From Marinobacterium lutimaris (GTDB lineage: Bacteria; Pseudomonadota; Gammaproteobacteria; Pseudomonadales; Balneatricaceae), in the NCBI RefSeq assembly GCF_900108065.1, contig NZ_FNVQ01000004.1, positions 1 through 64,000 on the forward strand: a stretch of DNA of 64,000 bases, given 5' to 3'. A program made the translations under genes and the position numbers. Numbering within the stretch: position 1 is the stretch's first letter; the number at the start of each line of letters is the position of its first letter. This document shows positions 1 through 64,000 of the stretch, one piece after another. The notes under the pieces were generated by a model. The model saw nothing but the letters and a program-made list of their open reading frames with translations. It searched no databases and was not told the DNA's origin.

Positions 1-611
1 AGCGGCTTGCGCTTGGCTTTCATGATGTCCGGCAGCTTGGCGTAGCGCGGCTCGTTCAGACGCAGGTCGGTGGTGACGATGGCCGGCAGATCCAGCGCCA
101 GGGTGCGCAGACCGCCATCGACTTCACGGGTCACCATTGCCTTCTCGCCTTCAACCTTGACGGCGGAAGCGAAGGTACCCTGAGGACGACCGGTCAGAGC
201 CGCCAGCATCTGACCGACCTGGTTGTTGTCGGAGTCGATGGACTGCTTGCCGAGGATAACGAGGCCCGGCTGTTCCGCTTCGACCACCTTGGCCAGCAGC
301 TTGGCCACATTCAGCGGCTCTATATTCAAAGGCTGGGGCATATCATCAGTCTCAACCTGGATAGCGCGGTCGGCGCCCAGTGCCATGGCGGTACGCAGCT
401 GTTCCTGCACCGCTTTCGGGCCGATGGAAACCACCACCACTTCGGAAGCGATACCGGCTTCTTTCAGGCGGATCGCTTCTTCAACCGCGATCTCGCAGAA
501 GGGGTTGAGTGCCATTTTGACGTTGGCCAGATCCACGTCGGAGTTATCGGCCTTTACACGTACCTTGACGTTGTAGTCGATGACGCGTTTTACACAAACA
601 AGCACTTTCAT
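1..611 (-). CDS. etfB: Electron transfer flavoprotein subunit beta (partial, 3' end outside window)
   Basis: This is the beta subunit of the soluble ETF heterodimer, which accepts electrons from acyl-CoA dehydrogenases and passes them to ETF:ubiquinone oxidoreductase. The protein starts [19 protein letters not shown], the usual ETF-beta N-terminus. It keeps the AMP/FAD-binding surroundings ([30 protein letters not shown]) and the family signature near residues 120-160 ([19 protein letters not shown]). About 203 codons are visible and the frame is still open at base 1, so only about 45 residues are missing. The start at 611 has an AGGT Shine-Dalgarno-like stretch upstream. etfA probably follows outside the window, as is usual. 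The nearby acyl-CoA dehydrogenase (5514-7298) is a plausible electron donor. Confidence 0.95.
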
Positions 612-634
612 ATGATCGATACCTAAAGAAAAAA

Positions 635-674
635 TGTCCCCTTTGAGGCTGCACACCGGGTCTCAAAGGGGACA
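635..674 (-). terminator. Strong intrinsic terminator of the dctPQM operon
   Basis: TGTCCCCTTTGAG at 635-647 pairs perfectly with CTCAAAGGGGACA at 662-674, a 13-bp stem with a 14-nt loop. Read on the minus strand it is followed by a run of six T (TTTTTTC), a classical rho-independent terminator. It lies between the dctM stop (707) and the etfB start (611). Confidence 0.9.
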
Positions 675-706
675 ACAGGGGTCATTGCAGAGGAGAAAAA
701 TAGCGG

Positions 707-2005
707 CTAGCTGCCACCCAGGAACATGACGAGACCGGGGAAAAAAATGACCAGCGCAACAACGGCCAGGTCCGCCACCAGGAAGATCGCGACACCGCGG
801 AAGATATCCATCAGCGAGGCGTACTCACTGGCGACACTGCGGATAACGAAGATATTCATCCCCACCGGCGGCGTGATCATGCCGATCTCCAGCAGCTTGA
901 CCAGCAACACACCAAACCAGATCAGGCTCAGGTCATAGAGCTCAAATACCGGCAGGAATATCGGCAGCGTCACCAGCATGGCGCCGAACGGCTCCATGAA
1001 AAGCCCCAGGAACAGGTAGATCAGCACTACGATCAGCATCAGTTCCAGGTAGGAGAGGCTCCAGCCCGTGACTGCTGTGGAGATGTATGCGGCCACACCG
1101 CTGAGGCTGAGAAATACCGTGAACATACTGGCGCCCACACCGATGATCATCAGCGATGCGGTAGTGGAAAGCGTCTCGAGAAACGCCTTTTTCGCCTGTG
1201 CCATATTCAGCCGGCGCAGCGCCAGTGCAATAAGGATAGACCCCATCGCGCCCACTGCCCCCGCCTCGGTTGCTGTAAATAAGCCGCTGAACAGACCGCC
1301 GAACACCAGCACACCCAGCACGATAACAGGCCAGATCTCGATCAACGCCTGAGCCACCGAGTAGTGGGATACATCCTCTGCCCGACGCGGTGCAATATCG
1401 GGTCGCAGCCAGCTGACCGCCAGCACGATCAGACTGTAGCTAACCGCAGTCAGCAGACCGATGGTGATACCACCAAGAAAAACCTGGGTGATAGAGACCT
1501 GGGCAAAGACCCCGTAAACGATCATCAGGATACTCGGCGGGATCAAAGCACCTATGGTGCCGCCCGCCGCGATGGTGCCGCAGGCAAAACTGGGTCTGTA
1601 ACCGCTGCGAACCATCTCAGGAATCGCGATCCGCCCCATCGCCGCCGCACAGGCGACGCTGGAGCCACAGACCGCAGCGAAACCGGAACTGGCGAAAATA
1701 CTGGAGATCGCAAGACCGCCCGGTAGCCAGCGAAATACTACCTTGGCGGCATTGAACAGCCCGGATGTAAGCCCGGAGTGATAACAGACAAACCCCATCA
1801 GCAGGAACATCGGCACCGCACTGAGGGTCCACTTGGCGACGAAGTCATAAGGCTTGGCAGCCAGCAGGCTGATCGCCGTATCCGTGCCGAACATCAGGCT
1901 GGCACCACCCAGGGAGACCAGGATCAGCGACAGGGCTACGGGTACACGCAGCGCCAACAGCACCAGCAGCAAAAGGAGTCCATACAAGCCAATTTCAACA
2001 CCCAT
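707..2005 (-). CDS. dctM: TRAP transporter large permease (DctM-type)
   Basis: This is the large membrane subunit of a tripartite ATP-independent periplasmic transporter, which uses the sodium gradient to drive uptake of an organic acid delivered by the binding protein. At 432 residues it has the usual family length. It has about 12 hydrophobic segments and typical DctM signatures (VPMFLLMGFVCYHSGLTSGL near the N-terminus, IAAGGTIGALIPPSILMIVY in the middle, TPPVGMNIFVI near the end). Its start lies 18 bp after the dctQ stop, so the two are co-transcribed. The substrate cannot be read from the sequence. The adjacent aromatic-CoA operon suggests an aromatic or phenylpropanoid carboxylate (inference). 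Confidence 0.93.
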   Translation of the reverse strand: MGVEIGLYGLLLLLVLLALRVPVALSLILVSLGGASLMFGTDTAISLLAAKPYDFVAKWTLSAVPMFLLMGFVCYHSGLTSGLFNAAKVVFRWLPGGLAISSIFASSGFAAVCGSSVACAAAMGRIAIPEMVRSGYRPSFACGTIAAGGTIGALIPPSILMIVYGVFAQVSITQVFLGGITIGLLTAVSYSLIVLAVSWLRPDIAPRRAEDVSHYSVAQALIEIWPVIVLGVLVFGGLFSGLFTATEAGAVGAMGSILIALALRRLNMAQAKKAFLETLSTTASLMIIGVGASMFTVFLSLSGVAAYISTAVTGWSLSYLELMLIVVLIYLFLGLFMEPFGAMLVTLPIFLPVFELYDLSLIWFGVLLVKLLEIGMITPPVGMNIFVIRSVASEYASLMDIFRGVAIFLVADLAVVALVIFFPGLVMFLGGS

Positions 2006-2023
2006 AATACCGCCTCATACGCC

Positions 2024-2530
2024 TCATACCCGGTCGTAATTTTCGTTATTTGTGATGATCAAAGGGATCCTCACCAGAGACACCAGCGCGGCTAAAGCAA
2101 AGGCCAGCGGAAGAATGAAGTAGGTGGGCCAGACCGGCATCGGGAAGTCCAGCGACATCACATAGGCACCAATGTCGTACTGTTCCACCGCCTTGTTCCA
2201 GGTGGCGACCACCAGCACCAGGTAGATCCCCGCCGAAAGCAAAGCCACCAGTGCATCGAGCCACCTGGTCACACAGGCGCCGAACATCCCGCTGAGAGAC
2301 TCGACAAAAATCATCTGCTTGCGCCACTCCACCCACGCCAGGGGCAGCAGCGCCAGTGTAACCATGTAATAACGCGTAACGATCTCAAGGGTTGAAGGTA
2401 TGGATACAGAGAGGGTTGCTCGCAGCACCACATCTAGCACGATGTGCAGCATCATCGCCAGGATGCCCAGGCTGCCGAGCAACGCGAGGCAGACCGAAGA
2501 GCGCTCCGCCAGTTTCACTAAAAGGCTCAT
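2024..2530 (-). CDS. dctQ: TRAP transporter small permease (DctQ-type)
   Basis: Small four-helix membrane subunit of the TRAP transporter. The chosen start (MSLLVKLAERS) gives 168 residues and has AGGA about 8 nt upstream. An upstream in-frame start at 2587 would add 19 polar residues with no homologous look. Four hydrophobic segments are visible, and the motif VEWRKQMIFVESLSG between helices 2 and 3 is typical of DctQ. It sits between dctP and dctM in the standard P-Q-M order. Confidence 0.9.
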   Translation of the reverse strand: MSLLVKLAERSSVCLALLGSLGILAMMLHIVLDVVLRATLSVSIPSTLEIVTRYYMVTLALLPLAWVEWRKQMIFVESLSGMFGACVTRWLDALVALLSAGIYLVLVVATWNKAVEQYDIGAYVMSLDFPMPVWPTYFILPLAFALAALVSLVRIPLIITNNENYDRV

Positions 2531-2604
2531 AGTATGATTCCTGTCTGGCCCGTGTCGGGAGACGGCGGTCCTTCGAAAAGGGCCCACCGTCTTTTATCTC
2601 AGTC

Positions 2605-3720
2605 TCAAACCCCGTAAGTAGAGAAATCGACCTTGTCCCAGACTTCCCTTTTCACCGCTTCAGCCATCTTGGAAGAATCACCCGCTGCCTCCTCAGAGAT
2701 CGCATGCCATTTATCGACCAGCTGACGGAAGCGCGCGATCTTTTCAGCGGCTTTTTCGATACCGTAGCGCTCTCCCGCCTGGGCAGCGGCCACACCGAGG
2801 TCCGACTCAACAAAGGCACTGGTCGCTGCGACGAGATCCTCGCTCGGCTCGATGATTTCTACATCTTTTTGCTCGGCTTCAGCGGAGATTTCAGCCCAGC
2901 GATCGGTCGCCAACACACCACTCATTGTCGCGGAAACAGCGATGGCCTTACGCTCTTCAGCACTGAGCGACTTCCAGGTTTTCGCGTTGACCGCATGGGT
3001 AATAACGGAGTGGTAAGTGCCCAGGTTGATGGCGGAGATATAGCCCACCGTATCGTCCAGACGGAAAGAGACGATATCGGCAGATGAGGTCACCGTTCCA
3101 TCGATGACGCCCTGAGAAAGCGCCTCGAAGGTTTCCGTAACCGGTGTACTGACCGGCGTAGCGCCCATGGCTTCAACCCAACGTGAGAACTGGGGTCCAC
3201 CTACACGCAGACGCATCCCTTTCATATCAGCCATATCCTTGATCGGCTTGGTACTGAGCACATGGTAGATATTGGAGGAGTAGGAACTGGTATAGCTGAT
3301 ACCGAGTTTGCGCAATTCAGCCTGGCAGTCACCGCAGGTAACGATGTACTCAGTCATTGCAGCACCCATGGCCTGAGGGTCATCCCCTAAAAACGCCAGA
3401 TCACCGACAAGATTCATCTCGGGGAGGTCTGCCGGAAAGTAAGCCGGCAGGAACGGCCCCACATCCACCAGCCCGCTACTAAGACCAGTGCGCATTTCGC
3501 TGATAGATACAGCTTCAACACCCAGCATTCTGCTGTTCAATTTGCCATCCGACTGCTTCGGCAATTGAGCCTGAAACTCGGTATAGAGGGGGTTATAGCC
3601 GGGGTGAAATTGCACTACTCCCGGTGCCAGCCGCAGGTCCCGGGCCTGGGCTGCCTGAGTGAATCCTGTAGTCAGTGCCAAAGCCAGCATAAGACCTTGA
3701 GTCGTTTTTTTGATCAGCAT
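2605..3720 (-). CDS. dctP: TRAP transporter periplasmic solute-binding protein (DctP-type)
   Basis: Periplasmic receptor of the TRAP system. The start at 3720 (MLIKKTTQGLM) gives 371 residues and follows AGAAGGA by about 7 nt. An upstream in-frame start at 3768 is less likely. A Sec signal peptide ends near TQAAQA, followed by the mature DctP fold. The MKGMRLRVGG segment carries the conserved arginine that, in the family, binds the substrate carboxylate. It is the first gene of dctPQM, whose promoter must lie in 3721-3944. The ligand is unknown. Position next to the CoA-dependent aromatic operon points to an aromatic acid (inference). Confidence 0.92.
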   Translation of the reverse strand: MLIKKTTQGLMLALALTTGFTQAAQARDLRLAPGVVQFHPGYNPLYTEFQAQLPKQSDGKLNSRMLGVEAVSISEMRTGLSSGLVDVGPFLPAYFPADLPEMNLVGDLAFLGDDPQAMGAAMTEYIVTCGDCQAELRKLGISYTSSYSSNIYHVLSTKPIKDMADMKGMRLRVGGPQFSRWVEAMGATPVSTPVTETFEALSQGVIDGTVTSSADIVSFRLDDTVGYISAINLGTYHSVITHAVNAKTWKSLSAEERKAIAVSATMSGVLATDRWAEISAEAEQKDVEIIEPSEDLVAATSAFVESDLGVAAAQAGERYGIEKAAEKIARFRQLVDKWHAISEEAAGDSSKMAEAVKREVWDKVDFSTYGV

Positions 3721-3889
3721 GGTTACGTCCTTCTCTATTTTTATATTTCTATTTGTTCCGCCGGGCATAAACGCCCTACACCAACGCTTGGGGAATGAAA
3801 CCGATTGCTTTGCAGCTCTTTTCTTTTCTTTTTACCTTTGAAATCTGTGTTCTGAGTTAATAGCAAACCCAACCTCCGGCCGCAGTCAG

Positions 3890-3920
3890 CCTGAGAGCAC
3901 CCGCTGGGTGCCCATTCAGG
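3890..3920 (-). terminator. Nested hairpin downstream of the aromatic-CoA operon
   Basis: GCACCC (3897-3902) pairs with GGGTGC (3906-3911), and CCTGA (3890-3894) with TCAGG (3916-3920). It lies just past the stop of the last operon gene (3945). There is no T-run on the minus strand, so it may be a transcript-end stabiliser or a weak terminator rather than a classical one. Confidence 0.4.
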
Positions 3921-3944
3921 AGGGTTTCCTGTTTCTTTTCTGTT

Positions 3945-4334
3945 TTAGCCCGCCGGTGAAAACATCGGCACCTTCTGCCCGTTCTCACTGTCGACGAAGG
4001 TCACCTTTACCGGTTGACCGATCTCCAGGCGATCAAAGTCTGCGCCAACGATATTGGTCAGAATAATCGGCCCCTCTTCCAGCTCGACATAGGCGATGCA
4101 GTAGGGCGGCTTGGCCCTTGGCAGCACACTGAAGGAGTAGAGCGTCCCGCGGCCGCTGGCCTCGAACCACTCACAGTGGTTACGACCGGTGAAAGGGCTG
4201 TGCGCACGGGGATAAAAAAACGCCTTGCCGGTATCGCAGCAGCGCTGGAGCATGAAGCGGCCCTGGTTGGCGGCCTCCCAAAAACGCTCGGTTTCCGGCC
4301 AGGGCTGCGGAGAAGCAGGTATACGACTTTCCAT
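3945..4334 (-). CDS. OB-fold/DUF35 protein, partner of the thiolase-fold enzyme
   Basis: This is a 129-residue protein of the DUF35 (rubredoxin-like zinc ribbon plus OB fold) family. Such proteins pair with thiolase-fold enzymes and, in steroid side-chain degradation (Ltp2-type), form an aldolase complex. The N-terminal part (residues ~30-55) corresponds to the zinc ribbon, but most of its usual two CxxC pairs are gone: only C32, C33 and one later Cys remain, with H, F or T elsewhere. The OB part (residues ~60-125, GRGTLYSFSVLPRAKPPY) is well kept. It begins 2 bp after the thiolase-like gene, so the two are surely co-expressed and probably form a complex. Confidence 0.85.
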   Translation of the reverse strand: MESRIPASPQPWPETERFWEAANQGRFMLQRCCDTGKAFFYPRAHSPFTGRNHCEWFEASGRGTLYSFSVLPRAKPPYCIAYVELEEGPIILTNIVGADFDRLEIGQPVKVTFVDSENGQKVPMFSPAG

Positions 4335-4336
4335 GA

Positions 4337-5524
4337 TCAGTCCTCTCGCTCAAGAATCAGGGTTGCGCTGCCGTGACGAGCCCCAAGCTGTCCACCGGTG
4401 CCATGGGCAAGTGCCAGACGACAATCGGGAACCTGAACGGCCGGGTGCGCCTCGCCTCGCAACTGGCGCACGGCCTCGATCAGCTTGGTCATACCGCCAC
4501 GGTTACCCGGATGGTTGTTACAGAGCCCGCCTCCATCGGTATTGAAAGGCAGCTTGCCGACGCCCGAGATCAGACCACCATCAGCGACAAAGCGACCGCC
4601 CTGCCCCGGCTCGCAAAAGCCCAGGTTCTCCAGCTGCACCAGCACGGTGATGGTGAAGCTATCGTAGAGCGAGGCGTACTGGATATCGCTGGGCCTTACG
4701 CCCGCCTGCTGAAACGCCTCTTTACCGGTCTGCACCGCGCCGGAAGCGAGAATATCGAAGTAACCACCGTTTAGATGTTTGACGGTAAAACCCGCCCCCG
4801 TGGGGGTAATCAGCGGCCTCTTGAGCCCCTTGGCCACCTCTGGATGCGCCAGCACCAGGGCCCCGCCGCCATCGCTGATGACACAGCAATCCAGGCGATG
4901 CAGAGGCGTCGCCACAATGGGCGACTCGATCACGTCCTCCACGGTCACCACATTCGGCAGCACCGCATTGGGGTTGTGCTGGGCGTGATGCGACGCAGCG
5001 ACCTTGATCCAGGCCAGCTGCTCAGAGGTGGTTCCGTGCTCATACATGTGTCTTGCCGCGCACATGCCATAAACGTTGGTTACCACCGGGCCGTAGGGCA
5101 GCTCGAACTGAGACTCCGCCGTAGTCTGCGCCTGCAACAGGTGACTCGCTTCCGGGGAAAATTTTTCCGCCCGCGGCCGCCCCGCCTGGGTGATCAGTGC
5201 AACCCGGCACTTGCCGGCGGCGATTGCCCTGGCCGCGTGTTCAACGTGATTGATATAGGCAGAGCCCCAGGATTCGGTCGTATCCAGGTGGCGCAGCTTC
5301 AGCCCCAGGTATTCCACTACCGACAGAGGGCCGATCCCCGGGGATTCCCAGCCCGGTACGTCACCGGCACAGAAATAGCCGTCCACGTCTTCAATGCTGA
5401 GTCCGGCGTCATCCAGGGCGCCAAGCGCCGCTTCCGCATGCAGCTGTCCCAGCGATTTATCAACGGCGTGCCTTGTCGGATGTTCGAACGCGCCGACGAC
5501 ATAGGCCTGTCCCTTAAGACTCAT
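4337..5524 (-). CDS. Thiolase-fold protein lacking catalytic cysteines (Ltp/SCP-x-like, possible retro-aldolase)
   Basis: A 395-residue thiolase-superfamily protein of the lipid-transfer/SCP-x-like branch. The start at 5524 (MSLKGQAYVV) has GGAG upstream. A GTG 15 bp earlier is less likely. The region where a thiolase carries its nucleophilic Cys reads TTESWGSAYINH, and no cysteine occurs between C52 and C106. The C-terminal active-site Cys is also absent (LALAHGTGGQLG). The HPG motif (NNHPGNRGGM) is kept. Ltp2-type members without the Cys cleave beta-hydroxyacyl-CoA by retro-aldol reaction together with a DUF35 partner, which is encoded immediately downstream. A true beta-ketothiolase role is therefore doubtful. 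It overlaps the end of the acyl-CoA dehydrogenase gene by 11 bp. Confidence 0.82.
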   Translation of the reverse strand: MSLKGQAYVVGAFEHPTRHAVDKSLGQLHAEAALGALDDAGLSIEDVDGYFCAGDVPGWESPGIGPLSVVEYLGLKLRHLDTTESWGSAYINHVEHAARAIAAGKCRVALITQAGRPRAEKFSPEASHLLQAQTTAESQFELPYGPVVTNVYGMCAARHMYEHGTTSEQLAWIKVAASHHAQHNPNAVLPNVVTVEDVIESPIVATPLHRLDCCVISDGGGALVLAHPEVAKGLKRPLITPTGAGFTVKHLNGGYFDILASGAVQTGKEAFQQAGVRPSDIQYASLYDSFTITVLVQLENLGFCEPGQGGRFVADGGLISGVGKLPFNTDGGGLCNNHPGNRGGMTKLIEAVRQLRGEAHPAVQVPDCRLALAHGTGGQLGARHGSATLILERED

Positions 5525-7298
5525 GGCGTTTCTCCTCACTGCAGTTAGATGCGCCCATCAAACGCCCAAGACTTTTCGGGCTATGCGCAATCGCTAGTTC
5601 TAACGCTTTGATTTCCGGTAATAACTGATTGAAGTAGAAACGTGCCGTTTCGACCTTGAGCGAATACCAGTCATCATCAGCGTCACCCTGCTGACTCAGA
5701 GCAACCGCTGCCATCCGTGCCCAGGCCCAGGCAAACACCAGGTGACCCATAAGCCGCAGATAAGCGGTACATGCACCCAACACCGAGGTGGGATCGGTTG
5801 CATATCGATCGATCAGTTGACGAGTCACTCGGTCGACCATGGCGGAGACTTCCGCCAGGGGCTTGCAGAAGTTCAGCAGCTCAGCCCGACCACTGTGGTT
5901 ATCCAACCAGTGTCGAATCGCGGTCTGCAGTCGATTGAGACGACGCCCGCCATCCGAAAGCACCTTGCGAATCAGAAGATCCTGTCCCTGAATCGTGGTC
6001 GTGCCTTCATAGACCGTCGTGATCCTGACGTCACGCACCAGCTGTTCGATTCCGGTTTCAGTGACATAGCCGTGGCCGCCAAACAGCTGCAGCGCCAGCG
6101 AAGTCGACTCCTGTGCATTTTCGGACAGGAAGCCTTTTACGATGGGGGTCAGCAGAGGCAGCAGATCCTCGGCTTCATCACGCTTGGCAATCTGAGGATG
6201 CGACTCGGCCTGGTCCATCAACAGCGCGGTCCAGTGCAGCAGGAAGCGTCCGGCCTCGGTCCAGGCTTTTTGTGTCAGCAGCATGCGCTGAACATCAACA
6301 TGTTCAATCAGCAGGCAGGGCTGTTCCCCTTGCGGGGAACGTCCCTGACGCCGCTCCAGGGTGTACTCCCAGGCGTTCTGCATGGCGGTTTCGCTCATGC
6401 CCACTGCCTGTAATCCCGACAGCAGCCGTGCTTCGTTCATCACCGCGAACATAGCCTTCAAGCCGGCATTTTCTTCGCCAACCAGCCATCCCTGGGCATT
6501 CTCGAAGCGCAGCGAGCAGGTTGGGCTGCCGTGCAGACCCATCTTGTGCTCTATGCCATCACAGTAGACGCCGTTGGACTGCCCACCATCTGTCAGCTTT
6601 GGCACCAGGAACAGGCTTAACCCGCGAGTGCCCGCCGGCGCCCCGGGAATCCGGGCCAGTACCAGGTGAACGATGTTTTTCGTCAGATCATGCTCTGCGC
6701 CGCTGGCGAAGATCTTTGATCCACTCAAGCGATAGGTACCCTCACCATCGGGCTCCGCCTTGGTGGAGAGCAGGCCTACATCAGAGCCGGCCTGAGGCTC
6801 GGTGATGCACATAGAAGACAGCACTTCGCCATTGGTCAGCGCCGGAATCCATTTTTCCTGCAACTCCGCCGTGGCGGAGCTGCGCAAACAGGTAGATGTA
6901 CAGTGGTTAATCGTCGCGATCATCACGAACGCATGACTGGCCGAGCAGAGAAACTCGCTCACTACGCTGAATGCCAGCTTGGGCAAGCCCTGACCGCCTT
7001 CGGATGGCTGAGCGCACATCGATGGCCAGCCAAGTTCACGATACGCATTCCATGCGTCCGCGAAACCGGGGGACATGGTTACCTGTCCCTCGCTCCAGCT
7101 GCACCCGACCCTGTCTGCCTGCTCATTGACCAACAGCAACTGCTCGGAAGCGAAACGTCCCGCCTCATCCGCAATCGCATTTAAGGTCTCAGCATCAAAG
7201 TCTTCATAATCGGGCAGCTCGGCTAGCCCGTTAGCTCCAGCCAGAACATCGTGAATAACGAACTGGAGATCCCGCAAAGGTGGATTGAACTTCAACAT
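5514..7298 (-). CDS. Acyl-CoA dehydrogenase, long DmdC-like type
   Basis: FAD-dependent acyl-CoA dehydrogenase of 594 residues. That is longer than the usual ~390 and matches the DmdC-like group with an extra C-terminal domain. Visible family motifs are MCITEPQAGSDVGLLSTKA (FAD/substrate loop, about residues 165-185), KIFASGAEHDL, and QLFGGHGYVTETG followed by RDVRITTVYEGTT with the expected catalytic glutamate region. The start at 7298 follows GGAGGAGGTG, a very strong ribosome-binding site. In this operon it may desaturate aryl-propanoyl-CoA to the cinnamoyl-CoA form and hand electrons to ETF (etfB at the window start). This is inference from context. The exact acyl substrate is unknown. 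Confidence 0.9.
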   Translation of the reverse strand: MLKFNPPLRDLQFVIHDVLAGANGLAELPDYEDFDAETLNAIADEAGRFASEQLLLVNEQADRVGCSWSEGQVTMSPGFADAWNAYRELGWPSMCAQPSEGGQGLPKLAFSVVSEFLCSASHAFVMIATINHCTSTCLRSSATAELQEKWIPALTNGEVLSSMCITEPQAGSDVGLLSTKAEPDGEGTYRLSGSKIFASGAEHDLTKNIVHLVLARIPGAPAGTRGLSLFLVPKLTDGGQSNGVYCDGIEHKMGLHGSPTCSLRFENAQGWLVGEENAGLKAMFAVMNEARLLSGLQAVGMSETAMQNAWEYTLERRQGRSPQGEQPCLLIEHVDVQRMLLTQKAWTEAGRFLLHWTALLMDQAESHPQIAKRDEAEDLLPLLTPIVKGFLSENAQESTSLALQLFGGHGYVTETGIEQLVRDVRITTVYEGTTTIQGQDLLIRKVLSDGGRRLNRLQTAIRHWLDNHSGRAELLNFCKPLAEVSAMVDRVTRQLIDRYATDPTSVLGACTAYLRLMGHLVFAWAWARMAAVALSQQGDADDDWYSLKVETARFYFNQLLPEIKALELAIAHSPKSLGRLMGASNCSEEKRHES

Positions 7299-7313
7299 GA
7301 GATCACCTCCTCC

Positions 7314-8075
7314 TTAGCGTGGCGCCAGACGCGTGGCGCCATCAATTCGGATCACCTCCCCGTTCAGGTAGCTGTTGGTCGCTATGTGCGCGACCAGATC
7401 AGCGAACTCTGCCGGCTGCCCCAGCCGGTGAGGGAAGGGAATAGATTCACCCAACGCCTTTTGCACTTCAGGCGGGGCCGTATCGAGCAACGGCGTATGG
7501 AAGATCCCCGGCGCGATGCCCATGGCGCGAACGCCGAACTGGGCAAACTCCCGCGCCAGCTGAATCGGCAGAGCACTCAAGCCACCCTTAGCCGCGGTAT
7601 AGGCCGCCTGACCGATCTGACCCTCATAAGCCGCAACAGAGGTAGTCAGCAGAACCAGGCCGCGCTCCCCATTGGCGTCCGGTTCAGCAGCAATCATGTC
7701 GGCCGCCGCAAGGCGCGTCATATTGAAGCTACCCACCAGGTTCAGGTTGATCACTTTGGTAAAATCTTCGAGCGCCATGGGGCCATCACGGCCCACCACC
7801 CGCTTCGCGGCTCCGCCACCAGCACAGTTCACCAGCAGGCGGGCAACACCGTGCTCCTCTTTGGCCCGCGCAATCGCGGCGCTGGCACTGTCCGCATCGG
7901 TAACATCGCAACGGATAGCGATGGCGCCGATTTCTGCGGCCAGCGTTTCGGCCCGCTCCATCTGAATATCGAGAATGGCGACACGAGCCCCCAGGGAGGC
8001 CAGGTGCCGCGCCGTCGCTTCACCCAGACCCGATGCGCCACCGGTAACCAATACTGCTGTTCCTTCAAGCTGCAT
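7314..8075 (-). CDS. Short-chain dehydrogenase, 3-hydroxyacyl-CoA dehydrogenase type 2-like
   Basis: A 253-residue SDR. The N-terminal nucleotide-binding motif is TGGASGLG. NCAGGG corresponds to NNAG, the catalytic serine is in LLTTSVAAYEGQ, and YTAAK gives the Tyr-x-x-x-Lys pair. The insert around residues 95-110 and the ending GEVIRIDGATRLAPR are typical of the HSD10/3-hydroxyacyl-CoA dehydrogenase type 2 group, which oxidises 3-hydroxyacyl-CoA with NAD+. It lies 15 bp before the acyl-CoA dehydrogenase in the same operon. If its substrate is the 3-hydroxy-3-arylpropanoyl-CoA, a beta-oxidation route with the adjacent thiolase-fold enzyme would be implied. The missing cysteines in that partner leave this open. 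Confidence 0.88.
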   Translation of the reverse strand: MQLEGTAVLVTGGASGLGEATARHLASLGARVAILDIQMERAETLAAEIGAIAIRCDVTDADSASAAIARAKEEHGVARLLVNCAGGGAAKRVVGRDGPMALEDFTKVINLNLVGSFNMTRLAAADMIAAEPDANGERGLVLLTTSVAAYEGQIGQAAYTAAKGGLSALPIQLAREFAQFGVRAMGIAPGIFHTPLLDTAPPEVQKALGESIPFPHRLGQPAEFADLVAHIATNSYLNGEVIRIDGATRLAPR

Positions 8076-8123
8076 AACGTACTCCTTGATACGAATCAGA
8101 AATTCAGTTGCGTGAAAAATGAC

Positions 8124-10289
8124 TTATTCAGTAACAACAAGTACGTCCTGCGCGGCGACGCCTTTACCGTCCGCGTAGACCACCAGCGGATTGATATCGA
8201 TCTCCTGGATCTCAGGACGCTCGACCATCAACTGCCCTACTTTGGCAACTACATCGGCCACCGCTTCCACATCCACGGCTGGCTCGCCACGGAATCCGCT
8301 CAGCAGTTTGGAAGCTTTCAGGCTGTGCAGTTTTTCGATAATCGCCTCGCGAGGAAGCTGCGGCGGAAGCAGCTGCACATCGCCCAGGGCCTCGACCCAG
8401 ACGCCGCCAAGGCCAACCATCAGGATCGGGCCCCACTGCGGATCCCGGCTGGCACCGACCACTAGCTCCAGTCCGCGCGCGCCCATTTTTTCTACCAGCG
8501 CACCGTCCAGCTCCAGCTCCGGCTCAGCCTTGCGCACATTGGCGTAAAGCTGTGTCCAGGCGTTACGCAGCTGCGCTTCGTCGGCGATATTGAGCAGTAC
8601 TCCGCCGACCTCGCTTTTGTGTGCCAGCTTGGCGGACTGGGCCTTGATCACCACCGGATAGCCGATATCGGAGGCGATGCTCACCGCTTCGTCTGCGGAA
8701 CGGGCCAGTGCACCGTCCGGTACCGGAATAGAAAGCTCACGCAGGATCTGTTTGCCGGACCATTCGGGCAGTACACCTTGACCAAGCTCAACCCGGGCCA
8801 GTGCCTCATGGCTGAGTGCAGCTGCCTGCTGTTGCTGCATCGCCTGACGACGACCAAAGCGGGTAATACGGGCAAGTGCGCGGATAGCGCGTTCAGGCGA
8901 GCGCATCACGATGGCACGATGGCGACGTGCTTCTGCAATAAACTCAGGGGAAAGCGGTACATCTTCGTTCTGCATGACAAAGATGGCGGGCTTTTCGCTA
9001 CCAGCGGTCGCCGCCAGGTAGTATTTCAGCCAGACCAGCGAGGCCTCCGGCCCCGGCATGGCCATAGATATCATGGCACTGCCGATCGAGGAGTCTGCCA
9101 GCAGGGCCTTAACCCCGGTTTCGATCAGGTCCGGCTGGAAGCTGACCAGAGTCCCCAGATCAAGCGGGTTACGCGGAGGCAGAAAATCCGGCAGGTGCTC
9201 CTTGAGAGCTGCAACCTGCTCTTGCGACAGCGGCGGCAACTCCAGGCCAAGAGGTTCCACATAATCCTGGCTCAGGCCGCAGATAGCGCCGGAGGCGGTC
9301 GCGAGCCCCATTCCACCGACCGGTGCAGTGGGATAGCGCAATAGCAACTGACTGACATCGATCGCCTCTTCCAGGCTATCCACCACGGCGACACCGGCAT
9401 ATTCCGCCATCAGCTGCATCGCGGCATGGTTACCCGCCAATGCACCGGTATGAGACTTGGCCGCCTCCTGAGAGCGTTCACTGCGACCGGGGTGTAGCAA
9501 CACGACGCCCTTACCACGGCTACGGGCTTCTTTTACGGCTGCGACGAAATCCGGCGCTGAACGGATCTGCTCGGCATATACCACGATGGCTCCGGTATAT
9601 TCGTCAGCAGCGAAATAGCTGACCATATCCGCAAGTCCTGTCTGGGCCTCGTTGCCGGTGGTCATCATATAGGAGAGCGGCACGCCACGTGCGCGCAGCG
9701 AAGCTGCGATATGCGCCCCGATACCACCGCTCTGCGCTACGACAGCCACCGCAGGGCCCTCTTCAGGATCGAGTGGTGCCGGCAGTTGCAGCTCCACCAT
9801 CATGACGTAGAAAGCGTTAACGTAGTTGAAGTAACCAACCGTATTAGGGCCTAGCAGGGTCATACCACCAGCGGCTGCTGTCTCGGCGATAATCCGCTGT
9901 TGTTCACGACCTTCGGCACCCATCTCGGCAAAGCCGGAGGCGAAGCAGACCGCGCCGCGCACACCACGCGCCACACAGGCCTTGACCGCATCCAGCACAG
10001 CTGCCGAGGGAAGCATCAGAATCGCCAGCTCCACACCTTCCGGCAGTTCAGCAATATCGGTCAGGATCTGGCGATCTCCCAACATGCCACCGCTGCGCCC
10101 GACAAGGTGAACCTCGCCCTTGAAGCCTCCGTCGATCAGGTTATTCAGTACCACCTGTCCAGCGGAACCAGGCTTGCTGGACATACCGATAATGGCAACG
10201 GATTCAGGATTAAAGATGGGACGGATATCCCGTCGAGTATCACCCAGGAAGGGCTGGCCAGCAACGCCAGCACTGTTCTGCATATTCAT
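8124..10289 (-). CDS. ADP-forming acyl-CoA synthetase (FerA-like candidate)
   Basis: A 721-residue single-chain ADP(NDP)-forming acyl-CoA synthetase with the CoA-binding, ligase-CoA and ATP-grasp domains in one polypeptide. Visible features are the N-terminal CoA-binding Rossmann part (PESVAIIGMSSKPGSAGQV), QSGGIGA, the phospho-histidine motif KSHTGALAGN, and the C-terminal ATP-grasp part (PVVIKAQSAKLAHKSEVGGV). The start at 10289 has GAGG 7 nt upstream. Feruloyl-CoA synthetase FerA of Sphingobium belongs to this family and sits next to a crotonase and under a MarR regulator, as here. Activation of a cinnamate-type acid is therefore the leading hypothesis. Other acyl substrates are possible. 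Confidence 0.85.
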   Translation of the reverse strand: MNMQNSAGVAGQPFLGDTRRDIRPIFNPESVAIIGMSSKPGSAGQVVLNNLIDGGFKGEVHLVGRSGGMLGDRQILTDIAELPEGVELAILMLPSAAVLDAVKACVARGVRGAVCFASGFAEMGAEGREQQRIIAETAAAGGMTLLGPNTVGYFNYVNAFYVMMVELQLPAPLDPEEGPAVAVVAQSGGIGAHIAASLRARGVPLSYMMTTGNEAQTGLADMVSYFAADEYTGAIVVYAEQIRSAPDFVAAVKEARSRGKGVVLLHPGRSERSQEAAKSHTGALAGNHAAMQLMAEYAGVAVVDSLEEAIDVSQLLLRYPTAPVGGMGLATASGAICGLSQDYVEPLGLELPPLSQEQVAALKEHLPDFLPPRNPLDLGTLVSFQPDLIETGVKALLADSSIGSAMISMAMPGPEASLVWLKYYLAATAGSEKPAIFVMQNEDVPLSPEFIAEARRHRAIVMRSPERAIRALARITRFGRRQAMQQQQAAALSHEALARVELGQGVLPEWSGKQILRELSIPVPDGALARSADEAVSIASDIGYPVVIKAQSAKLAHKSEVGGVLLNIADEAQLRNAWTQLYANVRKAEPELELDGALVEKMGARGLELVVGASRDPQWGPILMVGLGGVWVEALGDVQLLPPQLPREAIIEKLHSLKASKLLSGFRGEPAVDVEAVADVVAKVGQLMVERPEIQEIDINPLVVYADGKGVAAQDVLVVTE

Positions 10290-10358
10290 AACGAGCCTCA
10301 ACTATTATTTTTATGATGTTCGTTTAACTACAGTGAACTGTGATCGATCTATCGGGAT

Positions 10359-11150
10359 TTAGTCAGGAACCACCTTGTTCGCGCGCTTCTCCAGGAAGGC
10401 ATTGACCCGCTCTTTCGCCTCAGGAGCATCCTGGGTGATCGCCGCCATCAGAGACTCGGTAAACAGGCCGTGGGTCATCGGCTGCTCAGCGATCAGCGGC
10501 AGGGCATTGAGAATGGCAAAGTTGGAAAGCGGCAGGTTAGAAGCGACTTTTTCCGCCAGTTCGCGGGCTTTTTTCATACCCTCGCCCGGTTTCACTACAT
10601 AGTGGGCCAGGCCTATCTGATGGGCCTCTTTAGCATCCACCACATGGCCGGTGAGCATCATTTCAGCCACGCGTGAGAAACCGATAAGTTTGGTGATTCT
10701 GACCGAGCCACCGCCGCCAAGGAAAATACCCCGCTGACCTTCCGGCAGCCCGAAATATGCGCTCTCTTCGGCAATACGCACATGCAGAGCGGAGGCCAGT
10801 TCCAGGCCACCACCCACCACGGCGCCATGCAGCACGGCAATTACCGGGGCACGACCAAACTGAATTCGACGGAAAGCCTCGTACCAGAGCATGGAGCCTT
10901 CAATGTTTTCACCTGAGGAGGACTCTTTCAGTTCGGACAGATCCAGCCCGGCACTAAAGTGGTTGCCGGCACCGGTCAGGATCACGGCCTTTACTGTAGC
11001 CGGGAGTTCTGAAAACGCCGCCTGCAGTTCTGTGACCATGGCCATACTCAGAGCGTTGCGCTTTTCGGGACGGTTCAATGTGATAGTGGCGATAGCATTA
11101 TCGATGGCAACGGTCACCATGGACTCGGCGCCAACTGTTAGTTCGGTCAT
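10359..11150 (-). CDS. Crotonase-family enoyl-CoA hydratase (possibly hydratase/lyase)
   Basis: A 263-residue crotonase-fold enzyme. The oxyanion-hole segments are FSAGLDLSEL and HGAVVGGGLELAS. The two catalytic glutamates of hydratases are present, in GGGLE and in LPEGQRGIFLGGGG. It would hydrate a 2-enoyl-CoA such as cinnamoyl-CoA. Some relatives (p-hydroxycinnamoyl-CoA hydratase/lyase) also cleave the product to aldehyde and acetyl-CoA, and the sequence alone does not decide which. It is the promoter-proximal gene of the leftward operon 11150-3945. The start follows AAGGAG. A promoter with a MarR-type palindrome lies about 115-160 bp upstream. Confidence 0.9.
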   Translation of the reverse strand: MTELTVGAESMVTVAIDNAIATITLNRPEKRNALSMAMVTELQAAFSELPATVKAVILTGAGNHFSAGLDLSELKESSSGENIEGSMLWYEAFRRIQFGRAPVIAVLHGAVVGGGLELASALHVRIAEESAYFGLPEGQRGIFLGGGGSVRITKLIGFSRVAEMMLTGHVVDAKEAHQIGLAHYVVKPGEGMKKARELAEKVASNLPLSNFAILNALPLIAEQPMTHGLFTESLMAAITQDAPEAKERVNAFLEKRANKVVPD

Positions 11151-11263
11151 TATTATTCTCCTTACACTGGCTTCTTATTCTTGTCACCGAGAGGGCTGAC
11201 CACCTCTCCGCTTACCCGACCCACCAAAGCTACTTTGGGAGGCTTTTGTAAACCGTGTTATTT

Positions 11264-11307
11264 GTTAACCTGGTTAGCATATTGTCATGGTATGATGGGG
11301 ACATCAA
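11264..11307 (-). promoter_or_regulatory. Promoter and MarR-type operator of the crotonase/acyl-CoA operon
   Basis: On the minus strand a -35 box TTGATG (11302-11307) is separated by 17 bp from a -10 box CAATAT (11279-11284). Directly after it lies the pseudo-palindrome GTTAACCTGGTTAGC (11264-11278, plus-strand reading), where a repressor would block the start point. The 45-bp block 11264-11308 matches 15056-15100 in 33 positions, including both boxes and the operator. A small hairpin CCAAAG-CTA-CTTTGG follows in the leader at 11224-11238. Confidence 0.7.
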
Positions 11308-11433
11308 CAGGCTGGAGTGAAAAAGTTGCAGCGCGCCCTTGAGCAGGACGTAACCTGAGACAAAAGACCCGCGCCCCTCCAGCCAAGCAGCGATACCTTC
11401 GCCCAATAAATCGAATATCCGAAGGAGGCCCCA

Positions 11434-11934
11434 GTGGCACCACGAGAACCCCAACCTGACGAGAAAGGCACCTCCAGCGGCCAGGCAACGCAAGATCTGC
11501 CCGACATCCTGAATGGCGCCCTGGGTTACGCGATCAAACGCGCCCAGGTCCACGCCTACGAGCTGTTTTACAAATCCTTCGGTCAGGACACGATCTCGCC
11601 GGCCCGACTCACCGCTCTGACGTTTATCAGCAATAATGCAGGCATTACCCAATCAGCCCTCGCTCAAAAGCTCAATATCAGCCGGGCAGGCATCGTCAAA
11701 GTCGTAGACAGACTGGAGGCGATGAATCTGATTGAGCGCAGAGCCAAGAAAGGTGACCGCCGCAGCTATTCGCTATACCTCACAGAGCCAGGCAAGGATG
11801 AACTCTCCTGGCTGGCCAAGCAGACCCAGAAGTACGAGACGCTGCTGGCCTCGAACCTCAACGATACCGAGCGGGAACAACTGATCACCCTGCTGGAAAA
11901 GATGATTTCGCCCGACACCCAGCCACAAACCTAG
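11434..11934 (+). CDS. MarR-family transcriptional regulator (FerC-like candidate)
   Basis: A 166-residue MarR-type winged-helix regulator. The GTG start at 11434 is chosen because GAAGGAGG lies 5 nt before it. The winged helix runs through TQSALAQKLNISRAGIVKVV (recognition helix) and ERRAKKGDRRSYSLYLTEPG (wing with the conserved DxR). A C-terminal dimerisation helix follows. The gene is divergent from the crotonase/acyl-CoA synthetase operon and shares its 280-bp control region. In Sphingobium the MarR-type FerC represses ferBA and is released by hydroxycinnamoyl-CoA esters. The same logic is likely here (inference). The same operator pattern also precedes the porin gene. Confidence 0.9.
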   Translation: MAPREPQPDEKGTSSGQATQDLPDILNGALGYAIKRAQVHAYELFYKSFGQDTISPARLTALTFISNNAGITQSALAQKLNISRAGIVKVVDRLEAMNLIERRAKKGDRRSYSLYLTEPGKDELSWLAKQTQKYETLLASNLNDTEREQLITLLEKMISPDTQPQT

Positions 11935-11948
11935 CCACGAATGACACT

Positions 11949-11976
11949 CAGCTGACGGTGCCTGCTCCGTCAGCTG
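11949..11976 (+). terminator. Hairpin downstream of marR
   Basis: CAGCTGACGG (11949-11958) and CCGTCAGCTG (11967-11976) form a perfect 10-bp stem with an 8-nt loop, 15 bp after the marR stop. No U-tract follows, so termination strength is uncertain. Confidence 0.6.
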
Positions 11977-12215
11977 TCTGGCTGCCAGACTCCAGTCGCT
12001 CGAAATCCACTAAAACGACAAGCCCCTTATCCACCTACCCGTTCGTTTCAATCTGCCCCCCTCTAACCGATAATCAGCTGCCTGAAAAGAATACAAATTC
12101 AGAATCCATCATTAATAATTAATTTTTGGTTAAAACTTAATTAATTCGATCATATCGACAAATTAACCTAAAAAATAAACCTTAAATAAACCAATTAAAA
12201 AAACGTATACCTTAT
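11977..12215. other. Non-coding, strongly AT-rich segment upstream of fdhA
   Basis: No gene is visible between marR and fdhA. From about 12090 to 12215 the DNA turns very AT-rich (runs such as TTAATTAATAATTAA and CCTAAAAAATAAA), in contrast with the GC-rich surroundings. This looks like an upstream promoter element or a bendable or H-NS-type region. I could not fix a -10/-35 pair for fdhA. Confidence 0.5.
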
Positions 12216-12235
12216 TGACCATTCCGTATTGGTCA
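12216..12235. promoter_or_regulatory. Candidate operator upstream of formaldehyde dehydrogenase
   Basis: TGACCA (12216-12221) and TGGTCA (12230-12235) form a perfect 6-bp inverted repeat with an 8-bp spacer, 90 bp before the fdhA start. A TTGACC sequence that could act as a -35 box overlaps its left arm. The regulator is unknown. Confidence 0.45.
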
Positions 12236-12325
12236 TTGGAAAAATCAAAGCGTATTTTTTCAGATGGAAATCAATATTTCCCCTTACCTTCAGGCATCAA
12301 ACCAATAAATATTAGAGGAAAAGCA

Positions 12326-13525
12326 ATGAGTCACTCTCATTCGAATCGAGGTGTCGTTTACAAAGGCCCAGGCGAAGTCGCTGTCGAAAATATTCCTTAT
12401 CCCAAACTTGAGATTGGCGGCAGAAAATGCGACCACGGCGTTATTCTCAAAGTTGTCACCACCAATATCTGCGGTAGCGACCAGCATATGGTCCGCGGTC
12501 GTACCACCGCCCCCTCCGGCCTGGTGCTGGGTCATGAGATCACCGGCCTGGTGGTGGAATGTGGACGCGACGTGGAGTTCATCAAGCCCGGCGACCTGGT
12601 ATCCGTACCCTTCAATATCGCCTGCGGCCGCTGCCGCAACTGTAAAGAGGGCAAAACCGGGATCTGCCTAAACGTCAATCCGGCACGTCCTGGCGCAGCC
12701 TACGGCTATGTCGACATGGGTGGCTGGGTCGGCGGTCAAACCGAATACGTCATGGTGCCCTATGCCGATTTCAACCTGCTGAAGTTTCCGGATTCAGACC
12801 AGGCGATGGAGAAGATCCAGGACCTGACGCTACTCTCCGATATTTTCCCGACTGGCTTTCACGGCTGCGTAACCGCGGGCGTTGGGCCGGGATCTACTGT
12901 TTACATCGCAGGAGCCGGCCCCGTGGGCCTGGCGGCGGCAGTTTCCGCTCAGCTGCTTGGCGCAGCCTGCGTCATCGTCGGTGATATGAATGAATCCCGC
13001 CTGGCCCAGGCACGCAGCTTCGGCTGTGAAACCATCGACCTCACCGAAGAGGGCGATATGGCGGATAAGGTAGAAGCGATCCTTGGCGAGCGCGAAGTCG
13101 ATGCGTTTGTAGACTGTGTTGGCTTTGAAGCCCACGCCTGCGGCTGTAACCACGGTAAAGAAGCACCGGCCACCGTACTTAACTCTGCCATGCAGTTAAC
13201 ACGTGCCGGTGGCGAGATAGGTATCCCGGGCCTCTATGTCACCGAGGATCCAGGCGCCGTTGATGAGGCTGCCAAAGAGGGCGCCCTGAGCATGCGCTTT
13301 GGTCTCGGCTGGGCAAAATCCCACAGTTTCCACACAGGCCAGTGCCCGGTGATGAAGTACCACCGTCCGCTGATGCAGGCGATCCTGTTTGGCAAGGTCA
13401 ATATCGCCGACGCTGTCAACGTGAAGATGATTACGCTCGACCAGGCCCCCCAGGGATATGCCGATTTCGATGGTGGTGCGGCCACCAAGTTTGTTATCGA
13501 TCCCCACGGTTCAGTCGCCGCCTGA
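12326..13525 (+). CDS. fdhA: Glutathione-independent formaldehyde dehydrogenase
   Basis: Zinc-dependent, NAD+-linked medium-chain dehydrogenase that oxidises formaldehyde to formate without glutathione. The start at 12326 (MSHSHSNRGVVY) follows AGAGGAA and yields 399 residues, the same size as Pseudomonas putida FdhA. An upstream in-frame start would add an unlikely leader. Motifs are ICGSDQH (catalytic zinc ligand Cys), LGHEITG, the structural zinc lobe CGRCRNCKEGKTGIC, and the Rossmann motif GAGPVGLAAAVSA. The SDIFPTGFHGC and long MKYHRPLM-containing insert are typical of this subgroup. It probably detoxifies formaldehyde released by the aromatic O-demethylases at 15.3-19.5 kb and 53-55 kb. 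Confidence 0.95.
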   Translation: MSHSHSNRGVVYKGPGEVAVENIPYPKLEIGGRKCDHGVILKVVTTNICGSDQHMVRGRTTAPSGLVLGHEITGLVVECGRDVEFIKPGDLVSVPFNIACGRCRNCKEGKTGICLNVNPARPGAAYGYVDMGGWVGGQTEYVMVPYADFNLLKFPDSDQAMEKIQDLTLLSDIFPTGFHGCVTAGVGPGSTVYIAGAGPVGLAAAVSAQLLGAACVIVGDMNESRLAQARSFGCETIDLTEEGDMADKVEAILGEREVDAFVDCVGFEAHACGCNHGKEAPATVLNSAMQLTRAGGEIGIPGLYVTEDPGAVDEAAKEGALSMRFGLGWAKSHSFHTGQCPVMKYHRPLMQAILFGKVNIADAVNVKMITLDQAPQGYADFDGGAATKFVIDPHGSVAA

Positions 13526-13605
13526 ACACCAGCGCCAGTCATCCGGCTGGCGCCCCTCTTCTCAACCCCCGCATTAACATTTCACCCTTCGCCTGCGAGG
13601 TCTTT

Positions 13606-13630
13606 GAGAGGATAACCTCCTCTCTTTTTT
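13606..13630 (+). terminator. Intrinsic terminator of fdhA
   Basis: GAGAGGA (13606-13612) and TCCTCTC (13618-13624) form a 7-bp stem followed by six T. A second hairpin closer to the gene, GCGCCAG (13532-13538) with CTGGCGC (13547-13553), lacks a T-run. Confidence 0.8.
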
Positions 13631-13701
13631 CATCATCGCCTTTAACAGACCTCCCCGCCCTCAGCCGAGTATCACAACAGCATTCGCTATATAACAGGCA
13701 C

Positions 13702-13734
13702 AAAAAAAGCGCTTCACAAACCTGCAAAGCGCCT
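13702..13734 (-). terminator. Intrinsic terminator of the porin gene
   Basis: GCGCTT (13709-13714) and AAGCGC (13727-13732) form the stem. On the minus strand it is followed by seven T (complement of the A-run 13702-13708). It lies 45 bp past the porin stop codon. Confidence 0.8.
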
Positions 13735-13778
13735 TGAGGACCGGCCTAGTACCGGTGGGACCAACTCGGTATTTCTAC

Positions 13779-14858
13779 TCAGAATTTGTACATGGCCATC
13801 AGTTCAACCTGAGTACCTGCAGGTCTCAACGAGGAGGACGCGGAAGTGGGCGGACGGGTTGCCGTATTCAGATCACGCCACTCGATACCAAAGTCCAACT
13901 GCGGCAGATAGCTGTAGATCAGCGTCACATTGGTGGACTTGAGCGTGTCGTCATCGGTAAACGCAGCCGCCTTGTCAAACTCGTCAGCGGTGACCTGGCC
14001 GTAGCGCACAATTCCCTTCAGCTTGTCGGTAAACTGATGAGCCACGCCCGCCGAGAAACCGGTAACGGTAATCATGTCACCGTCTGCGTTCACATCTGAA
14101 GTTAAGGAGCCCTTGGCACCGTTATAACCCCAGCCGGAATACGCACCCGCCCCCTTACCGCTGAAACCGTTAATCGAGACGTCGGTATTACCAAACTTGA
14201 ATTTGGCACCTGCCGCCAGCGCCACACCGTAATCGGAGTCATCAACTCCGGTTTCGACTTCACGTCCGCTCATAGCGACGTTGAAGACGTGCCCGCCTTC
14301 AGTGCGCCAGGTGTAAGCCGCTACCAGGTCAGGAACATCCGCGTCGTCATAGTAGGGTTGTTGGAGAGTGAAACGGGCGCCACCCAGGGAATAGTGCATC
14401 ACCAGGTCCGGCCTGAGCTCTGAGCCACTGCCGACGAAGGTACCGTTACCGCTGCCGAAAAAGTTGATCGCCCCCACATCGACAGGTACCACCGACCAGA
14501 ACTGCCCGTTCCAGGTTTGACCGATCGTCAGGTTATCCACGTTGATATAAGCATGCCGAAGACGCAAAGCGTAGGAGCTATCCTCTTCGGTGTTGTTATC
14601 CCAGAAGTCCCCTTCTATGAAGCCGATAACCTTATGACCCTCGATATCGCGCTTCATGGCAAAGTTCAATCGTGTCTGCCGAACGCTGCCATCGAAGGAG
14701 TTATCGCCATCATCGGGTTGGGTGAAAACCCCTTCGGCTTTGACATAGCCACCGATGGAAAGGCTGGTGCCATTGAATTCGCCCAGTTCCATTGCCGAAA
14801 CCTGGCCAGCCATAGAAGCCGCCATGACAGCAGCAGCCAGTTTGCTTTTGATATGCAT
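13779..14858 (-). CDS. Outer-membrane porin
   Basis: A 359-residue beta-barrel porin. A Sec signal peptide (MHIKSKLAAAVMAASMAG, cleavage after VSA) precedes a mature chain with alternating hydrophobic residues (LSIGGYVKAEGVF, LNFAMKRDIEGHKVIGFIEG, FTLQQPYY) and a terminal aromatic residue (MAMYKF) recognised by the Bam machinery. It resembles proteobacterial porins of the DcaP/aromatic-compound group, though the exact family is uncertain. It has its own promoter about 200 bp upstream, nearly identical to that of the crotonase operon. This suggests that it is induced with aromatic-acid catabolism and admits the substrate. A terminator follows. Confidence 0.85.
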   Translation of the reverse strand: MHIKSKLAAAVMAASMAGQVSAMELGEFNGTSLSIGGYVKAEGVFTQPDDGDNSFDGSVRQTRLNFAMKRDIEGHKVIGFIEGDFWDNNTEEDSSYALRLRHAYINVDNLTIGQTWNGQFWSVVPVDVGAINFFGSGNGTFVGSGSELRPDLVMHYSLGGARFTLQQPYYDDADVPDLVAAYTWRTEGGHVFNVAMSGREVETGVDDSDYGVALAAGAKFKFGNTDVSINGFSGKGAGAYSGWGYNGAKGSLTSDVNADGDMITVTGFSAGVAHQFTDKLKGIVRYGQVTADEFDKAAAFTDDDTLKSTNVTLIYSYLPQLDFGIEWRDLNTATRPPTSASSSLRPAGTQVELMAMYKF

Positions 14859-15055
14859 TCTAACCTCATTATTTTTATTCGTGGTTTTACTTGCAATTTT
14901 GATGTTTTTTTGCGGTTATTATTTAGCCCTAACCTCCAAGCTATAAATCGAATATTTTTTATTTAATAAAAATAAAAAATCACTTTATCAAATGGATAAA
15001 AACTCCATTCAAACAATAAAAACCAGCACAGTTTTTTAAGTAAACCATGATTACT

Positions 15056-15099
15056 GTTAACCTGGGTAACATACTGTCACGAGACGTTACCCACATCAA
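15056..15099 (-). promoter_or_regulatory. Porin promoter with the same MarR-type operator
   Basis: Minus-strand -35 TTGATG (15094-15099), 17-bp spacer, -10 CAGTAT (15071-15076), then the palindrome GTTAACCTGGGTAAC (15056-15070, plus reading). The layout is identical to 11264-11307. In addition GGGTAAC (15064-15070) has an inverted mate GTTACCC at 15086-15092. The predicted leader to the porin start (14858) is about 200 nt. Confidence 0.7.
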
Positions 15100-15277
15100 C
15101 CTCTATTGCGAAAAAGTTCATCTAAAATGCGATAAAAATATCGTAGGGAAATTTGCGCTACTGAAAGAAGTCTAAACGCTAAAATTTAGGGAAATTAAAT
15201 TATTGTGGATATCAACAAATAAGGACGGAAGACGATGAACTCATCATCGTCCTCCGTTGCGACGACCGACCGGCGGA
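15100..15277. other. Intergenic end of the demethylase operon
   Basis: There is no gene between the reductase stop (15278) and the porin promoter. A hairpin GACGATGA (15231-15238) / TCATCGTC (15244-15251) with weak outer GGA/TCC pairing may end the leftward oxygenase operon, but it lacks a clear T-run. The rest of the 14859-15277 gap is AT-rich porin leader. Confidence 0.5.
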
Positions 15278-16264
15278 TTACTTACGCAGCTCCGGATCTC
15301 CTTTCCAGGCCGGGTCTACCGCTATCGATCCGCTGACCAAACGCGAGACACAGGTACAAAGCTGTTTGTTTTCGCTGTGCTGTTCTTCGCTAAAGAACAC
15401 ATCACGGTGATCAATCTCACCGTTTATAGAAGTCACATCCATAGCACACAGACCACACTCGCCACGGCGACAGTCAGACAGCACCTCAACACCCGCCTCG
15501 GTCAGCACATCCAGAATCGAGCGATCCTTAGGCACGTTGACCTCCAATCCCAGCCGAGGAACCTTCACCGTAAAGGGCCCCGACGGGTGACGACCACTGG
15601 AGCCGAAGGTCTCATAGTGAAGCCCTGCGGGCTCTCGCCCCTGAGCCCGCCATTGTCCACGCACGGCTTCCATGAGCCCCAAGGGTCCACAGATGTAGAG
15701 CTCGCCCTTCGGATGCAGGTTTTCAATTTCGGCAGCGATATCCATATGGGTGCCATCGGCATCGGTAAACAGCTGAACGCTATCGTCCAGAAGCGCTCTG
15801 AGCTCTTCGGCGTAGGCTAACTCTTCCCGGCTGCGAGCCGCGTAGAGCATGCGTACCTTTTCGCCACGAGAAGCCAGAGCACGGGCCATGGCAAAGATAG
15901 GCGTGATACCGATCCCGCCAGCAATAAGCAGATACTCAGGAGCACCGTAGGAGAGCTCAAAGTCGCAGGCAGCAGGGGTGACGCTGACCCGCGCACCCGG
16001 CTCTAACGTCCACATGTAACGGGAACCGCCGCGGCTGTCGGGCAGCTGCTTTACCGCGATAACCAGGCCACCATTATCCAGTTGCCGCACCACTGAATAG
16101 GAGCGGTGGTCCGGCCGGTCATCGATCATCACCTTTACATTGATATGGGAGCCGGGCTGTGCCGACTCCATGGCTGCCGGCTGCAGATGGATCTCCCGCA
16201 CGGTCGGAGTGATGTTCTGTATGCCGATCACCTGCGCTTCGTGCCAGACACTGAGATTTCGCAT
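15278..16264 (-). CDS. VanB-type oxygenase reductase (FMN, NAD(P)H, 2Fe-2S)
   Basis: A 328-residue phthalate-dioxygenase-reductase-type electron carrier that would deliver NADH electrons to the neighbouring Rieske oxygenase. Domains run in order: FMN/FAD-binding barrel with HRSYSVVRQ (about residues 53-61), NAD-binding domain beginning LLIAGGIGITPIFAMA, and a C-terminal plant-type [2Fe-2S] domain with SDCRRGECGLCAMDV plus the fourth Cys in QLCTCVSRL. It starts 10 bp after the stop of the Rieske gene 16275-17336, so the two look like a dedicated pair. It is a paralogue of the reductase at 18555-19538. Confidence 0.92.
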   Translation of the reverse strand: MRNLSVWHEAQVIGIQNITPTVREIHLQPAAMESAQPGSHINVKVMIDDRPDHRSYSVVRQLDNGGLVIAVKQLPDSRGGSRYMWTLEPGARVSVTPAACDFELSYGAPEYLLIAGGIGITPIFAMARALASRGEKVRMLYAARSREELAYAEELRALLDDSVQLFTDADGTHMDIAAEIENLHPKGELYICGPLGLMEAVRGQWRAQGREPAGLHYETFGSSGRHPSGPFTVKVPRLGLEVNVPKDRSILDVLTEAGVEVLSDCRRGECGLCAMDVTSINGEIDHRDVFFSEEQHSENKQLCTCVSRLVSGSIAVDPAWKGDPELRK

Positions 16265-16274
16265 AACGCACTCC

Positions 16275-17336
16275 TTACTCCACCGACACAGCGGGAATCT
16301 GCTGCGGATTTTCTTTGACGATCATGTCGTTGATACGGCGGCGGGCCCAGAGGGAGCCGGCATCGATATTCAGGTTGTTGAAATCACGTCCTGGATTCTT
16401 GTCGATAGCCCGCTGCTGCGCCTCGATTACATCCTCGTCCTCACGCAGGATACCCACCGCCGCTTCCATGATTCGACGTGTCAAACCCTGCTCGCCGACC
16501 CGATAGTTACGCAGATGACACCAGAAGTAGTAACAGCTCTTTTCGGTGGAGGGCGTGGGTATATGCACAACCCACATGCTCACACCCTCACTCCGATCTC
16601 CCTCCGGCGCACCTGTTCCTGCCGGCGCGACGCCCACGTCAAGCACAATGGTGGCAGGCGCCAGGAAGTGAATGTACTGCCAGCGATCCACGGGGCCCGG
16701 CTTGTTCAACTGGGCCGCCCAGAATGCAGGAGCCTCTTCGTTCAGTACCCAGCGGGTGATCGTCGCGGTGCGCTCACCATGGCTGGGCTCGAAGGGTGCC
16801 TCGGCCAGGGCCTCATTACCGATACTCGAGGCATGCACATAGGTTTCATGGGTCAGATCCATCAGGTTATCGATCACCAGTCGATAGTCTGCAGCGACCT
16901 CCGTCATGCGGCCATCGCCCGCCCAGGCCGGATCATCGAACCAGCCAAGATCAGGAATCAGCGCGGGATCTGCCTTGGAAGGATCGCCCGGCCAAACCCA
17001 GACAAAACGGTGACGTTCAACCACCGGGAAGGAGTGCACACAGGCGGAAGGATTCAGTGTCTCCTGCGAGGGCATATGGGTGCAGCGCCCGGCATCGTTG
17101 AACTTGAGACCATGGTAGCCACAGACAACTTCATCACCTTCCAGGCGGCCAACGGAAAGAGGCAGCAAGCGGTGCCAGCAGGCATCGGCCAGTGCTACGG
17201 GGGTTCCATTCAGCCGCCGATAGAACACCATTTCCTTATTGCAGATGGTTCTCGCCAGCAACGTTCTTCCGACTTCAGCATCCCAGGCAGCCACGTACCA
17301 GGCATTCAGCGGAAAAGTTGGGTTAGATGTACTCAT
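16275..17336 (-). CDS. VanA-like Rieske oxygenase (aromatic O-demethylase candidate)
   Basis: Terminal oxygenase of the vanillate O-demethylase group, 353 residues from the start MSTSNPTFPLN (17336). A longer in-frame start adds 17 non-conserved residues. The Rieske motif is CWH (C53, H55) and CGYH (C72, H75), the CxH-X16-CxxH spacing of the family. The mononuclear iron site is in DNLMDLTHETYVH. Such enzymes oxidise an aryl methyl ether, releasing the phenol and formaldehyde. Its substrate is not defined by sequence: vanillate, syringate or related acids are candidates. It belongs to a leftward four-gene operon (19538-15278) with its own reductase downstream. Confidence 0.9.
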   Translation of the reverse strand: MSTSNPTFPLNAWYVAAWDAEVGRTLLARTICNKEMVFYRRLNGTPVALADACWHRLLPLSVGRLEGDEVVCGYHGLKFNDAGRCTHMPSQETLNPSACVHSFPVVERHRFVWVWPGDPSKADPALIPDLGWFDDPAWAGDGRMTEVAADYRLVIDNLMDLTHETYVHASSIGNEALAEAPFEPSHGERTATITRWVLNEEAPAFWAAQLNKPGPVDRWQYIHFLAPATIVLDVGVAPAGTGAPEGDRSEGVSMWVVHIPTPSTEKSCYYFWCHLRNYRVGEQGLTRRIMEAAVGILREDEDVIEAQQRAIDKNPGRDFNNLNIDAGSLWARRRINDMIVKENPQQIPAVSVE

Positions 17337-17414
17337 TGTTATTACTCTTATTTTGCCTTTGTTCCGTACCGACGCTTTGGGGAACAACTGACGCCGGTTC
17401 GGGGAACAAGGGGA

Positions 17415-18536
17415 TTAACCGCAGTGGAGGCTTTCTTCGTGGTAGCAGGCGCTTTGCTCTTCCGCCGCCAGGTTGTGCAGGTTGCGACGCATGAAGAGCC
17501 CCGGTTTATCCGGCGCAAAGTTCAGGTCTTTCTGCGCCTCGGTATCACTGGTAACGACCTCCAGAATCCACTCCAGCGCTTCTACATCCTCCAGGTAGGC
17601 CTGCTCGGAGGCGGACTTCAGAAACTCATCTGCCTGTGCATCCTCATGCTTGAAGTCGCGAGAGTTAAACCACCAGTAATGGATGCTGTGATTGGTTTCC
17701 GGAGTGATCAGGTGCGTAATATTGAAGCGGTATTTCCCTGGCGCTCCCTCTGCCGGGTCATGATCGATAATCTGGGCAAAGGCCACATGCATCGCCGGTG
17801 AGACGAAACGCGCCTCGGACAGACGGTCCACTTTCTTTTCCATGATCCCTGCGGGAATACCGTAAATTCCTGGCGGTGCAGAGTTCTTCAGCTCACGGTC
17901 GATCACAACCTGATCGCCCTCCTCCCGCACCTTTAGTTTGGAGCGCGCATATTCCGGCGTCCCCACCGTGCCCGGATGGAGAAACGGAAAGTGGGTCTGG
18001 TCCAGCAGATTCTCGTGCATCGCCACATAGTCCGACTTCATGTGGTAATAGCCGGTCACGCTCTTGAACTCACGCCCCTCAAGCCAGTGCGTATCGGGTA
18101 CCTTGCTTTCGTCGGCCAGATCCTTGTCGCCCATCCAGATCCAGATCAGCGGTCCCTTCTCGACCATGGGATAACCGCGCACATTGGCATTGGACGGGGT
18201 TAGCGGCATTGACGGCATATTGACGCAACGACCGGAGGGATCGAACTGCATACCGTGATAACCGCAGACCAGGATATCCCCTTCCAGTTTTCCCTTGGCC
18301 AGCGGAAAAGAGCGGTGCGGACAGCGGTTACGCACTGCCACAGGGCGTCCATCCAGGGTGCGGTACATAGCGACATCAACGCCAAGCAAACGACGGCTGA
18401 TCACCTCACGGCTGACCTCACTGCTGCGCGCAGCCACGTACCAGCAGTTACGCACCAGCGGGGTTTCAGGGTCGGCAAATCCAGTGCTGGCGATCAGGCG
18501 CTCTGCCTGGGTGTTCTGTGCATTTGAAACAGTCAT
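17415..18536 (-). CDS. Second Rieske oxygenase, divergent VanA/LigX-like member
   Basis: A 373-residue Rieske oxygenase. The Rieske motif is CPH (C72, H74) and CGYH (C91, H94). The mononuclear iron motif ENLLDQTHFPFLHPGT differs from the DLTHETYVH type of its neighbour, placing it in another subgroup. This subgroup covers methoxy-aromatic demethylases and related ring oxygenases. The C-terminus carries extra cysteines (SACYHEESLHCG). The start follows GCAGGAG. It is co-transcribed after the reductase 18555-19538, 18 bp away, so the operon contains two reductase/oxygenase pairs with probably different substrates. Confidence 0.9.
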   Translation of the reverse strand: MTVSNAQNTQAERLIASTGFADPETPLVRNCWYVAARSSEVSREVISRRLLGVDVAMYRTLDGRPVAVRNRCPHRSFPLAKGKLEGDILVCGYHGMQFDPSGRCVNMPSMPLTPSNANVRGYPMVEKGPLIWIWMGDKDLADESKVPDTHWLEGREFKSVTGYYHMKSDYVAMHENLLDQTHFPFLHPGTVGTPEYARSKLKVREEGDQVVIDRELKNSAPPGIYGIPAGIMEKKVDRLSEARFVSPAMHVAFAQIIDHDPAEGAPGKYRFNITHLITPETNHSIHYWWFNSRDFKHEDAQADEFLKSASEQAYLEDVEALEWILEVVTSDTEAQKDLNFAPDKPGLFMRRNLHNLAAEEQSACYHEESLHCG

Positions 18537-18554
18537 CTTTCACTCCTGCTTTAT

Positions 18555-19538
18555 TCAGGCGTCAATAACCAGGGTTCCACCCTGAAGTCGCGATACGCAT
18601 AAACAGATGGCATCGCCGCTCGCTTTCTCTTCATCGGAGAGATATCGGTCACGGTGATCGATGGGGGCGGACGAGCTGAGAACCGGCAAGGAGCAGAGCC
18701 CGCACTCGCCGCGACGACAGTCGGACAGCAGGTTCAAACCTGCGGCCTCGGCGGCGTCCAAAATCGAGGTATTGCGACCTACGGCCACACGTATCTCCGA
18801 GTGCTCGAGTACAACTTCGAACGCCTGATCTTCAGCAGCTGCAGCCACACCAAAGCGCTCGCTGCGAATTCTCTCTTCCGGCCAGCCCAGCTCGGCAGCC
18901 GCGGCGTAGGCCGCATTGACCATCGGCTCAGGGCCACAGACATAGGCAATGCAGTTCTCCGGCTGCACAGCCAGCAGCGCCTTGAGGTCCAGGTGATTGA
19001 TCGCCGGCTCCCCACTGAGATGAAGCTCGCCACGTTCGCCAGCCAGAGCAAGGGTTTCCTCAAGGTACGCCATGCTCTCTTCGGTACGCCCGGAGTAGAC
19101 AAAGGCGTAATCTCGCCCCCGACGGGCCAGGCTCTGCAGCATGGAGTAGATCGGTGTGATCCCTATACCGCCGGCAATCAGCAGTATCTGGGAATCGTTG
19201 TGTCCAAGGACAAAGTGGTTCTTCGGCCAGGAGATACTCAACTCTGTCCCCTTCTCCAAATGCTCATGGATAAAGGCCGACCCTCTGGCGCGATCCTCCC
19301 GCTGCACGGCAATGCGATATCGGTTGGCAGGATCCTTCACCATCCGGTCGCCGCCGATCAGCGAGTAATGGCGCACGAAGCGACCCAGTTCGGGCGCTTC
19401 CAGGTGAAGTTCAATGTGGGCACCAGCGTCATATTTCGGCAGGGGATTGCCGTCGATGGATTCGAGCAGGTATTCGCTGATACGGGGAGTGAGATGGCGT
19501 ATCCCAACCACTTTGACCTGTAGTAGCGGGGTGTTCAT
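18555..19538 (-). CDS. VanB-type oxygenase reductase, first gene of the demethylase operon
   Basis: Paralogue of the reductase at 15278-16264. The start MNTPLLQVKVVG at 19538 follows GGAG by 8 nt and gives 327 residues. It has the flavin motif VRHYSLIGG, the NAD-binding domain starting ILLIAGGIGITPIYSML, and the C-terminal [2Fe-2S] motif SDCRRGECGLCSLPV with a last Cys in AICLCVSRL. It heads the leftward operon whose control region (19539-19757) contains three GGATCC-centred palindromes and is shared with the divergent GntR gene. Confidence 0.92.
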   Translation of the reverse strand: MNTPLLQVKVVGIRHLTPRISEYLLESIDGNPLPKYDAGAHIELHLEAPELGRFVRHYSLIGGDRMVKDPANRYRIAVQREDRARGSAFIHEHLEKGTELSISWPKNHFVLGHNDSQILLIAGGIGITPIYSMLQSLARRGRDYAFVYSGRTEESMAYLEETLALAGERGELHLSGEPAINHLDLKALLAVQPENCIAYVCGPEPMVNAAYAAAAELGWPEERIRSERFGVAAAAEDQAFEVVLEHSEIRVAVGRNTSILDAAEAAGLNLLSDCRRGECGLCSLPVLSSSAPIDHRDRYLSDEEKASGDAICLCVSRLQGGTLVIDA

Positions 19539-19570
19539 AAGGTGCAGCTCCAACTTTGACGTTCTTATAA

Positions 19571-19697
19571 TTAGGATCCCAAGCTGGCTTAAACAGCCTT
19601 TTCAGGAAGCTTTACCGCTTATTTGGGATCCCATATTAGATTTCACATCGCCGAACTGTCAACTTATGCGCCGTAAGATATTGCTTTGGGATCCCAA
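19571..19697. promoter_or_regulatory. Three palindromic operators of type TTGGGATCCCAA
   Basis: TTAGGATCCCAA (19571-19582), TTGGGATCCCAT (19623-19634) and the perfect palindrome TTGGGATCCCAA (19686-19697) lie in the divergent region between the reductase and the GntR gene. Centre-to-centre spacings are 52 and 63 bp, about five and six helical turns. They are the probable binding sites of the adjacent FCD-GntR regulator. They differ from the VanR-type sites near 53 kb by one extra G:C pair on each side of the ATC/GAT core. Confidence 0.75.
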
Positions 19698-19757
19698 CTG
19701 TGGGGTAATCAACCGCCCCGATAACAGCCCGAGCACCAACCCCAGGAGCCACGTTTC

Positions 19758-20435
19758 ATGTCTCAAGCCACCCCAGCGAAGCTGCACTCCATCGCAGCCG
19801 CGAAGATTCGTGAGTTGATACTCAGGGGCGAACTGGCGCCGGGCGAACGTATAACCGAGGCCGCATTGGCAGAGAGGCTAGGGCTCTCACGGACCCCGAT
19901 CCGCCAGGCTCTGCCGAGACTGGCCAAGGACGGACTGCTGATCGCCGCCGGCAAACGCGGCTATGCGGTGCGAACCTTTACCAAGGAGGAGTGCCGCGCG
20001 GCATTAGAGACACGCACGCTACTTGAAGGGATGGCCGCACGGATGATTGCCGATAAGGGGCTATCCCAGGAGTTGGACAGTGCGTTTCAGGATTGTCTCG
20101 ACAGTGGCGACGCCATCGTCGCCAGTAAGGAGATCCATGAAGCGGAAGAAAACGCCTATGGCGAAATGAACGACCGCTTCCATCAGTTGATTATCGAGGG
20201 GTCGGATACACCACTGCTGGCAGAGTTGGTAAACCGCTGCAATGTGGTCCCCTTCGCGTCACCGCTACAGATGGTGTTCAGCTCTTCTGACCTGAAGCTG
20301 GTGCATGACGACCTGATATACGCGCACCGACAACACCACTTTATCGTTGAAGCGCTGCGTCGCGGCGAAGGGTCTCGTGCAGAAATGCTGGTCCGCGAAC
20401 ACGGCCAGGTTCAGCGCCACAGTATGAATCTCTGA
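19758..20435 (+). CDS. FCD-type GntR regulator of the demethylase operon (VanR-like)
   Basis: A 225-residue GntR-family protein of the FadR/FCD subgroup. The N-terminal winged helix contains LAERLGLSRTPIRQALPRL (recognition helix). The C-terminal all-helical ligand-binding domain has the metal-binding-type residues expected of FCD proteins (NDRFHQLIIEG, HRQHHFIVEAL). The start follows CAGGAG. It is divergent from the oxygenase operon and separated from it by three palindromes. A repressor released by an aromatic acid, as VanR is by vanillate, is the likely role (inference). It is related to, but clearly different from, the second GntR at 51931-52680. Confidence 0.9.
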   Translation: MSQATPAKLHSIAAAKIRELILRGELAPGERITEAALAERLGLSRTPIRQALPRLAKDGLLIAAGKRGYAVRTFTKEECRAALETRTLLEGMAARMIADKGLSQELDSAFQDCLDSGDAIVASKEIHEAEENAYGEMNDRFHQLIIEGSDTPLLAELVNRCNVVPFASPLQMVFSSSDLKLVHDDLIYAHRQHHFIVEALRRGEGSRAEMLVREHGQVQRHSMNL

Positions 20436-20724
20436 CAACGGTAAGATCTTCCACCAAGGCTCGTCCCTGTGAGTTCAGTAGTTTCTCAGCCCGTCGGGAG
20501 TTCCTCAGGCGATCCTTTGCTTACCCCGCCGATCAAAATTCGGCCTTTCTAATGCAAATCCTTTTGTCCTCGCCCCTCCATGTTCCCATGTCACTGACAT
20601 TTCAGTATATTTCTAGCAATTGTCCGCCTTTTGAAACATAAACAAGAAGTACCTGTTGCTTTCCATCGCGCGAAACCAGCCGGGTGCTATTCGGTTAAGC
20701 CGATAGCAGTAGGGATATCCACCA
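20436..20724. other. Leader of the AAA+ protease operon
   Basis: No gene is visible. A hairpin lies shortly before the start codon: GCTAT-T-CGG (20686-20694) pairs with CCGATAGC (20700-20707) with a single bulged T. The ribosome-binding site is weak (AGGG, 13 nt before the ATG). I could not identify a confident sigma-70 or heat-shock promoter. Confidence 0.45.
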
Positions 20725-23472
20725 ATGCGAAACATGCTTCTGGGCGGCAAATTGCTCGCTGTGGAGTTGAAGGACGACTCGATCAGGCTTGATCATCTTC
20801 GCACCGCACTTCAGTACCTCCAACCCGTCTCCGACACCGATTTCAGCCGCCTCTGCGATGGACTGAATCTGTCTGTCGATATTCAGCGCAGCGAGCATTT
20901 CACCACCGCACAGCTTGAAAAAGCCGCTGCCCTGCCGCGCTTACCTTACTCGCCGGATGTGATCGCTCTGCTGGAACGTTTCAAACAGCAGGGTCTGGAT
21001 CTTTCCAGCCAGATCACCGAACCCTATGTAGACCTGAACCAGCGCAAAGGCCGCTACCATGAGGTGGTCGCCGGCGTGGCGGAGCTGCGCGCCCTGTTAA
21101 GCAGCCGTATTTTCGACCAGGATGCAGCCATAGAGGCGGTCAGTGACGCGGTGATGCGGATGAACTGGAGCGAGCTCAGCGAGCGCCCTAACGCGATCTT
21201 CTCGTTTCTGGGACCCGCCGCCACCGGCAAGACCTACATGGCGCAACTGATCGGCCAGGGACTTCAGGGGTACGCACTCCGAGCCTTCGATATGACGCAG
21301 TTCTCCTCCGAAAAGGAAAGCTTTGGCCTGGTCGGCCTGCGCAAGGGTTTCTCCGATGCCACTAGCGGCCAACTGACTGATTTCGTCAAACAGAACCCGC
21401 GCTCTATCCTGGTGTTTGATGAGATAGAAAAGTCGCACACTAAAGTACAGACGGCGCTGCTACGGATGCTGTCGGAAGGTCGCCTGCGCGATGAGTACAC
21501 CGGCGAAGAGATCGACTTCCGCCAGACGATTGTGGTGTTCACCTCCAACCTGGGCAGTAGCATCTACTCCAACCGCGCCTTCGCCGAGCAGGCCCGCCGC
21601 CAGCCACACCAGGCACGGGAACATCTGCTGCAGGCGATCCGCCAGGAAACCAAGATCGAGGATGGCCACCAGGTTGCGGCCATCCCGCCGGAGATGCTGT
21701 CCCGCCTGGCCCAGGGCAGCATCATTCTCTTCAACCGACTAAGCATCGACGCCCTCGCCCGGATAGCCCAGGAACAGATCCAGCTGGAGCGTAAATCCTT
21801 CCAGGAAAAGCTGGGACTGATGGTTGAGTTCCAGCAGCTAGACCTGCTGGCAAAACTGCTGGTGCTCGGCTTCGCCCCGGAGTTTGATACCCGCGCCGTG
21901 AAATCACGGCTTTGCGATCAGGTGTACGATCCGATCACCGACTACCTGCTGGCCCATGCGGATGTTGCAGTGGACAGCGTCGTTCTGACTATCGGCAGCG
22001 ACGCCCAGGAGTTTTTGCAATCCCAGGATATGCAACGCCTGCCCCAGCAGTTGGCCACCAAACATCAGCGTGTTTACTTCCGTCATCAGCTGGCACTTGA
22101 AGGCGCCCAGTTGCATGTCACTCTCACCGATGTGCGGATCGAAAAGCTGGCACGGGGTGAGGATTTCCTTGATGCCTCGGGTATCCAGGTGGATCTGCCG
22201 GAAGTTTCCTTCTCCCAGATTGCCGGTCACGCCCAGATCAAGGCGCGCCTGAGTGAAACGGTCAAGCTGATCACCCGGCGCGAACAGCTCAAGGCGCAGA
22301 ACGTCAGCGTGCCGCGCGGCATGCTGCTGCACGGCGTTCCCGGCACCGGCAAGACGATGCTGGCCAAGGCATTTGCCCATGAGGCGGAACTGCCATTTAT
22401 CGCCTGTGCCGGTAACGACCTGCTGAATGAAGCGTTTATCCGTAAGCTGTTCACCCGGGCGCGGGAGTACGCGCCAGCGATCATCTTTATCGACGAGATC
22501 GACGCCCTGCCGCGCCGCGGCACCGCCGGCGCCCAGGCCGATGCGCTGGTCAACCGGATGCTGATCGAGATCGATGGCTTTGCAGGTGGCGACGATATCT
22601 TCATTATCGCGGCAACCAACCGCAAGGAGCTGATCGACCCGGCACTGCTGCGCTCCGGTCGTATCGACCTGCATTTTGAAGTACCCCAACTGGATAAAGA
22701 GGCACGCCGCTGGTTTATTCAGCGCATGCTGGACCGGCCGCTGTTCAGCAACCAGGAGGACCTGGATCAGCTGGTGATGCTGACCGCCGGTTTCAGCGGC
22801 GCAGACCTGGAAAAGGTCAATCGCGAGGTGGTGCTGCTAGCCCTGCGTGATGGCATCGAGTTGATCGACGCCGAGCTGATCATCGAGCAGATCAACACCC
22901 AGAAATATGGCGCGCCACTAAACCTGGAGGATGGTCATCACCATTTGCAGGAAACCGCTTACCACGAAGCGGCACACGCGGTGATGTCACGGGTGTTGTT
23001 GCCGGAACGGCGTATCGAACAGGTCACCGTTGTCGCCCGCGCCAACTTCCTCGGCATGGTGTCCTACGACAACGAGCAGCAGCACGATTACACGCGCAAC
23101 TTCATGTTCAACCTGACCTGCGTCGCCCTGGCCGGACGTGCAGCACAGATCCGCCGTTTTGGTGAACAGGGACTCGATAGTGGCGCCTCCGGCGACCTCA
23201 AGCAGGCGGCCCATTATGCCTGGCTGGCCATCGCCGAATGGGGCATGGATGAGGCGCTCTACAACCTTGCTATTCCCGAACTGAAACAGCACCTGCAACG
23301 CCTGCCTTTCGCCGCCCAGGTCGAAGAACGGATCAAGCTCTGGCTGGATGAGGCCACCCGCACCACCGCCTCACTGGTTGCAACTCACTGGCAGCAGATC
23401 GAGCGCGTCGCCCAGCAGGTGCTGCGCGATGAAGTCATCGACGCTGCGACTCTCAAACAACTCATGGAGTAA
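20725..23472 (+). CDS. Dual AAA+ ATPase with M41 (FtsH-like) zinc protease domain
   Basis: A 915-residue protein with unusual architecture. Residues 1-150 are a unique N-terminal region. Residues ~150-450 form a ClpA/ClpB-D2-like AAA+ module (Walker A GPAATGKT at 163-170, Walker B with D232-E233, then IEKSHTKVQTALLRMLSEGR and VVFTSNLGS). Residues ~495-735 form an FtsH/Yme1-like AAA+ module (Walker A GVPGTGKT 537-544, Walker B D590-E591, and the arginine-finger/sensor part RSGRIDLHFEVP). Residues ~740-915 are an M41 peptidase with HEAAH (747-751) and the third zinc ligand D824 in GASGDLKQA. All catalytic residues are present. Unlike FtsH, no N-terminal membrane helices are visible. It is probably an ATP-driven protease or disaggregase-protease. 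The next genes may be adaptors and a membrane anchor (inference). Confidence 0.9.
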   Translation: MRNMLLGGKLLAVELKDDSIRLDHLRTALQYLQPVSDTDFSRLCDGLNLSVDIQRSEHFTTAQLEKAAALPRLPYSPDVIALLERFKQQGLDLSSQITEPYVDLNQRKGRYHEVVAGVAELRALLSSRIFDQDAAIEAVSDAVMRMNWSELSERPNAIFSFLGPAATGKTYMAQLIGQGLQGYALRAFDMTQFSSEKESFGLVGLRKGFSDATSGQLTDFVKQNPRSILVFDEIEKSHTKVQTALLRMLSEGRLRDEYTGEEIDFRQTIVVFTSNLGSSIYSNRAFAEQARRQPHQAREHLLQAIRQETKIEDGHQVAAIPPEMLSRLAQGSIILFNRLSIDALARIAQEQIQLERKSFQEKLGLMVEFQQLDLLAKLLVLGFAPEFDTRAVKSRLCDQVYDPITDYLLAHADVAVDSVVLTIGSDAQEFLQSQDMQRLPQQLATKHQRVYFRHQLALEGAQLHVTLTDVRIEKLARGEDFLDASGIQVDLPEVSFSQIAGHAQIKARLSETVKLITRREQLKAQNVSVPRGMLLHGVPGTGKTMLAKAFAHEAELPFIACAGNDLLNEAFIRKLFTRAREYAPAIIFIDEIDALPRRGTAGAQADALVNRMLIEIDGFAGGDDIFIIAATNRKELIDPALLRSGRIDLHFEVPQLDKEARRWFIQRMLDRPLFSNQEDLDQLVMLTAGFSGADLEKVNREVVLLALRDGIELIDAELIIEQINTQKYGAPLNLEDGHHHLQETAYHEAAHAVMSRVLLPERRIEQVTVVARANFLGMVSYDNEQQHDYTRNFMFNLTCVALAGRAAQIRRFGEQGLDSGASGDLKQAAHYAWLAIAEWGMDEALYNLAIPELKQHLQRLPFAAQVEERIKLWLDEATRTTASLVATHWQQIERVAQQVLRDEVIDAATLKQLME

Positions 23473-23479
23473 ACCGGAC

Positions 23480-23986
23480 ATGGCCATCAGCCTTGCCAAG
23501 ATCAAGCAGTACCTGGATGAAGTTGAGCTCAACTACGACGAGCGTGATGAAAACACCCTTGCTGTTGGCTTTTCCAGCGAGGGCAACAAGATCGTGATCG
23601 TTATTCGTCTGATGGAAGAGGGCGAGTTCCTGCAGATGCGTACCATCAAGCACCTCGACGGCCTGGTGGAAACAGCAGACCCGGAAAAGCGCGCAAACCT
23701 GCTCACCTGGATGCTGAACCAGAACTACAGCACCAAAACAGGCGCCTGGGAATATGACCCGGATGATCACGACCACCATATCTCCATCGGCCACGTGATC
23801 GAAGATGGCGACCTGACCAAGAAACAGTTCGTCCGCATGTTGTCGGTCCTGACCAACAGCGCAAAACTGATCCCCGAAATGAAAGAGATTCTCGGCTTCG
23901 GTGAAGAGAGCGTCGATCCAGTGGAACAGAAGCGCCAGGAGCTGCTGGCCCAGCTGCGCGCCCTGGAAGACGGCACCGGCATCTAA
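23480..23986 (+). CDS. YbjN-like small protein 1 of the AAA+ protease operon
   Basis: A 168-residue acidic protein beginning MAISLAKIKQYLDEVELNYD, 7 bp after the protease gene. A longer in-frame start inside the protease gene is unlikely. The predicted order (N-terminal helix, antiparallel strands such as NKIVIVIRLMEEGEFLQMRT, a central helix RANLLTWMLNQNY, strand, then ISIGHVIEDGDLTKKQFVRM) matches the YbjN/type III secretion-chaperone-like fold. A charged C-terminal tail (residues 150-168) is helical. Members of this fold often act as adaptors or chaperones. A substrate-adaptor role for the neighbouring AAA+ protease is my inference. It is paralogous in fold to the next gene. Confidence 0.8.
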   Translation: MAISLAKIKQYLDEVELNYDERDENTLAVGFSSEGNKIVIVIRLMEEGEFLQMRTIKHLDGLVETADPEKRANLLTWMLNQNYSTKTGAWEYDPDDHDHHISIGHVIEDGDLTKKQFVRMLSVLTNSAKLIPEMKEILGFGEESVDPVEQKRQELLAQLRALEDGTGI

Positions 23987-24053
23987 GCCACGGGATTGGA
24001 ATTCAAAGGGAGTCGGTTGGACTCCCCGGTTTTTGCAGAATGAGGAATAAGCT

Positions 24054-24620
24054 TTGGCTACAACGCTAAAGGAGCTGGAAGCGCTGTTCCAGTCGATCGG
24101 CTGGAAGTATGAATCACGCCAGGATAACCCGGACAGTGTCGAAGGCTATCTGTTCTCCTCCTTTCCGACCAAAACCTACCGCGACGCCGATGGCGATTCG
24201 GTGGTGACCTTCGTGTTCAACGTGCAGGAAAAAGGCGAACTGATAAAAATCGTGGTGCCCAGGCTCTACAGCTGCGTCAATCCGCACTTCCGCCGCGCCT
24301 TCTTTGAAGTGGCGATCCGCAAAACCTTCGAGAAGAAACTCTGCTTCTACGACTATGACCATCGCGACGGCGAGATCCGCATGCTGGTCGACCTGCCGCT
24401 GGAAGACACCCAGATCACCGAACGCCAGGTCAAACGTGTCCTGCGCGCCATGCTGATGCATATCGACGGCAACGACGAAGCGGTGCGCGCGGCGGTGGAA
24501 CAGGGCGAACTGCCGTTTATCGACTACAAGGCAGACCTGACCCACGAGATCTCCTCGCTCTCGCCGGATCAGCAGCTTGAACTGCTGGTCGAGATCAAGC
24601 GACGCAACCGGGCCGGATAA
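24054..24620 (+). CDS. YbjN-like small protein 2 of the AAA+ protease operon
   Basis: A 188-residue protein. The only suitable start is TTG at 24054, preceded by GAGGAATAAGC as ribosome-binding site. The N-terminal part LKELEALFQSIGWKYESRQD, followed by beta strands (VVTFVFNVQEKGELIKIVVP) and a helix FRRAFFEVAIRKTFEKK, has the same arrangement as the preceding protein, with a longer C-terminal helical tail (SSLSPDQQLELLVEIKRRN). It lies 67 bp downstream of protein 1 and 5 bp before the next small gene. Its function is unknown. The pairing of two such proteins with one AAA+ protease suggests a hetero-oligomeric adaptor (inference). Confidence 0.78.
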   Translation: MATTLKELEALFQSIGWKYESRQDNPDSVEGYLFSSFPTKTYRDADGDSVVTFVFNVQEKGELIKIVVPRLYSCVNPHFRRAFFEVAIRKTFEKKLCFYDYDHRDGEIRMLVDLPLEDTQITERQVKRVLRAMLMHIDGNDEAVRAAVEQGELPFIDYKADLTHEISSLSPDQQLELLVEIKRRNRAG

Positions 24621-24625
24621 AACAG

Positions 24626-24772
24626 ATGGCGACGAAAAAACGCAAGAACCAGGAGTTCCGCAACTTTACCTCGGGCATTTTTTACTCGCTCTGTATCGCC
24701 CTGGTACTGTTCCTGGCGACGCTGCTGGTACTCAAGCTTGGCCCTGAAATATCGGATCTGGTTACCTTATAG
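24626..24772 (+). CDS. 48-residue single-span membrane peptide
   Basis: A short frame begins ATGGCGACGAAAAAACGC and encodes 48 residues. It has a basic N-terminus (MATKKRKNQEFRNFTSG) and one hydrophobic helix (IFYSLCIALVLFLATLLVLK), then stops at TAG (24770-24772). It overlaps the next coding frame (+1) by 35 bp. Either it is a genuine small membrane subunit, translationally coupled to its neighbour, or it is the first membrane helix of a longer protein separated by a one-base shift. Skipping one T at 24767-24768 would join the two frames smoothly as DLVT-YSRWSGISD. Confidence 0.6.
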   Translation: MATKKRKNQEFRNFTSGIFYSLCIALVLFLATLLVLKLGPEISDLVTL

Positions 24773-25967
24773 TCGCTGGTCCGGCATCAGCGACGCGATC
24801 AACCTGGTAATCGGTCTACCGGTGGCGTTCGCCGGCGCCTACGTGGCGATCTCCATCGCCAGCCGCACCCAGGACCTGTCCGAGAAACAGCAGTCGCAGC
24901 AGGACCACCAGTATTACGAACAGCTGCATGAACAGCTGATCGACAACTACTTCGAGATCAGCCGCGCCGCCGACCGCCTGGTCTCCGCAGCCAACCGTTT
25001 TGAGGAAGCGTTCCACGGCCGCCTGCGCCATGAAACCTCCTCGCGTTTCCGCCTGATGAACTTTATCGATGAGGATCACCGCCGCCGCTATATCCAGGAG
25101 ATGCTGGAAGAGAACCGCGACGGCATCAGCGAAAAGCTCGGCATGCTGCACCAGGAGATCCGTGACCAGATCTACCAGCTGCTCGAAGCGATCGACCTGG
25201 CGTTCAAACATGCCTCGGTGAATGAGACCTGGGAGCTGTCTTCGTCCGATCCCTACTATTACAGCCTGCTGGCCGAAGCCTGCCGACGTAAACTCTGCTA
25301 CGGCGACTTTGACCAGGCCGAGGATGGCCGCGACTGGCTGCTGGAAGCGAAAAACGAGATTCTGGAGCGCCTAGACCTGCACCAGGTTCAGGATGCGATC
25401 ACCAGCGAGCACGACAGCGTTCACCCCCTGCTGCCGTTCTGCCTGTATGTTTCTGAGCTCCAGGACTACAAGCGCCAGGTCGGTCAGGGCGACTGGTATA
25501 TCGAGGTGCTGCTGGCCGGTTACTTCCTGATGACCCACGCCAGCACCCAGGCCACGGATGGACGCAGCTTCTTCAATACCGGCGCCCTGTTCCTGATGGA
25601 CCTGATCTACACCCTGCCCAGAAGCGAACATGTGCGCCTGGCGTTCTCGCGCCGCTACGCCGATACCGAGGCGGTGTTCAACGGTTCTGCCCCGCTCGCC
25701 GCAAGCGCTACCGCCTCCAGCTATGACATCGCCAAGGCGGCCAGCGAGGGGCTGAACTCTACCAGCCAGCATCTGTTCCTGACGCTGTCCCGCAATATCC
25801 AGTTCGACCACTACTCTCCGCGTATCCGCAAGACCCATCTGATGCTGTCGGGACTGGTCGCCCAGGGCGAAGAGGCGGGCAGCAAACTCTCGCTGCTGCA
25901 GATCCACTACGAGCGGCTGCAGCAGGACGACTCGGACAAGTTCGAGATGCAAAAGCAGGAGCGCTAG
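24738..25967 (+). CDS. Membrane-anchored helical protein, last gene of the AAA+ protease operon
   Basis: 409 codons from a TTG at 24738. This start is uncertain: no Shine-Dalgarno sequence is visible, and the TTG lies inside the preceding small gene. One hydrophobic segment near the N-terminus (INLVIGLPVAFAGAYVAISI) is followed by a glutamine-rich, probably coiled-coil stretch (LSEKQQSQQDHQYYEQLHEQ, about residues 48-70), then a mostly helical soluble domain of about 330 residues that I do not recognise. The first methionine is far downstream, after the membrane segment, which supports either coupling or frame fusion with the 48-residue peptide. It may tether or regulate the AAA+ protease (inference). 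Tandem terminators follow. Confidence 0.7.
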   Translation: MALKYRIWLPYSRWSGISDAINLVIGLPVAFAGAYVAISIASRTQDLSEKQQSQQDHQYYEQLHEQLIDNYFEISRAADRLVSAANRFEEAFHGRLRHETSSRFRLMNFIDEDHRRRYIQEMLEENRDGISEKLGMLHQEIRDQIYQLLEAIDLAFKHASVNETWELSSSDPYYYSLLAEACRRKLCYGDFDQAEDGRDWLLEAKNEILERLDLHQVQDAITSEHDSVHPLLPFCLYVSELQDYKRQVGQGDWYIEVLLAGYFLMTHASTQATDGRSFFNTGALFLMDLIYTLPRSEHVRLAFSRRYADTEAVFNGSAPLAASATASSYDIAKAASEGLNSTSQHLFLTLSRNIQFDHYSPRIRKTHLMLSGLVAQGEEAGSKLSLLQIHYERLQQDDSDKFEMQKQER

Positions 25968-25978
25968 CGCCTCGACCG

Positions 25979-26011
25979 AGCGGTACCTCCGTCTAGAGGT
26001 ACCGCTGTTTC
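25979..26011 (+). terminator. Terminator 1 of the AAA+ protease operon
   Basis: AGCGGTACCTC (25979-25989) pairs perfectly with GAGGTACCGCT (25996-26006), an 11-bp stem with a 6-nt loop, followed by GTTTC. It begins 12 bp after the stop codon. Confidence 0.8.
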
Positions 26012-26014
26012 TAT

Positions 26015-26034
26015 AAGCCCGCCCTAGCGGGCTT
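26015..26034. terminator. Terminator 2, bidirectional hairpin
   Basis: AAGCCCGC (26015-26022), loop CCTA, GCGGGCTT (26027-26034), then TTCCC. It stands in tandem with the previous hairpin and could also stop the convergent lysR transcript. The remaining 26035-26259 is AT-rich and shows no gene. Confidence 0.65.
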
Positions 26035-26259
26035 TCCCATGTTTAGCTTTGAGCCGACCAGCATGGCCATGATTTACAGCCAAAACCATACAGGTATCGA
26101 AGCCAGAGCCCAAACAGGCCTCGCGACAAACCCTGAATCCCGACATTTTCGGAATATAATTCAATTAATGGCTGGGTTTTAATTATAAAACCCACACCCT
26201 CAAAGCCAATTTAAATAATTAATAGCACTAACTAAAAATATAATAAAATCCATGTTAAA

Positions 26260-27168
26260 TCAGTGTAAAAATGGTGTTGTAAAGTCAGCGAAACGCAATA
26301 TTTCTTCCAATATTTTTTCTATAGCCTCGTTACCAGCATAGTCTCGGGTCAACAAGTAATAGGTCATATCAGGCAACTCGGGATGAGTTTTTATTTCCAC
26401 CAGGTCCGTCGGTTTCGATAAGTTCATAACAAAGCGCTTGGGCAAAACGCCTATCCCATATCCCGCACTAATCAGACCTACCAAGGCAACAAGGTTGTTC
26501 GCAATCATCGTAGGAACAAGCGTTGCGCCTCTCTCCGACAACCATTCGTTTATACCCTGTGCATAAGATGATTCTTTACCTTGCACAAGAATGTTGTACT
26601 TATCCAAGTTATGAATTGGTATTTTATTAGGGCTGCTAACAAATTCTGAGCGACCTATAAATGCGATTTCAACGTTTCGTAAAACCTGATATCTATGGTT
26701 ATTTTGCTTCAGTAGAATACTATCAAGCGGTGCTACCACTATATCCAAATCCCCATCTTCAAACTTACGATATAGGTTACGACTCATATCAATCGTTATT
26801 TCGAGATTAATCAGCGGATAAGTTTCCGAACACTCCCGGAAAAATTGCGGTAGCCATGTCAAAGCACAAAGATCCGTAAACCCAACACGCACTCGCTGCT
26901 TTCCTGCGGATGCATCATCTTTCATTTGCAGAATACGATTGGCGCTGTTCAGCGTGTCTCTGGCGAGCTGAAGCAATTTTTCACCGTCTGCGGTCAGCCT
27001 GGCCGTACGTTTTGATCGATCAAAAAGTCTGAGCCCAGAAGCCTCCTCCAGCTCAGTTATGCGTTTAGATATGGTCGATTGAGTGGCATTCAGTCGCTTG
27101 GCGGCAAGCTCAAACGTCCCGAGCTCCACGATATGGACGAACGCCTCTAGTTGTTTAAGTGTCAGCAT
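26260..27168 (-). CDS. LysR-family regulator of the tct operon
   Basis: A 302-residue LysR-type regulator. The N-terminal winged HTH reads LKQLEAFVHIVELGTFELAA (1-22) and NATQSTISKRITELEEASG (recognition helix, about 28-46). A LysR substrate-binding domain follows (VRVGFTDLCALTWLPQFFRE). It is divergent from tctC, with a 155-bp shared control region, so it most likely controls the tctCBA-aminotransferase operon in response to its substrate. Base composition is visibly more AT-rich than the AAA+ operon next to it, as in the tct genes, which suggests the block 26.1-31.7 kb has a separate origin. Confidence 0.9.
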   Translation of the reverse strand: MLTLKQLEAFVHIVELGTFELAAKRLNATQSTISKRITELEEASGLRLFDRSKRTARLTADGEKLLQLARDTLNSANRILQMKDDASAGKQRVRVGFTDLCALTWLPQFFRECSETYPLINLEITIDMSRNLYRKFEDGDLDIVVAPLDSILLKQNNHRYQVLRNVEIAFIGRSEFVSSPNKIPIHNLDKYNILVQGKESSYAQGINEWLSERGATLVPTMIANNLVALVGLISAGYGIGVLPKRFVMNLSKPTDLVEIKTHPELPDMTYYLLTRDYAGNEAIEKILEEILRFADFTTPFLH

Positions 27169-27323
27169 CGGCAGTAAAACATTCTAAATTTCGATGAAAA
27201 ACTATCGAAACAATTCACTTTTTTCAACATTAATCCTCACCCTATGATTTACGACGTTCGCTATGCCCCCAAAAAAAATCGATGAATATAATAATCACTT
27301 AGACTCATTAAGAAGGTAACGCG

Positions 27324-28298
27324 ATGTTTAAAAAGGCTTTTCTTAGCGCTTCTGCAGCCATCCTGGTTGGTACCCTGACGGCTGGAAGCGCAATGGCAGC
27401 AGACTTCCCCAGCAAACCGATCAAGATGGTCGTCGCTTTCGGTGCAGGCGGCAGTACGGACACTATGGCGCGAATTTTTGCCAAGTACGCTGAAAAACAT
27501 CTCGGCGAACGGGTTATCGTGGTGAACAAGCCTGGAGCTGGTGGCGAGCTGGGCTGGACCTTCCTGGCCAACTCCAAGGCGGACGGTTACACCATCGGCC
27601 TTATCAACTCTCCTGTCGTTGAAGTTTACCCCTTTACCCGCGCCGAAACCGTGGGTTACAGCATGGACGACATCCGTCCTCTAGTTAACGTCGTTACCGA
27701 CCCAGGCGTACTGGCGGTAAAGGCTGACGGCCCATTCCAGACTCTTACTGACTTCATCGAGTTTGTTCAGTCACACCCCAACGAAGTTACCGTGTCACAC
27801 GAGGGTATCGGCGGTGACGACCATCTAGCCATGATGTCCTTTGCCAACAAAACAAACACCGAAATGAACATGGTTTCCTTCAGCAGCAATGCTGAGGCCA
27901 CCGCTGCCCTGCTCGGCGGACATATCGATGCGTTTGAAGGCAACATGTCGGAGGTTTCCGCCCAGATCAATTCCGGCACAATCAAGGCGCTGGCCGTATG
28001 GTCTCCGGAACGTCTGGACGCCATCGCCGATGTCCCGACTGGAGCAGAGCAGAATGTTGATCTGATCGCCGCAGCCTCCCGCGGGCTCGCCGTACCTGCT
28101 GGGGTACCCGACGACGTCTATCAGAAGCTGGTAGATGCCTCTGAAGCAGTCATCAACGATGAAGAGTTCAAGCAAGAACTGGTTAAGTTGAACATGCCTC
28201 TGAATCCGATCTACGGCTCTGAGTATGTAGATTTCCTACAGGACAGCCATGATTCACTCAAAGCTATTTGGGACGTGAATCCGTGGGTTAAAGACTGA
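27324..28298 (+). CDS. tctC: Tripartite tricarboxylate transporter binding protein (TctC/Bug type)
   Basis: A 324-residue periplasmic receptor of a TctCBA system. A signal peptide (MFKKAFLSASAAILVGTLTA, cleaved after SAMA) is followed by the typical Bug start FPSKPIKMVVAFGAGGSTD, in which the GAGGSTD loop contacts ligand carboxylate. VVNKPGAGGELGWTFLANSK and GHIDAFEGNMSEVSAQI are further family motifs. AAGAAGG precedes the start. The order tctC-tctB-tctA is standard. The substrate is not deducible. The aminotransferase downstream hints at a nitrogen-containing organic acid (inference). Confidence 0.93.
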   Translation: MFKKAFLSASAAILVGTLTAGSAMAADFPSKPIKMVVAFGAGGSTDTMARIFAKYAEKHLGERVIVVNKPGAGGELGWTFLANSKADGYTIGLINSPVVEVYPFTRAETVGYSMDDIRPLVNVVTDPGVLAVKADGPFQTLTDFIEFVQSHPNEVTVSHEGIGGDDHLAMMSFANKTNTEMNMVSFSSNAEATAALLGGHIDAFEGNMSEVSAQINSGTIKALAVWSPERLDAIADVPTGAEQNVDLIAAASRGLAVPAGVPDDVYQKLVDASEAVINDEEFKQELVKLNMPLNPIYGSEYVDFLQDSHDSLKAIWDVNPWVKD

Positions 28299-28315
28299 TA
28301 GGGATTTTTCTTATC

Positions 28316-28762
28316 ATGAGTTTGCTAATTGTTGATCGCATACTGGCAGTTTCGTTTTCTATTTTATGCGCTCTTTTAATTGTTGCGGGTCATGATATGC
28401 GTGGTGGAGCCGGCGTAATGCCGGTATCCATCGCGGTATTGGGCCTGATAACCAGTTTAATACTAATAGTACAGAAAAAGCCTTCTGTAGCAGATGAGGA
28501 AATTCCTCATCCCATTAACTGGAGAAGATTCCTGCTCTGGTGTGCACTTTCAGTGATCGCCATCGCTGCTATACAGGATATAGGATCTTTTATAGCCATA
28601 CCCTCTTTTCTATTTTTTAGCTTCTATCTATTAGGAAAAATTGAAGTCAAAAAATCGATTTTAATATCCTTAATATTTACGGCTTTTATCTACTTCACAT
28701 TCGTTCAACTTCTTGAAGTTCCTTTACCAAATGGAATCTTATCCGACTGGTTGGACATATAA
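28316..28762 (+). CDS. tctB: Tripartite tricarboxylate transporter small permease (TctB type)
   Basis: A 148-residue membrane protein with four hydrophobic segments, the size and hydropathy of TctB. The first helix (ILAVSFSILCALLIVAGHDM) is followed by GGAGVMPVSIAVLGLITSLI. It starts 17 bp after tctC and ends 23 bp before tctA. TctB is the least conserved subunit, so the assignment rests on position and topology. The gene is notably AT-rich. Confidence 0.88.
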   Translation: MSLLIVDRILAVSFSILCALLIVAGHDMRGGAGVMPVSIAVLGLITSLILIVQKKPSVADEEIPHPINWRRFLLWCALSVIAIAAIQDIGSFIAIPSFLFFSFYLLGKIEVKKSILISLIFTAFIYFTFVQLLEVPLPNGILSDWLDI

Positions 28763-28785
28763 GAATTAGGTAAGTAGAGTTTAAA

Positions 28786-30267
28786 ATGGATAATGTATTA
28801 ATAGCACTCTCAAACTTGGCGTCTATAGATGCGGTTATCACGCTTCTTATAGGCACGCTGGCCGGAATGATGATCGGCATGCTACCTGGTCTTTCTTCGA
28901 CCATGGGTGTAGCGCTTTGCATTCCAATCACATTCAACATGCCGCCCGAACTGGCATTGATCCTTCTCGGCGCCGTCTATGTAAGCTCAGTGTATGGCGG
29001 TTCCATAACGGCCATTCTGCTTCGAACCCCAGGTACCGACGCATCCATCGCAACCGCCCTTGACGGCTATCCCCTGGCATCCAAGGGACGCGGTAGCGAA
29101 GCAATAGGCATGGCGACACTGAGCTCTCTGTTTGGTGGAACAGTCAGCGTCATCATTCTTATCGCTGTCGCCCCGCTGCTTTCAAAGATTGCGCTTGCGT
29201 TTGGCCCCCAGGAATACGCCTTGCTGGCGATCTTTGGCCTGGTAACCATTATCGGGGTGGTCTCCGACAACCCTGCCAAGGGACTAGTAGCCGCTCTGGC
29301 CGGCCTTGCACTGGGCCTCGTGGGTCTGGATTCATTCACTGGTGTACCACGCTTCACTTTCGGGCACAGTGAGCTCTTTGACGGCGTCCCGCTGCTACCG
29401 GTTCTGATTGGACTTTTTTCCGTGTCTCAGGCGTTCAACCTGTGCATTCCTGCAGAAGCCGGTGTGCTTAAAAAAGACAGCATCGTCAACGTCCATGGCC
29501 ACCTGCCATTGATCAGCGATATCAAACGATGCTTTCGCAGCATGGCGCGCTCATCGCTGATAGGCACATTCATCGGCGCCCTGCCGGGGGCAGGCACAAG
29601 TATCGCCGCTTTCATTTCATACAATGAAGCACGTCGAAAATCCAAAAATCCGGAGAACTTCGGTAAAGGCGAACTCGAGGGTATCGCGGCCTCGGAATCG
29701 GCCAACAATGCCGTAACCGGGGGAACCCTGATCCCCACGCTGACCCTCGGAATCCCCGGCAATGCGGTCACTGCAGTTTTTGTCGGTGGCCTGACGATTC
29801 ATGGAATGATCCCAGGTCCGGACCTATTTACAAATTTTGCAGATATCACCTATACCCTGCTCATTTCACTGCTGATTGCGAATGTTTTGTTTGCCGTGAT
29901 GGGTATAGCGTTAAGTAAATATCTCGTCAATGTAACAAAAATACCCGGATCAATACTTGGACCCATTATTCTAATTTTCAGCATCGTGGGTACCTACGCG
30001 CTCAGAAACGAGCTATTTGATGTATGGCTGGCCGCAGCTTTTGGTCTTATCGGTTACTTTATGGAACGCTGGAAATATCCAACGGCCCCGTTGGTTATTG
30101 CTCTGATTCTCGGGCCGATTCTGGAAGTTAACTTTAGACGATCCATGCAGATTTCTAACTGGGACTACTCAACATTTTTCGACAGTTATTTATCCCTGGC
30201 CATCATTTCATTGGTGGTTCTCTCCGTCGCTTACCCTCTATGGAAAGCGTGGCAGAAAAAAAGATAA
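28786..30267 (+). CDS. tctA: Tripartite tricarboxylate transporter large permease (TctA type)
   Basis: A 493-residue large permease with about 12 membrane helices. TctA signatures are GTLAGMMIGMLPGLSSTMGV near the N-terminus, YGGSITAILLRTPGTDASIA, the second conserved repeat GALPGAGTSIAAFISYNEAR, and ASESANNAVTGGTLIPTLTL followed by GIPGNAVTAVFVGG. It completes the sodium- or proton-coupled TctCBA importer. It lies 77 bp before the aminotransferase gene, probably in one transcript. Confidence 0.95.
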   Translation: MDNVLIALSNLASIDAVITLLIGTLAGMMIGMLPGLSSTMGVALCIPITFNMPPELALILLGAVYVSSVYGGSITAILLRTPGTDASIATALDGYPLASKGRGSEAIGMATLSSLFGGTVSVIILIAVAPLLSKIALAFGPQEYALLAIFGLVTIIGVVSDNPAKGLVAALAGLALGLVGLDSFTGVPRFTFGHSELFDGVPLLPVLIGLFSVSQAFNLCIPAEAGVLKKDSIVNVHGHLPLISDIKRCFRSMARSSLIGTFIGALPGAGTSIAAFISYNEARRKSKNPENFGKGELEGIAASESANNAVTGGTLIPTLTLGIPGNAVTAVFVGGLTIHGMIPGPDLFTNFADITYTLLISLLIANVLFAVMGIALSKYLVNVTKIPGSILGPIILIFSIVGTYALRNELFDVWLAAAFGLIGYFMERWKYPTAPLVIALILGPILEVNFRRSMQISNWDYSTFFDSYLSLAIISLVVLSVAYPLWKAWQKKR

Positions 30268-30344
30268 AACGGTAATCGAAATAATTCCAGAGCTAAGCAC
30301 CTAATTTAAAAATACTCCATACCGGGTATTTAAAGGCTGAATAA

Positions 30345-31646
30345 ATGACTATCGAAACTTGCACAGATGATAGCTTCACCTCTAAGGCTTCATCACCTAT
30401 CTCGAAATCGCTGTTAAAAAACATTCGCGATCGTTTTTACTACGCGGATAGCTGCCCGTTTGAAGGGCCAAGAATCTATTTTGAAAACGCTGGCGGTTCC
30501 CTGACGTTAAAATCGGTCATACAGGTGACCAGCGATATCGGCTGTATTCCCGACAACGAGCACCGCGACAACAAAGCTTCCGCCGCGTTATCCAAGGTAG
30601 TGGAACAGGGTAAACGGGACCTCGCGAAGCTGTTCGGTGCAACCAAGGGTACGGTGTTTGGCGGCGAAACCGGTACCGAGTGTCTTTTTCGCCTGATCAG
30701 AACAGCCTCACTGGAAACTCCTGAGGGAGGCTCTGTCCTGTCCTGCTCACTCGAACATCCCGCCACCTACGATTCGACTCAAATCTGGGCGAAAAAGACC
30801 GGACGCGAGTGGATTGAGGTCCCCTTCGATGTCAGTACCGGAGTGGTTACCGCAGAGCACTATGCGCAGAGCGTTCGGCCGGACACCCGGGTTGCCACGA
30901 TAATTCATACCAACCCTGTCACCGGTATGGTTATGGACGTCAAAGCGATTGCCGAGGCCATCCGCAGCATCGCCCCTGACTGCTACATCATAGTGGATGG
31001 CATTCAGCACGCACCTCACGGTGTGATTGGCGTAGATGATCTGGATATAGACGCCTACGTCCTCTCGCTGTACAAGGTTTTTTCCAAGTTCAATAACGGC
31101 TACGCATGGGTCTCCGAGCGTTTCACTCAGCTCCCCCACGACAAACTGCTGGGTAAGCCGGCAGACGCGTGGGAACTCGGGAGCCGGGATCCTTCGGCAC
31201 TGGCGGCGGTTTCCGAAGTAGTGAACTATCTCGAGTGGCTTGGGCTGAACTTTATAACTGATGAGCAGCCGGTCCCTGCACTGGAAGCCGCGGGCAAGGC
31301 TATGTTTGCTCACGAACGCCACCTGGTCGACGCGATTCTCAATGGCACCAGTGGACTGAAGGGGCTTAAGAGCTACGACAACATCCGGGTGATTGGCGAC
31401 CTGGAGAAGGATCATCACGAAAGTGTCGTATCCTTCTCGGTAGACGATATAGAGTCCAAGGATATTGTGACGATGCTTTCGCATCACAATATTCGCATCC
31501 ATGCCCGCTCGGCAGATGCCTATTCCGGGAATATCCTCCGCCCTCTCGGCCTAACATCAGTGGCGCGCGTTTCGCTGGGACATTACAACAGTTTGGAAGA
31601 GGTCACTGCACTGCTCGTTGCCCTGGAGAAAATCCTGAATAAATAG
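30345..31646 (+). CDS. Class V aminotransferase-fold PLP enzyme
   Basis: A 433-residue fold-type I PLP enzyme of the aminotransferase class V/cysteine-desulfurase superfamily. The PLP aspartate-histidine region is YIIVDGIQHAPHGVIGVDDL, and the Schiff-base lysine is K244 in SLYKVFSKFNNGYAW. The N-terminal IYFENAGGSLTLKS and EHRDNKASAAL segments are typical of isopenicillin-N epimerase/CsdA-like members. It lacks an obvious cysteine-desulfurase active-site Cys loop, so transamination, racemisation or elimination on an imported substrate is possible. It is the last gene of the tct operon and may catalyse the first catabolic step (inference). The specific reaction is unknown. Confidence 0.85.
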   Translation: MTIETCTDDSFTSKASSPISKSLLKNIRDRFYYADSCPFEGPRIYFENAGGSLTLKSVIQVTSDIGCIPDNEHRDNKASAALSKVVEQGKRDLAKLFGATKGTVFGGETGTECLFRLIRTASLETPEGGSVLSCSLEHPATYDSTQIWAKKTGREWIEVPFDVSTGVVTAEHYAQSVRPDTRVATIIHTNPVTGMVMDVKAIAEAIRSIAPDCYIIVDGIQHAPHGVIGVDDLDIDAYVLSLYKVFSKFNNGYAWVSERFTQLPHDKLLGKPADAWELGSRDPSALAAVSEVVNYLEWLGLNFITDEQPVPALEAAGKAMFAHERHLVDAILNGTSGLKGLKSYDNIRVIGDLEKDHHESVVSFSVDDIESKDIVTMLSHHNIRIHARSADAYSGNILRPLGLTSVARVSLGHYNSLEEVTALLVALEKILNK

Positions 31647-31705
31647 ATCCTCAAGCACTCAGCGAGCCAGTTACCTGACCAAGCACCCGCTGCAAGCACG
31701 TTGAT

Positions 31706-31743
31706 AAAACAGTGGTACCTCCCACGGGAGGCACCACTGTTTT
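31706..31743. terminator. Bidirectional terminator between convergent genes
   Basis: Bases 31706-31723 pair with 31726-31743 over 18 positions with a single A/C mismatch (31717/31732). A-runs and T-runs flank the stem, so it can stop both the aminotransferase transcript and the leftward transporter transcript. Its right end overlaps the stop codon of the transporter gene. Confidence 0.85.
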
Positions 31744-32678
31744 TATCGTCCTGCCAGTGCAGGGTTCACACTCCCCCGCTCCGATCCAATCAGCCAGAAC
31801 ACGGTCACCAGCAGCAACCCCAGACTTATCCAAGTCAGGGGATTGAGATCTGCGCTCCCTGCATAGAGCGCCAGCGCCAGGGATACCAGCGGCGTCAGGT
31901 AGCTGTAGGCCGCAACACTGCTGGGCATCAGCACCTGCATTGCGCTCTGCAGTATCCAGAAAGTCATAAAGCTGGCGAACAGGGCAAGCAGCCCCAGCAC
32001 GGCGATGTCGCGCAAGCCGAGCAGCTGCCAGAAACGTTCACTGTCGCCGCCTTCAACCTGCGCCAGCAGCATCATCAGCAACGCACCGATCAACAGGCTC
32101 CAGAAGGTGGCCAGCAGCGGATTGGCCGGCAGCCAGTCGCGCAGCACCAGTACCCGGGAAGAAACCGAATACGCCGCAGAGCAGGCGCAGCCGGCCAGAA
32201 ACAGCCACTCCCCCAGCCCGAAACCACTGAAGGATCCTGCGCGCCCCTGCAGGTTCAACCCCAGCGCACCGGCGGCACCCACCAGCAGCACCAGCAGCCG
32301 GCCTATACCGGAGCGCTCGATACCGGCCAGACGCGCCAGCAGCCAGGCGATGGCGGGCAGGGTCACAAACAGGGCCGCTACCGATAGCGCCGAGGTGAGG
32401 TTAAGCGCCGCAAACTGGGTGCCGAAAAACACCGCCAGGAATACGCCCAGCAGTGTGTACCCGCCCCAGGCTTTGGCGGTATTAGGCAGCCAGCCCGGTT
32501 GCCGGATCACCCAGGGCAGCATCAGCGCCGCGGCGATAAAGAAGCGCACCACTGTCAGCCAAAGGGGTGAAAGATCCCGGTCAAAGGTCGCCGCGAGCGG
32601 GAAGGATCCACCCACCAGCAGCGCCCAAAGCAGCATCATCAGGTGCGCGCCGAAGGTGGTTTTCATCAATCTGTCCAT
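31743..32678 (-). CDS. EamA/DMT-family transporter
   Basis: A 311-residue inner-membrane protein with ten predicted helices and two EamA repeats, the drug/metabolite transporter topology. Visible features include MLLWALLVGGSFPLAATFDR in helix 1 and FWILQSAMQVLMPSSVAAYS followed by TPLVSLALALYAG in the second repeat. The start at 32678 follows CAGGAAG. Substrate and direction of transport are unknown. Many relatives export amino acids or metabolites. It stands alone as a single-gene unit. Confidence 0.88.
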   Translation of the reverse strand: MDRLMKTTFGAHLMMLLWALLVGGSFPLAATFDRDLSPLWLTVVRFFIAAALMLPWVIRQPGWLPNTAKAWGGYTLLGVFLAVFFGTQFAALNLTSALSVAALFVTLPAIAWLLARLAGIERSGIGRLLVLLVGAAGALGLNLQGRAGSFSGFGLGEWLFLAGCACSAAYSVSSRVLVLRDWLPANPLLATFWSLLIGALLMMLLAQVEGGDSERFWQLLGLRDIAVLGLLALFASFMTFWILQSAMQVLMPSSVAAYSYLTPLVSLALALYAGSADLNPLTWISLGLLLVTVFWLIGSERGSVNPALAGR

Positions 32679-32866
32679 CGTTAACTTCCTGTTCTACTTA
32701 GCTTTCAAACTATCTGCGAAGAGCAGAGGCTTGCTCATGGACAGGATGCGCTGCGCCGCTCCCGGCAAGGTTTAAATATTAAAAGAGGCGTTCGGCTTTT
32801 CCGATCCCACTCGTTGCATAGCTGCTTAGCCTGAAAGCTCTTTAACCATCTAACGAGGAAATCCTG

Positions 32867-33463
32867 ATGCCAGAACTTCTCTATCTCACCACCAGCGCCA
32901 ATGCAGAACGCAGCCGTTCATCCCTGTTGTGCCAGCGCTTTATCGAGCGTTTTATCGGCAACCGCCCCGGCTGGAACAGCTTGACCCGCGACCTGGTCAG
33001 CCATCCTCTTCCGCACCTGGGTCCGCAGCAATGGGATGCACTGCGTCTCGATCCGGAGCAGCTGAATATCGAGCAGCGCGAATACCGGGCCCTTTCCGAC
33101 CGGCTAATCCGCGAGTTTGATCAGGCCAGTGCCCTGGTTATCGCCCTGCCGCTCTATAACGCCGGCATTCCATCACAGCTGAAGGCCTATTTCGATCTCC
33201 TGGCGCGGGCCGGGGTCAGTTTTGAATTCACCGCAGACGGCCCCCGTGGATTGCTGCGCGACAAGGATGTGTACCTGGTATCAACCCGTGGCGGCATCCT
33301 GGCGCCTGAGGATGATCACCAGATCCCGGCGGTAGAGCAGTTATTGAATCTGGTCGGTATCACACGCATTCACAAGATCATCGCGGAAGGGCTGGATCTG
33401 TCGCCGGAAAGCGCAGACAGAGGCCTCTCATCGGCCTGGCAACAGCTGGCCGCACTGGCGTGA
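32867..33463 (+). CDS. FMN-dependent NADH:quinone/azo reductase-like flavodoxin-fold protein
   Basis: A 198-residue flavodoxin-like protein of the AzoR/NAD(P)H-quinone reductase group. The FMN phosphate loop reads TTSANAERSRSSLLCQRFIE (about residues 8-27). The family motif ALVIALPLYNAGIPSQLKAYFD (near residues 90-111) holds the MYNF-like isoalloxazine-binding segment. DKDVYLVSTRGGIL is the third motif. The gene follows ACGAGGAAATCCTG. It reduces quinones or azo/nitro compounds at the expense of NAD(P)H in characterised relatives. The physiological substrate here is unknown. It converges on the LysR gene downstream. Confidence 0.87.
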   Translation: MPELLYLTTSANAERSRSSLLCQRFIERFIGNRPGWNSLTRDLVSHPLPHLGPQQWDALRLDPEQLNIEQREYRALSDRLIREFDQASALVIALPLYNAGIPSQLKAYFDLLARAGVSFEFTADGPRGLLRDKDVYLVSTRGGILAPEDDHQIPAVEQLLNLVGITRIHKIIAEGLDLSPESADRGLSSAWQQLAALA

Positions 33464-33487
33464 TGAGTGCAGCGATTAGACAGCCGA

Positions 33488-34420
33488 TCAGGGCTGCGCC
33501 GTCGGCGGCAGTCCCGACTCGCAGATATTGAGCAGCTGCTGCCTTAACCAGCGGCGGCGAGGGCTGTCGTTGGAGGGCGCCCAGACCATATCGAAGGTGA
33601 AATTGGGGCAGCCCAGGGGGGGCTGGTTGATCTGCACACCGGGCGGAATCCGCAATGTGGGTAACAGGCTTTCCGGCAACATCAACATGCAGGGCAGTTG
33701 CTCCAGCATATTCAGACAAGCCTGGTAGTTGCTGGCCCAGGCCACAACCGTGCGGCTGCGGCCCAGTTGCTCCAGCCACAGATCCACCATGTTGCGCGGC
33801 GACTGCCAAGGTGACGGATAAACATGCAGTGCCTCGCAGTATTCATCGATACTGACCTGGCGTGGCCGGTTGCCCCGCGCCATGCAGACAAAGCGATCCT
33901 CAAACAGCGGCTGACGCTGCAGTTGGGGATGCAGCTGAAAATAGGCGCCAGGCCCAGGTACACAAAGCAGGTCTACCTTGCCCGCCAGCAACTCTTCGGT
34001 GGGCAGTTTCTCGCGGATTTTCTGCATATGCAGGATACGTCGCGGCGTGCACTCAAGCGCCGCCTTCATCAACCTGGGCAGTAACAGCAGCTCGAACGCC
34101 TCCGGTACGCAGAGTTCCAGCGGCAGCTCCCGGTCATCCTGCTCACCCAGCCCCTCCGCCGAGCGATTGATCGCTTCCAGCGCGTTGCGCAGATAGGGTT
34201 CGATATACACCGACCGCGCCGTGGGCAGCAGGCCGCTGCTTTCGCGCACGAACAGCTCATCGCTAAGACTTTCCCGCAGCCGCTTCAACGAATAGCTCAC
34301 CGTGGGCGGGCTGACGCTGAGTTCGTCGGCGGTTTTACGGGCGTTATGCGTTTTGAACAGCGACAGAAAGATCGCGATATCCTGCACATCGAGTTTGCGC
34401 AGCAGGTTGTTGTTCAGCAT
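33488..34420 (-). CDS. LysR-family regulator next to a metallo-hydrolase gene
   Basis: A 310-residue LysR-type protein from the start MLNNNLLRKLDV (34420). A longer frame start adds 15 residues without an HTH relation. The HTH segment is DELSVSPPTVSYSLKRLRES (about residues 28-47), and the effector domain follows. It is divergent from the MBL-fold hydrolase gene (34576) across a 155-bp gap and may control it. The effector is unknown. Confidence 0.87.
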   Translation of the reverse strand: MLNNNLLRKLDVQDIAIFLSLFKTHNARKTADELSVSPPTVSYSLKRLRESLSDELFVRESSGLLPTARSVYIEPYLRNALEAINRSAEGLGEQDDRELPLELCVPEAFELLLLPRLMKAALECTPRRILHMQKIREKLPTEELLAGKVDLLCVPGPGAYFQLHPQLQRQPLFEDRFVCMARGNRPRQVSIDEYCEALHVYPSPWQSPRNMVDLWLEQLGRSRTVVAWASNYQACLNMLEQLPCMLMLPESLLPTLRIPPGVQINQPPLGCPNFTFDMVWAPSNDSPRRRWLRQQLLNICESGLPPTAQP

Positions 34421-34575
34421 GGCGGTCGCTCTATACCTGTGTCTATCGTCGTGTACCCATCGCACAAAAAACGGCTTCAGAATCGGGATTCAAGGTTGAT
34501 CTGGATTACCGAGGATCGCACACTGAGCCCCGGCTATCACGAAAAACCGGCTTTGTTAACAGGAATTTAGCGTAA

Positions 34576-35310
34576 ATGAAGTTACCTACGGATAGCGGAT
34601 GGTACGAGACCAAAAAGGTCGATACCGATATTACCTGGATCTATGAACCGGCGATCAATCCGTTTTTTCGCTGCAATATCTGGCATATCAAGGGGCGTGA
34701 CCGGGACCTGTTGATCGACTCCGGCAGCGGACTATTCAGCCTGCGCGCCAGCGTCGACAGCCTGTCCGAGCGGCCAGTCACGGCGGTAGCTTCACATGCC
34801 CACTTCGATCATATCGGCTGCCATCACGAGTTCGATCACTGTCTGGCACACCCGGCGGAATTACCAGTTTTGCTTGAACCCTCAGCCAGAGAAACCCTGG
34901 CGGACCGCTACGCCACCGCAGAGATGTTTGATCGCCTGCCGCCGGGCGGCTTCGATGCCAGCCAATACCATATAGAACCCACGGCGGCTGACAGGGTAAA
35001 ACCGCTGGAGGCCGGAGCCCGCCTCGATACCGGTAATCGCAGCTTTGAGGTGCTTCATCTACCGGGCCACTCACCAGGATCGATCGCTCTCTGGGATGAA
35101 CGCAACGGCGTGCTCTTCAGCGGCGACGCCATTTACGATGGCGAACTGCTGGCGGATAACCATCACTCAGACATCGGTGAATATATCGATAGCATGCGCC
35201 GCCTGCAGGAACTGCCGGTGAACCAGGTACACGGCGGTCATTTCGACAGTTTTGGCCGCGACGTCTATCAGCAGATTATTCGCGAATTCCTGGACACCTA
35301 CGATCGCTGA
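34576..35310 (+). CDS. Metallo-beta-lactamase-fold hydrolase
   Basis: A 244-residue MBL-fold hydrolase. The zinc motif HxHxDH is H74-A-H76-F-D78-H79. A third histidine lies in HLPGHSPGSIALWDE, the aspartate ligand in LFSGDAIYDGEL, and the last His in VNQVHGGHFDSFG. The combination resembles glyoxalase II-like and other small-molecule thioester or lactone hydrolases. The substrate is not recognisable. It is divergent from the LysR regulator. The 35311-35524 gap after it holds nothing I can identify. Confidence 0.88.
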   Translation: MKLPTDSGWYETKKVDTDITWIYEPAINPFFRCNIWHIKGRDRDLLIDSGSGLFSLRASVDSLSERPVTAVASHAHFDHIGCHHEFDHCLAHPAELPVLLEPSARETLADRYATAEMFDRLPPGGFDASQYHIEPTAADRVKPLEAGARLDTGNRSFEVLHLPGHSPGSIALWDERNGVLFSGDAIYDGELLADNHHSDIGEYIDSMRRLQELPVNQVHGGHFDSFGRDVYQQIIREFLDTYDR

Positions 35311-35524
35311 GAACGCGGATAAGGCTATCTGCAGAGCAGGTGGCATCACATCCCACTCCCTGCAGGAAAGCCTGACGACACCGCATGCAGAGATCATCCA
35401 GATCAGGCAGCCATGAGACATCGAAGTTCTATCTTAACCAAGGCGCAAGAAACACCTATCCCCAATTAGATGATCACCACCTCCACCGCAGGAGGTTTAG
35501 GAGCATCAACAAAGCCGGGACCGA

Positions 35525-36964
35525 TCAACCCCGATTATGGATAGTGAGCAGAAGGTTGCGCTCAAATTCAGCCCGGGCCCTGCGCATCTCTGCCGGATCA
35601 TCGCCTCGGGCGATGCCCGATACCATCAGCACGAACAGATAGCGTTTTCCCGATGCTGCCTGGAGAAAGCCGGCCAGGTTGGAGGAGCCGTTCACGGTGC
35701 CGCTCTTGGCGCGGATGGTGCCGCTTAGCGGCGCTTCGCGCAGGCTGCGGCGGTATTTCAGAGTACCGTTCTGCCCCGCTACCGGCAGCGCCTGGTAAGC
35801 CGCCATCTGCGGATTACGGTTCAGAAAGCTCAGCACAGCGGCCAGCTGTTGAGCACTGAGCTGATTATCCCGCGACAGACCCGAACCATCTTTCAGGGTC
35901 GTTACCCCCAAATCCAGCCCCGCCTGCTCACGCAGGACCTGGATAACCTCGCGGGCACCCACCTCGAATGAGCCGATACCACTGCGCTGCGCGCCAAGGG
36001 TCTTCAGCAGGTTGTCGGCATAGAGGTTATCGGAATGCTGCAGCACCTCTTCAAGCAGGCTCGACAACGGTGCGGAGCTGACCTGCGCCAGCGTCTGCCA
36101 ATGCTCGCCGCTGGCGGACTGCTCGAGACGACGGGTTTTACCGGTCAGCACAATACCGCGCTGGTGCAGCTCCTGCTGCAGGATATCCCCCAGGTAAGCG
36201 GCCGTATCATTGACCGCCAAGTTCAACGGCCAGCGCCGCTGCTCTTTGGTGATACAGCCACTGAGCTGATAGCGGTTGCCGGGGCCGCGTTCCATACGCA
36301 GATCGCAGAGGCTTTCCCTCTTCTCGCTGGCCGTGACCATTTCCACGTCTGCAGCGGCGGCGACCGGCTGGTGTTCCGGCACAAACAGCCGTGCCTTGTT
36401 GCCGTTAACCTTGGTATCCAGGCTCGCCGCGACACAGTTGTGTTCAATGGTGAAGGCAGAAGCCGGTGCGCTGTAGCAAACACCCAGGTTATCCCAGGGC
36501 CAGCCCCGTGCCCGCTCGTAGCCGCTGAATACACGGCCATCGAGCAGCAGATCGCCGTCGATGCGAGTAATCCCCCGGGCCTTCAACTGATCCAGCAATT
36601 CACCCAGCTGCGCCCGGCTCAGGTCCGGCGCACCGCTCAACAGCAGCTTGAGATCGCCGCGCCAGTTGCCGTTCTGCGCCTGCCCTTGGCCCAGCAGCGT
36701 CGTCTTGAAGCGGTAGTCGGCACCGAGCTGTAGTTCGGAAGCCAAGGCGGTAAGCAGCTTCTGGGTGCTCGCCGGCGGTAACAGCAGGTTGGTGTTGTAT
36801 TCCGCCTGCAGTACGCCACCATCAAGCGGCTGCACCAGTAACGCGACCTGAGTTCCCTTGGGCGATTGCGCCAGGGCCGCATCCAGTTCCGGGTTGGTCG
36901 CCGCTCTAAGCGGAGCGACAGCGCTAAAAAACAGCAGTGAAAAACAGAGAACACGCAGCAACAT
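35525..36964 (-). CDS. dacB: D-alanyl-D-alanine carboxypeptidase/endopeptidase (PBP4)
   Basis: A class C-type low-molecular-mass penicillin-binding protein of 479 residues (E. coli DacB is 477). A signal peptide (MLLRVLCFSLLFFSAVAPLR) leads to the periplasm. The three catalytic motifs are present: SxxK as STQK (S66, K69), SxN as HSDN, and KTG as KSGTVNG in the C-terminal part. The large insert between SxxK and SxN is typical of the family. It trims D-Ala-D-Ala and cleaves peptide cross-links in peptidoglycan. It is a single-gene unit and is divergent from codB, 451 bp away. Confidence 0.95.
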   Translation of the reverse strand: MLLRVLCFSLLFFSAVAPLRAATNPELDAALAQSPKGTQVALLVQPLDGGVLQAEYNTNLLLPPASTQKLLTALASELQLGADYRFKTTLLGQGQAQNGNWRGDLKLLLSGAPDLSRAQLGELLDQLKARGITRIDGDLLLDGRVFSGYERARGWPWDNLGVCYSAPASAFTIEHNCVAASLDTKVNGNKARLFVPEHQPVAAAADVEMVTASEKRESLCDLRMERGPGNRYQLSGCITKEQRRWPLNLAVNDTAAYLGDILQQELHQRGIVLTGKTRRLEQSASGEHWQTLAQVSSAPLSSLLEEVLQHSDNLYADNLLKTLGAQRSGIGSFEVGAREVIQVLREQAGLDLGVTTLKDGSGLSRDNQLSAQQLAAVLSFLNRNPQMAAYQALPVAGQNGTLKYRRSLREAPLSGTIRAKSGTVNGSSNLAGFLQAASGKRYLFVLMVSGIARGDDPAEMRRARAEFERNLLLTIHNRG

Positions 36965-37268
36965 TATTCTTCCTGATTAATTGTTTCTCGATGAATGGCT
37001 TTCTGATGAATGACTTCCTGATAAATGAACAGCAGCGAGAAATAACACCGGACCGCAACAGCAACATGCATCCACCGGCTGCTGCCTTAAGCATAGACTC
37101 GCGACACTCTGATCTCCGCAAGCTGCGCCAAGTTCCTCCCAAAACCGTCCGACCACAACAGGTCCGGTCAAAACAGGAGACACGCTCCCTGATGATACAT
37201 TTCATGAACCAGCGCGGGGCAAGAACTCTTTGTTACAACAGAACGTCTCTCCACACCCCTCAAGATAT
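36965..37268. other. Non-coding part of the dacB-codB divergent region
   Basis: No gene is recognisable. Just upstream of dacB, three loose copies of a GATGAATGNCTTYCTGATRAATG-like unit (about 36987-37030) form a short degenerate direct repeat. The codB control elements follow from 37269. Confidence 0.4.
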
Positions 37269-37283
37269 TGTGCATAGTGCACA
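37269..37283. promoter_or_regulatory. Palindromic upstream site of codB
   Basis: TGTGCA-TAG-TGCACA is a perfect 6+3+6 inverted repeat. It begins exactly 80 bp before the sigma-54-like promoter at 37349. The same palindrome with spacer ACC lies at the same distance before the promoter at 41460. It is probably an activator binding site. The regulator is not proven. Confidence 0.7.
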
Positions 37284-37348
37284 TATTATTGACGTCACCC
37301 TTGCCGAAATCGACAATCGCGCGCAACCTTTGCCACCGCTCCAATAAA

Positions 37349-37363
37349 TGGAACGAGCCTTGC
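37349..37363 (+). promoter_or_regulatory. Sigma-54-type promoter of codB
   Basis: TGGAAC-GAGCC-TTGC matches the -24/-12 consensus TGGCAC-N5-TTGC with one change and correct spacing. The expected start is near 37375, about 40 bp before the codB start codon. It fits nitrogen-limitation control of a pyrimidine-salvage operon. Confidence 0.75.
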
Positions 37364-37415
37364 TTCGTGCGTGGTGTAGAAAAGGACAACTCTAATCATT
37401 CATGCGGAGCACGCT

Positions 37416-38672
37416 ATGGAAAACTCAGATTACCCATTGAGCGAAGTGCCCAACAGCGAACGCAAAGGGCTTCTCTCCACCTCTGTTGTACTGCTCGGCT
37501 TTACCTTTTTCACCGCCACCATGTGGGCGGGTGGATCACTCGGCAACGCCTTCGACTTCGGCGAACTGATGCTGGTGATCCTGATCGGCAACCTGCTCCT
37601 CGGCGCCTACGCAGCAGCACTTGCGTATATCGCCTGCAAAAGCGGACTTAACTCGGTGCTGATGGGCCGCTTCTGCTTCGGCGAGATCGGCAGCAAGCTG
37701 TCCGACTTTGTTCTCGGTTTCACCCAGATCGGCTGGTACGCCTGGGGTACAGCGACCATCGCCGTGGTACTGGTGAAAACCACCGGCATGCCGGAATCCC
37801 TGGAGATTCCGCTGATGATTCTGTTCGGCATGGCGTTCTGCATCACCGCCATGATCGGCTTTAAAGGTCTGGATCTGCTGTCGCGCTTTGCCGTGCCGGC
37901 GATGATGCTGTTTATCCTGATCAGCCTCTACACCGGCATGGTCGATGTGGGCGGCGTCTCCGGCCTGCTCGGCAAGAGCCCGGCTGAAAGCATGAGTTTT
38001 GCCGCCGCCATCACCGTGGTGATCGGTACCTTTATCAGCGGCGGTACCCAGGCCACCAACTGGAGCCGCTTTGCGAAAACACCCAAGACCGCCGTGATCG
38101 CTACTCTGGCTGCATTCTTCGTCGGCAACGGCCTGATGGTGCTGACCGGTGCACTGGGCGCAATGATCTACCAGCAGGCGGATATCGTCGATGTGATGCT
38201 GGCTCAGGGCTTTGTGGTTCTCGCTGTGCTGATGCTGTTCCTCAACATCTGGACCACCCAGGACAACACCATCTACAACTTCGCTGTCGCTGGCTGCAAC
38301 CTACTGCGTACCGACAAACGCAAGGTAGTTACCGTAGCGGGCGCCGCCATCGGCACCGTGCTGGCGGTGGGTGGGATGTACAACCTGCTGATCCCCTTCC
38401 TGGTCCTACTGGGCACCTTCATTCCGCCAATCGGCGGCGTGATCATGGCGGACTTCTGGGTTAACCATAAAGGCAAGTATCCGAAACTCGCCGATGTGAG
38501 CCTGCCGGCGTTTAACTGGATTGGCCTGGGTAGCTACGTAGTGGGTTCCGCCGCGGCTTACTTCTCGCCGGTGCTGCCGCCACTGGTGGGCGTAGTCATT
38601 GCCGCGCTCTGCTACAGCGTGCTGGTCAAAATGCCATTCGCCAGCCCTGCGCTGGACCCGGCTGAAGGTTGA
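37416..38672 (+). CDS. codB: Cytosine permease
   Basis: A 418-residue NCS1-family permease with 12 predicted helices. Motifs of the CodB group are visible: MWAGGSLGNAFDFGELMLVI (helix 1 region), FCFGEIGSKLSDFVLGFTQI, SGGTQATNWSRFAKTPKTAV and WTTQDNTIYNFAVAGCNLL. It brings cytosine (or a related nucleobase) into the cell for deamination by CodA encoded two genes downstream. codB and codA are interrupted here by a PucR-type regulator gene, which is unusual compared with the codBA pair of E. coli. The ORF follows the sigma-54-like promoter. Confidence 0.93.
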   Translation: MENSDYPLSEVPNSERKGLLSTSVVLLGFTFFTATMWAGGSLGNAFDFGELMLVILIGNLLLGAYAAALAYIACKSGLNSVLMGRFCFGEIGSKLSDFVLGFTQIGWYAWGTATIAVVLVKTTGMPESLEIPLMILFGMAFCITAMIGFKGLDLLSRFAVPAMMLFILISLYTGMVDVGGVSGLLGKSPAESMSFAAAITVVIGTFISGGTQATNWSRFAKTPKTAVIATLAAFFVGNGLMVLTGALGAMIYQQADIVDVMLAQGFVVLAVLMLFLNIWTTQDNTIYNFAVAGCNLLRTDKRKVVTVAGAAIGTVLAVGGMYNLLIPFLVLLGTFIPPIGGVIMADFWVNHKGKYPKLADVSLPAFNWIGLGSYVVGSAAAYFSPVLPPLVGVVIAALCYSVLVKMPFASPALDPAEG

Positions 38673-38701
38673 TATGGCGCTGATATGGCATTGATATGGG
38701 A
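38669..38701 (+). repeat. Three 11-bp tandem repeats forming a stop-restart relay
   Basis: The unit YTGATATGGNN occurs three times at 11-bp spacing (38669, 38680, 38691). The first contains the codB stop TGA followed after one base by ATG (38674), which opens a six-codon frame MALIWH ending at TGA 38692-38694. After one base this is followed by the pucR start ATG (38696). A third ATG (38685) opens MALIWE, which ends at TAA. No Shine-Dalgarno sequence is seen for pucR, so reinitiation is likely. Confidence 0.6.
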
Positions 38702-39949
38702 ATAAGCTGCGCCGATATACCGCGCCTGCCCGGCCTGGAAGAGATTCGCTTCCGGGCCGGTCTGCAGGGCGGCAACCGACCTGTCCGCTGGCCCTATGTG
38801 GCCGAGAACGACTGCATCGCTCCCTGGGTTCGGGGCGGCGAGCTGGTGTTCGTCACCGGTATCAACCTACCGCGCTCGGAAGCCAACCTGAAGCAGTTGG
38901 TGCATGAGGCGGTGGAGCATCAGGTCGCGGGACTGGTGATCCTCACCGGCCCCGAATTTATCCGCGAGATTCCCGCTGGTGTGCTGGAGCTCGCGAACTC
39001 ACTGAATTTCCCGATTCTGGAACAGCCCTACTCGCTGAAGATGGTGCTGGTCACCGAGGTGATCTCCAACGCTATCGTGCAGGACAACCTGATCGGCCAG
39101 TCCACCAAGCTGTTCCTGACCCGGCTGATCAACGGCTTTGCCGATGCGCCGGAGCTTATCCACCTGCGCGCCGCAGAGCTGGGCCTTAACGATGACCGCC
39201 CCTACGCGGTGGTTTCCGTGCGCATTTCCGGCTTTCACCAGCGTCTGCTAAGCGAAGACAAGGATCAGCACTGGCAGTTGATCCATCAGCGTAACCAGCT
39301 GGAGCAGCAGTTCGGCGAGCTGCTCAAACGACGCGGTATCGACTGGCCGATCCTCGTTCTGGAGCAGGACCTGATCGCCATCTGGCCCGCCGAGAAGGAC
39401 CACGCCAGCGCCCTGGCCGACGAGATCGACTCCGCGCTGAATCAGCTGCAGAACCGGATGCCTGAGCTGCATCTATACGCCGGCGCCAGCGATCTGCAGC
39501 CGGGCCTGAGCCAGCTCTCATCCGCCGTGGAGCAGTCCCGCCAGGCGGTGCAGTTCGCCGTGCAGCACGGCGGCCAGAGGCTGTTTTTCTACGATCAGCT
39601 GGGCATCGCCCGGCTGTTCGCAGCGATCCCCCAGCGCAACCTGCTGGCCCAGTTTTGCCAGCAGCAGCTCGGCAGTCTCTGCTTCGCCCGCGACGACCAG
39701 TCGCTGATGCTGAAAGAGACCCTGACCCAGTACCTGAATCTGTTCGGCAACCAGCAGCAGACCGCCGAAAGCCTGGGGATTCACCGCAATACCCTGAGAC
39801 ACCGACTGAAACGGATAGAGCAGCTGATCGGCCATCGCCTGGGCGACGCCTTTGTACGGCTTAACCTGCAGAACGCCCTGCTGATCGAGCAGATCCTGTT
39901 TCAGCACCACAATATCGACAGCCAGCTCCCCACGCTGGGAGATCACTGA
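38696..39949 (+). CDS. PucR-family transcriptional regulator
   Basis: A 417-residue regulator. The N-terminal PucR domain spans about residues 1-125 (IPRLPGLEEIRFRAGLQGGN, GELVFVTGINLPRSEANL, AGLVILTGPEF). The C-terminal HTH is ETLTQYLNLFGNQQQTAESL followed by GIHRNTLRHRLKRIEQLIG. Members regulate purine or pyrimidine catabolism in response to metabolites. It lies between codB and codA and lacks an obvious ribosome-binding site, so it seems translationally coupled to codB. It is a candidate for binding the TGTGCA-N3-TGCACA sites. It has no AAA+ domain, so it cannot by itself activate sigma-54 polymerase. Confidence 0.9.
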   Translation: MGISCADIPRLPGLEEIRFRAGLQGGNRPVRWPYVAENDCIAPWVRGGELVFVTGINLPRSEANLKQLVHEAVEHQVAGLVILTGPEFIREIPAGVLELANSLNFPILEQPYSLKMVLVTEVISNAIVQDNLIGQSTKLFLTRLINGFADAPELIHLRAAELGLNDDRPYAVVSVRISGFHQRLLSEDKDQHWQLIHQRNQLEQQFGELLKRRGIDWPILVLEQDLIAIWPAEKDHASALADEIDSALNQLQNRMPELHLYAGASDLQPGLSQLSSAVEQSRQAVQFAVQHGGQRLFFYDQLGIARLFAAIPQRNLLAQFCQQQLGSLCFARDDQSLMLKETLTQYLNLFGNQQQTAESLGIHRNTLRHRLKRIEQLIGHRLGDAFVRLNLQNALLIEQILFQHHNIDSQLPTLGDH

Positions 39950-39959
39950 AGAGGTTCCC

Positions 39960-41210
39960 ATGAAAATCGTTAACGCCCGTCTGCGACAGAAGCCCCAGCT
40001 CCACACAGTGGAGATCAGCGCTGGGCTGTTCAGCCAGATTAGCGAGCAGAGCAGCAGCATCGAATGCCCGGAAGGCGCCATCGACGCCGCCGGCAAGCTG
40101 CTCTGCGCGCCGTTTGTCGAGCCGCATATCCACCTGGATGCGGCGCTAACCGCCGGCGAGCCAAACTGGAACCAGAGCGGCACCCTGTTCGAGGGGATCG
40201 AGCGCTGGAGCGAGCGCAAGCCGATGCTGAACGAGGCCGATATCCGCCGCCGCGTACTGGAAACCATCGAGCTGCTAGTGCAGAACGGCGTGCAGCATAT
40301 CCGCACCCACGCCGATATCTCCGACCCGAGCCTCGTCGGTCTGAAAACACTCTGCACCCTGCGTGACGAGCTGAAAGACAAGATCGACCTGCAAGTAGTG
40401 GCCTTCCCCCAGGATGGCTTGCTCTCCTTCCCCAACGGCCTGCAGCTGATGGAAGAGGCGCTGGAGTTCGGCGCCGATGTGGTCGGCGGCATTCCTCACT
40501 TCGAATACACCCGCGATCTGGGCGTGGAATCGATGAAAACCGTGATCGAGCTGGCGAAGAAGTACGATCGCCTGGTCGATGTGCACTGTGATGAGATCGA
40601 CGATCCCAACTCCCGTTTCCTTGAGGTACTGGCCTGCGAGGCGCTGTTCAACGAGCTAGGTTCGCGCGTTACCGCCAGCCACACCACGGCGATGCACTCC
40701 TACGATAACGCTTACTGTTCCAAGCTGTTCCGGCTGTTGAAGAACTCCGGCATCAACTTTATCTCCTGCCCCACCGAGAGCATCCACCTGCAGGGCCGGT
40801 TCGACACCTACCCGAAACGCCGCGGCCTGACCCGGGTGAGAGAGCTGCGCGAAGCCGGCATCAACGTCTGCTTCGCCGAGGATTCGATCTTCGATCCCTG
40901 GTATTCCCTCGGCAACGGCAAGCTGCTGCGAAGCCTGGATTTCGGCCTGCACATCTGCCAGATGATGGGTTATCGCGACTTCGAGAGCGCGCTGGACCTG
41001 ATCACCGACAACAGCGCCCGCACCCTGAATATCCAGGATCGCTACGGCATCGAAACCGGCAAGCCGGGCAACTTTATCCTGCTCGACGGTGAAGACGACT
41101 ACAGCGTTCTGCGTAAGCAGGGCGACGTGCTGCTGTCGGTGCGCCTGGGCGAAGTCATCATGCAGCGCGAACCTGCCCGGGTGACCAGCGCTCGCTATAT
41201 TCAGGACTGA
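39960..41210 (+). CDS. codA: Cytosine deaminase
   Basis: A 416-residue amidohydrolase that converts cytosine to uracil and ammonia. It begins MKIVNARLRQKPQLHTVEI with the small composite domain. Metal ligands are in FVEPHIHLDAALTAG (HxH), the substrate/metal histidine is in VDVHCDEIDDPNSRFLE, SHTTAMHSYDNAYC gives the next His, and the catalytic Asp is in FAEDSIFDPWYSLGNGKLL. These match E. coli CodA (427 residues). Its start is 10 bp after the pucR stop. With codB it gives uptake and deamination of cytosine as a nitrogen source. Confidence 0.95.
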   Translation: MKIVNARLRQKPQLHTVEISAGLFSQISEQSSSIECPEGAIDAAGKLLCAPFVEPHIHLDAALTAGEPNWNQSGTLFEGIERWSERKPMLNEADIRRRVLETIELLVQNGVQHIRTHADISDPSLVGLKTLCTLRDELKDKIDLQVVAFPQDGLLSFPNGLQLMEEALEFGADVVGGIPHFEYTRDLGVESMKTVIELAKKYDRLVDVHCDEIDDPNSRFLEVLACEALFNELGSRVTASHTTAMHSYDNAYCSKLFRLLKNSGINFISCPTESIHLQGRFDTYPKRRGLTRVRELREAGINVCFAEDSIFDPWYSLGNGKLLRSLDFGLHICQMMGYRDFESALDLITDNSARTLNIQDRYGIETGKPGNFILLDGEDDYSVLRKQGDVLLSVRLGEVIMQREPARVTSARYIQD

Positions 41211-41379
41211 TTAATTCCCAAGTACATAAGCGGGCCGGAGTGCACAACGCCGGCCTGCTCCCGACCTTACCATGCACCATCTCAGTGCAATCCCATATTT
41301 ATCAACACCAGTCCCCTTTTCAGCCCTGAATAATCCTTAATCAGCCGCTCCCCGTTCTGCCGAGAAAAAACAAAAAAAC

Positions 41380-41394
41380 TGTGCAACCTGCACA
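41380..41394. promoter_or_regulatory. Palindromic upstream site of the oxygenase/ABC operon
   Basis: TGTGCA-ACC-TGCACA, extended by one more pair (C...G), lies exactly 80 bp before the sigma-54-like promoter at 41460. It is identical in arms and phasing to the codB site. Single TGCACA half-sites also occur at 41241-41246 and 41525-41530. Confidence 0.7.
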
Positions 41395-41459
41395 GAATTC
41401 CATAACAAAGACTGTTCAATCCAAACCATCCCTGTTTTCCCGCCACCGCCCCATTCAGT

Positions 41460-41474
41460 TGGTATGCACCTTGC
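41460..41474 (+). promoter_or_regulatory. Sigma-54-type promoter of the oxygenase/ABC operon
   Basis: TGGTAT-GCACC-TTGC keeps the invariant GG and GC at the -24/-12 spacing, with two changes in the -24 box. The predicted start is near 41486, about 95 bp before the oxygenase gene. Apart from these sites, the 41211-41579 gap holds nothing I recognise. Confidence 0.6.
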
Positions 41475-41579
41475 TCTAAGAGCTTCAACAGCAACGCCGC
41501 TGACCGCATATATAGCGAACAAAGTGCACAGTCAGCCAGCAGAACAGCACGAACCCAGGACTAAACCCAGGAAAGAACC

Positions 41580-42620
41580 ATGGCCACAGTGATCACCGGC
41601 AACGGCCCTCGCGCCGTCAACAGCAACGACCTGGACAGCCTTACCGTCCCCTTCTCCTCCATTCCGGTTATCGACTTTTCCGCCATGTATTCTGATGACG
41701 CCGACGCCCGCCGTGCCGTGGGCGCAGCGGTGCGCAAGGCGTGCACCGAGGTAGGTTTTTTCTACGCCAAGGGCCATGGCGTGCCGCAGCAGGTGATCGA
41801 TAACACCTTCAAGGCCGCACACCAGTTTTTCGATCTGCCGCTGGAAGAAAAGGTAAAGGTCGATATCTCCAAGTCACCGAATCTGCGCGGCTACACCGGC
41901 CTGCTGGAGGAGAACACCAACGTTGAGGGCCTGGGTGATGTGCACGAGGGCTTCGATATCGCCCTGGATCTGCCGGAAGATGACCCTGATGTGATCGCCG
42001 GCAAATTCGGTTACGGCCCGAACCAGTGGCCGGAAAACCTGCCCGGCTTCAAGGAAGCTCTGCTCGCCTACCAGAGCGAGGTACTGGATTTCGGCCAGAA
42101 GATTTTCGCTGCCTTTGCCCTGGCGCTGGAGCTCGATGAAGATTTCTTCGTGCCGCTGAGCACCAAGCCGATGGCGCAGATGCGGGTGCTCTCCTACCCG
42201 AGCCAGGATGGCCCCATCGACGAGCGCCAGATCGGCATCGGCCCGCACTCCGACTACGAATGCTTCACCGTGCTCTGCACCGATGAAACGCCTTCACTGC
42301 AGGTGCTGAACTGCGCCGGCGAGTGGATTCAGGCTCCGCCTATCCCCGGCGCGTTTATCGTCAACGTGGGGGATCTGATGGCCCGCTGGACCAACGGCTA
42401 CTTCGCCTCCACCCTGCACCGCGCCATCAACAAATCCGGCAAGGAACGCTTCTCTATCCCGTTTTTCTACGGCACCAACTCGGATGCCCTGATCGAGGTT
42501 CTGCCCTCCTGCCAGAACGAAGACTGGCCGGCGCAGTTCGAGCCGATCAAAGCCAGCGATTACATTCAATCGCGCTTTAACGAGACCTACGCCCATCGCG
42601 CCGTGGAGGAGAAGTCCTGA
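41580..42620 (+). CDS. Isopenicillin N synthase-family Fe(II)/2-oxoglutarate oxygenase
   Basis: A 346-residue non-heme iron oxygenase of the IPNS/2OG-dependent family. The N-terminal DIOX_N region is PVIDFSAMYSDDADARRAVG and VGFFYAKGHGVPQQVIDN. The catalytic jelly-roll core has iron ligands in IGPHSDYECFTVL (HxD) and in STLHRAINKSG, and the 2OG-binding RxS in ERFSIPFFYG. AGGAAAG precedes the start. Fungal thymine 7-hydroxylase belongs to the same superfamily. Given the cytosine deaminase upstream and nucleoside-type ABC importer downstream, oxidation of a nucleobase or related heterocycle is a reasonable guess, not shown by the sequence. Confidence 0.9.
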   Translation: MATVITGNGPRAVNSNDLDSLTVPFSSIPVIDFSAMYSDDADARRAVGAAVRKACTEVGFFYAKGHGVPQQVIDNTFKAAHQFFDLPLEEKVKVDISKSPNLRGYTGLLEENTNVEGLGDVHEGFDIALDLPEDDPDVIAGKFGYGPNQWPENLPGFKEALLAYQSEVLDFGQKIFAAFALALELDEDFFVPLSTKPMAQMRVLSYPSQDGPIDERQIGIGPHSDYECFTVLCTDETPSLQVLNCAGEWIQAPPIPGAFIVNVGDLMARWTNGYFASTLHRAINKSGKERFSIPFFYGTNSDALIEVLPSCQNEDWPAQFEPIKASDYIQSRFNETYAHRAVEEKS

Positions 42621-42669
42621 AGGACTTCCTCCCGCCGAGACCGTCACCTTGACCCGGAGAACTCAACCG

Positions 42670-43776
42670 ATGCGTAACCCGATCAGCAAATCAGCATTAT
42701 CCTTGGCAATGTCCCTGAGCGCCGTCAGCCTGATGCTGCCCAGCCTGGCTCAGGCCGAACCCTTCCAGCTTGAAGGCGACCCGAAAATCGCCTTTATCTA
42801 TGCCGCAACAGCGCGCGATGGCGGCTGGAACGAAGCGATCGATAACGCCCGCCAGGTTGTCGCCGATGAACTGGGTTACCCCATCGCCGTGGCCGAGAGT
42901 ATTCCCGAAGATGCCAGCGCGCTGAAAAACGCCATCGACCTGTACGTGCAGCGCGGTTTCAACATCATCGTTGGCACCACCTACGGCTACTCCGACGGCA
43001 TCGCCGAAGCCGCCGAGAAATACCCGAACGTGGCCTTTGTAAACGCCTCCGGCACACGCAACTCCGATAACCTGGAAAGCTTTTACGCCCGCACCTACGA
43101 GGGCTGGTACCTGGCCGGTATCGCCGCGGGTGCAGTCGCCGACAGCGATAAGCTGGGCATGATGGCCGGCTTCCCGGTCAGCGTGGTGAACTGGGATATC
43201 AATGGCTTTACCCGCGGTGTGCAGGTGAGCAAGCCGGACGCCTCCGTATCCGTGCTCTACACCAACTCCTGGTGGGATCCGGTGAAAGAGGGTCAGGCCG
43301 CCAAGTCGCTGCTGGAGCAGGGTGCCTCGGTAGTGGCTAACAACCTCTCCTCCGCTGCACCGTTTACCGAAGCGGAAAAGGCTGACAAATACAGCGTCGG
43401 TTTCCAGCTCGATATGAGCGCCAACGCGCCCAAGGGCCACCTGACTTCGGTGACCTTCCACTGGGACAAATACCTGGTACCGACCATCAAGGCGATCGCC
43501 GAAGGTACCTGGGAGCCGTCTGAATATGGCGCCTTCCCGGGCCTGGCCGAAGGCGTAGTGGATATCACCCCGCTGCCGGACAGCGTACCTGAAGCGGTCA
43601 AAAAGACAGTCGCCGAGAAACGCGCCGCTATCATCGCCGGCGAGCTGACACCCTTTGATGGCCCGATCATCGCCCAGGATGGCAGCGAAAAACTGCCGGC
43701 CGGCGCATCGCTCAACGATGAGCAGCTCTGGGCCATGGATTACCTGATCCAGGGTACGGTCGGGGGCGGTCAATGA
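42670..43776 (+). CDS. BMP/PnrA-family ABC transporter binding protein
   Basis: A 368-residue periplasmic binding protein of the basic membrane protein family, whose members bind purine nucleosides or related compounds. The start at 42670 (MRNPISKSALSLAMSLSA) follows GGAG and provides a signal peptide cleaved after AQA. Family segments include DPKIAFIYAATARDGGWNEA, FNIIVGTTYGYSDGIAEAAE, YPNVAFVNASGTRNSD and ARTYEGWYLAGIAAG. It is followed by the ATPase with a 4-bp ATGA overlap. The ligand is probably a nucleobase or nucleoside by context. Confidence 0.9.
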   Translation: MRNPISKSALSLAMSLSAVSLMLPSLAQAEPFQLEGDPKIAFIYAATARDGGWNEAIDNARQVVADELGYPIAVAESIPEDASALKNAIDLYVQRGFNIIVGTTYGYSDGIAEAAEKYPNVAFVNASGTRNSDNLESFYARTYEGWYLAGIAAGAVADSDKLGMMAGFPVSVVNWDINGFTRGVQVSKPDASVSVLYTNSWWDPVKEGQAAKSLLEQGASVVANNLSSAAPFTEAEKADKYSVGFQLDMSANAPKGHLTSVTFHWDKYLVPTIKAIAEGTWEPSEYGAFPGLAEGVVDITPLPDSVPEAVKKTVAEKRAAIIAGELTPFDGPIIAQDGSEKLPAGASLNDEQLWAMDYLIQGTVGGGQ

Positions 43777-45308
43777 GTCAGGGCTCCCCCCTGCTGACAC
43801 TGAGCGCCATCGATAAGAGCTTTGATATTCACCGGGTGCTGAACTCGGTCTCCTTCGAACTTGCCAGGGGAGAGGTGCATGCCCTCCTTGGCGAGAACGG
43901 GGCGGGCAAATCCACCCTGATGAATATCCTGATCGGCGTCTACAGTGCCGATGCCGGCAAGCTGGAGCTGGAAGGCAAACCGTTGAAGATCGGCAAGCCC
44001 TCCGACAGCGCGCGCCAGGGCATCGGCATGGTCCATCAGCATTTTCGCCTGGTGGACCGTCTGACGTTAACGGAAAACCTGCTGCTGGCCGCCGATGACC
44101 ATCCGCAGCTGAAAAGCCGCGCCGCCGCCCGCGAGGCACTGCTCAACACCGCTAAAGAGATCGGCTTTACGCTGAACCCCGATTGCCAGGTGGGTGAGCT
44201 CTCAGTGGCGGAAAAGCAGCGCGCCGAGATCTGCAAGGTTCTGGCGCTGGGCGCCCGCATCCTGATTCTCGACGAACCCACCGCCGTACTCACCGACTCC
44301 GAAGCCAGCTCCATGCTGGCCGCTATTCGCCGCATGGCGGAATCGGGTCGCAGCATCATCCTGATTACCCACAAGCTGCGCGAAGTGGTCGGTTTCAGCC
44401 ACCGCGTGACTATTATGCGCCGCGGCGAGACCGTGGCAGCAGGTCTGGATACCAGCGATCTCTCAATCGAGAAGATCTCCAGCCTGATGATGGGTTCCTC
44501 ATCGACTAGCCTCAGCCCGGACGGTATCGACTCTAAAAAAGCCCCTAGCAACGTACAGGAGCACGGCCCGGATCTGCTGGCGATCAGCCATCTGAATGCC
44601 CGGCGCGATGACGGCGCACCTGCGCTCACCGATGTCAGCCTCAGGGTTAGGGCCGGTGAGATTCTCGGCCTCGCCGGTGTTGGCGGCAACGGCCAGCATG
44701 AGCTGACGGAGCTGCTCAGCGGTATCCGTTCCGCCAGCTCCGGCAGCGTGATGATCGATGGCGCCGATGCGCTGGGGCTCTCTCCACGCCAGCGGCGCAA
44801 GCTGGGATTGCGCGTGATCCCCGCCGACCGCATGGCCAGCGCGCTGGTGTCCGATCTCAGTATCGCCGCCAACCTGTCACTAACTTCGGTGGTCAGCGGC
44901 CGCTTCGGACGCCTCTGGCTCAACCGCCGCCGCATGCAGCGCGAAGCCCAGGCCAGTATCGAGCAACACGAGATCGCCGGCGCCCGCCCCTCTGGCCGCA
45001 TGGGGCTGCTCTCCGGCGGCAATGCCCAGAAGGTACTGCTGGCCCGGGAGATCGACAGCGGCATGAAGCTGCTTCTGGCCCATTCGCCGACCCGCGGCCT
45101 GGATATCCGCGCCAGCGCCCTGGTGCATCAGCGCCTGCGCGAGGCCGCCGCCAAAGGCGCCGCCTGCCTGCTGGTCAGCGAGGATGTGGAAGAGATCATG
45201 GCGCTGTCTGACCGCATCTGCGTCATCAGCGCCGGCAAAATCATGGGCGAGCTGCCCGGCGACGCCAGCGCCGCCGATATCGGGAGGCTGATACTGGGCC
45301 ATGAGTAG
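43773..45308 (+). CDS. ABC transporter ATP-binding protein, two-NBD nucleoside type
   Basis: A 511-residue ATPase with two fused nucleotide-binding domains, as in sugar and nucleoside importers of the BMP type. The first NBD has Walker A GENGAGKST, Q-loop GMVHQHFRLVDRLTL, signature LSVAEKQRAEI and Walker B ILILDEPTAVL. The second has a degenerate Walker A (GVGGNGQHEL), signature LLSGGNAQKV and LLLAHSPTRGLD. The degenerate second site is normal for this subfamily. It overlaps the upstream binding-protein gene by 4 bp and the next permease by 8 bp, a tightly coupled operon. Confidence 0.93.
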   Translation: MSQGSPLLTLSAIDKSFDIHRVLNSVSFELARGEVHALLGENGAGKSTLMNILIGVYSADAGKLELEGKPLKIGKPSDSARQGIGMVHQHFRLVDRLTLTENLLLAADDHPQLKSRAAAREALLNTAKEIGFTLNPDCQVGELSVAEKQRAEICKVLALGARILILDEPTAVLTDSEASSMLAAIRRMAESGRSIILITHKLREVVGFSHRVTIMRRGETVAAGLDTSDLSIEKISSLMMGSSSTSLSPDGIDSKKAPSNVQEHGPDLLAISHLNARRDDGAPALTDVSLRVRAGEILGLAGVGGNGQHELTELLSGIRSASSGSVMIDGADALGLSPRQRRKLGLRVIPADRMASALVSDLSIAANLSLTSVVSGRFGRLWLNRRRMQREAQASIEQHEIAGARPSGRMGLLSGGNAQKVLLAREIDSGMKLLLAHSPTRGLDIRASALVHQRLREAAAKGAACLLVSEDVEEIMALSDRICVISAGKIMGELPGDASAADIGRLILGHE

Positions 45309-46392
45309 TTTTAGATTGACCCTTGAGCGCCGCCAGCAGGTCAGCACGCTGCGCTCAACCACCACTTACATTCTGGGCCTGCTGCTGGGCCTGGGCTTTG
45401 GCCTGCTGGTGCTGCTGTCCGCCGGCGCACCCGCCGCCACGCTGCTGGATGACCTGGTGATCCAGGTGTTTTTCAGTGCCATGGGGCTGGCACAGACACT
45501 GACCCTGGCGGTGCCGCTGATTCTGGTGGGCCTGGCCGCCACCTCCGCCATGCGGCTGAGATTCTGGAACGTGGGCATCGAGGGCCAGCTCTGGCTCGGC
45601 GCCATCGGCGCCACGCTGGTGGCACTCAGTGACTTCGGTAGCGAATCACTGCGTCTGCCCACCATGCTGCTTGCCTCCGCCATTGCCGGTGCTGCCTGGA
45701 TCGCCGTGCCGCTGATTCTGAAACTCAGAGCCGGTGTGAACGAGCTGGTGGTCACCCTGCTGCTCTCCAATGTGGCTTACCTGCTGCTGCAGCATTTGCT
45801 GTTTGGCGCCTGGAAAGATCCAGTGAACAGCTTCCCGGTATCACCGCGTTTCGATGAGAACGAGCAACTGGCGAGCCTTGGCTTTGGCAACCTGCACTCC
45901 GGCATCTATGTGGCGCTCGGCATCACCCTGTTGATGACGATCCTGGTACAGAAAAGCCGTACCGGCTTCTATGTGGATGTGATCGGCCGCAACCGCACCA
46001 CCGCCCTGGCCACCGGTATTCCGGTTACCGCCACGATCACATTGATGATCCTGCTATCCGGCGCCCTGGCAGGACTCGCGGGCGGCCTGATCGTGATCGG
46101 TGTGGAGCATCGCCTGACCCAGACCATCGGTATCAACACCACCTTCAGCGGCATCGTCATCGCCTTTATCGCTCGCTTCAATCCGCTGGCGGTATTACCG
46201 ACCGCCATCGTGCTGGCGGGCATCTACAACGCCGGCGGCACGCTGAAGGTGTTCTATGGCATCCCCGATGCGATCGTCGTGCTGATTCAGGGCATGGTGC
46301 TGCTGACCCTGCTGATGGTGCAGTTCTTTAGCAGCTATCGCGTATCGCTGCTGCGCCAGAGCGCCCAGCAGCCTGGCCAGCCGTCAACTTAA
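45301..46392 (+). CDS. ABC transporter permease 1 (nucleoside/BMP type)
   Basis: A 363-residue permease with about eight to ten helices of the BPD_transp_2 family. Features include GLAQTLTLAVPLILVGLAAT, MRLRFWNVGIEGQLWLGAIG and AGVNELVVTLLLSNVAYLLL, all close to YufP/BmpB-type permeases. It starts inside the end of the ATPase gene, which gives translational coupling. It pairs with the second permease at 46432 to form the channel. Confidence 0.9.
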   Translation: MSSFRLTLERRQQVSTLRSTTTYILGLLLGLGFGLLVLLSAGAPAATLLDDLVIQVFFSAMGLAQTLTLAVPLILVGLAATSAMRLRFWNVGIEGQLWLGAIGATLVALSDFGSESLRLPTMLLASAIAGAAWIAVPLILKLRAGVNELVVTLLLSNVAYLLLQHLLFGAWKDPVNSFPVSPRFDENEQLASLGFGNLHSGIYVALGITLLMTILVQKSRTGFYVDVIGRNRTTALATGIPVTATITLMILLSGALAGLAGGLIVIGVEHRLTQTIGINTTFSGIVIAFIARFNPLAVLPTAIVLAGIYNAGGTLKVFYGIPDAIVVLIQGMVLLTLLMVQFFSSYRVSLLRQSAQQPGQPST

Positions 46393-46431
46393 GGGCATAG
46401 AGAGCCTTCAGCGTAAGAGCATAGAAAGTCT

Positions 46432-47358
46432 ATGGAACAGTTCATCACAAGTTGGCTCGGCAGCACTCCGGCCTTTGCCATCCCACTGGCGCTGGCCAGC
46501 ATGGGGCTCGTGCTCTGCGAGCGCGCCGGTGTCCTCAACATGGGTGCCGAGGGCTATATGGCGCTGGGCGCCATGACCGCCGCGGTTCTGACTCTCACCC
46601 TCGGCAATCCGGCAATAGGCATTGCCGCTGCGGTGCTGGCCGGCGCCGCCCTGGCGCTGATCTTCGGTTTTGCCGTGGTGATCATGCGCTGCGAACAGAT
46701 ACTGGCGGGCCTTGCCACCATGGCGGTGGGCCTTGGCATCGCCGGCGTGGTCGGGCGCCCCTATGTGCATAAAAGCTTCGAGGGGCTGCAGCCGCTGGAT
46801 ATTCCGCTGCTGGATCAGATACCGCTGCTCGGCCGCCTGCTGTTCAATCAGGACATTCTGGTTTACCTGACCGTGCTAATCGGCGTCGGCCTCTGGTTTC
46901 TGCTGGAGCGCACCCGTGCAGGCCTGAAGATCCGCGCCGTGGGTGAAGATCCCGCCAGTGCCGATGTCGCCGGCGTTCAGGTGCAGCTGCAGCAGCTGAT
47001 GGCGATCACCGCCAGCGGCGCACTCTGTGGTCTGGCGGGCGCTTACCTGTCGGTAGCCAGCAGCAGCGTATGGGTAGACAACATGGTGGCCGGACGCGGC
47101 TGGATCGCCCTGGCACTGGTGGTATTCGCCCGCTGGGATCCTCTCAAGGCGCTGGCCGGCGCATTCCTGTTTGGCGCCATCGAGGCCCTGCTGCCGCGTC
47201 TGCAGGCGATCGGCGTGCCCGCGCCGATCTACCTGATGAACATGCTGCCCTACCTGTTCACCATCGCGGTACTGCTGATCGCCGCCTGGTCCGGCACGAA
47301 GAAAGGCGTGGAACCGGCCGCTCTCGGCAAGCCTTACGTGCGCCAGGATCGGCACTGA
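46432..47358 (+). CDS. ABC transporter permease 2 (nucleoside/BMP type)
   Basis: A 308-residue second permease. The N-terminus WLGSTPAFAIPLALASMGLV leads into CERAGVLNMGAEGYMALGAM, the hallmark of YufQ-type permeases. The cytoplasmic coupling-helix region is LKIRAVGEDPASADVAGVQV, and MVAGRGWIALALVVFARWDP is also conserved. It is the last gene of the operon starting at 41580. Confidence 0.9.
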   Translation: MEQFITSWLGSTPAFAIPLALASMGLVLCERAGVLNMGAEGYMALGAMTAAVLTLTLGNPAIGIAAAVLAGAALALIFGFAVVIMRCEQILAGLATMAVGLGIAGVVGRPYVHKSFEGLQPLDIPLLDQIPLLGRLLFNQDILVYLTVLIGVGLWFLLERTRAGLKIRAVGEDPASADVAGVQVQLQQLMAITASGALCGLAGAYLSVASSSVWVDNMVAGRGWIALALVVFARWDPLKALAGAFLFGAIEALLPRLQAIGVPAPIYLMNMLPYLFTIAVLLIAAWSGTKKGVEPAALGKPYVRQDRH

Positions 47359-47390
47359 GCGCAGTTCCGGCACATACCTGATCTCCCCCG

Positions 47391-47418
47391 CCGGCCAGCC
47401 CGAAAGGGCTCGTGCCGG
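47391..47418 (+). terminator. Hairpin after the ABC operon
   Basis: AGCCC (47397-47401), GAAA tetraloop, GGGCT (47406-47410), enclosed by CCGGC (47391-47395) and GCCGG (47414-47418). There is no T-run, so this is a likely 3'-end structure rather than a proven terminator. Confidence 0.45.
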
Positions 47419-47555
47419 TGGCGCACCCTTGTCGCCTCCTCTCCCGTTTTCCGCACCGCTTTATCAACACATCATTGCGCAAACCGCACAACCAAAACTC
47501 TGTTGCATGTTTGGCGGCTTTCTAAGCTGCTGTTAGTTGGCAGAATAAGCGAACT

Positions 47556-47574
47556 GATAGTAATTCTCATTACC
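47556..47574. promoter_or_regulatory. Fur box upstream of the efe operon
   Basis: GATAGTAATTCTCATTACC matches the 19-bp Fur consensus GATAATGATAATCATTATC at 14 positions. It lies about 60-75 bp before efeU. Iron-dependent repression of the following operon is expected. Confidence 0.75.
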
Positions 47575-47632
47575 ATAATAATGACCCGCCGCATCGCAGG
47601 ACGGGCGGGCAGCCGAGGTTTAGAAGATCTAG

Positions 47633-48481
47633 ATGTTTTTCGTTCCTTTTCTGATCATGCTGCGCGAGGGGCTCGAAGCTGCTCTGATTGTCAGCCTGAT
47701 CGCCAGCTATCTTTCCCGCACCGGGCGTGGCCACTGGATGGGCGCCATCTGGGGCGGCGCCATCGCGGCGGCCCTGCTCTGCTTTGCCATTGGCTGGGGC
47801 ATCAACGAAACCACCGGTGAATTCCCGCAGAAGCAGCAGGAGCTGTTCGAGGGGATCGTCGCCCTCGTTGCCGTGGTGATGCTCAGCTACATGGTGTTCT
47901 GGATGCGCAGGGTAGCCGGTAACAGCAAGGAGCAGATGCAGCAGGCGGTAGATCGCGCCCTGAGTGGCACCAGCCAGCAGCGTCAGGCACTGGCACTTAT
48001 CCTGATGGTGTTTCTGGCGGTGGCCCGCGAAGGGATGGAATCGGTGTTTTTCCTGCTCGCGGCCTTTCAGCAGGACGTGGGCGCGGCAGCGCCGGCCGGT
48101 GCCATCACCGGGTTGGTGACCGCCATCGTGCTCGGTTTTGCCATCTATTTCGGCGGTGCGCGTCTGCCGCTGCGGGCGTTTTTCCGCTGGAGCAGCCTTT
48201 TCATCATCTTCGTCTCGGCGGGCCTCGCCGCCGGAGCGATCCGCGCTTTCCATGAAGCGGGGATCTGGAATCACTTTCAGGGTATCGCCGTCAACCTGAG
48301 TCAGGTGCTCTCGACCCACTCGCTGGCCGGCACGCTGCTGGAAGGTCTGTTCGGTTACCAGGAGACACCCAGCGTCAGCGAGGTCGGTATTTATCTGCTG
48401 TACCTGATTCCGGCCCTGCTGCTGTTTTTCCGTGAACCCCGTCAAAGCCAACCACGGGGAGCCAAGGCGCTCTCCTCTTGA
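47633..48481 (+). CDS. efeU: FTR1-family iron permease EfeU
   Basis: A 282-residue inner-membrane permease with seven helices. Both REGxE iron-ligand motifs of the Ftr1/EfeU family are present: LREGLEAALIVSLIASYL in helix 1 and AREGMESVFFLLAAF in helix 4. It transports iron after peroxidase or cupredoxin handling by EfeB and EfeO, encoded downstream. The gene follows a Fur box and heads an operon of four genes. Confidence 0.93.
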   Translation: MFFVPFLIMLREGLEAALIVSLIASYLSRTGRGHWMGAIWGGAIAAALLCFAIGWGINETTGEFPQKQQELFEGIVALVAVVMLSYMVFWMRRVAGNSKEQMQQAVDRALSGTSQQRQALALILMVFLAVAREGMESVFFLLAAFQQDVGAAAPAGAITGLVTAIVLGFAIYFGGARLPLRAFFRWSSLFIIFVSAGLAAGAIRAFHEAGIWNHFQGIAVNLSQVLSTHSLAGTLLEGLFGYQETPSVSEVGIYLLYLIPALLLFFREPRQSQPRGAKALSS

Positions 48482-48540
48482 GTTCACTTAGTTAAGGGTT
48501 GAGAGCCGGCGCAGCCGCTCCAGTCCCATAAGGATTCCGT

Positions 48541-49359
48541 ATGAACAAGACACTGATCAGCCTTTCCCTGGCCGCCGCTTTGACCTCATCGGTAACGGCC
48601 CAGGCCAAAACCAAGCCCGCCGATCTGGTGGCACCGATGACCGACTACAAAATCTATGTCATCGATGAAGTGGCCGCCTACGTCCGCGATACCAAGGAAT
48701 TCACCGATGCGGTAAAGGCCGGCAATATCGACCGCGCCAAGGCGCTCTATTCCCCGACCCGCATCCATTACGAACGCATTGAACCGGTAGCCGAGCTGTT
48801 CTCCGATCTGGACGCCAGCATGGACGCCCGCGAGGATGACTACGCCCAGGGTGCCGAAGACCCGGACTTCAGTGGTTTCCACCGTATCGAGAAGGCACTT
48901 TGGGCAGATAACTCCACCGATGGTATGGGCAAGTATGCCGACCAGCTCTACAGCGATGCGGTGGAACTGGAGAAACGCCTCACCGCTCTGACCTTTCCGC
49001 CCAGCGCCGTCGTAGGCGGAGCCGCTGGCCTGATCGAAGAGGTGGCCGCCAGCAAGATCAGTGGCGAGGAAGACCGCTACGCCCGCACCGACCTTTCGGA
49101 CTTCAAGGCCAACGTTGAAGGCGCCGAGAAGATCGTCGACCTGTTTCACCCACTGCTGAAGCAGGAGGACGAAGCCCTGGTAGAGAAGATCGACAGCAAC
49201 CTGGCGCGGGTCAACAGCGTGCTTGCCAAGTACCGCACCAACGATGGTTTCAAATCCTATGACAAGCTCACCGACCGCGACCGCCTCGCGCTGAAAGGTC
49301 CGATCACGGTGCTGGCGGAAGACCTGTCCATGCTGCGCGGCGTGCTTGACCTGGACTAA
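48541..49359 (+). CDS. Imelysin-only EfeO/EfeM-type periplasmic protein
   Basis: A 272-residue secreted protein. A signal peptide (MNKTLISLSLAAALTSSVTA) is followed directly by one M75/imelysin-like domain with the HxxE motif in SGFHRIEKALW and the conserved AELFSDLDASMDAREDDYAQ segment. It lacks the N-terminal cupredoxin domain found in the next protein, so it matches the EfeM-like form. It is a clear paralogue of the EfeO at 49429-50565. The two imelysin domains share long, nearly identical stretches, which suggests a local tandem duplication. It probably binds periplasmic ferrous or ferric iron for EfeU. Confidence 0.9.
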   Translation: MNKTLISLSLAAALTSSVTAQAKTKPADLVAPMTDYKIYVIDEVAAYVRDTKEFTDAVKAGNIDRAKALYSPTRIHYERIEPVAELFSDLDASMDAREDDYAQGAEDPDFSGFHRIEKALWADNSTDGMGKYADQLYSDAVELEKRLTALTFPPSAVVGGAAGLIEEVAASKISGEEDRYARTDLSDFKANVEGAEKIVDLFHPLLKQEDEALVEKIDSNLARVNSVLAKYRTNDGFKSYDKLTDRDRLALKGPITVLAEDLSMLRGVLDLD

Positions 49360-49428
49360 GCCCACACTTCTTTTTCATCTAAGTGCGGAGAGGTCTGGCC
49401 TCTCCCTCTGCATCCCAACGAGAGCCCC

Positions 49429-50565
49429 ATGCGAAAAATAATATTCTCAAGCGCACCCGCACTCTGCCTGCTGAGCGCAGCGCTGATCACTACCTCCGCC
49501 CAGGCCGCTTCAGATGATGAGGTGATGAAGGTTGAAGTGGCGGTCAGTGACAGCCAGTGCGAGCCGATGCAGCTCAGCGTTCCGGCAGGCAAGGTGCAGT
49601 TCATCATCCGCAACAAGAGCATGCGCGCGCTTGAGTTCGAGATCCTCGACGGCGTCATGGTGGTGGAAGAGCGTGAGAATATCGCACCGGGCTTTATGCA
49701 GAAGATGACTGCCAACCTGGAGCCGGGCGAGTACGACATCACCTGCGGCCTGCTCACCAACCCACGCGGCAAGCTGGTGGTCAACGCCGACGCAAATGCC
49801 GAGCCCTATGAAGTCAGCGCCACCGACCTGGTCGGCCCGCTGGCGGAATACAAGTTTTATGTCAGCCAGCAGACCCGCTCACTACTGGAAAACACCCAGG
49901 CATTCACCGATGCGATTCGCGCCAAGGACCTGGAAAAGGCCAAAACATTGTACGAACAGGCCCGCGAGCCTTACGAGCGCATAGAGCCGGTGGCCGAGCT
50001 GTTTTCCGATCTGGATGCCAGCATTGATGCCCGCGAGGACGACTTCGCCAAAGGTGCGGAAGACCCTGCATTTACCGGCTTCCACCGTATCGAGTATCTG
50101 CTCTGGAAGCAGCAGGACGTTGCAGCGGCAGCCCCCTTCGCCGACCAGCTGGATGCCGATGTGGCGGACCTGACCGAACGTATTCGCGCCCTACCCTTCC
50201 CACCGGAAAAGGTGGTCGGTGGTGCCGCGGCGCTGGTCGAAGAGATCGCCGCCAGCAAGCTCAGTGGTGAAGAGGATCGCTACGCCCATACCGATCTGGC
50301 GGACTTTCAGGCCAATATCGATGGCGCCAACAAGATTCTGAGCCTGTTCCACCCCCTGCTCACCAAGGTGGATGCCCCGCTCACCAAGCGCGTCGATAGC
50401 AATATGCAGCGCGTCGAGTCGACACTTTCGGCCTACCGCAAACAGGATGGCAGTTTCGCCCCCTACAGCGACCTGTCGGATAGCGACCGTAACGCGCTGA
50501 AGGGGCCGATCACCGCACTGGCGGAAGATCTTTCCCAGCTGCGTGGCAGCCTTGGCCTTAACTAA
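49429..50565 (+). CDS. efeO: EfeO: cupredoxin plus imelysin iron-uptake protein
   Basis: A 378-residue periplasmic protein. After the signal peptide (MRKIIFSSAPALCLLSAALI, ending AQA) comes an EfeO-type cupredoxin domain, about residues 28-118 (CEPMQLSVPAGKVQFIIRNK, and YDITCGLLTNPRGKLVV with a Cys ligand candidate). The imelysin domain follows, about 125-378, with HxxE in TGFHRIEYLLW. The domain order equals that of E. coli EfeO. It hands iron to EfeU together with EfeB. Confidence 0.93.
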   Translation: MRKIIFSSAPALCLLSAALITTSAQAASDDEVMKVEVAVSDSQCEPMQLSVPAGKVQFIIRNKSMRALEFEILDGVMVVEERENIAPGFMQKMTANLEPGEYDITCGLLTNPRGKLVVNADANAEPYEVSATDLVGPLAEYKFYVSQQTRSLLENTQAFTDAIRAKDLEKAKTLYEQAREPYERIEPVAELFSDLDASIDAREDDFAKGAEDPAFTGFHRIEYLLWKQQDVAAAAPFADQLDADVADLTERIRALPFPPEKVVGGAAALVEEIAASKLSGEEDRYAHTDLADFQANIDGANKILSLFHPLLTKVDAPLTKRVDSNMQRVESTLSAYRKQDGSFAPYSDLSDSDRNALKGPITALAEDLSQLRGSLGLN

Positions 50566-50592
50566 TCGGCCGCCCGATCAGGAGACACAGAG

Positions 50593-51924
50593 ATGAGTTG
50601 CCCTTTCCACGGCCTGTTTCGGCGCGAGCGCAGTAAAAACAACGCTGATAGTTCTCTACAGAGAACCCAACACGAGCGCCGCTCCCTGCTCAAGGGCATA
50701 GGCGCGCTTGGCGGAGCCTTCGCCCTGGGTGGCTCCCACCCGGCCATGGCCGCTGGCAGTACCGTATCGCAAAGCAAGGAGGATGCTGAGTACACCAGCC
50801 GCCAGATGAAGCAGCCCTTTTATGGTGAGCATCAGAGCGGCATTCTCAACCCGCCGCCGGCCAGTGCCGCGTTGATCGCCTTCGATGTGCTGGCCTGGGA
50901 CAAGAATGAGCTGACCCGGCTGTTCAAGATCCTTACCGAGCGCTGTGCATTTCTGACCCAGGGCGGTGAGCCGCCGACCAAGGGCGAGAAATTCCCGCCG
51001 CTGGATTCCGGCATCGTCGGCACCTATGTGCATCCCGACAACCTGACTATCACGGTGGCACTGGGCGATTCCCTGTTTGATGAACGCTTTGGCCTTGGCA
51101 GTGTGAAACCTAAGCACCTGCAGCCGATGAACCGCTTCCCCAACGATGCTCTGGACGCTGACTGGTGCCACGGCGATCTGCTGCTGCAGATCTGCGCCAA
51201 CTCCCAGGAGACGGTGCTGCACGCCATGCGCGACATCATCAAACACACACCGTCACTGCTCAGCGTGCGCTGGCGTCGGGACGGGTTTATCTCCAACCAT
51301 GTGGCCGCCACCGCAGGCAAGGAAACGCCGATCAACCTGCTGGGGTTCAAAGACGGTACGGTTAACCCGAACACCCGCGACAAAGCCGAAGCCAACCGCA
51401 TCATTCTGGTGTCTGATCAGCATGATGAGCCCGCCTGGGCACAAGGCGGCAGTTACATGGCCGTGCGCCTGATCCGTTTTTTTGTAGAACAGTGGGACCG
51501 CACCCCGCTGCAGGAGCAGGAGGCGGTCTTCGGCCGTGACAGGGAGAGCGGCGCACCGCTGGGGATGAAGCACGAACACGATATTCCCGACTACAGCCAG
51601 GACCCGGAAGGCAAGCAGGTGCCGCTGGATTCCCATATGCGCCTGGCCAACCCGCGCACGCCAGGATTTGAGAAGCACCAGCTACTGCGCCGCGCCTACA
51701 ACTACTCCGACGCGATCAGCGCCTCAGGGCAGCTGGATATGGGACTGCTGTTTATCTGCTATCAGGCGGATCTGGATGCGGGCTTTATAACGGTGCAGAA
51801 GCGACTCAATGGCGAGCCGCTGGAGGAGTACATCAAGCCGCTCGGCGGCGGCTATTTCTTTGCCCTGCCCGGCGTAAGCAAGCCCGGCGAATACTTCGCC
51901 CAGGCGTTGCTGGAAAACAGCTAA
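50593..51924 (+). CDS. efeB: EfeB: Tat-exported DyP-type heme peroxidase
   Basis: A 443-residue dye-decolourising peroxidase. A twin-arginine signal ([19 protein letters not shown], about residues 35-53) indicates folded export with heme. The DyP signature GxxDG is in [11 protein letters not shown], and the proximal heme histidine is in the [14 protein letters not shown] region. SCPFHG at the start precedes the Tat motif. In the EfeUOB system it oxidises ferrous iron or handles heme iron. The gene ends 6 bp before the end of the convergent vanR gene, with no terminator between them. Confidence 0.93.
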
Positions 51925-51930
51925 ACCGGC

Positions 51931-52680
51931 CTAGGCGTTGCCGGGTTCCTGCTCATCGGCACTCGGCGCGCCCTTGCCGATCACTCTCACCTCGCTATCC
52001 AGCGGGTTCTTATCGGCAAAGATATCCGCGTACCTCAATGTCGCGTTGGCGTGTTCACGCATGATCGCCTCGGCACGAGTGCCCTGACCGCGGTCGATCG
52101 CATCGAACACCGCATGGTGCTGCATATTGGCGAAATTGAAGCGGCGATACTCCTGCTTCAGATTGTTCTGGTCGAAGGCGATAGAGGTGACTGAAGCAAA
52201 GGGCAGATGCTCGTTGCGCGACATGGCGGAGCCGATGGCGGGGTTACAGCTGGCTTCGATGATCAGGGCATGAAAGCGCTGGTTGATGTCGTGGTAGACC
52301 TCAATATCCTCTTCACTGACGTAGCCCTTGTCGAACAGCTCATCACCCTTGGCGATGCACTCGAGCAGCTCGCGCCGGGTCTCCTCTGACAACCCGAGCT
52401 CTGCAGCCTGACGCGCCGCCAGACCTTCGAGCACGCCACGCACCTCGATAGCTCCGCTGACCTCTTCCTGAGTCACCTCACGCACGCGATAACCGCGCCG
52501 CTCCAGCTTGGTCAGCAGCCCCTCCTGCTCCAGCGCACGAAAGGCGATACGGATCGGCGTACGTGAAACTCCCAGCCGTTCGGCGGTGGGGATCTCAGCG
52601 ATCCGCTCACCGGCCGCCAGTTCGCCGGAAATGATCATCTGCCTCAAAGTGCTCAGCACCCGCTGACCCGCTCTGCTCAT
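51931..52680 (-). CDS. vanR: VanR, FCD-type GntR repressor of vanAB
   Basis: A 249-residue GntR/FCD protein. The winged helix reads IPTAERLGVSRTPIRIAFRAL (about residues 31-50, partial quote). The FCD effector domain contains the metal/ligand histidines in HDINQRFHALIIEA and NMQHHAVFDAIDRG. It is divergent from vanA, and the 380-bp gap holds three ATTGGATCCAAT-like sites, the operator known for Caulobacter VanR. Repression relieved by vanillate is therefore likely. It is a distant paralogue of the GntR at 19758-20435. Confidence 0.9.
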   Translation of the reverse strand: MSRAGQRVLSTLRQMIISGELAAGERIAEIPTAERLGVSRTPIRIAFRALEQEGLLTKLERRGYRVREVTQEEVSGAIEVRGVLEGLAARQAAELGLSEETRRELLECIAKGDELFDKGYVSEEDIEVYHDINQRFHALIIEASCNPAIGSAMSRNEHLPFASVTSIAFDQNNLKQEYRRFNFANMQHHAVFDAIDRGQGTRAEAIMREHANATLRYADIFADKNPLDSEVRVIGKGAPSADEQEPGNA

Positions 52681-52798
52681 GGTTTGTCGCTACCTCGTCT
52701 CTGTTCAGATCTGCTTATCGCACTCATTCAACTGACGCTCGACACATCAGCCCACTAGCTTAGAACCTAAGCCGTCAAAAAAACAATTATGGCACCAG

Positions 52799-53029
52799 GG
52801 TGGATCCAATAAATGCACAGCAATATTCAATTTATAGAACAGCGCAGTGCCGCCGCATAGCGAATTATTTTCATAAAACTCTTTTAAATACATTGAATTA
52901 AGGAAAAATCACGGACCATAAGCAGGAATCGTGGTGTGTAAATACACCTAAAGTACAACTTATTTTTTGGATCCATTACTAGCAGAACACACACAATCTG
53001 GTGCATTATTCGCTCAAATTGGATCCATA
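52799..53029. promoter_or_regulatory. Three VanR-type operators
   Basis: GGTGGATCCAAT (52799-52810), TTTGGATCCATT (52966-52977) and ATTGGATCCATA (53018-53029) each match the Caulobacter VanR operator ATTGGATCCAAT in 10 of 12 positions. The two vanA-proximal sites are 52 bp apart centre to centre, the same distance as the first two operators at 19.6 kb. The rest of 52681-53060 is AT-rich and shows no gene. Confidence 0.75.
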
Positions 53030-53060
53030 AGTAGAACAAACCCAAATTAGGAGCCCTGTC

Positions 53061-54128
53061 ATGTTCCCGAAAAACTGCTGGTATGTCGCTTGTACCCCCG
53101 ACGAATTTGCAGATAAGCCGCTGGCCCGTCAGATCTGCGGCGAACGCATGGCTTTTTACCGCGACGGCGAAGGCAAGGTTGCCGCTGTCGAAGACTTCTG
53201 CCCGCACCGCGGCGCACCGCTCTCCCTCGGTTATGTTGAAGACGGTCAACTGACCTGTGGTTACCACGGCCTGAAAATGGGTCGCGACGGTAAGACCACC
53301 TCCATGCCGAAGCAGCGCGTAGGCGGTTTCCCCTGCGTTAAAAGCTACCCGGTTGAAGAGCGCTACGGCTTTATCTGGGTATGGCCGGGCGATGCTGAAA
53401 AAGCGGACCCGAGCGAAATCCATCACCTGGAGTGGGCGGTCAGCGATGACTGGGCCTACGGTGGCGGCCTGTTCCACATCCAGTGCGATTACCGCCTGAT
53501 GATCGACAACCTGATGGACCTGACCCACGAAACCTACGTGCACTCCACCAGCATCGGTCAGAAAGAGATCGACGAAGCGCCGGTGCGCACCAAGACTGTC
53601 GACGGCGAAGTCCGCACCAGCCGTTACATGGAAGATATCAAGGCGCCGCCGTTCTGGCAGGCCGCTCTGGTAGCCAACGATCTGCCGGCCGACGCCGACG
53701 TGGACCGCTGGCAGGTTTGCCGTTTTACTCCGCCGAGCCACGTTCTGATCGACGTAGGCGTTGCACTGAAAGGTGAAGGCGGCCAGGAAGCACCGGCCGA
53801 CAAACGCGCCAACAGTATCGTCGTTGACTTCATCACGCCGGAAACCGAAACCAGCCACTGGTACTTCTGGGGTATGGCGCGCAACTTCAAGCCGGAAGAT
53901 CAGGCACTGACCGACCAGATTCGCGAAGGCCAGGGCAAGATCTTTACCGAAGACCTGGAGATGCTGGAGCGCCAGCAGCGCAACCTGCTCGAATTCCCGG
54001 AACGCACCCTGCTCAAGCTGGATATCGACGCCGGTGGCGTTCAGGCCCGCCGCATCATCGATCGCATGATCGAGGAAGAGCAGCAGGCGGAACAGGACAG
54101 CAACCTGATCAAGACGGCTTCCGCCTGA
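53061..54128 (+). CDS. vanA: Vanillate O-demethylase oxygenase subunit
   Basis: A 355-residue Rieske oxygenase converting vanillate to protocatechuate plus formaldehyde. It starts MFPKNCWYVACTPDEF after TAGGAG. The Rieske motif CPH (C47, H49) / CGYH (C66, H69) and the mononuclear iron motif DNLMDLTHETYVH are present. It is clearly VanA by its VanR-type operators and the vanB gene downstream. It is closely related to the enzyme at 16275-17336 but lies in a separate transcription unit with another operator type. Confidence 0.94.
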   Translation: MFPKNCWYVACTPDEFADKPLARQICGERMAFYRDGEGKVAAVEDFCPHRGAPLSLGYVEDGQLTCGYHGLKMGRDGKTTSMPKQRVGGFPCVKSYPVEERYGFIWVWPGDAEKADPSEIHHLEWAVSDDWAYGGGLFHIQCDYRLMIDNLMDLTHETYVHSTSIGQKEIDEAPVRTKTVDGEVRTSRYMEDIKAPPFWQAALVANDLPADADVDRWQVCRFTPPSHVLIDVGVALKGEGGQEAPADKRANSIVVDFITPETETSHWYFWGMARNFKPEDQALTDQIREGQGKIFTEDLEMLERQQRNLLEFPERTLLKLDIDAGGVQARRIIDRMIEEEQQAEQDSNLIKTASA

Positions 54129-54202
54129 TCAGCGCCAGTCTGTGCAGTTCCAAAGCAGTCAGCTCCAAGCTATTAAGCGCCAACTTATAACAATAATCCG
54201 GG

Positions 54203-54227
54203 GAGGCGATGCCAGGTGCATCGCCTC
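54203..54227 (+). terminator. Intercistronic hairpin between vanA and vanB
   Basis: GAGGCGATGC (54203-54212) pairs perfectly with GCATCGCCTC (54218-54227), a 10-bp stem with a 5-nt loop. There is no T-run, so it more likely stabilises the vanA 3' end or tunes the vanA:vanB ratio than fully terminates. Confidence 0.5.
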
Positions 54228-54269
54228 TCCTGACAGTTCCGGCCCGCACCTGAGGCCAGGAGAAATGCT

Positions 54270-55223
54270 GTGATCGACGCGAAAGTAACGAAAAAAAGCT
54301 GTGAAACAGCGGATATCTGCCTTATCGAGCTGGCCCGTCCCGACGGTTCTGCTCTCCCCGCCTTCAGTGCCGGTGCCCATATCGACCTGCACCTGGGCAA
54401 TGGACTGATCCGTCAATACTCCCTGTGCAACCACCCCAACGAAGATCATCGCTACGAGATTGCGGTCCTTAACGATCCGGAATCCCGCGGTGGCTCACGC
54501 TTTGTGCATGAAGGCCTGAACGAAGGCGACAGCCTGCAGATCAGCGAGCCGCGCAACCTGTTCCCGCTGGAAGCCAAGGCCGAGCGTCACCTGCTGATCG
54601 CCGGCGGTATCGGTATCACCCCAATCCTCTGCATGGCGGAGCGCCTTGACCACCAGGGCGGCGAGTTCGAGATGCATTACTGCACCCGCACCCCGGAAAC
54701 CACCGCCTTCGTTGAGCGCATCGGCAAGGCTAATTTTGCCAACCGCGTGGAGTTCCACCACAGCCACACCGACAACCCCAGCACCATGGATACCAAGGCG
54801 GTGATGGAAGCCCAGACGGCCGGTACTCACCTGTATGTCTGTGGTCCGAACGGCTTTATGGATCATGTGCTCAATACCGCCCGCGAATGCGGCTGGCCGG
54901 AAGAGCGCCTGCACCGCGAGCACTTTGCCGCCGAAGCGGTAAGTCAGGAAGGCGACACCGCCTTTGAAGTTCAGCTGGCCAGCAGCGGCGATATCATCGA
55001 GATTCCCGCCGACCGCACCGTGCTGGATGTCCTGATGGAGCATGACGTGGATGTGCCCTTCTCCTGCGAAGAGGGCGTCTGCGGCACCTGCGCCGTGCGT
55101 CTGCTGGAAGGCGAGCCGGATCACCGTGACGTGTTCATGACCGACGCAGAGCACGCCGCCAACGAAGAGTTCGCACCTTGCTGTTCGCGTGCAAAGAGCA
55201 AGCGCCTGGTGCTCGATATCTAA
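54270..55223 (+). CDS. vanB: Vanillate O-demethylase reductase subunit
   Basis: A 317-residue reductase for VanA. The GTG start at 54270 is supported by AGGAGA 6-7 nt upstream. An ATG 5 bp before it stops after two codons. Domains are the flavin part with IRQYSLCNH, the NAD part with LLIAGGIGITPILCMA, and the C-terminal [2Fe-2S] with FSCEEGVCGTCAVRLL and the fourth Cys in FAPCCSRAKS. Its iron-sulphur loop (CEEGVCGTC) differs from the CRRGECGLC loop of both reductases at 15-19 kb, so the two loci are separate lineages. Confidence 0.94.
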   Translation: MIDAKVTKKSCETADICLIELARPDGSALPAFSAGAHIDLHLGNGLIRQYSLCNHPNEDHRYEIAVLNDPESRGGSRFVHEGLNEGDSLQISEPRNLFPLEAKAERHLLIAGGIGITPILCMAERLDHQGGEFEMHYCTRTPETTAFVERIGKANFANRVEFHHSHTDNPSTMDTKAVMEAQTAGTHLYVCGPNGFMDHVLNTARECGWPEERLHREHFAAEAVSQEGDTAFEVQLASSGDIIEIPADRTVLDVLMEHDVDVPFSCEEGVCGTCAVRLLEGEPDHRDVFMTDAEHAANEEFAPCCSRAKSKRLVLDI

Positions 55224-55253
55224 AAAGCTATCTGCGTTGCCGAATGCTGCGTT

Positions 55254-55311
55254 AAAAACAGGCTCAAAATGCTCATTTAGTTCACTAAACTCCGCTTTTT
55301 CGCCTGTTTTT
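55254..55311. repeat. REP-like inverted repeat / terminator after vanB
   Basis: AAAAACAGGC (55254-55263) pairs with GCCTGTTTTT (55302-55311). Nested inside is TTTAGT-TC-ACTAAA (55276-55289). The T-run makes it a possible vanAB terminator. The flanking GCGTTAAAAACAGGCTCAAA and GCCTTGCCTCG have the look of a dispersed palindromic element. Confidence 0.6.
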
Positions 55312-55367
55312 GCCTTGCCTCGGCGGCCTCGATAACGCTTTTACATATAATGCGATAAGGCATCCGC

Positions 55368-55391
55368 GGCAGGGGAATCACGTCCCCTGCC
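55368..55391. repeat. Hairpin GGCAGGGGA/TCCCCTGCC
   Basis: A perfect 9-bp stem (55368-55376 with 55383-55391) with loop ATCACG. Followed by CCACCAATTTTCC, it may be a second vanAB terminator. Confidence 0.55.
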
Positions 55392-55486
55392 CCACCAATT
55401 TTCCTTCGCCAACTCCTAAACCGCAGCTTTCAACCCAACCATCTAAGCGCAGGCATATCCCCTTCAGCGCAGCCGAGCATCGCAGA

Positions 55487-55554
55487 CTGAAAGAGAAATA
55501 AGGGAAGGGCTGTTTGAGCGACGAAGGAGCGAGTTTCCCTTCCCGCTCTTTCAG
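55487..55554. repeat. 68-bp imperfect inverted repeat
   Basis: CTGAAAGAG (55487-55495) and CTCTTTCAG (55546-55554) enclose GGGAAGGG (55502-55509) and CCCTTCCC (55537-55544). It has the form of a small dispersed non-coding repeat (MITE- or REP-like). I see no gene inside. Confidence 0.6.
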
Positions 55555-55611
55555 GCGAGAAGCACAGGGAAATCGGCGCAGCCGATCAAGCTGTCGGGGC
55601 GGCTTGGGATT

Positions 55612-55643
55612 ATCAAGGGTCTTGGGCGCCCAAGACCCTTGAT
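55612..55643. repeat. Perfect 32-bp palindrome
   Basis: ATCAAGGGTCTTGGGC (55612-55627) is followed immediately by its exact inverse complement (55628-55643), with no loop. It lies 88 bp past the stop of the leftward MFS gene. Another small inverted repeat (ATCGGC-GCA-GCCGAT, 55572-55586) lies just before it. The whole 55224-55731 gap is non-coding. Confidence 0.7.
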
Positions 55644-55731
55644 TCGCCAGCAGGCGAAACCTGCGTCCAACAATGCACCAGCGCTGAATGCTAAACGACG
55701 TTAAAGAAAGTCCGAGCCGTCGACAGGAGCA

Positions 55732-56922
55732 TCACTGCACCGCCGCATCCGCGCGGGACTCCAGCGCACGCCTGCGCCCGCTCTCCCATACCAGCAGCAT
55801 CGCGATGGCGATCGCCGGCAGCATCAGCAGGTTGAGCACCTCCCAGCCAAACAGCGCCTGCAGCTTGCCGGAGAGCATGGCACCGAGGGCCGAAAAGCCG
55901 AATACGAGGAAGTCGTTCATCCCCTGAACCTTGGCCTTTTCCGCCGGGTAGTAGGTGTGGGTCAGTAGCGTGGTGGCGCCGATAAAGGCGAAGTTCCAGC
56001 CGATACCCAGCGCGACCAGTGAGAGCCAGAAGTGCCAGTAGGTGACACCCAGCTGGTTCAGCAGCACACAAGCCACCAGCAGCAGGCAGCCGCTCTGGAT
56101 CACGCGGGTATCGCCAAAGCGGGCGATCAGTTTGCCGGTAAAGAAAGAGGGCAAAAACATCCCCAGGACATGCCACTGGATAATGCTGGCGGAGCTGCTG
56201 AAGCCGAAACCACAGGCGCTCATGGCTAGCGGTGTCGCGGTCATCACCAGCACCATTACCCCGTAGCCGATGGCACCCGCGGTAACCGCTGCAATCAGTG
56301 CGGGCTGACGCATCAGCTGTGCATAACTGCGGGTTTCACCATGTTTTTCCGCCTGATTGACCGGCGGCAGCGGCAGGCTGGCGATCAACAGAGTGGTGAG
56401 CAGATAAAGCACGATCAGGACATAAAAGGCGCCGAGGTATGCGCTCTCGGGCACTATCCCCTGCGCCCAGGTAGCCAGGTTTGGCCCCAGTATCGCGGCC
56501 AGGACACCGCCGCCCATGACCAGGCCTATCGCCTTGGGGTGCTGCGCCGGTGCGCAGCTCTCTATTGCGGCAAAACGGTATTGCTGGCCAACGCCAATCG
56601 CCATCCCCAGCAGGAAGGTACTGATACAGAACAGGGTGAAATCGGAGTGGGCCAATGAAAATGCGGCGAGCACGGCGCCGCCAATGCCGATCAGGTTGCC
56701 CGAGAGGAAGCCGATTTTGCGGCCAAACAGGCGCATCAACTGGGCTGCAGGCAGAGTCGCGGCCATCAAACCAAGAAACTGCAAAGCAGCGGGCAGAGTC
56801 GCCAGACCCAGATCGGGTGCTATGGCCTGACCGATCAACGCTGTTACCGCCACCAACAGAATATTTCCGGTCACCAGCAGCGCCTGACCCAGCGCAAGAC
56901 CCCATACATTGATCGGTAACAT
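55732..56922 (-). CDS. Major facilitator superfamily transporter
   Basis: A 396-residue, 12-helix MFS transporter. The start MLPINVWGLALGQALLVTGN (56922) is preferred. An upstream in-frame start adds 17 residues including charged ones. The helix 2-3 loop carries the MFS motif A variant LMRLFGRKIGFLSGNLIG, and helix 4 contains LGMAIGVGQQYRFAAIES. Substrate and direction are not recognisable. It stands alone and leftward, diverging from the lipoprotein-protease cluster. Confidence 0.88.
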   Translation of the reverse strand: MLPINVWGLALGQALLVTGNILLVAVTALIGQAIAPDLGLATLPAALQFLGLMAATLPAAQLMRLFGRKIGFLSGNLIGIGGAVLAAFSLAHSDFTLFCISTFLLGMAIGVGQQYRFAAIESCAPAQHPKAIGLVMGGGVLAAILGPNLATWAQGIVPESAYLGAFYVLIVLYLLTTLLIASLPLPPVNQAEKHGETRSYAQLMRQPALIAAVTAGAIGYGVMVLVMTATPLAMSACGFGFSSSASIIQWHVLGMFLPSFFTGKLIARFGDTRVIQSGCLLLVACVLLNQLGVTYWHFWLSLVALGIGWNFAFIGATTLLTHTYYPAEKAKVQGMNDFLVFGFSALGAMLSGKLQALFGWEVLNLLMLPAIAIAMLLVWESGRRRALESRADAAVQ

Positions 56923-57125
56923 GCTATAATCGCCCCTTCTGACAGGCGGCAAATATAACATCCTGATAATCAACTTGCCGTTCGGAAATTCAAATCCCGC
57001 CCATCAGGCTACTGGATCACCCGGTTATTTTTTACACAAAATCAGCACCGCGTGAAACTTTCCGTTTTTCCCCCTGTCTCTTTTTCCCGTCAGCTCTACC
57101 CACTATCAGGAATAGACAATCTCCC

Positions 57126-57935
57126 ATGTTTCACCGCATGTTTAGTTCATCAGCCGTTTCCCGTTACCTCCGTTTTCTGCTTCTTATCCCTGTAACCCTG
57201 GTGCTCTCCGCCTGCGCCCAGGACCGCTATTTCTTCCTGGAGCGCGCCGATCTGGCGCCGATTCAGCAGCAACTGGCCGAGCAACAGGTGGAGATCAGCG
57301 CTCTGAAAGAGCAGAACCAGGCCCAGTTCGATCTGCTGGAAACCCGTCAGCAGCTGCGCCAGAACGACCTCTCCGCTGAGTTCAGGGCGCAACGCACTCT
57401 GCTAGAAAAACAGCAGCAGGCTGCCCGTGAGCCGCGCAACCTGGTCAACCCACAGCAGCCTCCCAGCCATGGCCGTTACCAGGGCAAGCTCGTTGTCGGC
57501 GAACTGGAAAACGTCTACCTGGCGGTGCCAGGGATCGTTTACGAGGCACGCATCGACAGCGGCGCCCAGACCTCTTCGCTGCATGCCACCAATATCGAAC
57601 GCTTCGAGCGTGATGGTGAGCGCTGGGTGCGTTTCGACATAGCCGACCCGGCCACCCAGCAGGAGATTACGCTGGAGCGCAAACTGTCGCGCAACGTGCG
57701 TATCATCCAGGCCTCTGCCGACGAAGCGGAACGCCGTCCGGTGGTCGATCTGCCCTTTATGATCGGAGACCACCGCCAGACCGCCGAATTCACCCTCAAC
57801 GACCGTGAACAGCTGACCTATCCGCTGCTGATCGGACGCAACATCCTGCGTGATGTCATGCTGGTGGATGTGGGTCGTGAGCACGCCACAGAGCTGCCTG
57901 AAGGGCTCGAGCTTGTTGGGGAAGACGACGAATGA
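57126..57935 (+). CDS. Retropepsin-like 'ATP-dependent zinc protease' family lipoprotein
   Basis: A 269-residue protein. The N-terminal hydrophobic segment ends in a lipobox, VLSAC, so the chain should be a lipoprotein anchored at C30 or near it. Residues ~40-105 form a glutamine-rich coiled coil (IQQQLAEQQVEISALKEQNQ). Residues ~120-265 are the RimK-associated Zn_protease/retropepsin-like domain with the active motif RIDSGAQTSSLHATNIE. The next two genes overlap by 4 bp each and encode the 7TM transglutaminase-fold protein and an ATP-grasp ligase. The cluster has been predicted from comparative genomics to modify or cleave peptides. Its substrate is unknown. Confidence 0.88.
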   Translation: MFHRMFSSSAVSRYLRFLLLIPVTLVLSACAQDRYFFLERADLAPIQQQLAEQQVEISALKEQNQAQFDLLETRQQLRQNDLSAEFRAQRTLLEKQQQAAREPRNLVNPQQPPSHGRYQGKLVVGELENVYLAVPGIVYEARIDSGAQTSSLHATNIERFERDGERWVRFDIADPATQQEITLERKLSRNVRIIQASADEAERRPVVDLPFMIGDHRQTAEFTLNDREQLTYPLLIGRNILRDVMLVDVGREHATELPEGLELVGEDDE

Positions 57936-59452
57936 GCCGCCATTCCAAGACGCCGTTCTATATCGCCACGCTGATGCTGATCCTGCTCGGCATCGCACTG
58001 GCCGTGCTGCGCAATCAGAGCATGGGCGTACCCTGGCTGCCGGGTGTGCAGCAGCCGGTCTGGCTGGTTGAAGCACGTATCGACTATCAGGCCTGGGGCG
58101 AGCCGGTCACCGTGAGCCTCAACGTGCCGGATAACGCCCCCGGTTTCGCCACACTGTCGGAACAGGCCGCCTCTCCGGGATATGGTTTTGCCATCACCGA
58201 GCACAAGGGCGATCGTCGCGCAGAATGGACCATCCGCGAAGCAGACGGCCCTCAGACACTCTACTTCAAGACCCGTCTGATCCCTGCCGACAGCGCACCG
58301 AGCCCTGTAGCGAGCACCAAGACGCCGGTTCCTACGCAGATCTTTCTTGAGGAACCGCGCGCCACAGCAGCGCTGACACTGATCGATGAAGCCGGCAGCC
58401 GTTCCAGCACGCCGACCAGCCTCGCCCGTGAACTGATCGCGCTACTGAACAGCCCGAAACCGGATCAGAACACCCAGCTGCTGCTCAGCGATACATCGAA
58501 GATCGATACGCTCTACCAGCTGCTCAACTACGCCAACACCCCGGCGCGTATCGCCGAGGGACTGGTGCTGGAAGATGCGCGCCGCGCCCAGACGCTGCAG
58601 CCCTATCTGCAGATTTTTGACAGCGGCACCTGGGTCACTTTCAACCCGCGTACCGGTGAACAGGGCGTCCCCAGCAACACCCTGCTGTGGCGCCAGCAGA
58701 GCGGCTCTCTGCTCGATGTTACCGGCGGCAGCGATTCCCAGGTTCACTTCTCGATGCTGCGCCAGACGATCCCGGCGCTGCAGGTAGTACGGGCCGAGGC
58801 GGATTCAAACAACCTGGGTGCACTGAGCCTGTATCAGCTGCCGGTGGAACAGCAGAGCATGTTCCGCATGCTGCTGTTGCTGCCTTTTGGCGCCCTGGTG
58901 GTCTGCCTGATGCGGATAATCGTCGGTATCAAGACCTCCGGTACCTTCATGCCGGTACTGATCGCCGTGGCCTTTGTACAGACGTCGCTGCTGCCGGGCA
59001 TCGCCGCCTTTATCAGCGTGGTCACCCTGGGTCTGTTGATGCGCGGCTACCTGTCGAGTCTTAACCTGTTGCTGGTATCGCGAATATCGACGCTGATCGT
59101 ACTGGTGATCTTTATCACCGTGGGGATCAGCGTAATCGGCTATCAGATGGGCTTTGCCACCGGTATGACGGTTACCTTCTTCCCGATGATCATCCTGGCC
59201 TGGACTATCGAACGTGTGTCGATCCTCTGGGAAGAGGAAGGCGCTCACGAAGTTCTGGTACAGGGCGGCGGCAGCCTGCTGGTGGCGGTCATCGCCTACC
59301 TGGTAATGAGCTCACCGCTGGCGGAACACCTGAGTTTCAACTTCCCCGAGCTGCACCTGGTAGTACTGGGCGCCATCCTGCTGCTGGGACAGTACACCGG
59401 CTATAAGCTCACCGAGCTGCGCCGGTTTTCTCCGGTGAGAAAGTACCTGTGA
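57932..59452 (+). CDS. Inactive transglutaminase-fold protein fused to 7 membrane helices
   Basis: A 506-residue protein. One N-terminal helix (FYIATLMLILLGIALAVLRN) leads to a periplasmic transglutaminase-like domain (about residues 35-290) in which the Cys-His-Asp triad is not evident (for example SGTWVTFNPRTGEQGVPSNT). Seven helices follow from about residue 300 (MLLLLPFGALVVCLMRIIVG, SGTFMPVLIAVAFVQTSLLP and more). This is the architecture described as 7TM_transglut. It overlaps the upstream protease gene (ATGA) and the downstream ATP-grasp gene (GTGA), so the three are surely one operon and probably one pathway. Confidence 0.9.
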   Translation: MSRHSKTPFYIATLMLILLGIALAVLRNQSMGVPWLPGVQQPVWLVEARIDYQAWGEPVTVSLNVPDNAPGFATLSEQAASPGYGFAITEHKGDRRAEWTIREADGPQTLYFKTRLIPADSAPSPVASTKTPVPTQIFLEEPRATAALTLIDEAGSRSSTPTSLARELIALLNSPKPDQNTQLLLSDTSKIDTLYQLLNYANTPARIAEGLVLEDARRAQTLQPYLQIFDSGTWVTFNPRTGEQGVPSNTLLWRQQSGSLLDVTGGSDSQVHFSMLRQTIPALQVVRAEADSNNLGALSLYQLPVEQQSMFRMLLLLPFGALVVCLMRIIVGIKTSGTFMPVLIAVAFVQTSLLPGIAAFISVVTLGLLMRGYLSSLNLLLVSRISTLIVLVIFITVGISVIGYQMGFATGMTVTFFPMIILAWTIERVSILWEEEGAHEVLVQGGGSLLVAVIAYLVMSSPLAEHLSFNFPELHLVVLGAILLLGQYTGYKLTELRRFSPVRKYL

Positions 59453-59483
59453 TCAAGCACCTGGAGAAAGTACCTGTGATCAA
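59437..59483 (+). repeat. 20-bp direct repeat duplicating a translation start region
   Basis: GAGAAAGTACCTGTGATCAA occurs at 59437-59456 and again at 59464-59483. The 27-bp period keeps the reading frame. Each copy contains a potential GTG start of the ATP-grasp gene (59449 and 59476). The second copy is preceded by the better Shine-Dalgarno sequence (GGAGAAAG). Confidence 0.8.
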
Positions 59484-60516
59484 CAAGCTGAAACAGCGCC
59501 TGTTCACCGACTGGATCAAGCCGTCACAGCTGAAGCAGGCCGGCATCCTCAATATGAACAAGCGCAACGTGGATTACATCGCGCGCTACAACGACCGCAG
59601 CGCCTATCCGCTGGTGGATAACAAGCTGAAGACCAAGCTGGTGCTGAAAGAGTACGAGGTGAGCTCACCCAAGCTGCTCGAGGTGATCACCGAGCAACAT
59701 GAGATCAAGGGCTTTCGCGAACTGGTGCAGAAGCTCGACGGCTTTGCCATCAAACCGGCCAAGGGTTCTGGCGGCAAGGGCATACTGGTCATCACCGGTC
59801 GCGACGGCGATGCCTTCGTCAAACCCTCCGGCAGCAAGGTGGATCTGGCCGATATCCAGCGCCACCTCTCCAACATCCTCGCCGGGCTTTATTCCCTGGG
59901 TGGCTCACCCGATGTGGCGGTGGTGGAATCCCTGGTACGCTGCGAACCGATGCTGGCGAACTACTCCTACCAGGGCGTGCCGGACATCCGTATTGTCGCC
60001 TTCAAGGGCTACCCGGTGATGGCGATGCTGCGGCTTTCCACCCAGGCATCCGACGGCAAGGCCAACCTGCACCAGGGGGCTGTGGGCGTGGGCCTGGATA
60101 TCTGTACCGGTGAAGCGCTGCATGCCGTTCAATTCGACCGCTCCATCGAGCACCACCCGGATACCGGGCAGCCGCTCAATGCGATCAAGATCGATGACTG
60201 GCAGAAACTGCTGGTGATGGCGAGCCGCTGCTTCGAAGCGACCAACCTGGGCTACATGGGTGTGGATATCGTGATCGACGAGGAGCACGGCCCGCTGCTG
60301 CTGGAGCTCAATGCCCGACCGGGTCTGGCCATCCAGATGGCCAACGGCACCGGTCTGCTGCCGCGGCTACGAGCGGTGGAGGCCCTGCGACGCCCGCACT
60401 TCACGGCGGAGGAGCGTGTGGCCTGGTCCATGGCTCACCTGGGAGCTGCGTCTAAACCGCTCAGCCAACCCGCCACTGAGATTGAAGCCTCCGAGCCTGT
60501 CGCGGTCGGCGCCTGA
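59449..60516 (+). CDS. RimK-like ATP-grasp (alpha-L-glutamate ligase-like) enzyme
   Basis: A 355-residue ATP-grasp protein of the sugar/peptide-ligase-like RimK group that accompanies 7TM-transglutaminase proteins. ATP-binding features are KLDGFAIKPAKGSGGKGILV (about residues 97-116), then DIRIVAFKGYPVMAMLRLST, and the metal site in YMGVDIVIDEEHGPLLLELN with ARPGLAIQMAN. The first GTG (59449) overlaps the preceding stop. An equally plausible GTG lies 27 bp later in a duplicated segment, giving a protein nine residues shorter. It probably adds amino acids or another carboxylate to a peptide handled by the two membrane-associated partners (inference). Confidence 0.9.
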   Translation: MIKHLEKVPVINKLKQRLFTDWIKPSQLKQAGILNMNKRNVDYIARYNDRSAYPLVDNKLKTKLVLKEYEVSSPKLLEVITEQHEIKGFRELVQKLDGFAIKPAKGSGGKGILVITGRDGDAFVKPSGSKVDLADIQRHLSNILAGLYSLGGSPDVAVVESLVRCEPMLANYSYQGVPDIRIVAFKGYPVMAMLRLSTQASDGKANLHQGAVGVGLDICTGEALHAVQFDRSIEHHPDTGQPLNAIKIDDWQKLLVMASRCFEATNLGYMGVDIVIDEEHGPLLLELNARPGLAIQMANGTGLLPRLRAVEALRRPHFTAEERVAWSMAHLGAASKPLSQPATEIEASEPVAVGA

Positions 60517-60521
60517 TCCCG

Positions 60522-61382
60522 TTAAGCCCCCTGCACCCCGGAAAACAGGGGGCTTTCCTCGATAATCCGCCCCAGCCTCTGGGTCGCCTCGTTCACTTTC
60601 GGCGCCATGAACAGGGTCACCTCGGTATCCGGCAGCGCCGGCATATCCTCAACCACATTCAGATCATCCTCCACCGTATGGTGCGGAATGATCGCGACAC
60701 CGATACCGGCGCGCACCGCGGCCAGCACCCCTGCCCTGCTCTGGCTGGTAAAGGCGATACGGTAGGGCACCCCCACTTCGTCCAGCGCCTTGCAGGCGTA
60801 GATGCGGTGGTAACACCCCTCATCGAACACCGCCAGCGGCAGCACCGGCTGCTGCTCCACGTTATGCCCCTTTGAGCTGACCCAGACCAGCTGATCGCGT
60901 CGCAGGCGAGTGCCCCCTTCCGTATCCGCCAGCATCTCTACCAGCGCGATATCCAGCTTGCCCTTCTCCAGCATTTCGACCAGGTGATCGGGGCGGTGAT
61001 CGCAGAACACCTCCAGGTCCGCCTCCGGATAGCTGAGGATAAACTCCTCCAGCAGCGGCGCCAGGGTGCGGCTGGCGTACTGATCATGGGTACCCAGGCG
61101 CACCTTGCCGCCGATATCGATGTTCTGGAATGAGCCCACAATCTGGTCATGCAGATTCAGCAGCTGCTGGGCATGGGACTTCAGCTGAGTGCCGGCAGCG
61201 GTCAGACGAACACCGTGCTGGCCCCGCTCCATCAGCGGGTTGGCCACCAGATCCTCCAGCCGGTTCAACTGCATGCTGATGGTGGAAGGCGCTTTATGCA
61301 GGCGTTTTGCGGCTTCGGTGAGGTTCAGGGTGTCCGCCACCACCATGAAGGTACGCAGCAGATTGATCGGTAAATCTCGCAT
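60522..61382 (-). CDS. LysR-family regulator
   Basis: A 286-residue LysR-type protein from the start MRDLPINLLRTFMVVADTLN (61382). A TTG 18 bp earlier is possible but has no better ribosome-binding site. The HTH is TEAAKRLHKAPSTISMQLNR, and the effector domain follows. It is divergent from the MFS gene at 61517 and probably controls it. Its last codons overlap the bidirectional terminator shared with the ATP-grasp gene. Confidence 0.88.
   Translation of the reverse strand: MRDLPINLLRTFMVVADTLNLTEAAKRLHKAPSTISMQLNRLEDLVANPLMERGQHGVRLTAAGTQLKSHAQQLLNLHDQIVGSFQNIDIGGKVRLGTHDQYASRTLAPLLEEFILSYPEADLEVFCDHRPDHLVEMLEKGKLDIALVEMLADTEGGTRLRRDQLVWVSSKGHNVEQQPVLPLAVFDEGCYHRIYACKALDEVGVPYRIAFTSQSRAGVLAAVRAGIGVAIIPHHTVEDDLNVVEDMPALPDTEVTLFMAPKVNEATQRLGRIIEESPLFSGVQGA
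60524..60555. terminator. Bidirectional terminator between ATP-grasp and lysR genes
   Basis: AAGCCCCCTG (60524-60533) and CAGGGGGCTT (60546-60555) form a perfect 10-bp stem with a 12-nt loop, flanked by T and A residues on the two sides. It overlaps the lysR stop codon. Confidence 0.8.
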
Positions 61383-61516
61383 CAGATCTATTTTCAACAA
61401 AACCGAATGTAGAATTGAATATTTATCGATTTTACGAACAAGCGCAAGCGCCTAGGATAGCCCCGCTGGCCCAGATAAGACTTCCAACAAGGGCCCTGAA
61501 CTGCGGAGCCAATCCA

Positions 61517-62716
61517 ATGCGCATGACCGTCACGCTCGGGATCAACCAGATCATTAGCCACGGCTTCGGCCTGTTCCTGTTTGCGGCACTTGTGCCCCTG
61601 ATGCAGGCCTCCATTGAGATCACTCACTGGCACCTGGCCAGCATCGGCGCGCTGACACAGCTGGCCTACCTGGCCGGCGCCATGCTGCTCGGTCTGATCG
61701 GTCACCATGTCAATTCCGGCCGCCTGCTGCTGGTCACTGGCTCCATCACCACGCTGCTGCTGTTCAGCATGTCCCTGCTCAACGACCCGATGGTTATCAC
61801 CCTGGTGCTCACCGTCATGGCGGCCAGCGCCGCGATCAGCTGGGGCGGTATCGTGGAACTGATCACCCGCTACGGACGCCCGGAAAACTGCGCCACCAAT
61901 CTGGCCACCGCTTCCAGCGGCACCGCCTGGGGCTATGGTCTGAACGGCCTGCTGATTCTGCTGGTGATCCCGCTGTTCGGATGGCGTAGCGGCTGGATTC
62001 TGGCCGGCGCCCTGGGTGCAGCCACCCTGCTGCTCACCCTGTCGCTGCTGCGCAGCTTGAAGCAACGCCATGAGAACCATCTGGTTGAAGAGAGCACCGG
62101 CGCACTGAGCCCGCTGCAGCTGTTCCGCACCATTCTGCGTGAGCGTACCGCGTTCTGCGCCTGCCTGATCTGTTTCCTGGTCGGGGCATCCACCATGCCG
62201 TTTTCAAACTGGCTCAACACTTATCTGGCCGAGCTCTCGCTGCCGCCGGCGCTGGGTGGCTACACCTGGACCATCACCGGCCTGACCGGCATGGCGGCGG
62301 GTTTCCTGATCGGCAAACTGGCCGACCGTAGAGGTCACGGCCTGGCGCTGCTGATTATTTTTGCTGGATTTGCCCTGGGCCTGCTCGCCTTTGCCTACTC
62401 ACCGGCACGGTTCGCTGCCGTGGCCGGGTTCTGCTACGGGCTGATGTACTTCCCGATGTGGGGCATAGTCGCAGGCTGGGTCAGCCGTCAGTACGGCTCC
62501 AAGGCCACCATGCAGATCAACGGTATCGGCATGGTCACCTTCGGCCTCGGCGGCGCGCTGGGCAACCTGGTGGCGGGCTTTGTACGCGAAAGCAGCGGCA
62601 GCCTGAGCGGGGTTTACGCCCTGATCACCGGGCTGGCGATTCTGCTGACGCTGGTGGCAGGATTTATCTGCGTCACCGAGCGCCAGCCGAAACCGCCGTT
62701 CGAGCCGGCGTTTTAA
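61517..62716 (+). CDS. MFS transporter, YbfB/YjiJ type
   Basis: A 399-residue transporter with about 12 helices. The start MRMTVTLGINQIISHGFGLF at 61517 has GGAG 8 nt upstream, and a longer frame start adds 34 residues of no membrane character. The IGKLADRRGHGLALLIIFAG segment between helices 8 and 9 is a motif A-like loop. The family is poorly characterised. It is divergent from the LysR gene, so it may export or import the regulator's effector. No substrate can be named. Confidence 0.87.
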   Translation: MRMTVTLGINQIISHGFGLFLFAALVPLMQASIEITHWHLASIGALTQLAYLAGAMLLGLIGHHVNSGRLLLVTGSITTLLLFSMSLLNDPMVITLVLTVMAASAAISWGGIVELITRYGRPENCATNLATASSGTAWGYGLNGLLILLVIPLFGWRSGWILAGALGAATLLLTLSLLRSLKQRHENHLVEESTGALSPLQLFRTILRERTAFCACLICFLVGASTMPFSNWLNTYLAELSLPPALGGYTWTITGLTGMAAGFLIGKLADRRGHGLALLIIFAGFALGLLAFAYSPARFAAVAGFCYGLMYFPMWGIVAGWVSRQYGSKATMQINGIGMVTFGLGGALGNLVAGFVRESSGSLSGVYALITGLAILLTLVAGFICVTERQPKPPFEPAF

Positions 62717-62760
62717 CAGCCTTGATCTTCACAAGCTTCACCCTTCACCCGGTGCCCAGG

Positions 62761-63576
62761 CTAGATAATCGCCTGGCGCACCCGGGCAGACACCCATTCA
62801 GAAACCAGCACCGTGGCGAAGATCATCAGGAAAATCACACTCACCTGATTCCAGGCCAGCAGGTTGATCGAGGCATTAAGCTGTAAGCCGATGCCGCCGG
62901 CCCCCACCAGACCCAGCACCGTGGATTCACGAATGTTGATATCCCAGCGGTAAACGCTGATCCCGGCGAAGGCAGGCATTACCTGGGGCAGCACGCCGTA
63001 GTTCATCACCTGCAGGCGGCTTGCGCCGGTGGCGCTGACAGCCTCAACGGGGGTCGGATGAATTTCCTCGATCGCCTCGTAGAGCAGCTTGCCGACAAAA
63101 CCGATTGAGCGCAGGCCGATGGCGATAATCCCCGCCAGCACGCCGGGCCCGAGAATCGTCACCAGCAGCATCGCCCAGATAATAGAGTTGATCGACCGGG
63201 AGGAGACAATAATCGTCAGCGCCAGGCTGCGTACCAGTGGATGAGGGGTGGTATTTCGGGCCGCCAGAAACGCCACCGGAAATGCCAGGGCGATACCCAG
63301 TGCAGTCCCCAGGGTGGCGATGTTGATCGTGTCCCACATCGGCTGCCACAGCTGGCTGGCGTATTCCCAGCGCGGAGGCGTCATACGGCTGATCAGGTCA
63401 CTACCCTGACGCCCTGCATCCTCGACAAACACCCACATGGTGTTATCGGAGATCACCTTCCAGCACAGCAGCAGAAGGCTGATACCGACCAGCCAGGCCA
63501 GAAAGATCAGCCACTGGACGCGGCTGGTGCGCCGCTGCCAGATCGGTGTTCCGTCACTTGTTGTTGAAACCGGCAT
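62761..63576 (-). CDS. phnE: Phosphonate/phosphite-type ABC permease (PhnE family)
   Basis: A 271-residue inner-membrane permease. The PhnE signature is the cytoplasmic loop YEAIEEIHPTPVEAVSATGA plus SRLQVMNYGVLPQVMPAFAG and SVYRWDINIRESTVLGLVGA. Together these include the EAA-like motif that contacts the ATPase. It is the second of two PhnE-type permeases, 45 bp after the one cut by the window end. The ATPase and binding protein presumably lie further upstream, outside the window. Transported compound: phosphonate, phosphite or phosphate ester. Sequence alone does not choose. Confidence 0.88.
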   Translation of the reverse strand: MPVSTTSDGTPIWQRRTSRVQWLIFLAWLVGISLLLLCWKVISDNTMWVFVEDAGRQGSDLISRMTPPRWEYASQLWQPMWDTINIATLGTALGIALAFPVAFLAARNTTPHPLVRSLALTIIVSSRSINSIIWAMLLVTILGPGVLAGIIAIGLRSIGFVGKLLYEAIEEIHPTPVEAVSATGASRLQVMNYGVLPQVMPAFAGISVYRWDINIRESTVLGLVGAGGIGLQLNASINLLAWNQVSVIFLMIFATVLVSEWVSARVRQAII

Positions 63577-63621
63577 AATGCTTCCTTTCGTTACTCTGAT
63601 GCACCCAGGACTTTCGGTCTG

Positions 63622-64000
63622 TTACTGCGTCCAGCGACGTACATGGCTGGAGGCGTATTCGCTCAGCAGGACAATCGCAATGATGATCAGGAGGATCGCC
63701 GCAGAGGTGCTGTACTCGTAGCGGCTTAAAGAGGTGTTCAGGGTCGCACCGATGCCGCCGGCACCGACAATACCGATCACCGATGACTCGCGGAAATTGA
63801 TATCCAGACGGTACATCGACAGTCCGATCAGACGCGGCATCACCTGAGGTTGGACGGCCTGGTTCATGGTCTGCCACCAGCCGGCGCCGGTGGCGCGGAT
63901 CGCCTCGACCTGTTTCCAGTCCAGATCCTCTATATCTTCTGCCAGCAGCTTCGCCATAAAGCCGATGGTGGCGAACGCCAGGGTAATCATGCCGGCGAAC
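63622..64000 (-). CDS. phnE: Phosphonate-type ABC permease (PhnE family), 5' part outside window
   Basis: The C-terminal part, about 126 codons, is visible and the frame is open at base 64000. It has the same loop as its neighbour (AEDIEDLDWKQVEAIRATGA, then WWQTMNQAVQPQVMPRLIGL and SMYRLDINFRESSVIGIVGA). It is a paralogue of the adjacent permease, and tandem PhnE genes are common in phosphonate/phosphite transporters. Confidence 0.88.
   Translation of the reverse strand, partial: FAGMITLAFATIGFMAKLLAEDIEDLDWKQVEAIRATGAGWWQTMNQAVQPQVMPRLIGLSMYRLDINFRESSVIGIVGAGGIGATLNTSLSRYEYSTSAAILLIIIAIVLLSEYASSHVRRWTQ

What the first reader, a model, noticed from the sequence alone, without database searches (positions are those of the whole stretch)
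20725..25967. Candidate undescribed proteolytic system: ClpA/B-like AAA+ ring fused to an FtsH-like AAA+-M41 protease, with two YbjN-fold partners and membrane proteins
Seen: one 915-residue chain has two different Walker A/B sets (163-170/232-233 and 537-544/590-591) and an intact M41 zinc site (HEAAH 747-751, D824), but no membrane helix. Four genes follow in the same direction, two of YbjN-like fold and two with single membrane spans, and the unit ends in tandem terminators. Known: FtsH normally has one AAA+ ring and its own membrane anchor, while ClpA/B unfoldases do not carry a protease domain. Inference: a double-ring disaggregase-protease, recruited to the membrane by the last genes and fed by YbjN-type adaptors.
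Basis: partly seen in the sequence, partly recalled or inferred. Interest (0 to 1): 0.82.

Follow-up and report, generated by a model that had tools for sequence, protein, structure and literature searches.

The report
Clp-FtsH hybrid protease with dedicated partners
A marine bacterium carries one long protein that joins a Clp-type ATP-driven ring to an FtsH-type ring and protease, encoded together with two chaperone-like helper proteins and a membrane protein, and this set recurs as a unit in scattered relatives, so it looks like an undescribed kind of protein-destroying machine.

Summary
The 915-residue chain (20725-23472) joins a ClpA/B-D2-type AAA+ ring, an FtsH-type AAA+ ring and an M41 protease, with motifs as stated and no membrane helix. 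It is no assembly error: the order recurs in 13 other loci. Partners are real: protease, second YbjN protein and membrane protein share the same 7 of 116 family genomes; in another order a YbjN-type protein and a similar membrane protein lie divergent from the protease. Deltaproteobacterial forms lack partners and the N-terminal, weakly Clp-N-like domain, suggesting that this domain docks the adaptors. Best reading: a membrane-recruited, adaptor-fed protease in which ring 1 pulls and ring 2 gates M41. Function is inferred only.

The parts
20725..23472 (+). gene A, 915-aa Clp/FtsH hybrid AAA+-AAA+-M41 protein
20725..21000 (+). N-terminal helical domain (residues 1-92), Clp-N-like by fold (weak)
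   Evidence: model block pLDDT 75-92 over residues 1-90; top 21 Foldseek rows are entries on ClpC/ClpB-type N-domains by title, best E 0.14, none at E <= 0.001
21082..21984 (+). ring 1, ClpA/B-D2-type AAA+ (residues 120-420)
   Evidence: TIGR03346 ClpB match 121-425, whole-protein E 9e-41; ClpB and ClpC D2 in PDB
22186..22884 (+). ring 2, FtsH-type AAA without pore loop 1 (residues 488-720)
   Evidence: TIGR01241 match 490-908, 1e-80; pore loop deletion
22948..23463 (+). M41 zinc protease domain, HEAAH 747-751, D824 (residues 742-913)
23480..23986 (+). gene B, 168-aa YbjN-type protein
   Evidence: one of two other orthologues above the Pfam cut-off
24008..24026 (+). terminator-like hairpin between B and C, possible attenuator
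24054..24620 (+). gene C, 188-aa YbjN-type protein (TTG start)
   Evidence: homologous to B (hhalign E 6e-10, probability 96.6)
24626..25967 (+). gene D, about 440-aa membrane protein with two N-terminal spans in relatives, split in the window by one inserted base near 24768 (pieces 24626-24772 and 24738-25967)
25979..26006 (+). terminator-like hairpin
26016..26035 (+). second hairpin with T tail
   Evidence: read by eye

Best explanation
A four-gene, adaptor-fed AAA+ protease. Shown by sequence: chain A carries an N-terminal domain, a Clp-D2-type ring with ATPase motifs intact, an FtsH-type ring with ATPase motifs intact but no pore loop 1, and an intact M41 site; B and C are homologous YbjN-type proteins; D has two N-terminal spans (in relatives) and a large C-terminal part that by the positive-inside rule, judged by eye, should face the cytoplasm. 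Inferred: A forms a hexamer with two stacked rings above the M41 ring; B and C bind unfolded or partly folded client chains and dock on the N-terminal domain, as MecA or ClpS do on ClpC or ClpA (recalled); ring 1 pulls the client (it keeps an aromatic pore residue, F209 here, Y in the second order); ring 2 works mainly as an ATP-driven gate and clamp that passes the chain to M41; D brings the whole to the inner membrane in place of FtsH's own anchor. The hairpin between B and C may lower C and D relative to A and B.
For: Domain order conserved in 13 other loci: 6 of the family, 3 of a second order, 4 deltaproteobacterial; 13 fusion rows fall on one side of a 100/100 branch against 26 FtsH rows. 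A, C and D are found in the same 7 of 116 family genomes and in none of the other 109 at the limits used (E 1e-110, 1e-4, 1e-4); B is beside A in all 7. In a second order A and a YbjN-type protein occur in the same 3 of 247 genomes, with a D-type gene beside them in all 3 (hhalign E 2e-8, probability 95 for C; 7e-7, 92 for D), in a different gene arrangement. N-domain and partners are present together in 10 of 10 gammaproteobacterial loci and both missing from the deltaproteobacterial loci. ATPase motifs of both rings intact in 9 of 9 gammaproteobacterial rows; HExxH and the third ligand D in 13 of 13. YbjN proteins share the class I type III chaperone fold and are proposed to bind unfolded chains (PMC5398634, abstract and passages).
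Against: No biochemical evidence. The N-domain fold match is weak (best E 0.14); Pfam (three sequences) and a sequence profile against the PDB find no Clp N-domain. The model of D failed (mean pLDDT 46.6). No complex was predicted and the fold of B and C was not modelled. Both pore loops are non-canonical, so unfolding may be feeble. In three of four deltaproteobacterial forms the Walker B glutamate of both rings is lost, so the family does not need the ATPases everywhere. In the window strain itself D is frameshifted, by real mutation or sequence error.
Confidence: 0.5

Rival explanations
1. A gated, client-specific proteolytic switch rather than an unfoldase: A cleaves one or a few loosely folded or membrane-associated clients presented by B/C, with the rings acting as nucleotide-controlled gates and no processive threading.
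For: Ring 2 lacks pore loop 1 in 13 of 13 rows and ring 1 has lost YVG; deltaproteobacterial relatives keep the M41 site while the Walker B glutamate of both rings is lost in three of four; FVG is described as FtsH's pore motif for substrate entry (PMC10850787, passages).
Against: In 9 of 9 gammaproteobacterial rows the ATPase motifs, arginine fingers and an aromatic ring-1 pore residue are kept.
Confidence: 0.27
2. An anti-phage or other conflict system: accessory all-or-none gene set with a protease effector, adaptor sensors and a membrane component.
For: Very patchy presence, 7 of 116 and 3 of 247 genomes, 0 of the 7 other genomes of the window's genus; operon G+C 0.588 against 0.551-0.552 in 10 kb on either side, a small difference.
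Against: PADLOC matches at E <= 0.1 are AAA-domain models on A (best IetA, 5e-31; also PDC-M37B, DolB, TRIP13 and others), none on B, C or the pieces of D; neighbours, read by eye, look like housekeeping, transport or catabolic genes; gene C has no match in phage records or viral contigs, and in plasmids one partial Synechocystis match.
Confidence: 0.1
3. An ordinary divergent FtsH paralogue whose neighbours are incidental.
For: Best single family match is FtsH (TIGR01241).
Against: Score 272 against a cut-off of 600; separate clade; no membrane anchor; the genome has a normal FtsH as well; partners recur after gene rearrangement.
Confidence: 0.05

Closest known systems
FtsH (AAA+-M41 membrane protease)
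   Same: AAA ring joined to M41 with HExxH and third Asp; arginine fingers kept in the 9 gammaproteobacterial rows
   Different: no membrane span; an extra Clp-type ring and N-domain in front; pore loop 1 (FVG) deleted
ClpA/ClpB/ClpC (Hsp100)
   Same: ring 1 is of D2 type; N-terminal domain resembles Clp N-domains in fold, weakly
   Different: no D1 ring; protease is M41 in the same chain rather than separate ClpP; pore motif GYVG altered
YbjN / AmyR / DR1245 family
   Same: B and C match Pfam YbjN just below cut-off, one B orthologue above it; B and C homologous
   Different: occur as a pair beside a AAA+ protease, or in the second order as one longer protein whose C-terminal half matches them
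PspA-linked CesT/Tir-AAA+ operons (PMC11237479, passages)
   Same: CesT-type chaperone with AAA+ ATPase and membrane partners
   Different: no PspA or band-7 model among the Pfam families shown for A (25 of 35), B, C or D; AAA+ here is fused to M41; the text held of that paper has no word beginning with FtsH, Clp or YbjN

Membership tests
FtsH | M41 active site HExxH plus third Asp ligand | tested here: met
   13 of 13 rows
FtsH | N-terminal membrane anchor | tested here: not met
   no 19-residue window above 1.6 in the window protein; the NCBIfam FtsH match starts at residue 490
FtsH | FVG pore loop in the AAA ring | tested here: not met
   absent in 13 of 13 fusion rows, present in 26 of 26 FtsH aligned
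FtsH | NCBIfam TIGR01241 cut-off 600 bits | tested here: not met
   271.8 bits
Clp/Hsp100 | D2-type AAA+ with Walker, sensor and arginine-finger residues | tested here: met
   window and 8 other gammaproteobacterial rows
Clp/Hsp100 | N-terminal Clp_N domain | tested here: inconclusive
   Pfam negative in three sequences, profile negative, fold suggestive
Clp/Hsp100 | GYVG pore loop | tested here: not met
   GFSD or GFES (6 rows), TYDD (3), THEG/TSEG/VHDE (4)
YbjN | Pfam PF10722 above gathering score | tested here: inconclusive
   window B 21.3 and C 21.4 against 22; two B orthologues 26.0 and 15.8, two C orthologues 16.6 and 17.8
YbjN | type III chaperone fold and dimer | not tested

The most novel reading that the evidence does not exclude
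A new class of AAA+ protease: a soluble two-ring machine that joins a Clp-type front end to an FtsH-type protease in one chain, with ring 2 stripped of its pore loop so that only ring 1 grips substrate, fed by a dedicated pair of type-III-chaperone-fold adaptors docking on the Clp-N-like domain and anchored through a separate membrane protein.
Probability: 0.4. Interest if true: 0.8.

Novelty: new variant of a known kind. Interest (0 to 1): 0.68.

Why it matters
Known AAA+ proteases either pair Clp rings with a separate peptidase or anchor one FtsH ring in the membrane (recalled). A natural hybrid with conserved loss of the FtsH pore loop would let the roles of ring, pore loop and gate be separated directly, and would give YbjN proteins, whose partners are mostly unknown (recalled), a concrete job as protease adaptors.

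Tried and rejected
Assembly error or chimaera: rejected by homologues. Two membrane genes: rejected. Programmed frameshift in D: thought unlikely, since the six relatives carry D in one frame and I saw no slippery heptamer by eye; not tested further. Clp_N by Pfam and by PDB profile (best hits designed proteins, E 8e-4, taken as chance) negative; fold search suggestive only. Fold of D unusable, so not searched; D profile against PDB gave nothing better than E 0.33. B profile against PDB found no YbjN structure. Pfam on the YbjN-type protein of the second order: of three sequences one shows YbjN at E 0.21, the other rows look like chance. The link rests on hhalign with three to five sequences, and the match is to its C-terminal half only (against B the probability is 64%). 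That its N-terminal half is also YbjN-type is a guess by eye. Hairpin between B and C: shuffle z-scores are mixed, -0.1, -2.2, -1.9, -1.4, +0.4, -2.6, -3.4, and the terminator scans found no clear excess over shuffles (6 against 7.7, 7 against 5.9, 5 against 4.5). Gene C in viral contigs, phages and plasmids (one partial Synechocystis match) gave no further members, nor did residues 1-495 of A in plasmids at E 1e-30.

Limits of the census: genomes are samples, and in the large searches only the best few candidates per genome were scored; the genome-contig scan used two short peptide patterns and did not return the second order, so wider spread is likely. One search gave nearly the same sample as and adds nothing. 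Searches report the same 247-genome draw as far as the listed handles show. A D profile was not run on the second order. In one search one of 7 genomes of the family of G921 had A, G921 itself. Alignment A9 holds 13 of the 14 loci; it leaves out L036/L007, a close relative of L035, whose row also lacks the ring-2 pore loop. The tree tool warned that long branches meet at the fusion/FtsH split.
Full report
What is there. Gene A (20725-23472) encodes 915 residues. NCBIfam and Pfam place a Clp-D2-type AAA+ domain at about 121-425 (ClpB model, E 9e-41), an FtsH-type AAA and M41 over 490-908 (FtsH model, E 1e-80), with M41 at 742-913. Genes B (23480-23986) and C (24054-24620) are YbjN-type: each just misses the Pfam gathering score; of two other B orthologues scanned one passes and one does not, and two C orthologues do not; profiles of B and C match each other (E 6e-10). 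A to B is 7 bases, C to D 5 bases, consistent with an operon. The genome has a normal FtsH besides.

Is it more than chance or an artefact. In 96 related genomes five, own included, have A at full length; in a family census it is 7 of 116, in another gammaproteobacterial order 3 of 247, in a class-wide sample 1 of 369, the window's own genome only, in a phylum-wide sample 4 of 398. Four deltaproteobacterial MAG loci have the same domain order from about residue 106-120 on, at 34-37% identity; one of these (L048) is cut by the contig end. The ring-2/M41 parts of 13 fusions form one side of a 100/100 branch against 26 FtsH sequences; the tool warns that long branches meet there, and the join of the nine gammaproteobacterial rows has only 88/75.

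The partners. C and D are found in exactly the same 7 of 116 genomes as A, next to it and in the order A-B-C-D. These genes are inherited together, so the count is not a set of independent events. The independent argument comes from the second order: there A is transcribed divergently from a 365-369-residue protein, whose C-terminal half matches C (2e-8) and B (6.5e-5, probability 64%), followed by a 452-485-residue protein, with two spans by eye, matching D (6.6e-7); that YbjN-type protein is found in the same 3 of 247 genomes as A. The alignments behind these comparisons hold three to five sequences, so E-values are rough. Neither B, C nor D had a tblastn match in the four deltaproteobacterial loci (E 0.01); in three of them the downstream side is visible. 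A C profile finds nothing in the four genomes, but the tool notes that an empty answer without a genome known to match shows nothing. The same four lack the N-terminal 105 or so residues, and the upstream gaps of 2 to 142 bases leave no room for them.

The N-terminal domain. From its motif spacing I suspected a reduced Clp N-domain before the fold search. The model is good over residues 1-90, and the top 21 Foldseek rows are by title all entries on Clp N-type domains (ClpC, ClpC1, ClpC2, ClpB, or the protease of Corynebacterium in 3fh2, which I take for ClpC; chain identity not checked), though the best E is only 0.14, TM about 0.4, and row 22 onward mixes in histones. Some of these entries are complexes of ClpC with MecA or YjbA; that adaptors dock on the N-domain is otherwise recalled. 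Presence of this domain with the YbjN partners in 10 of 10 gammaproteobacterial loci, and lack of both in the others, is the basis for the docking proposal. It is a correlation over two or three lineages.

The pore loops. Against p97 and FtsH, ring 2 has a six-residue deletion where pore loop 1 (EMFVGVG in FtsH) lies: 13 of 13 fusion rows against 26 of 26 FtsH rows with the loop (p97). Ring 1 has GYVG changed to GFSD or GFES in six of six rows of the window's family, TYDD in three of three of the second order, and THEG, TSEG or VHDE in the four deltaproteobacterial rows. FVG is described as FtsH's substrate-entry pore motif (PMC10850787, passages), and in ClpG the AAA2 pore tyrosine is needed for disaggregation (PMC8024975, passages). 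So if A threads, ring 1 most likely does it. ATPase residues of both rings are kept in nine of nine gammaproteobacterial rows, while L048, L049 and L050 have lost the Walker B glutamate in both rings, L047, L049 and L050 have ring-1 Walker A changes, and L050 one in ring 2; the M41 site is kept in 13 of 13.

A regulatory detail. Between B and C a stem-loop is predicted in seven of seven family operons, with mostly unrelated sequences; in the window, L035 and L039, the three scanned, it scores as terminator-like. Shuffle z-scores are mixed and the scans found no clear excess of such sites. A partial terminator setting A and B above C and D is plausible, not shown.

Known or new. Searches of the open-access library for YbjN with FtsH and AAA, M41 with ClpB and fusion terms (none), PspA/AAA/CesT/M41, FtsH/ClpA/domain fusion, soluble FtsH with two AAA, the two Pfam names together (none) and YbjN with protease adaptors showed, in their listings, no title or abstract start describing such a fusion; listings are capped, and subscription journals and preprints are not held. 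Nearest in print among what I saw is the PspA survey (PMC11237479, passages) with CesT-type chaperones and AAA+ ATPases in membrane operons.

Verdict. A genuine, conserved AAA+ protease architecture with co-inherited partners, for which I found no description; mechanism inferred. New variant of a known kind.

Noticed in passing
24008-24026: Terminator-like hairpin inside the operon between B and C; stem-loops of mostly unrelated sequence are predicted at the same junction in all 7 family operons.
   Followed up: partly
near 24768: One extra base relative to Marinobacterium sediminicola splits gene D; real mutation or sequence error.
   Followed up: partly
L107:4669-8023: Synechocystis PCC 6714 plasmid pSYLA: a C-like domain ends a 774-aa protein, next to another protein that looks YbjN-like by eye, with DUF262, macro-domain and HNH genes nearby; no protease is annotated in the 17 kb shown.
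   Followed up: partly
L048, L049, L050: Deltaproteobacterial fusions without the Walker B glutamate in either ring but with an intact M41 site: possible ATP-independent forms.
   Followed up: partly
L008, L009, L027: An FtsH-like paralogue branch in relatives, separate from the main FtsH in the tree.
   Followed up: no
17415-19553 and 53061-55223: By eye, two Rieske oxygenase plus reductase pairs, each near a GntR-type regulator; not scanned.
   Followed up: no
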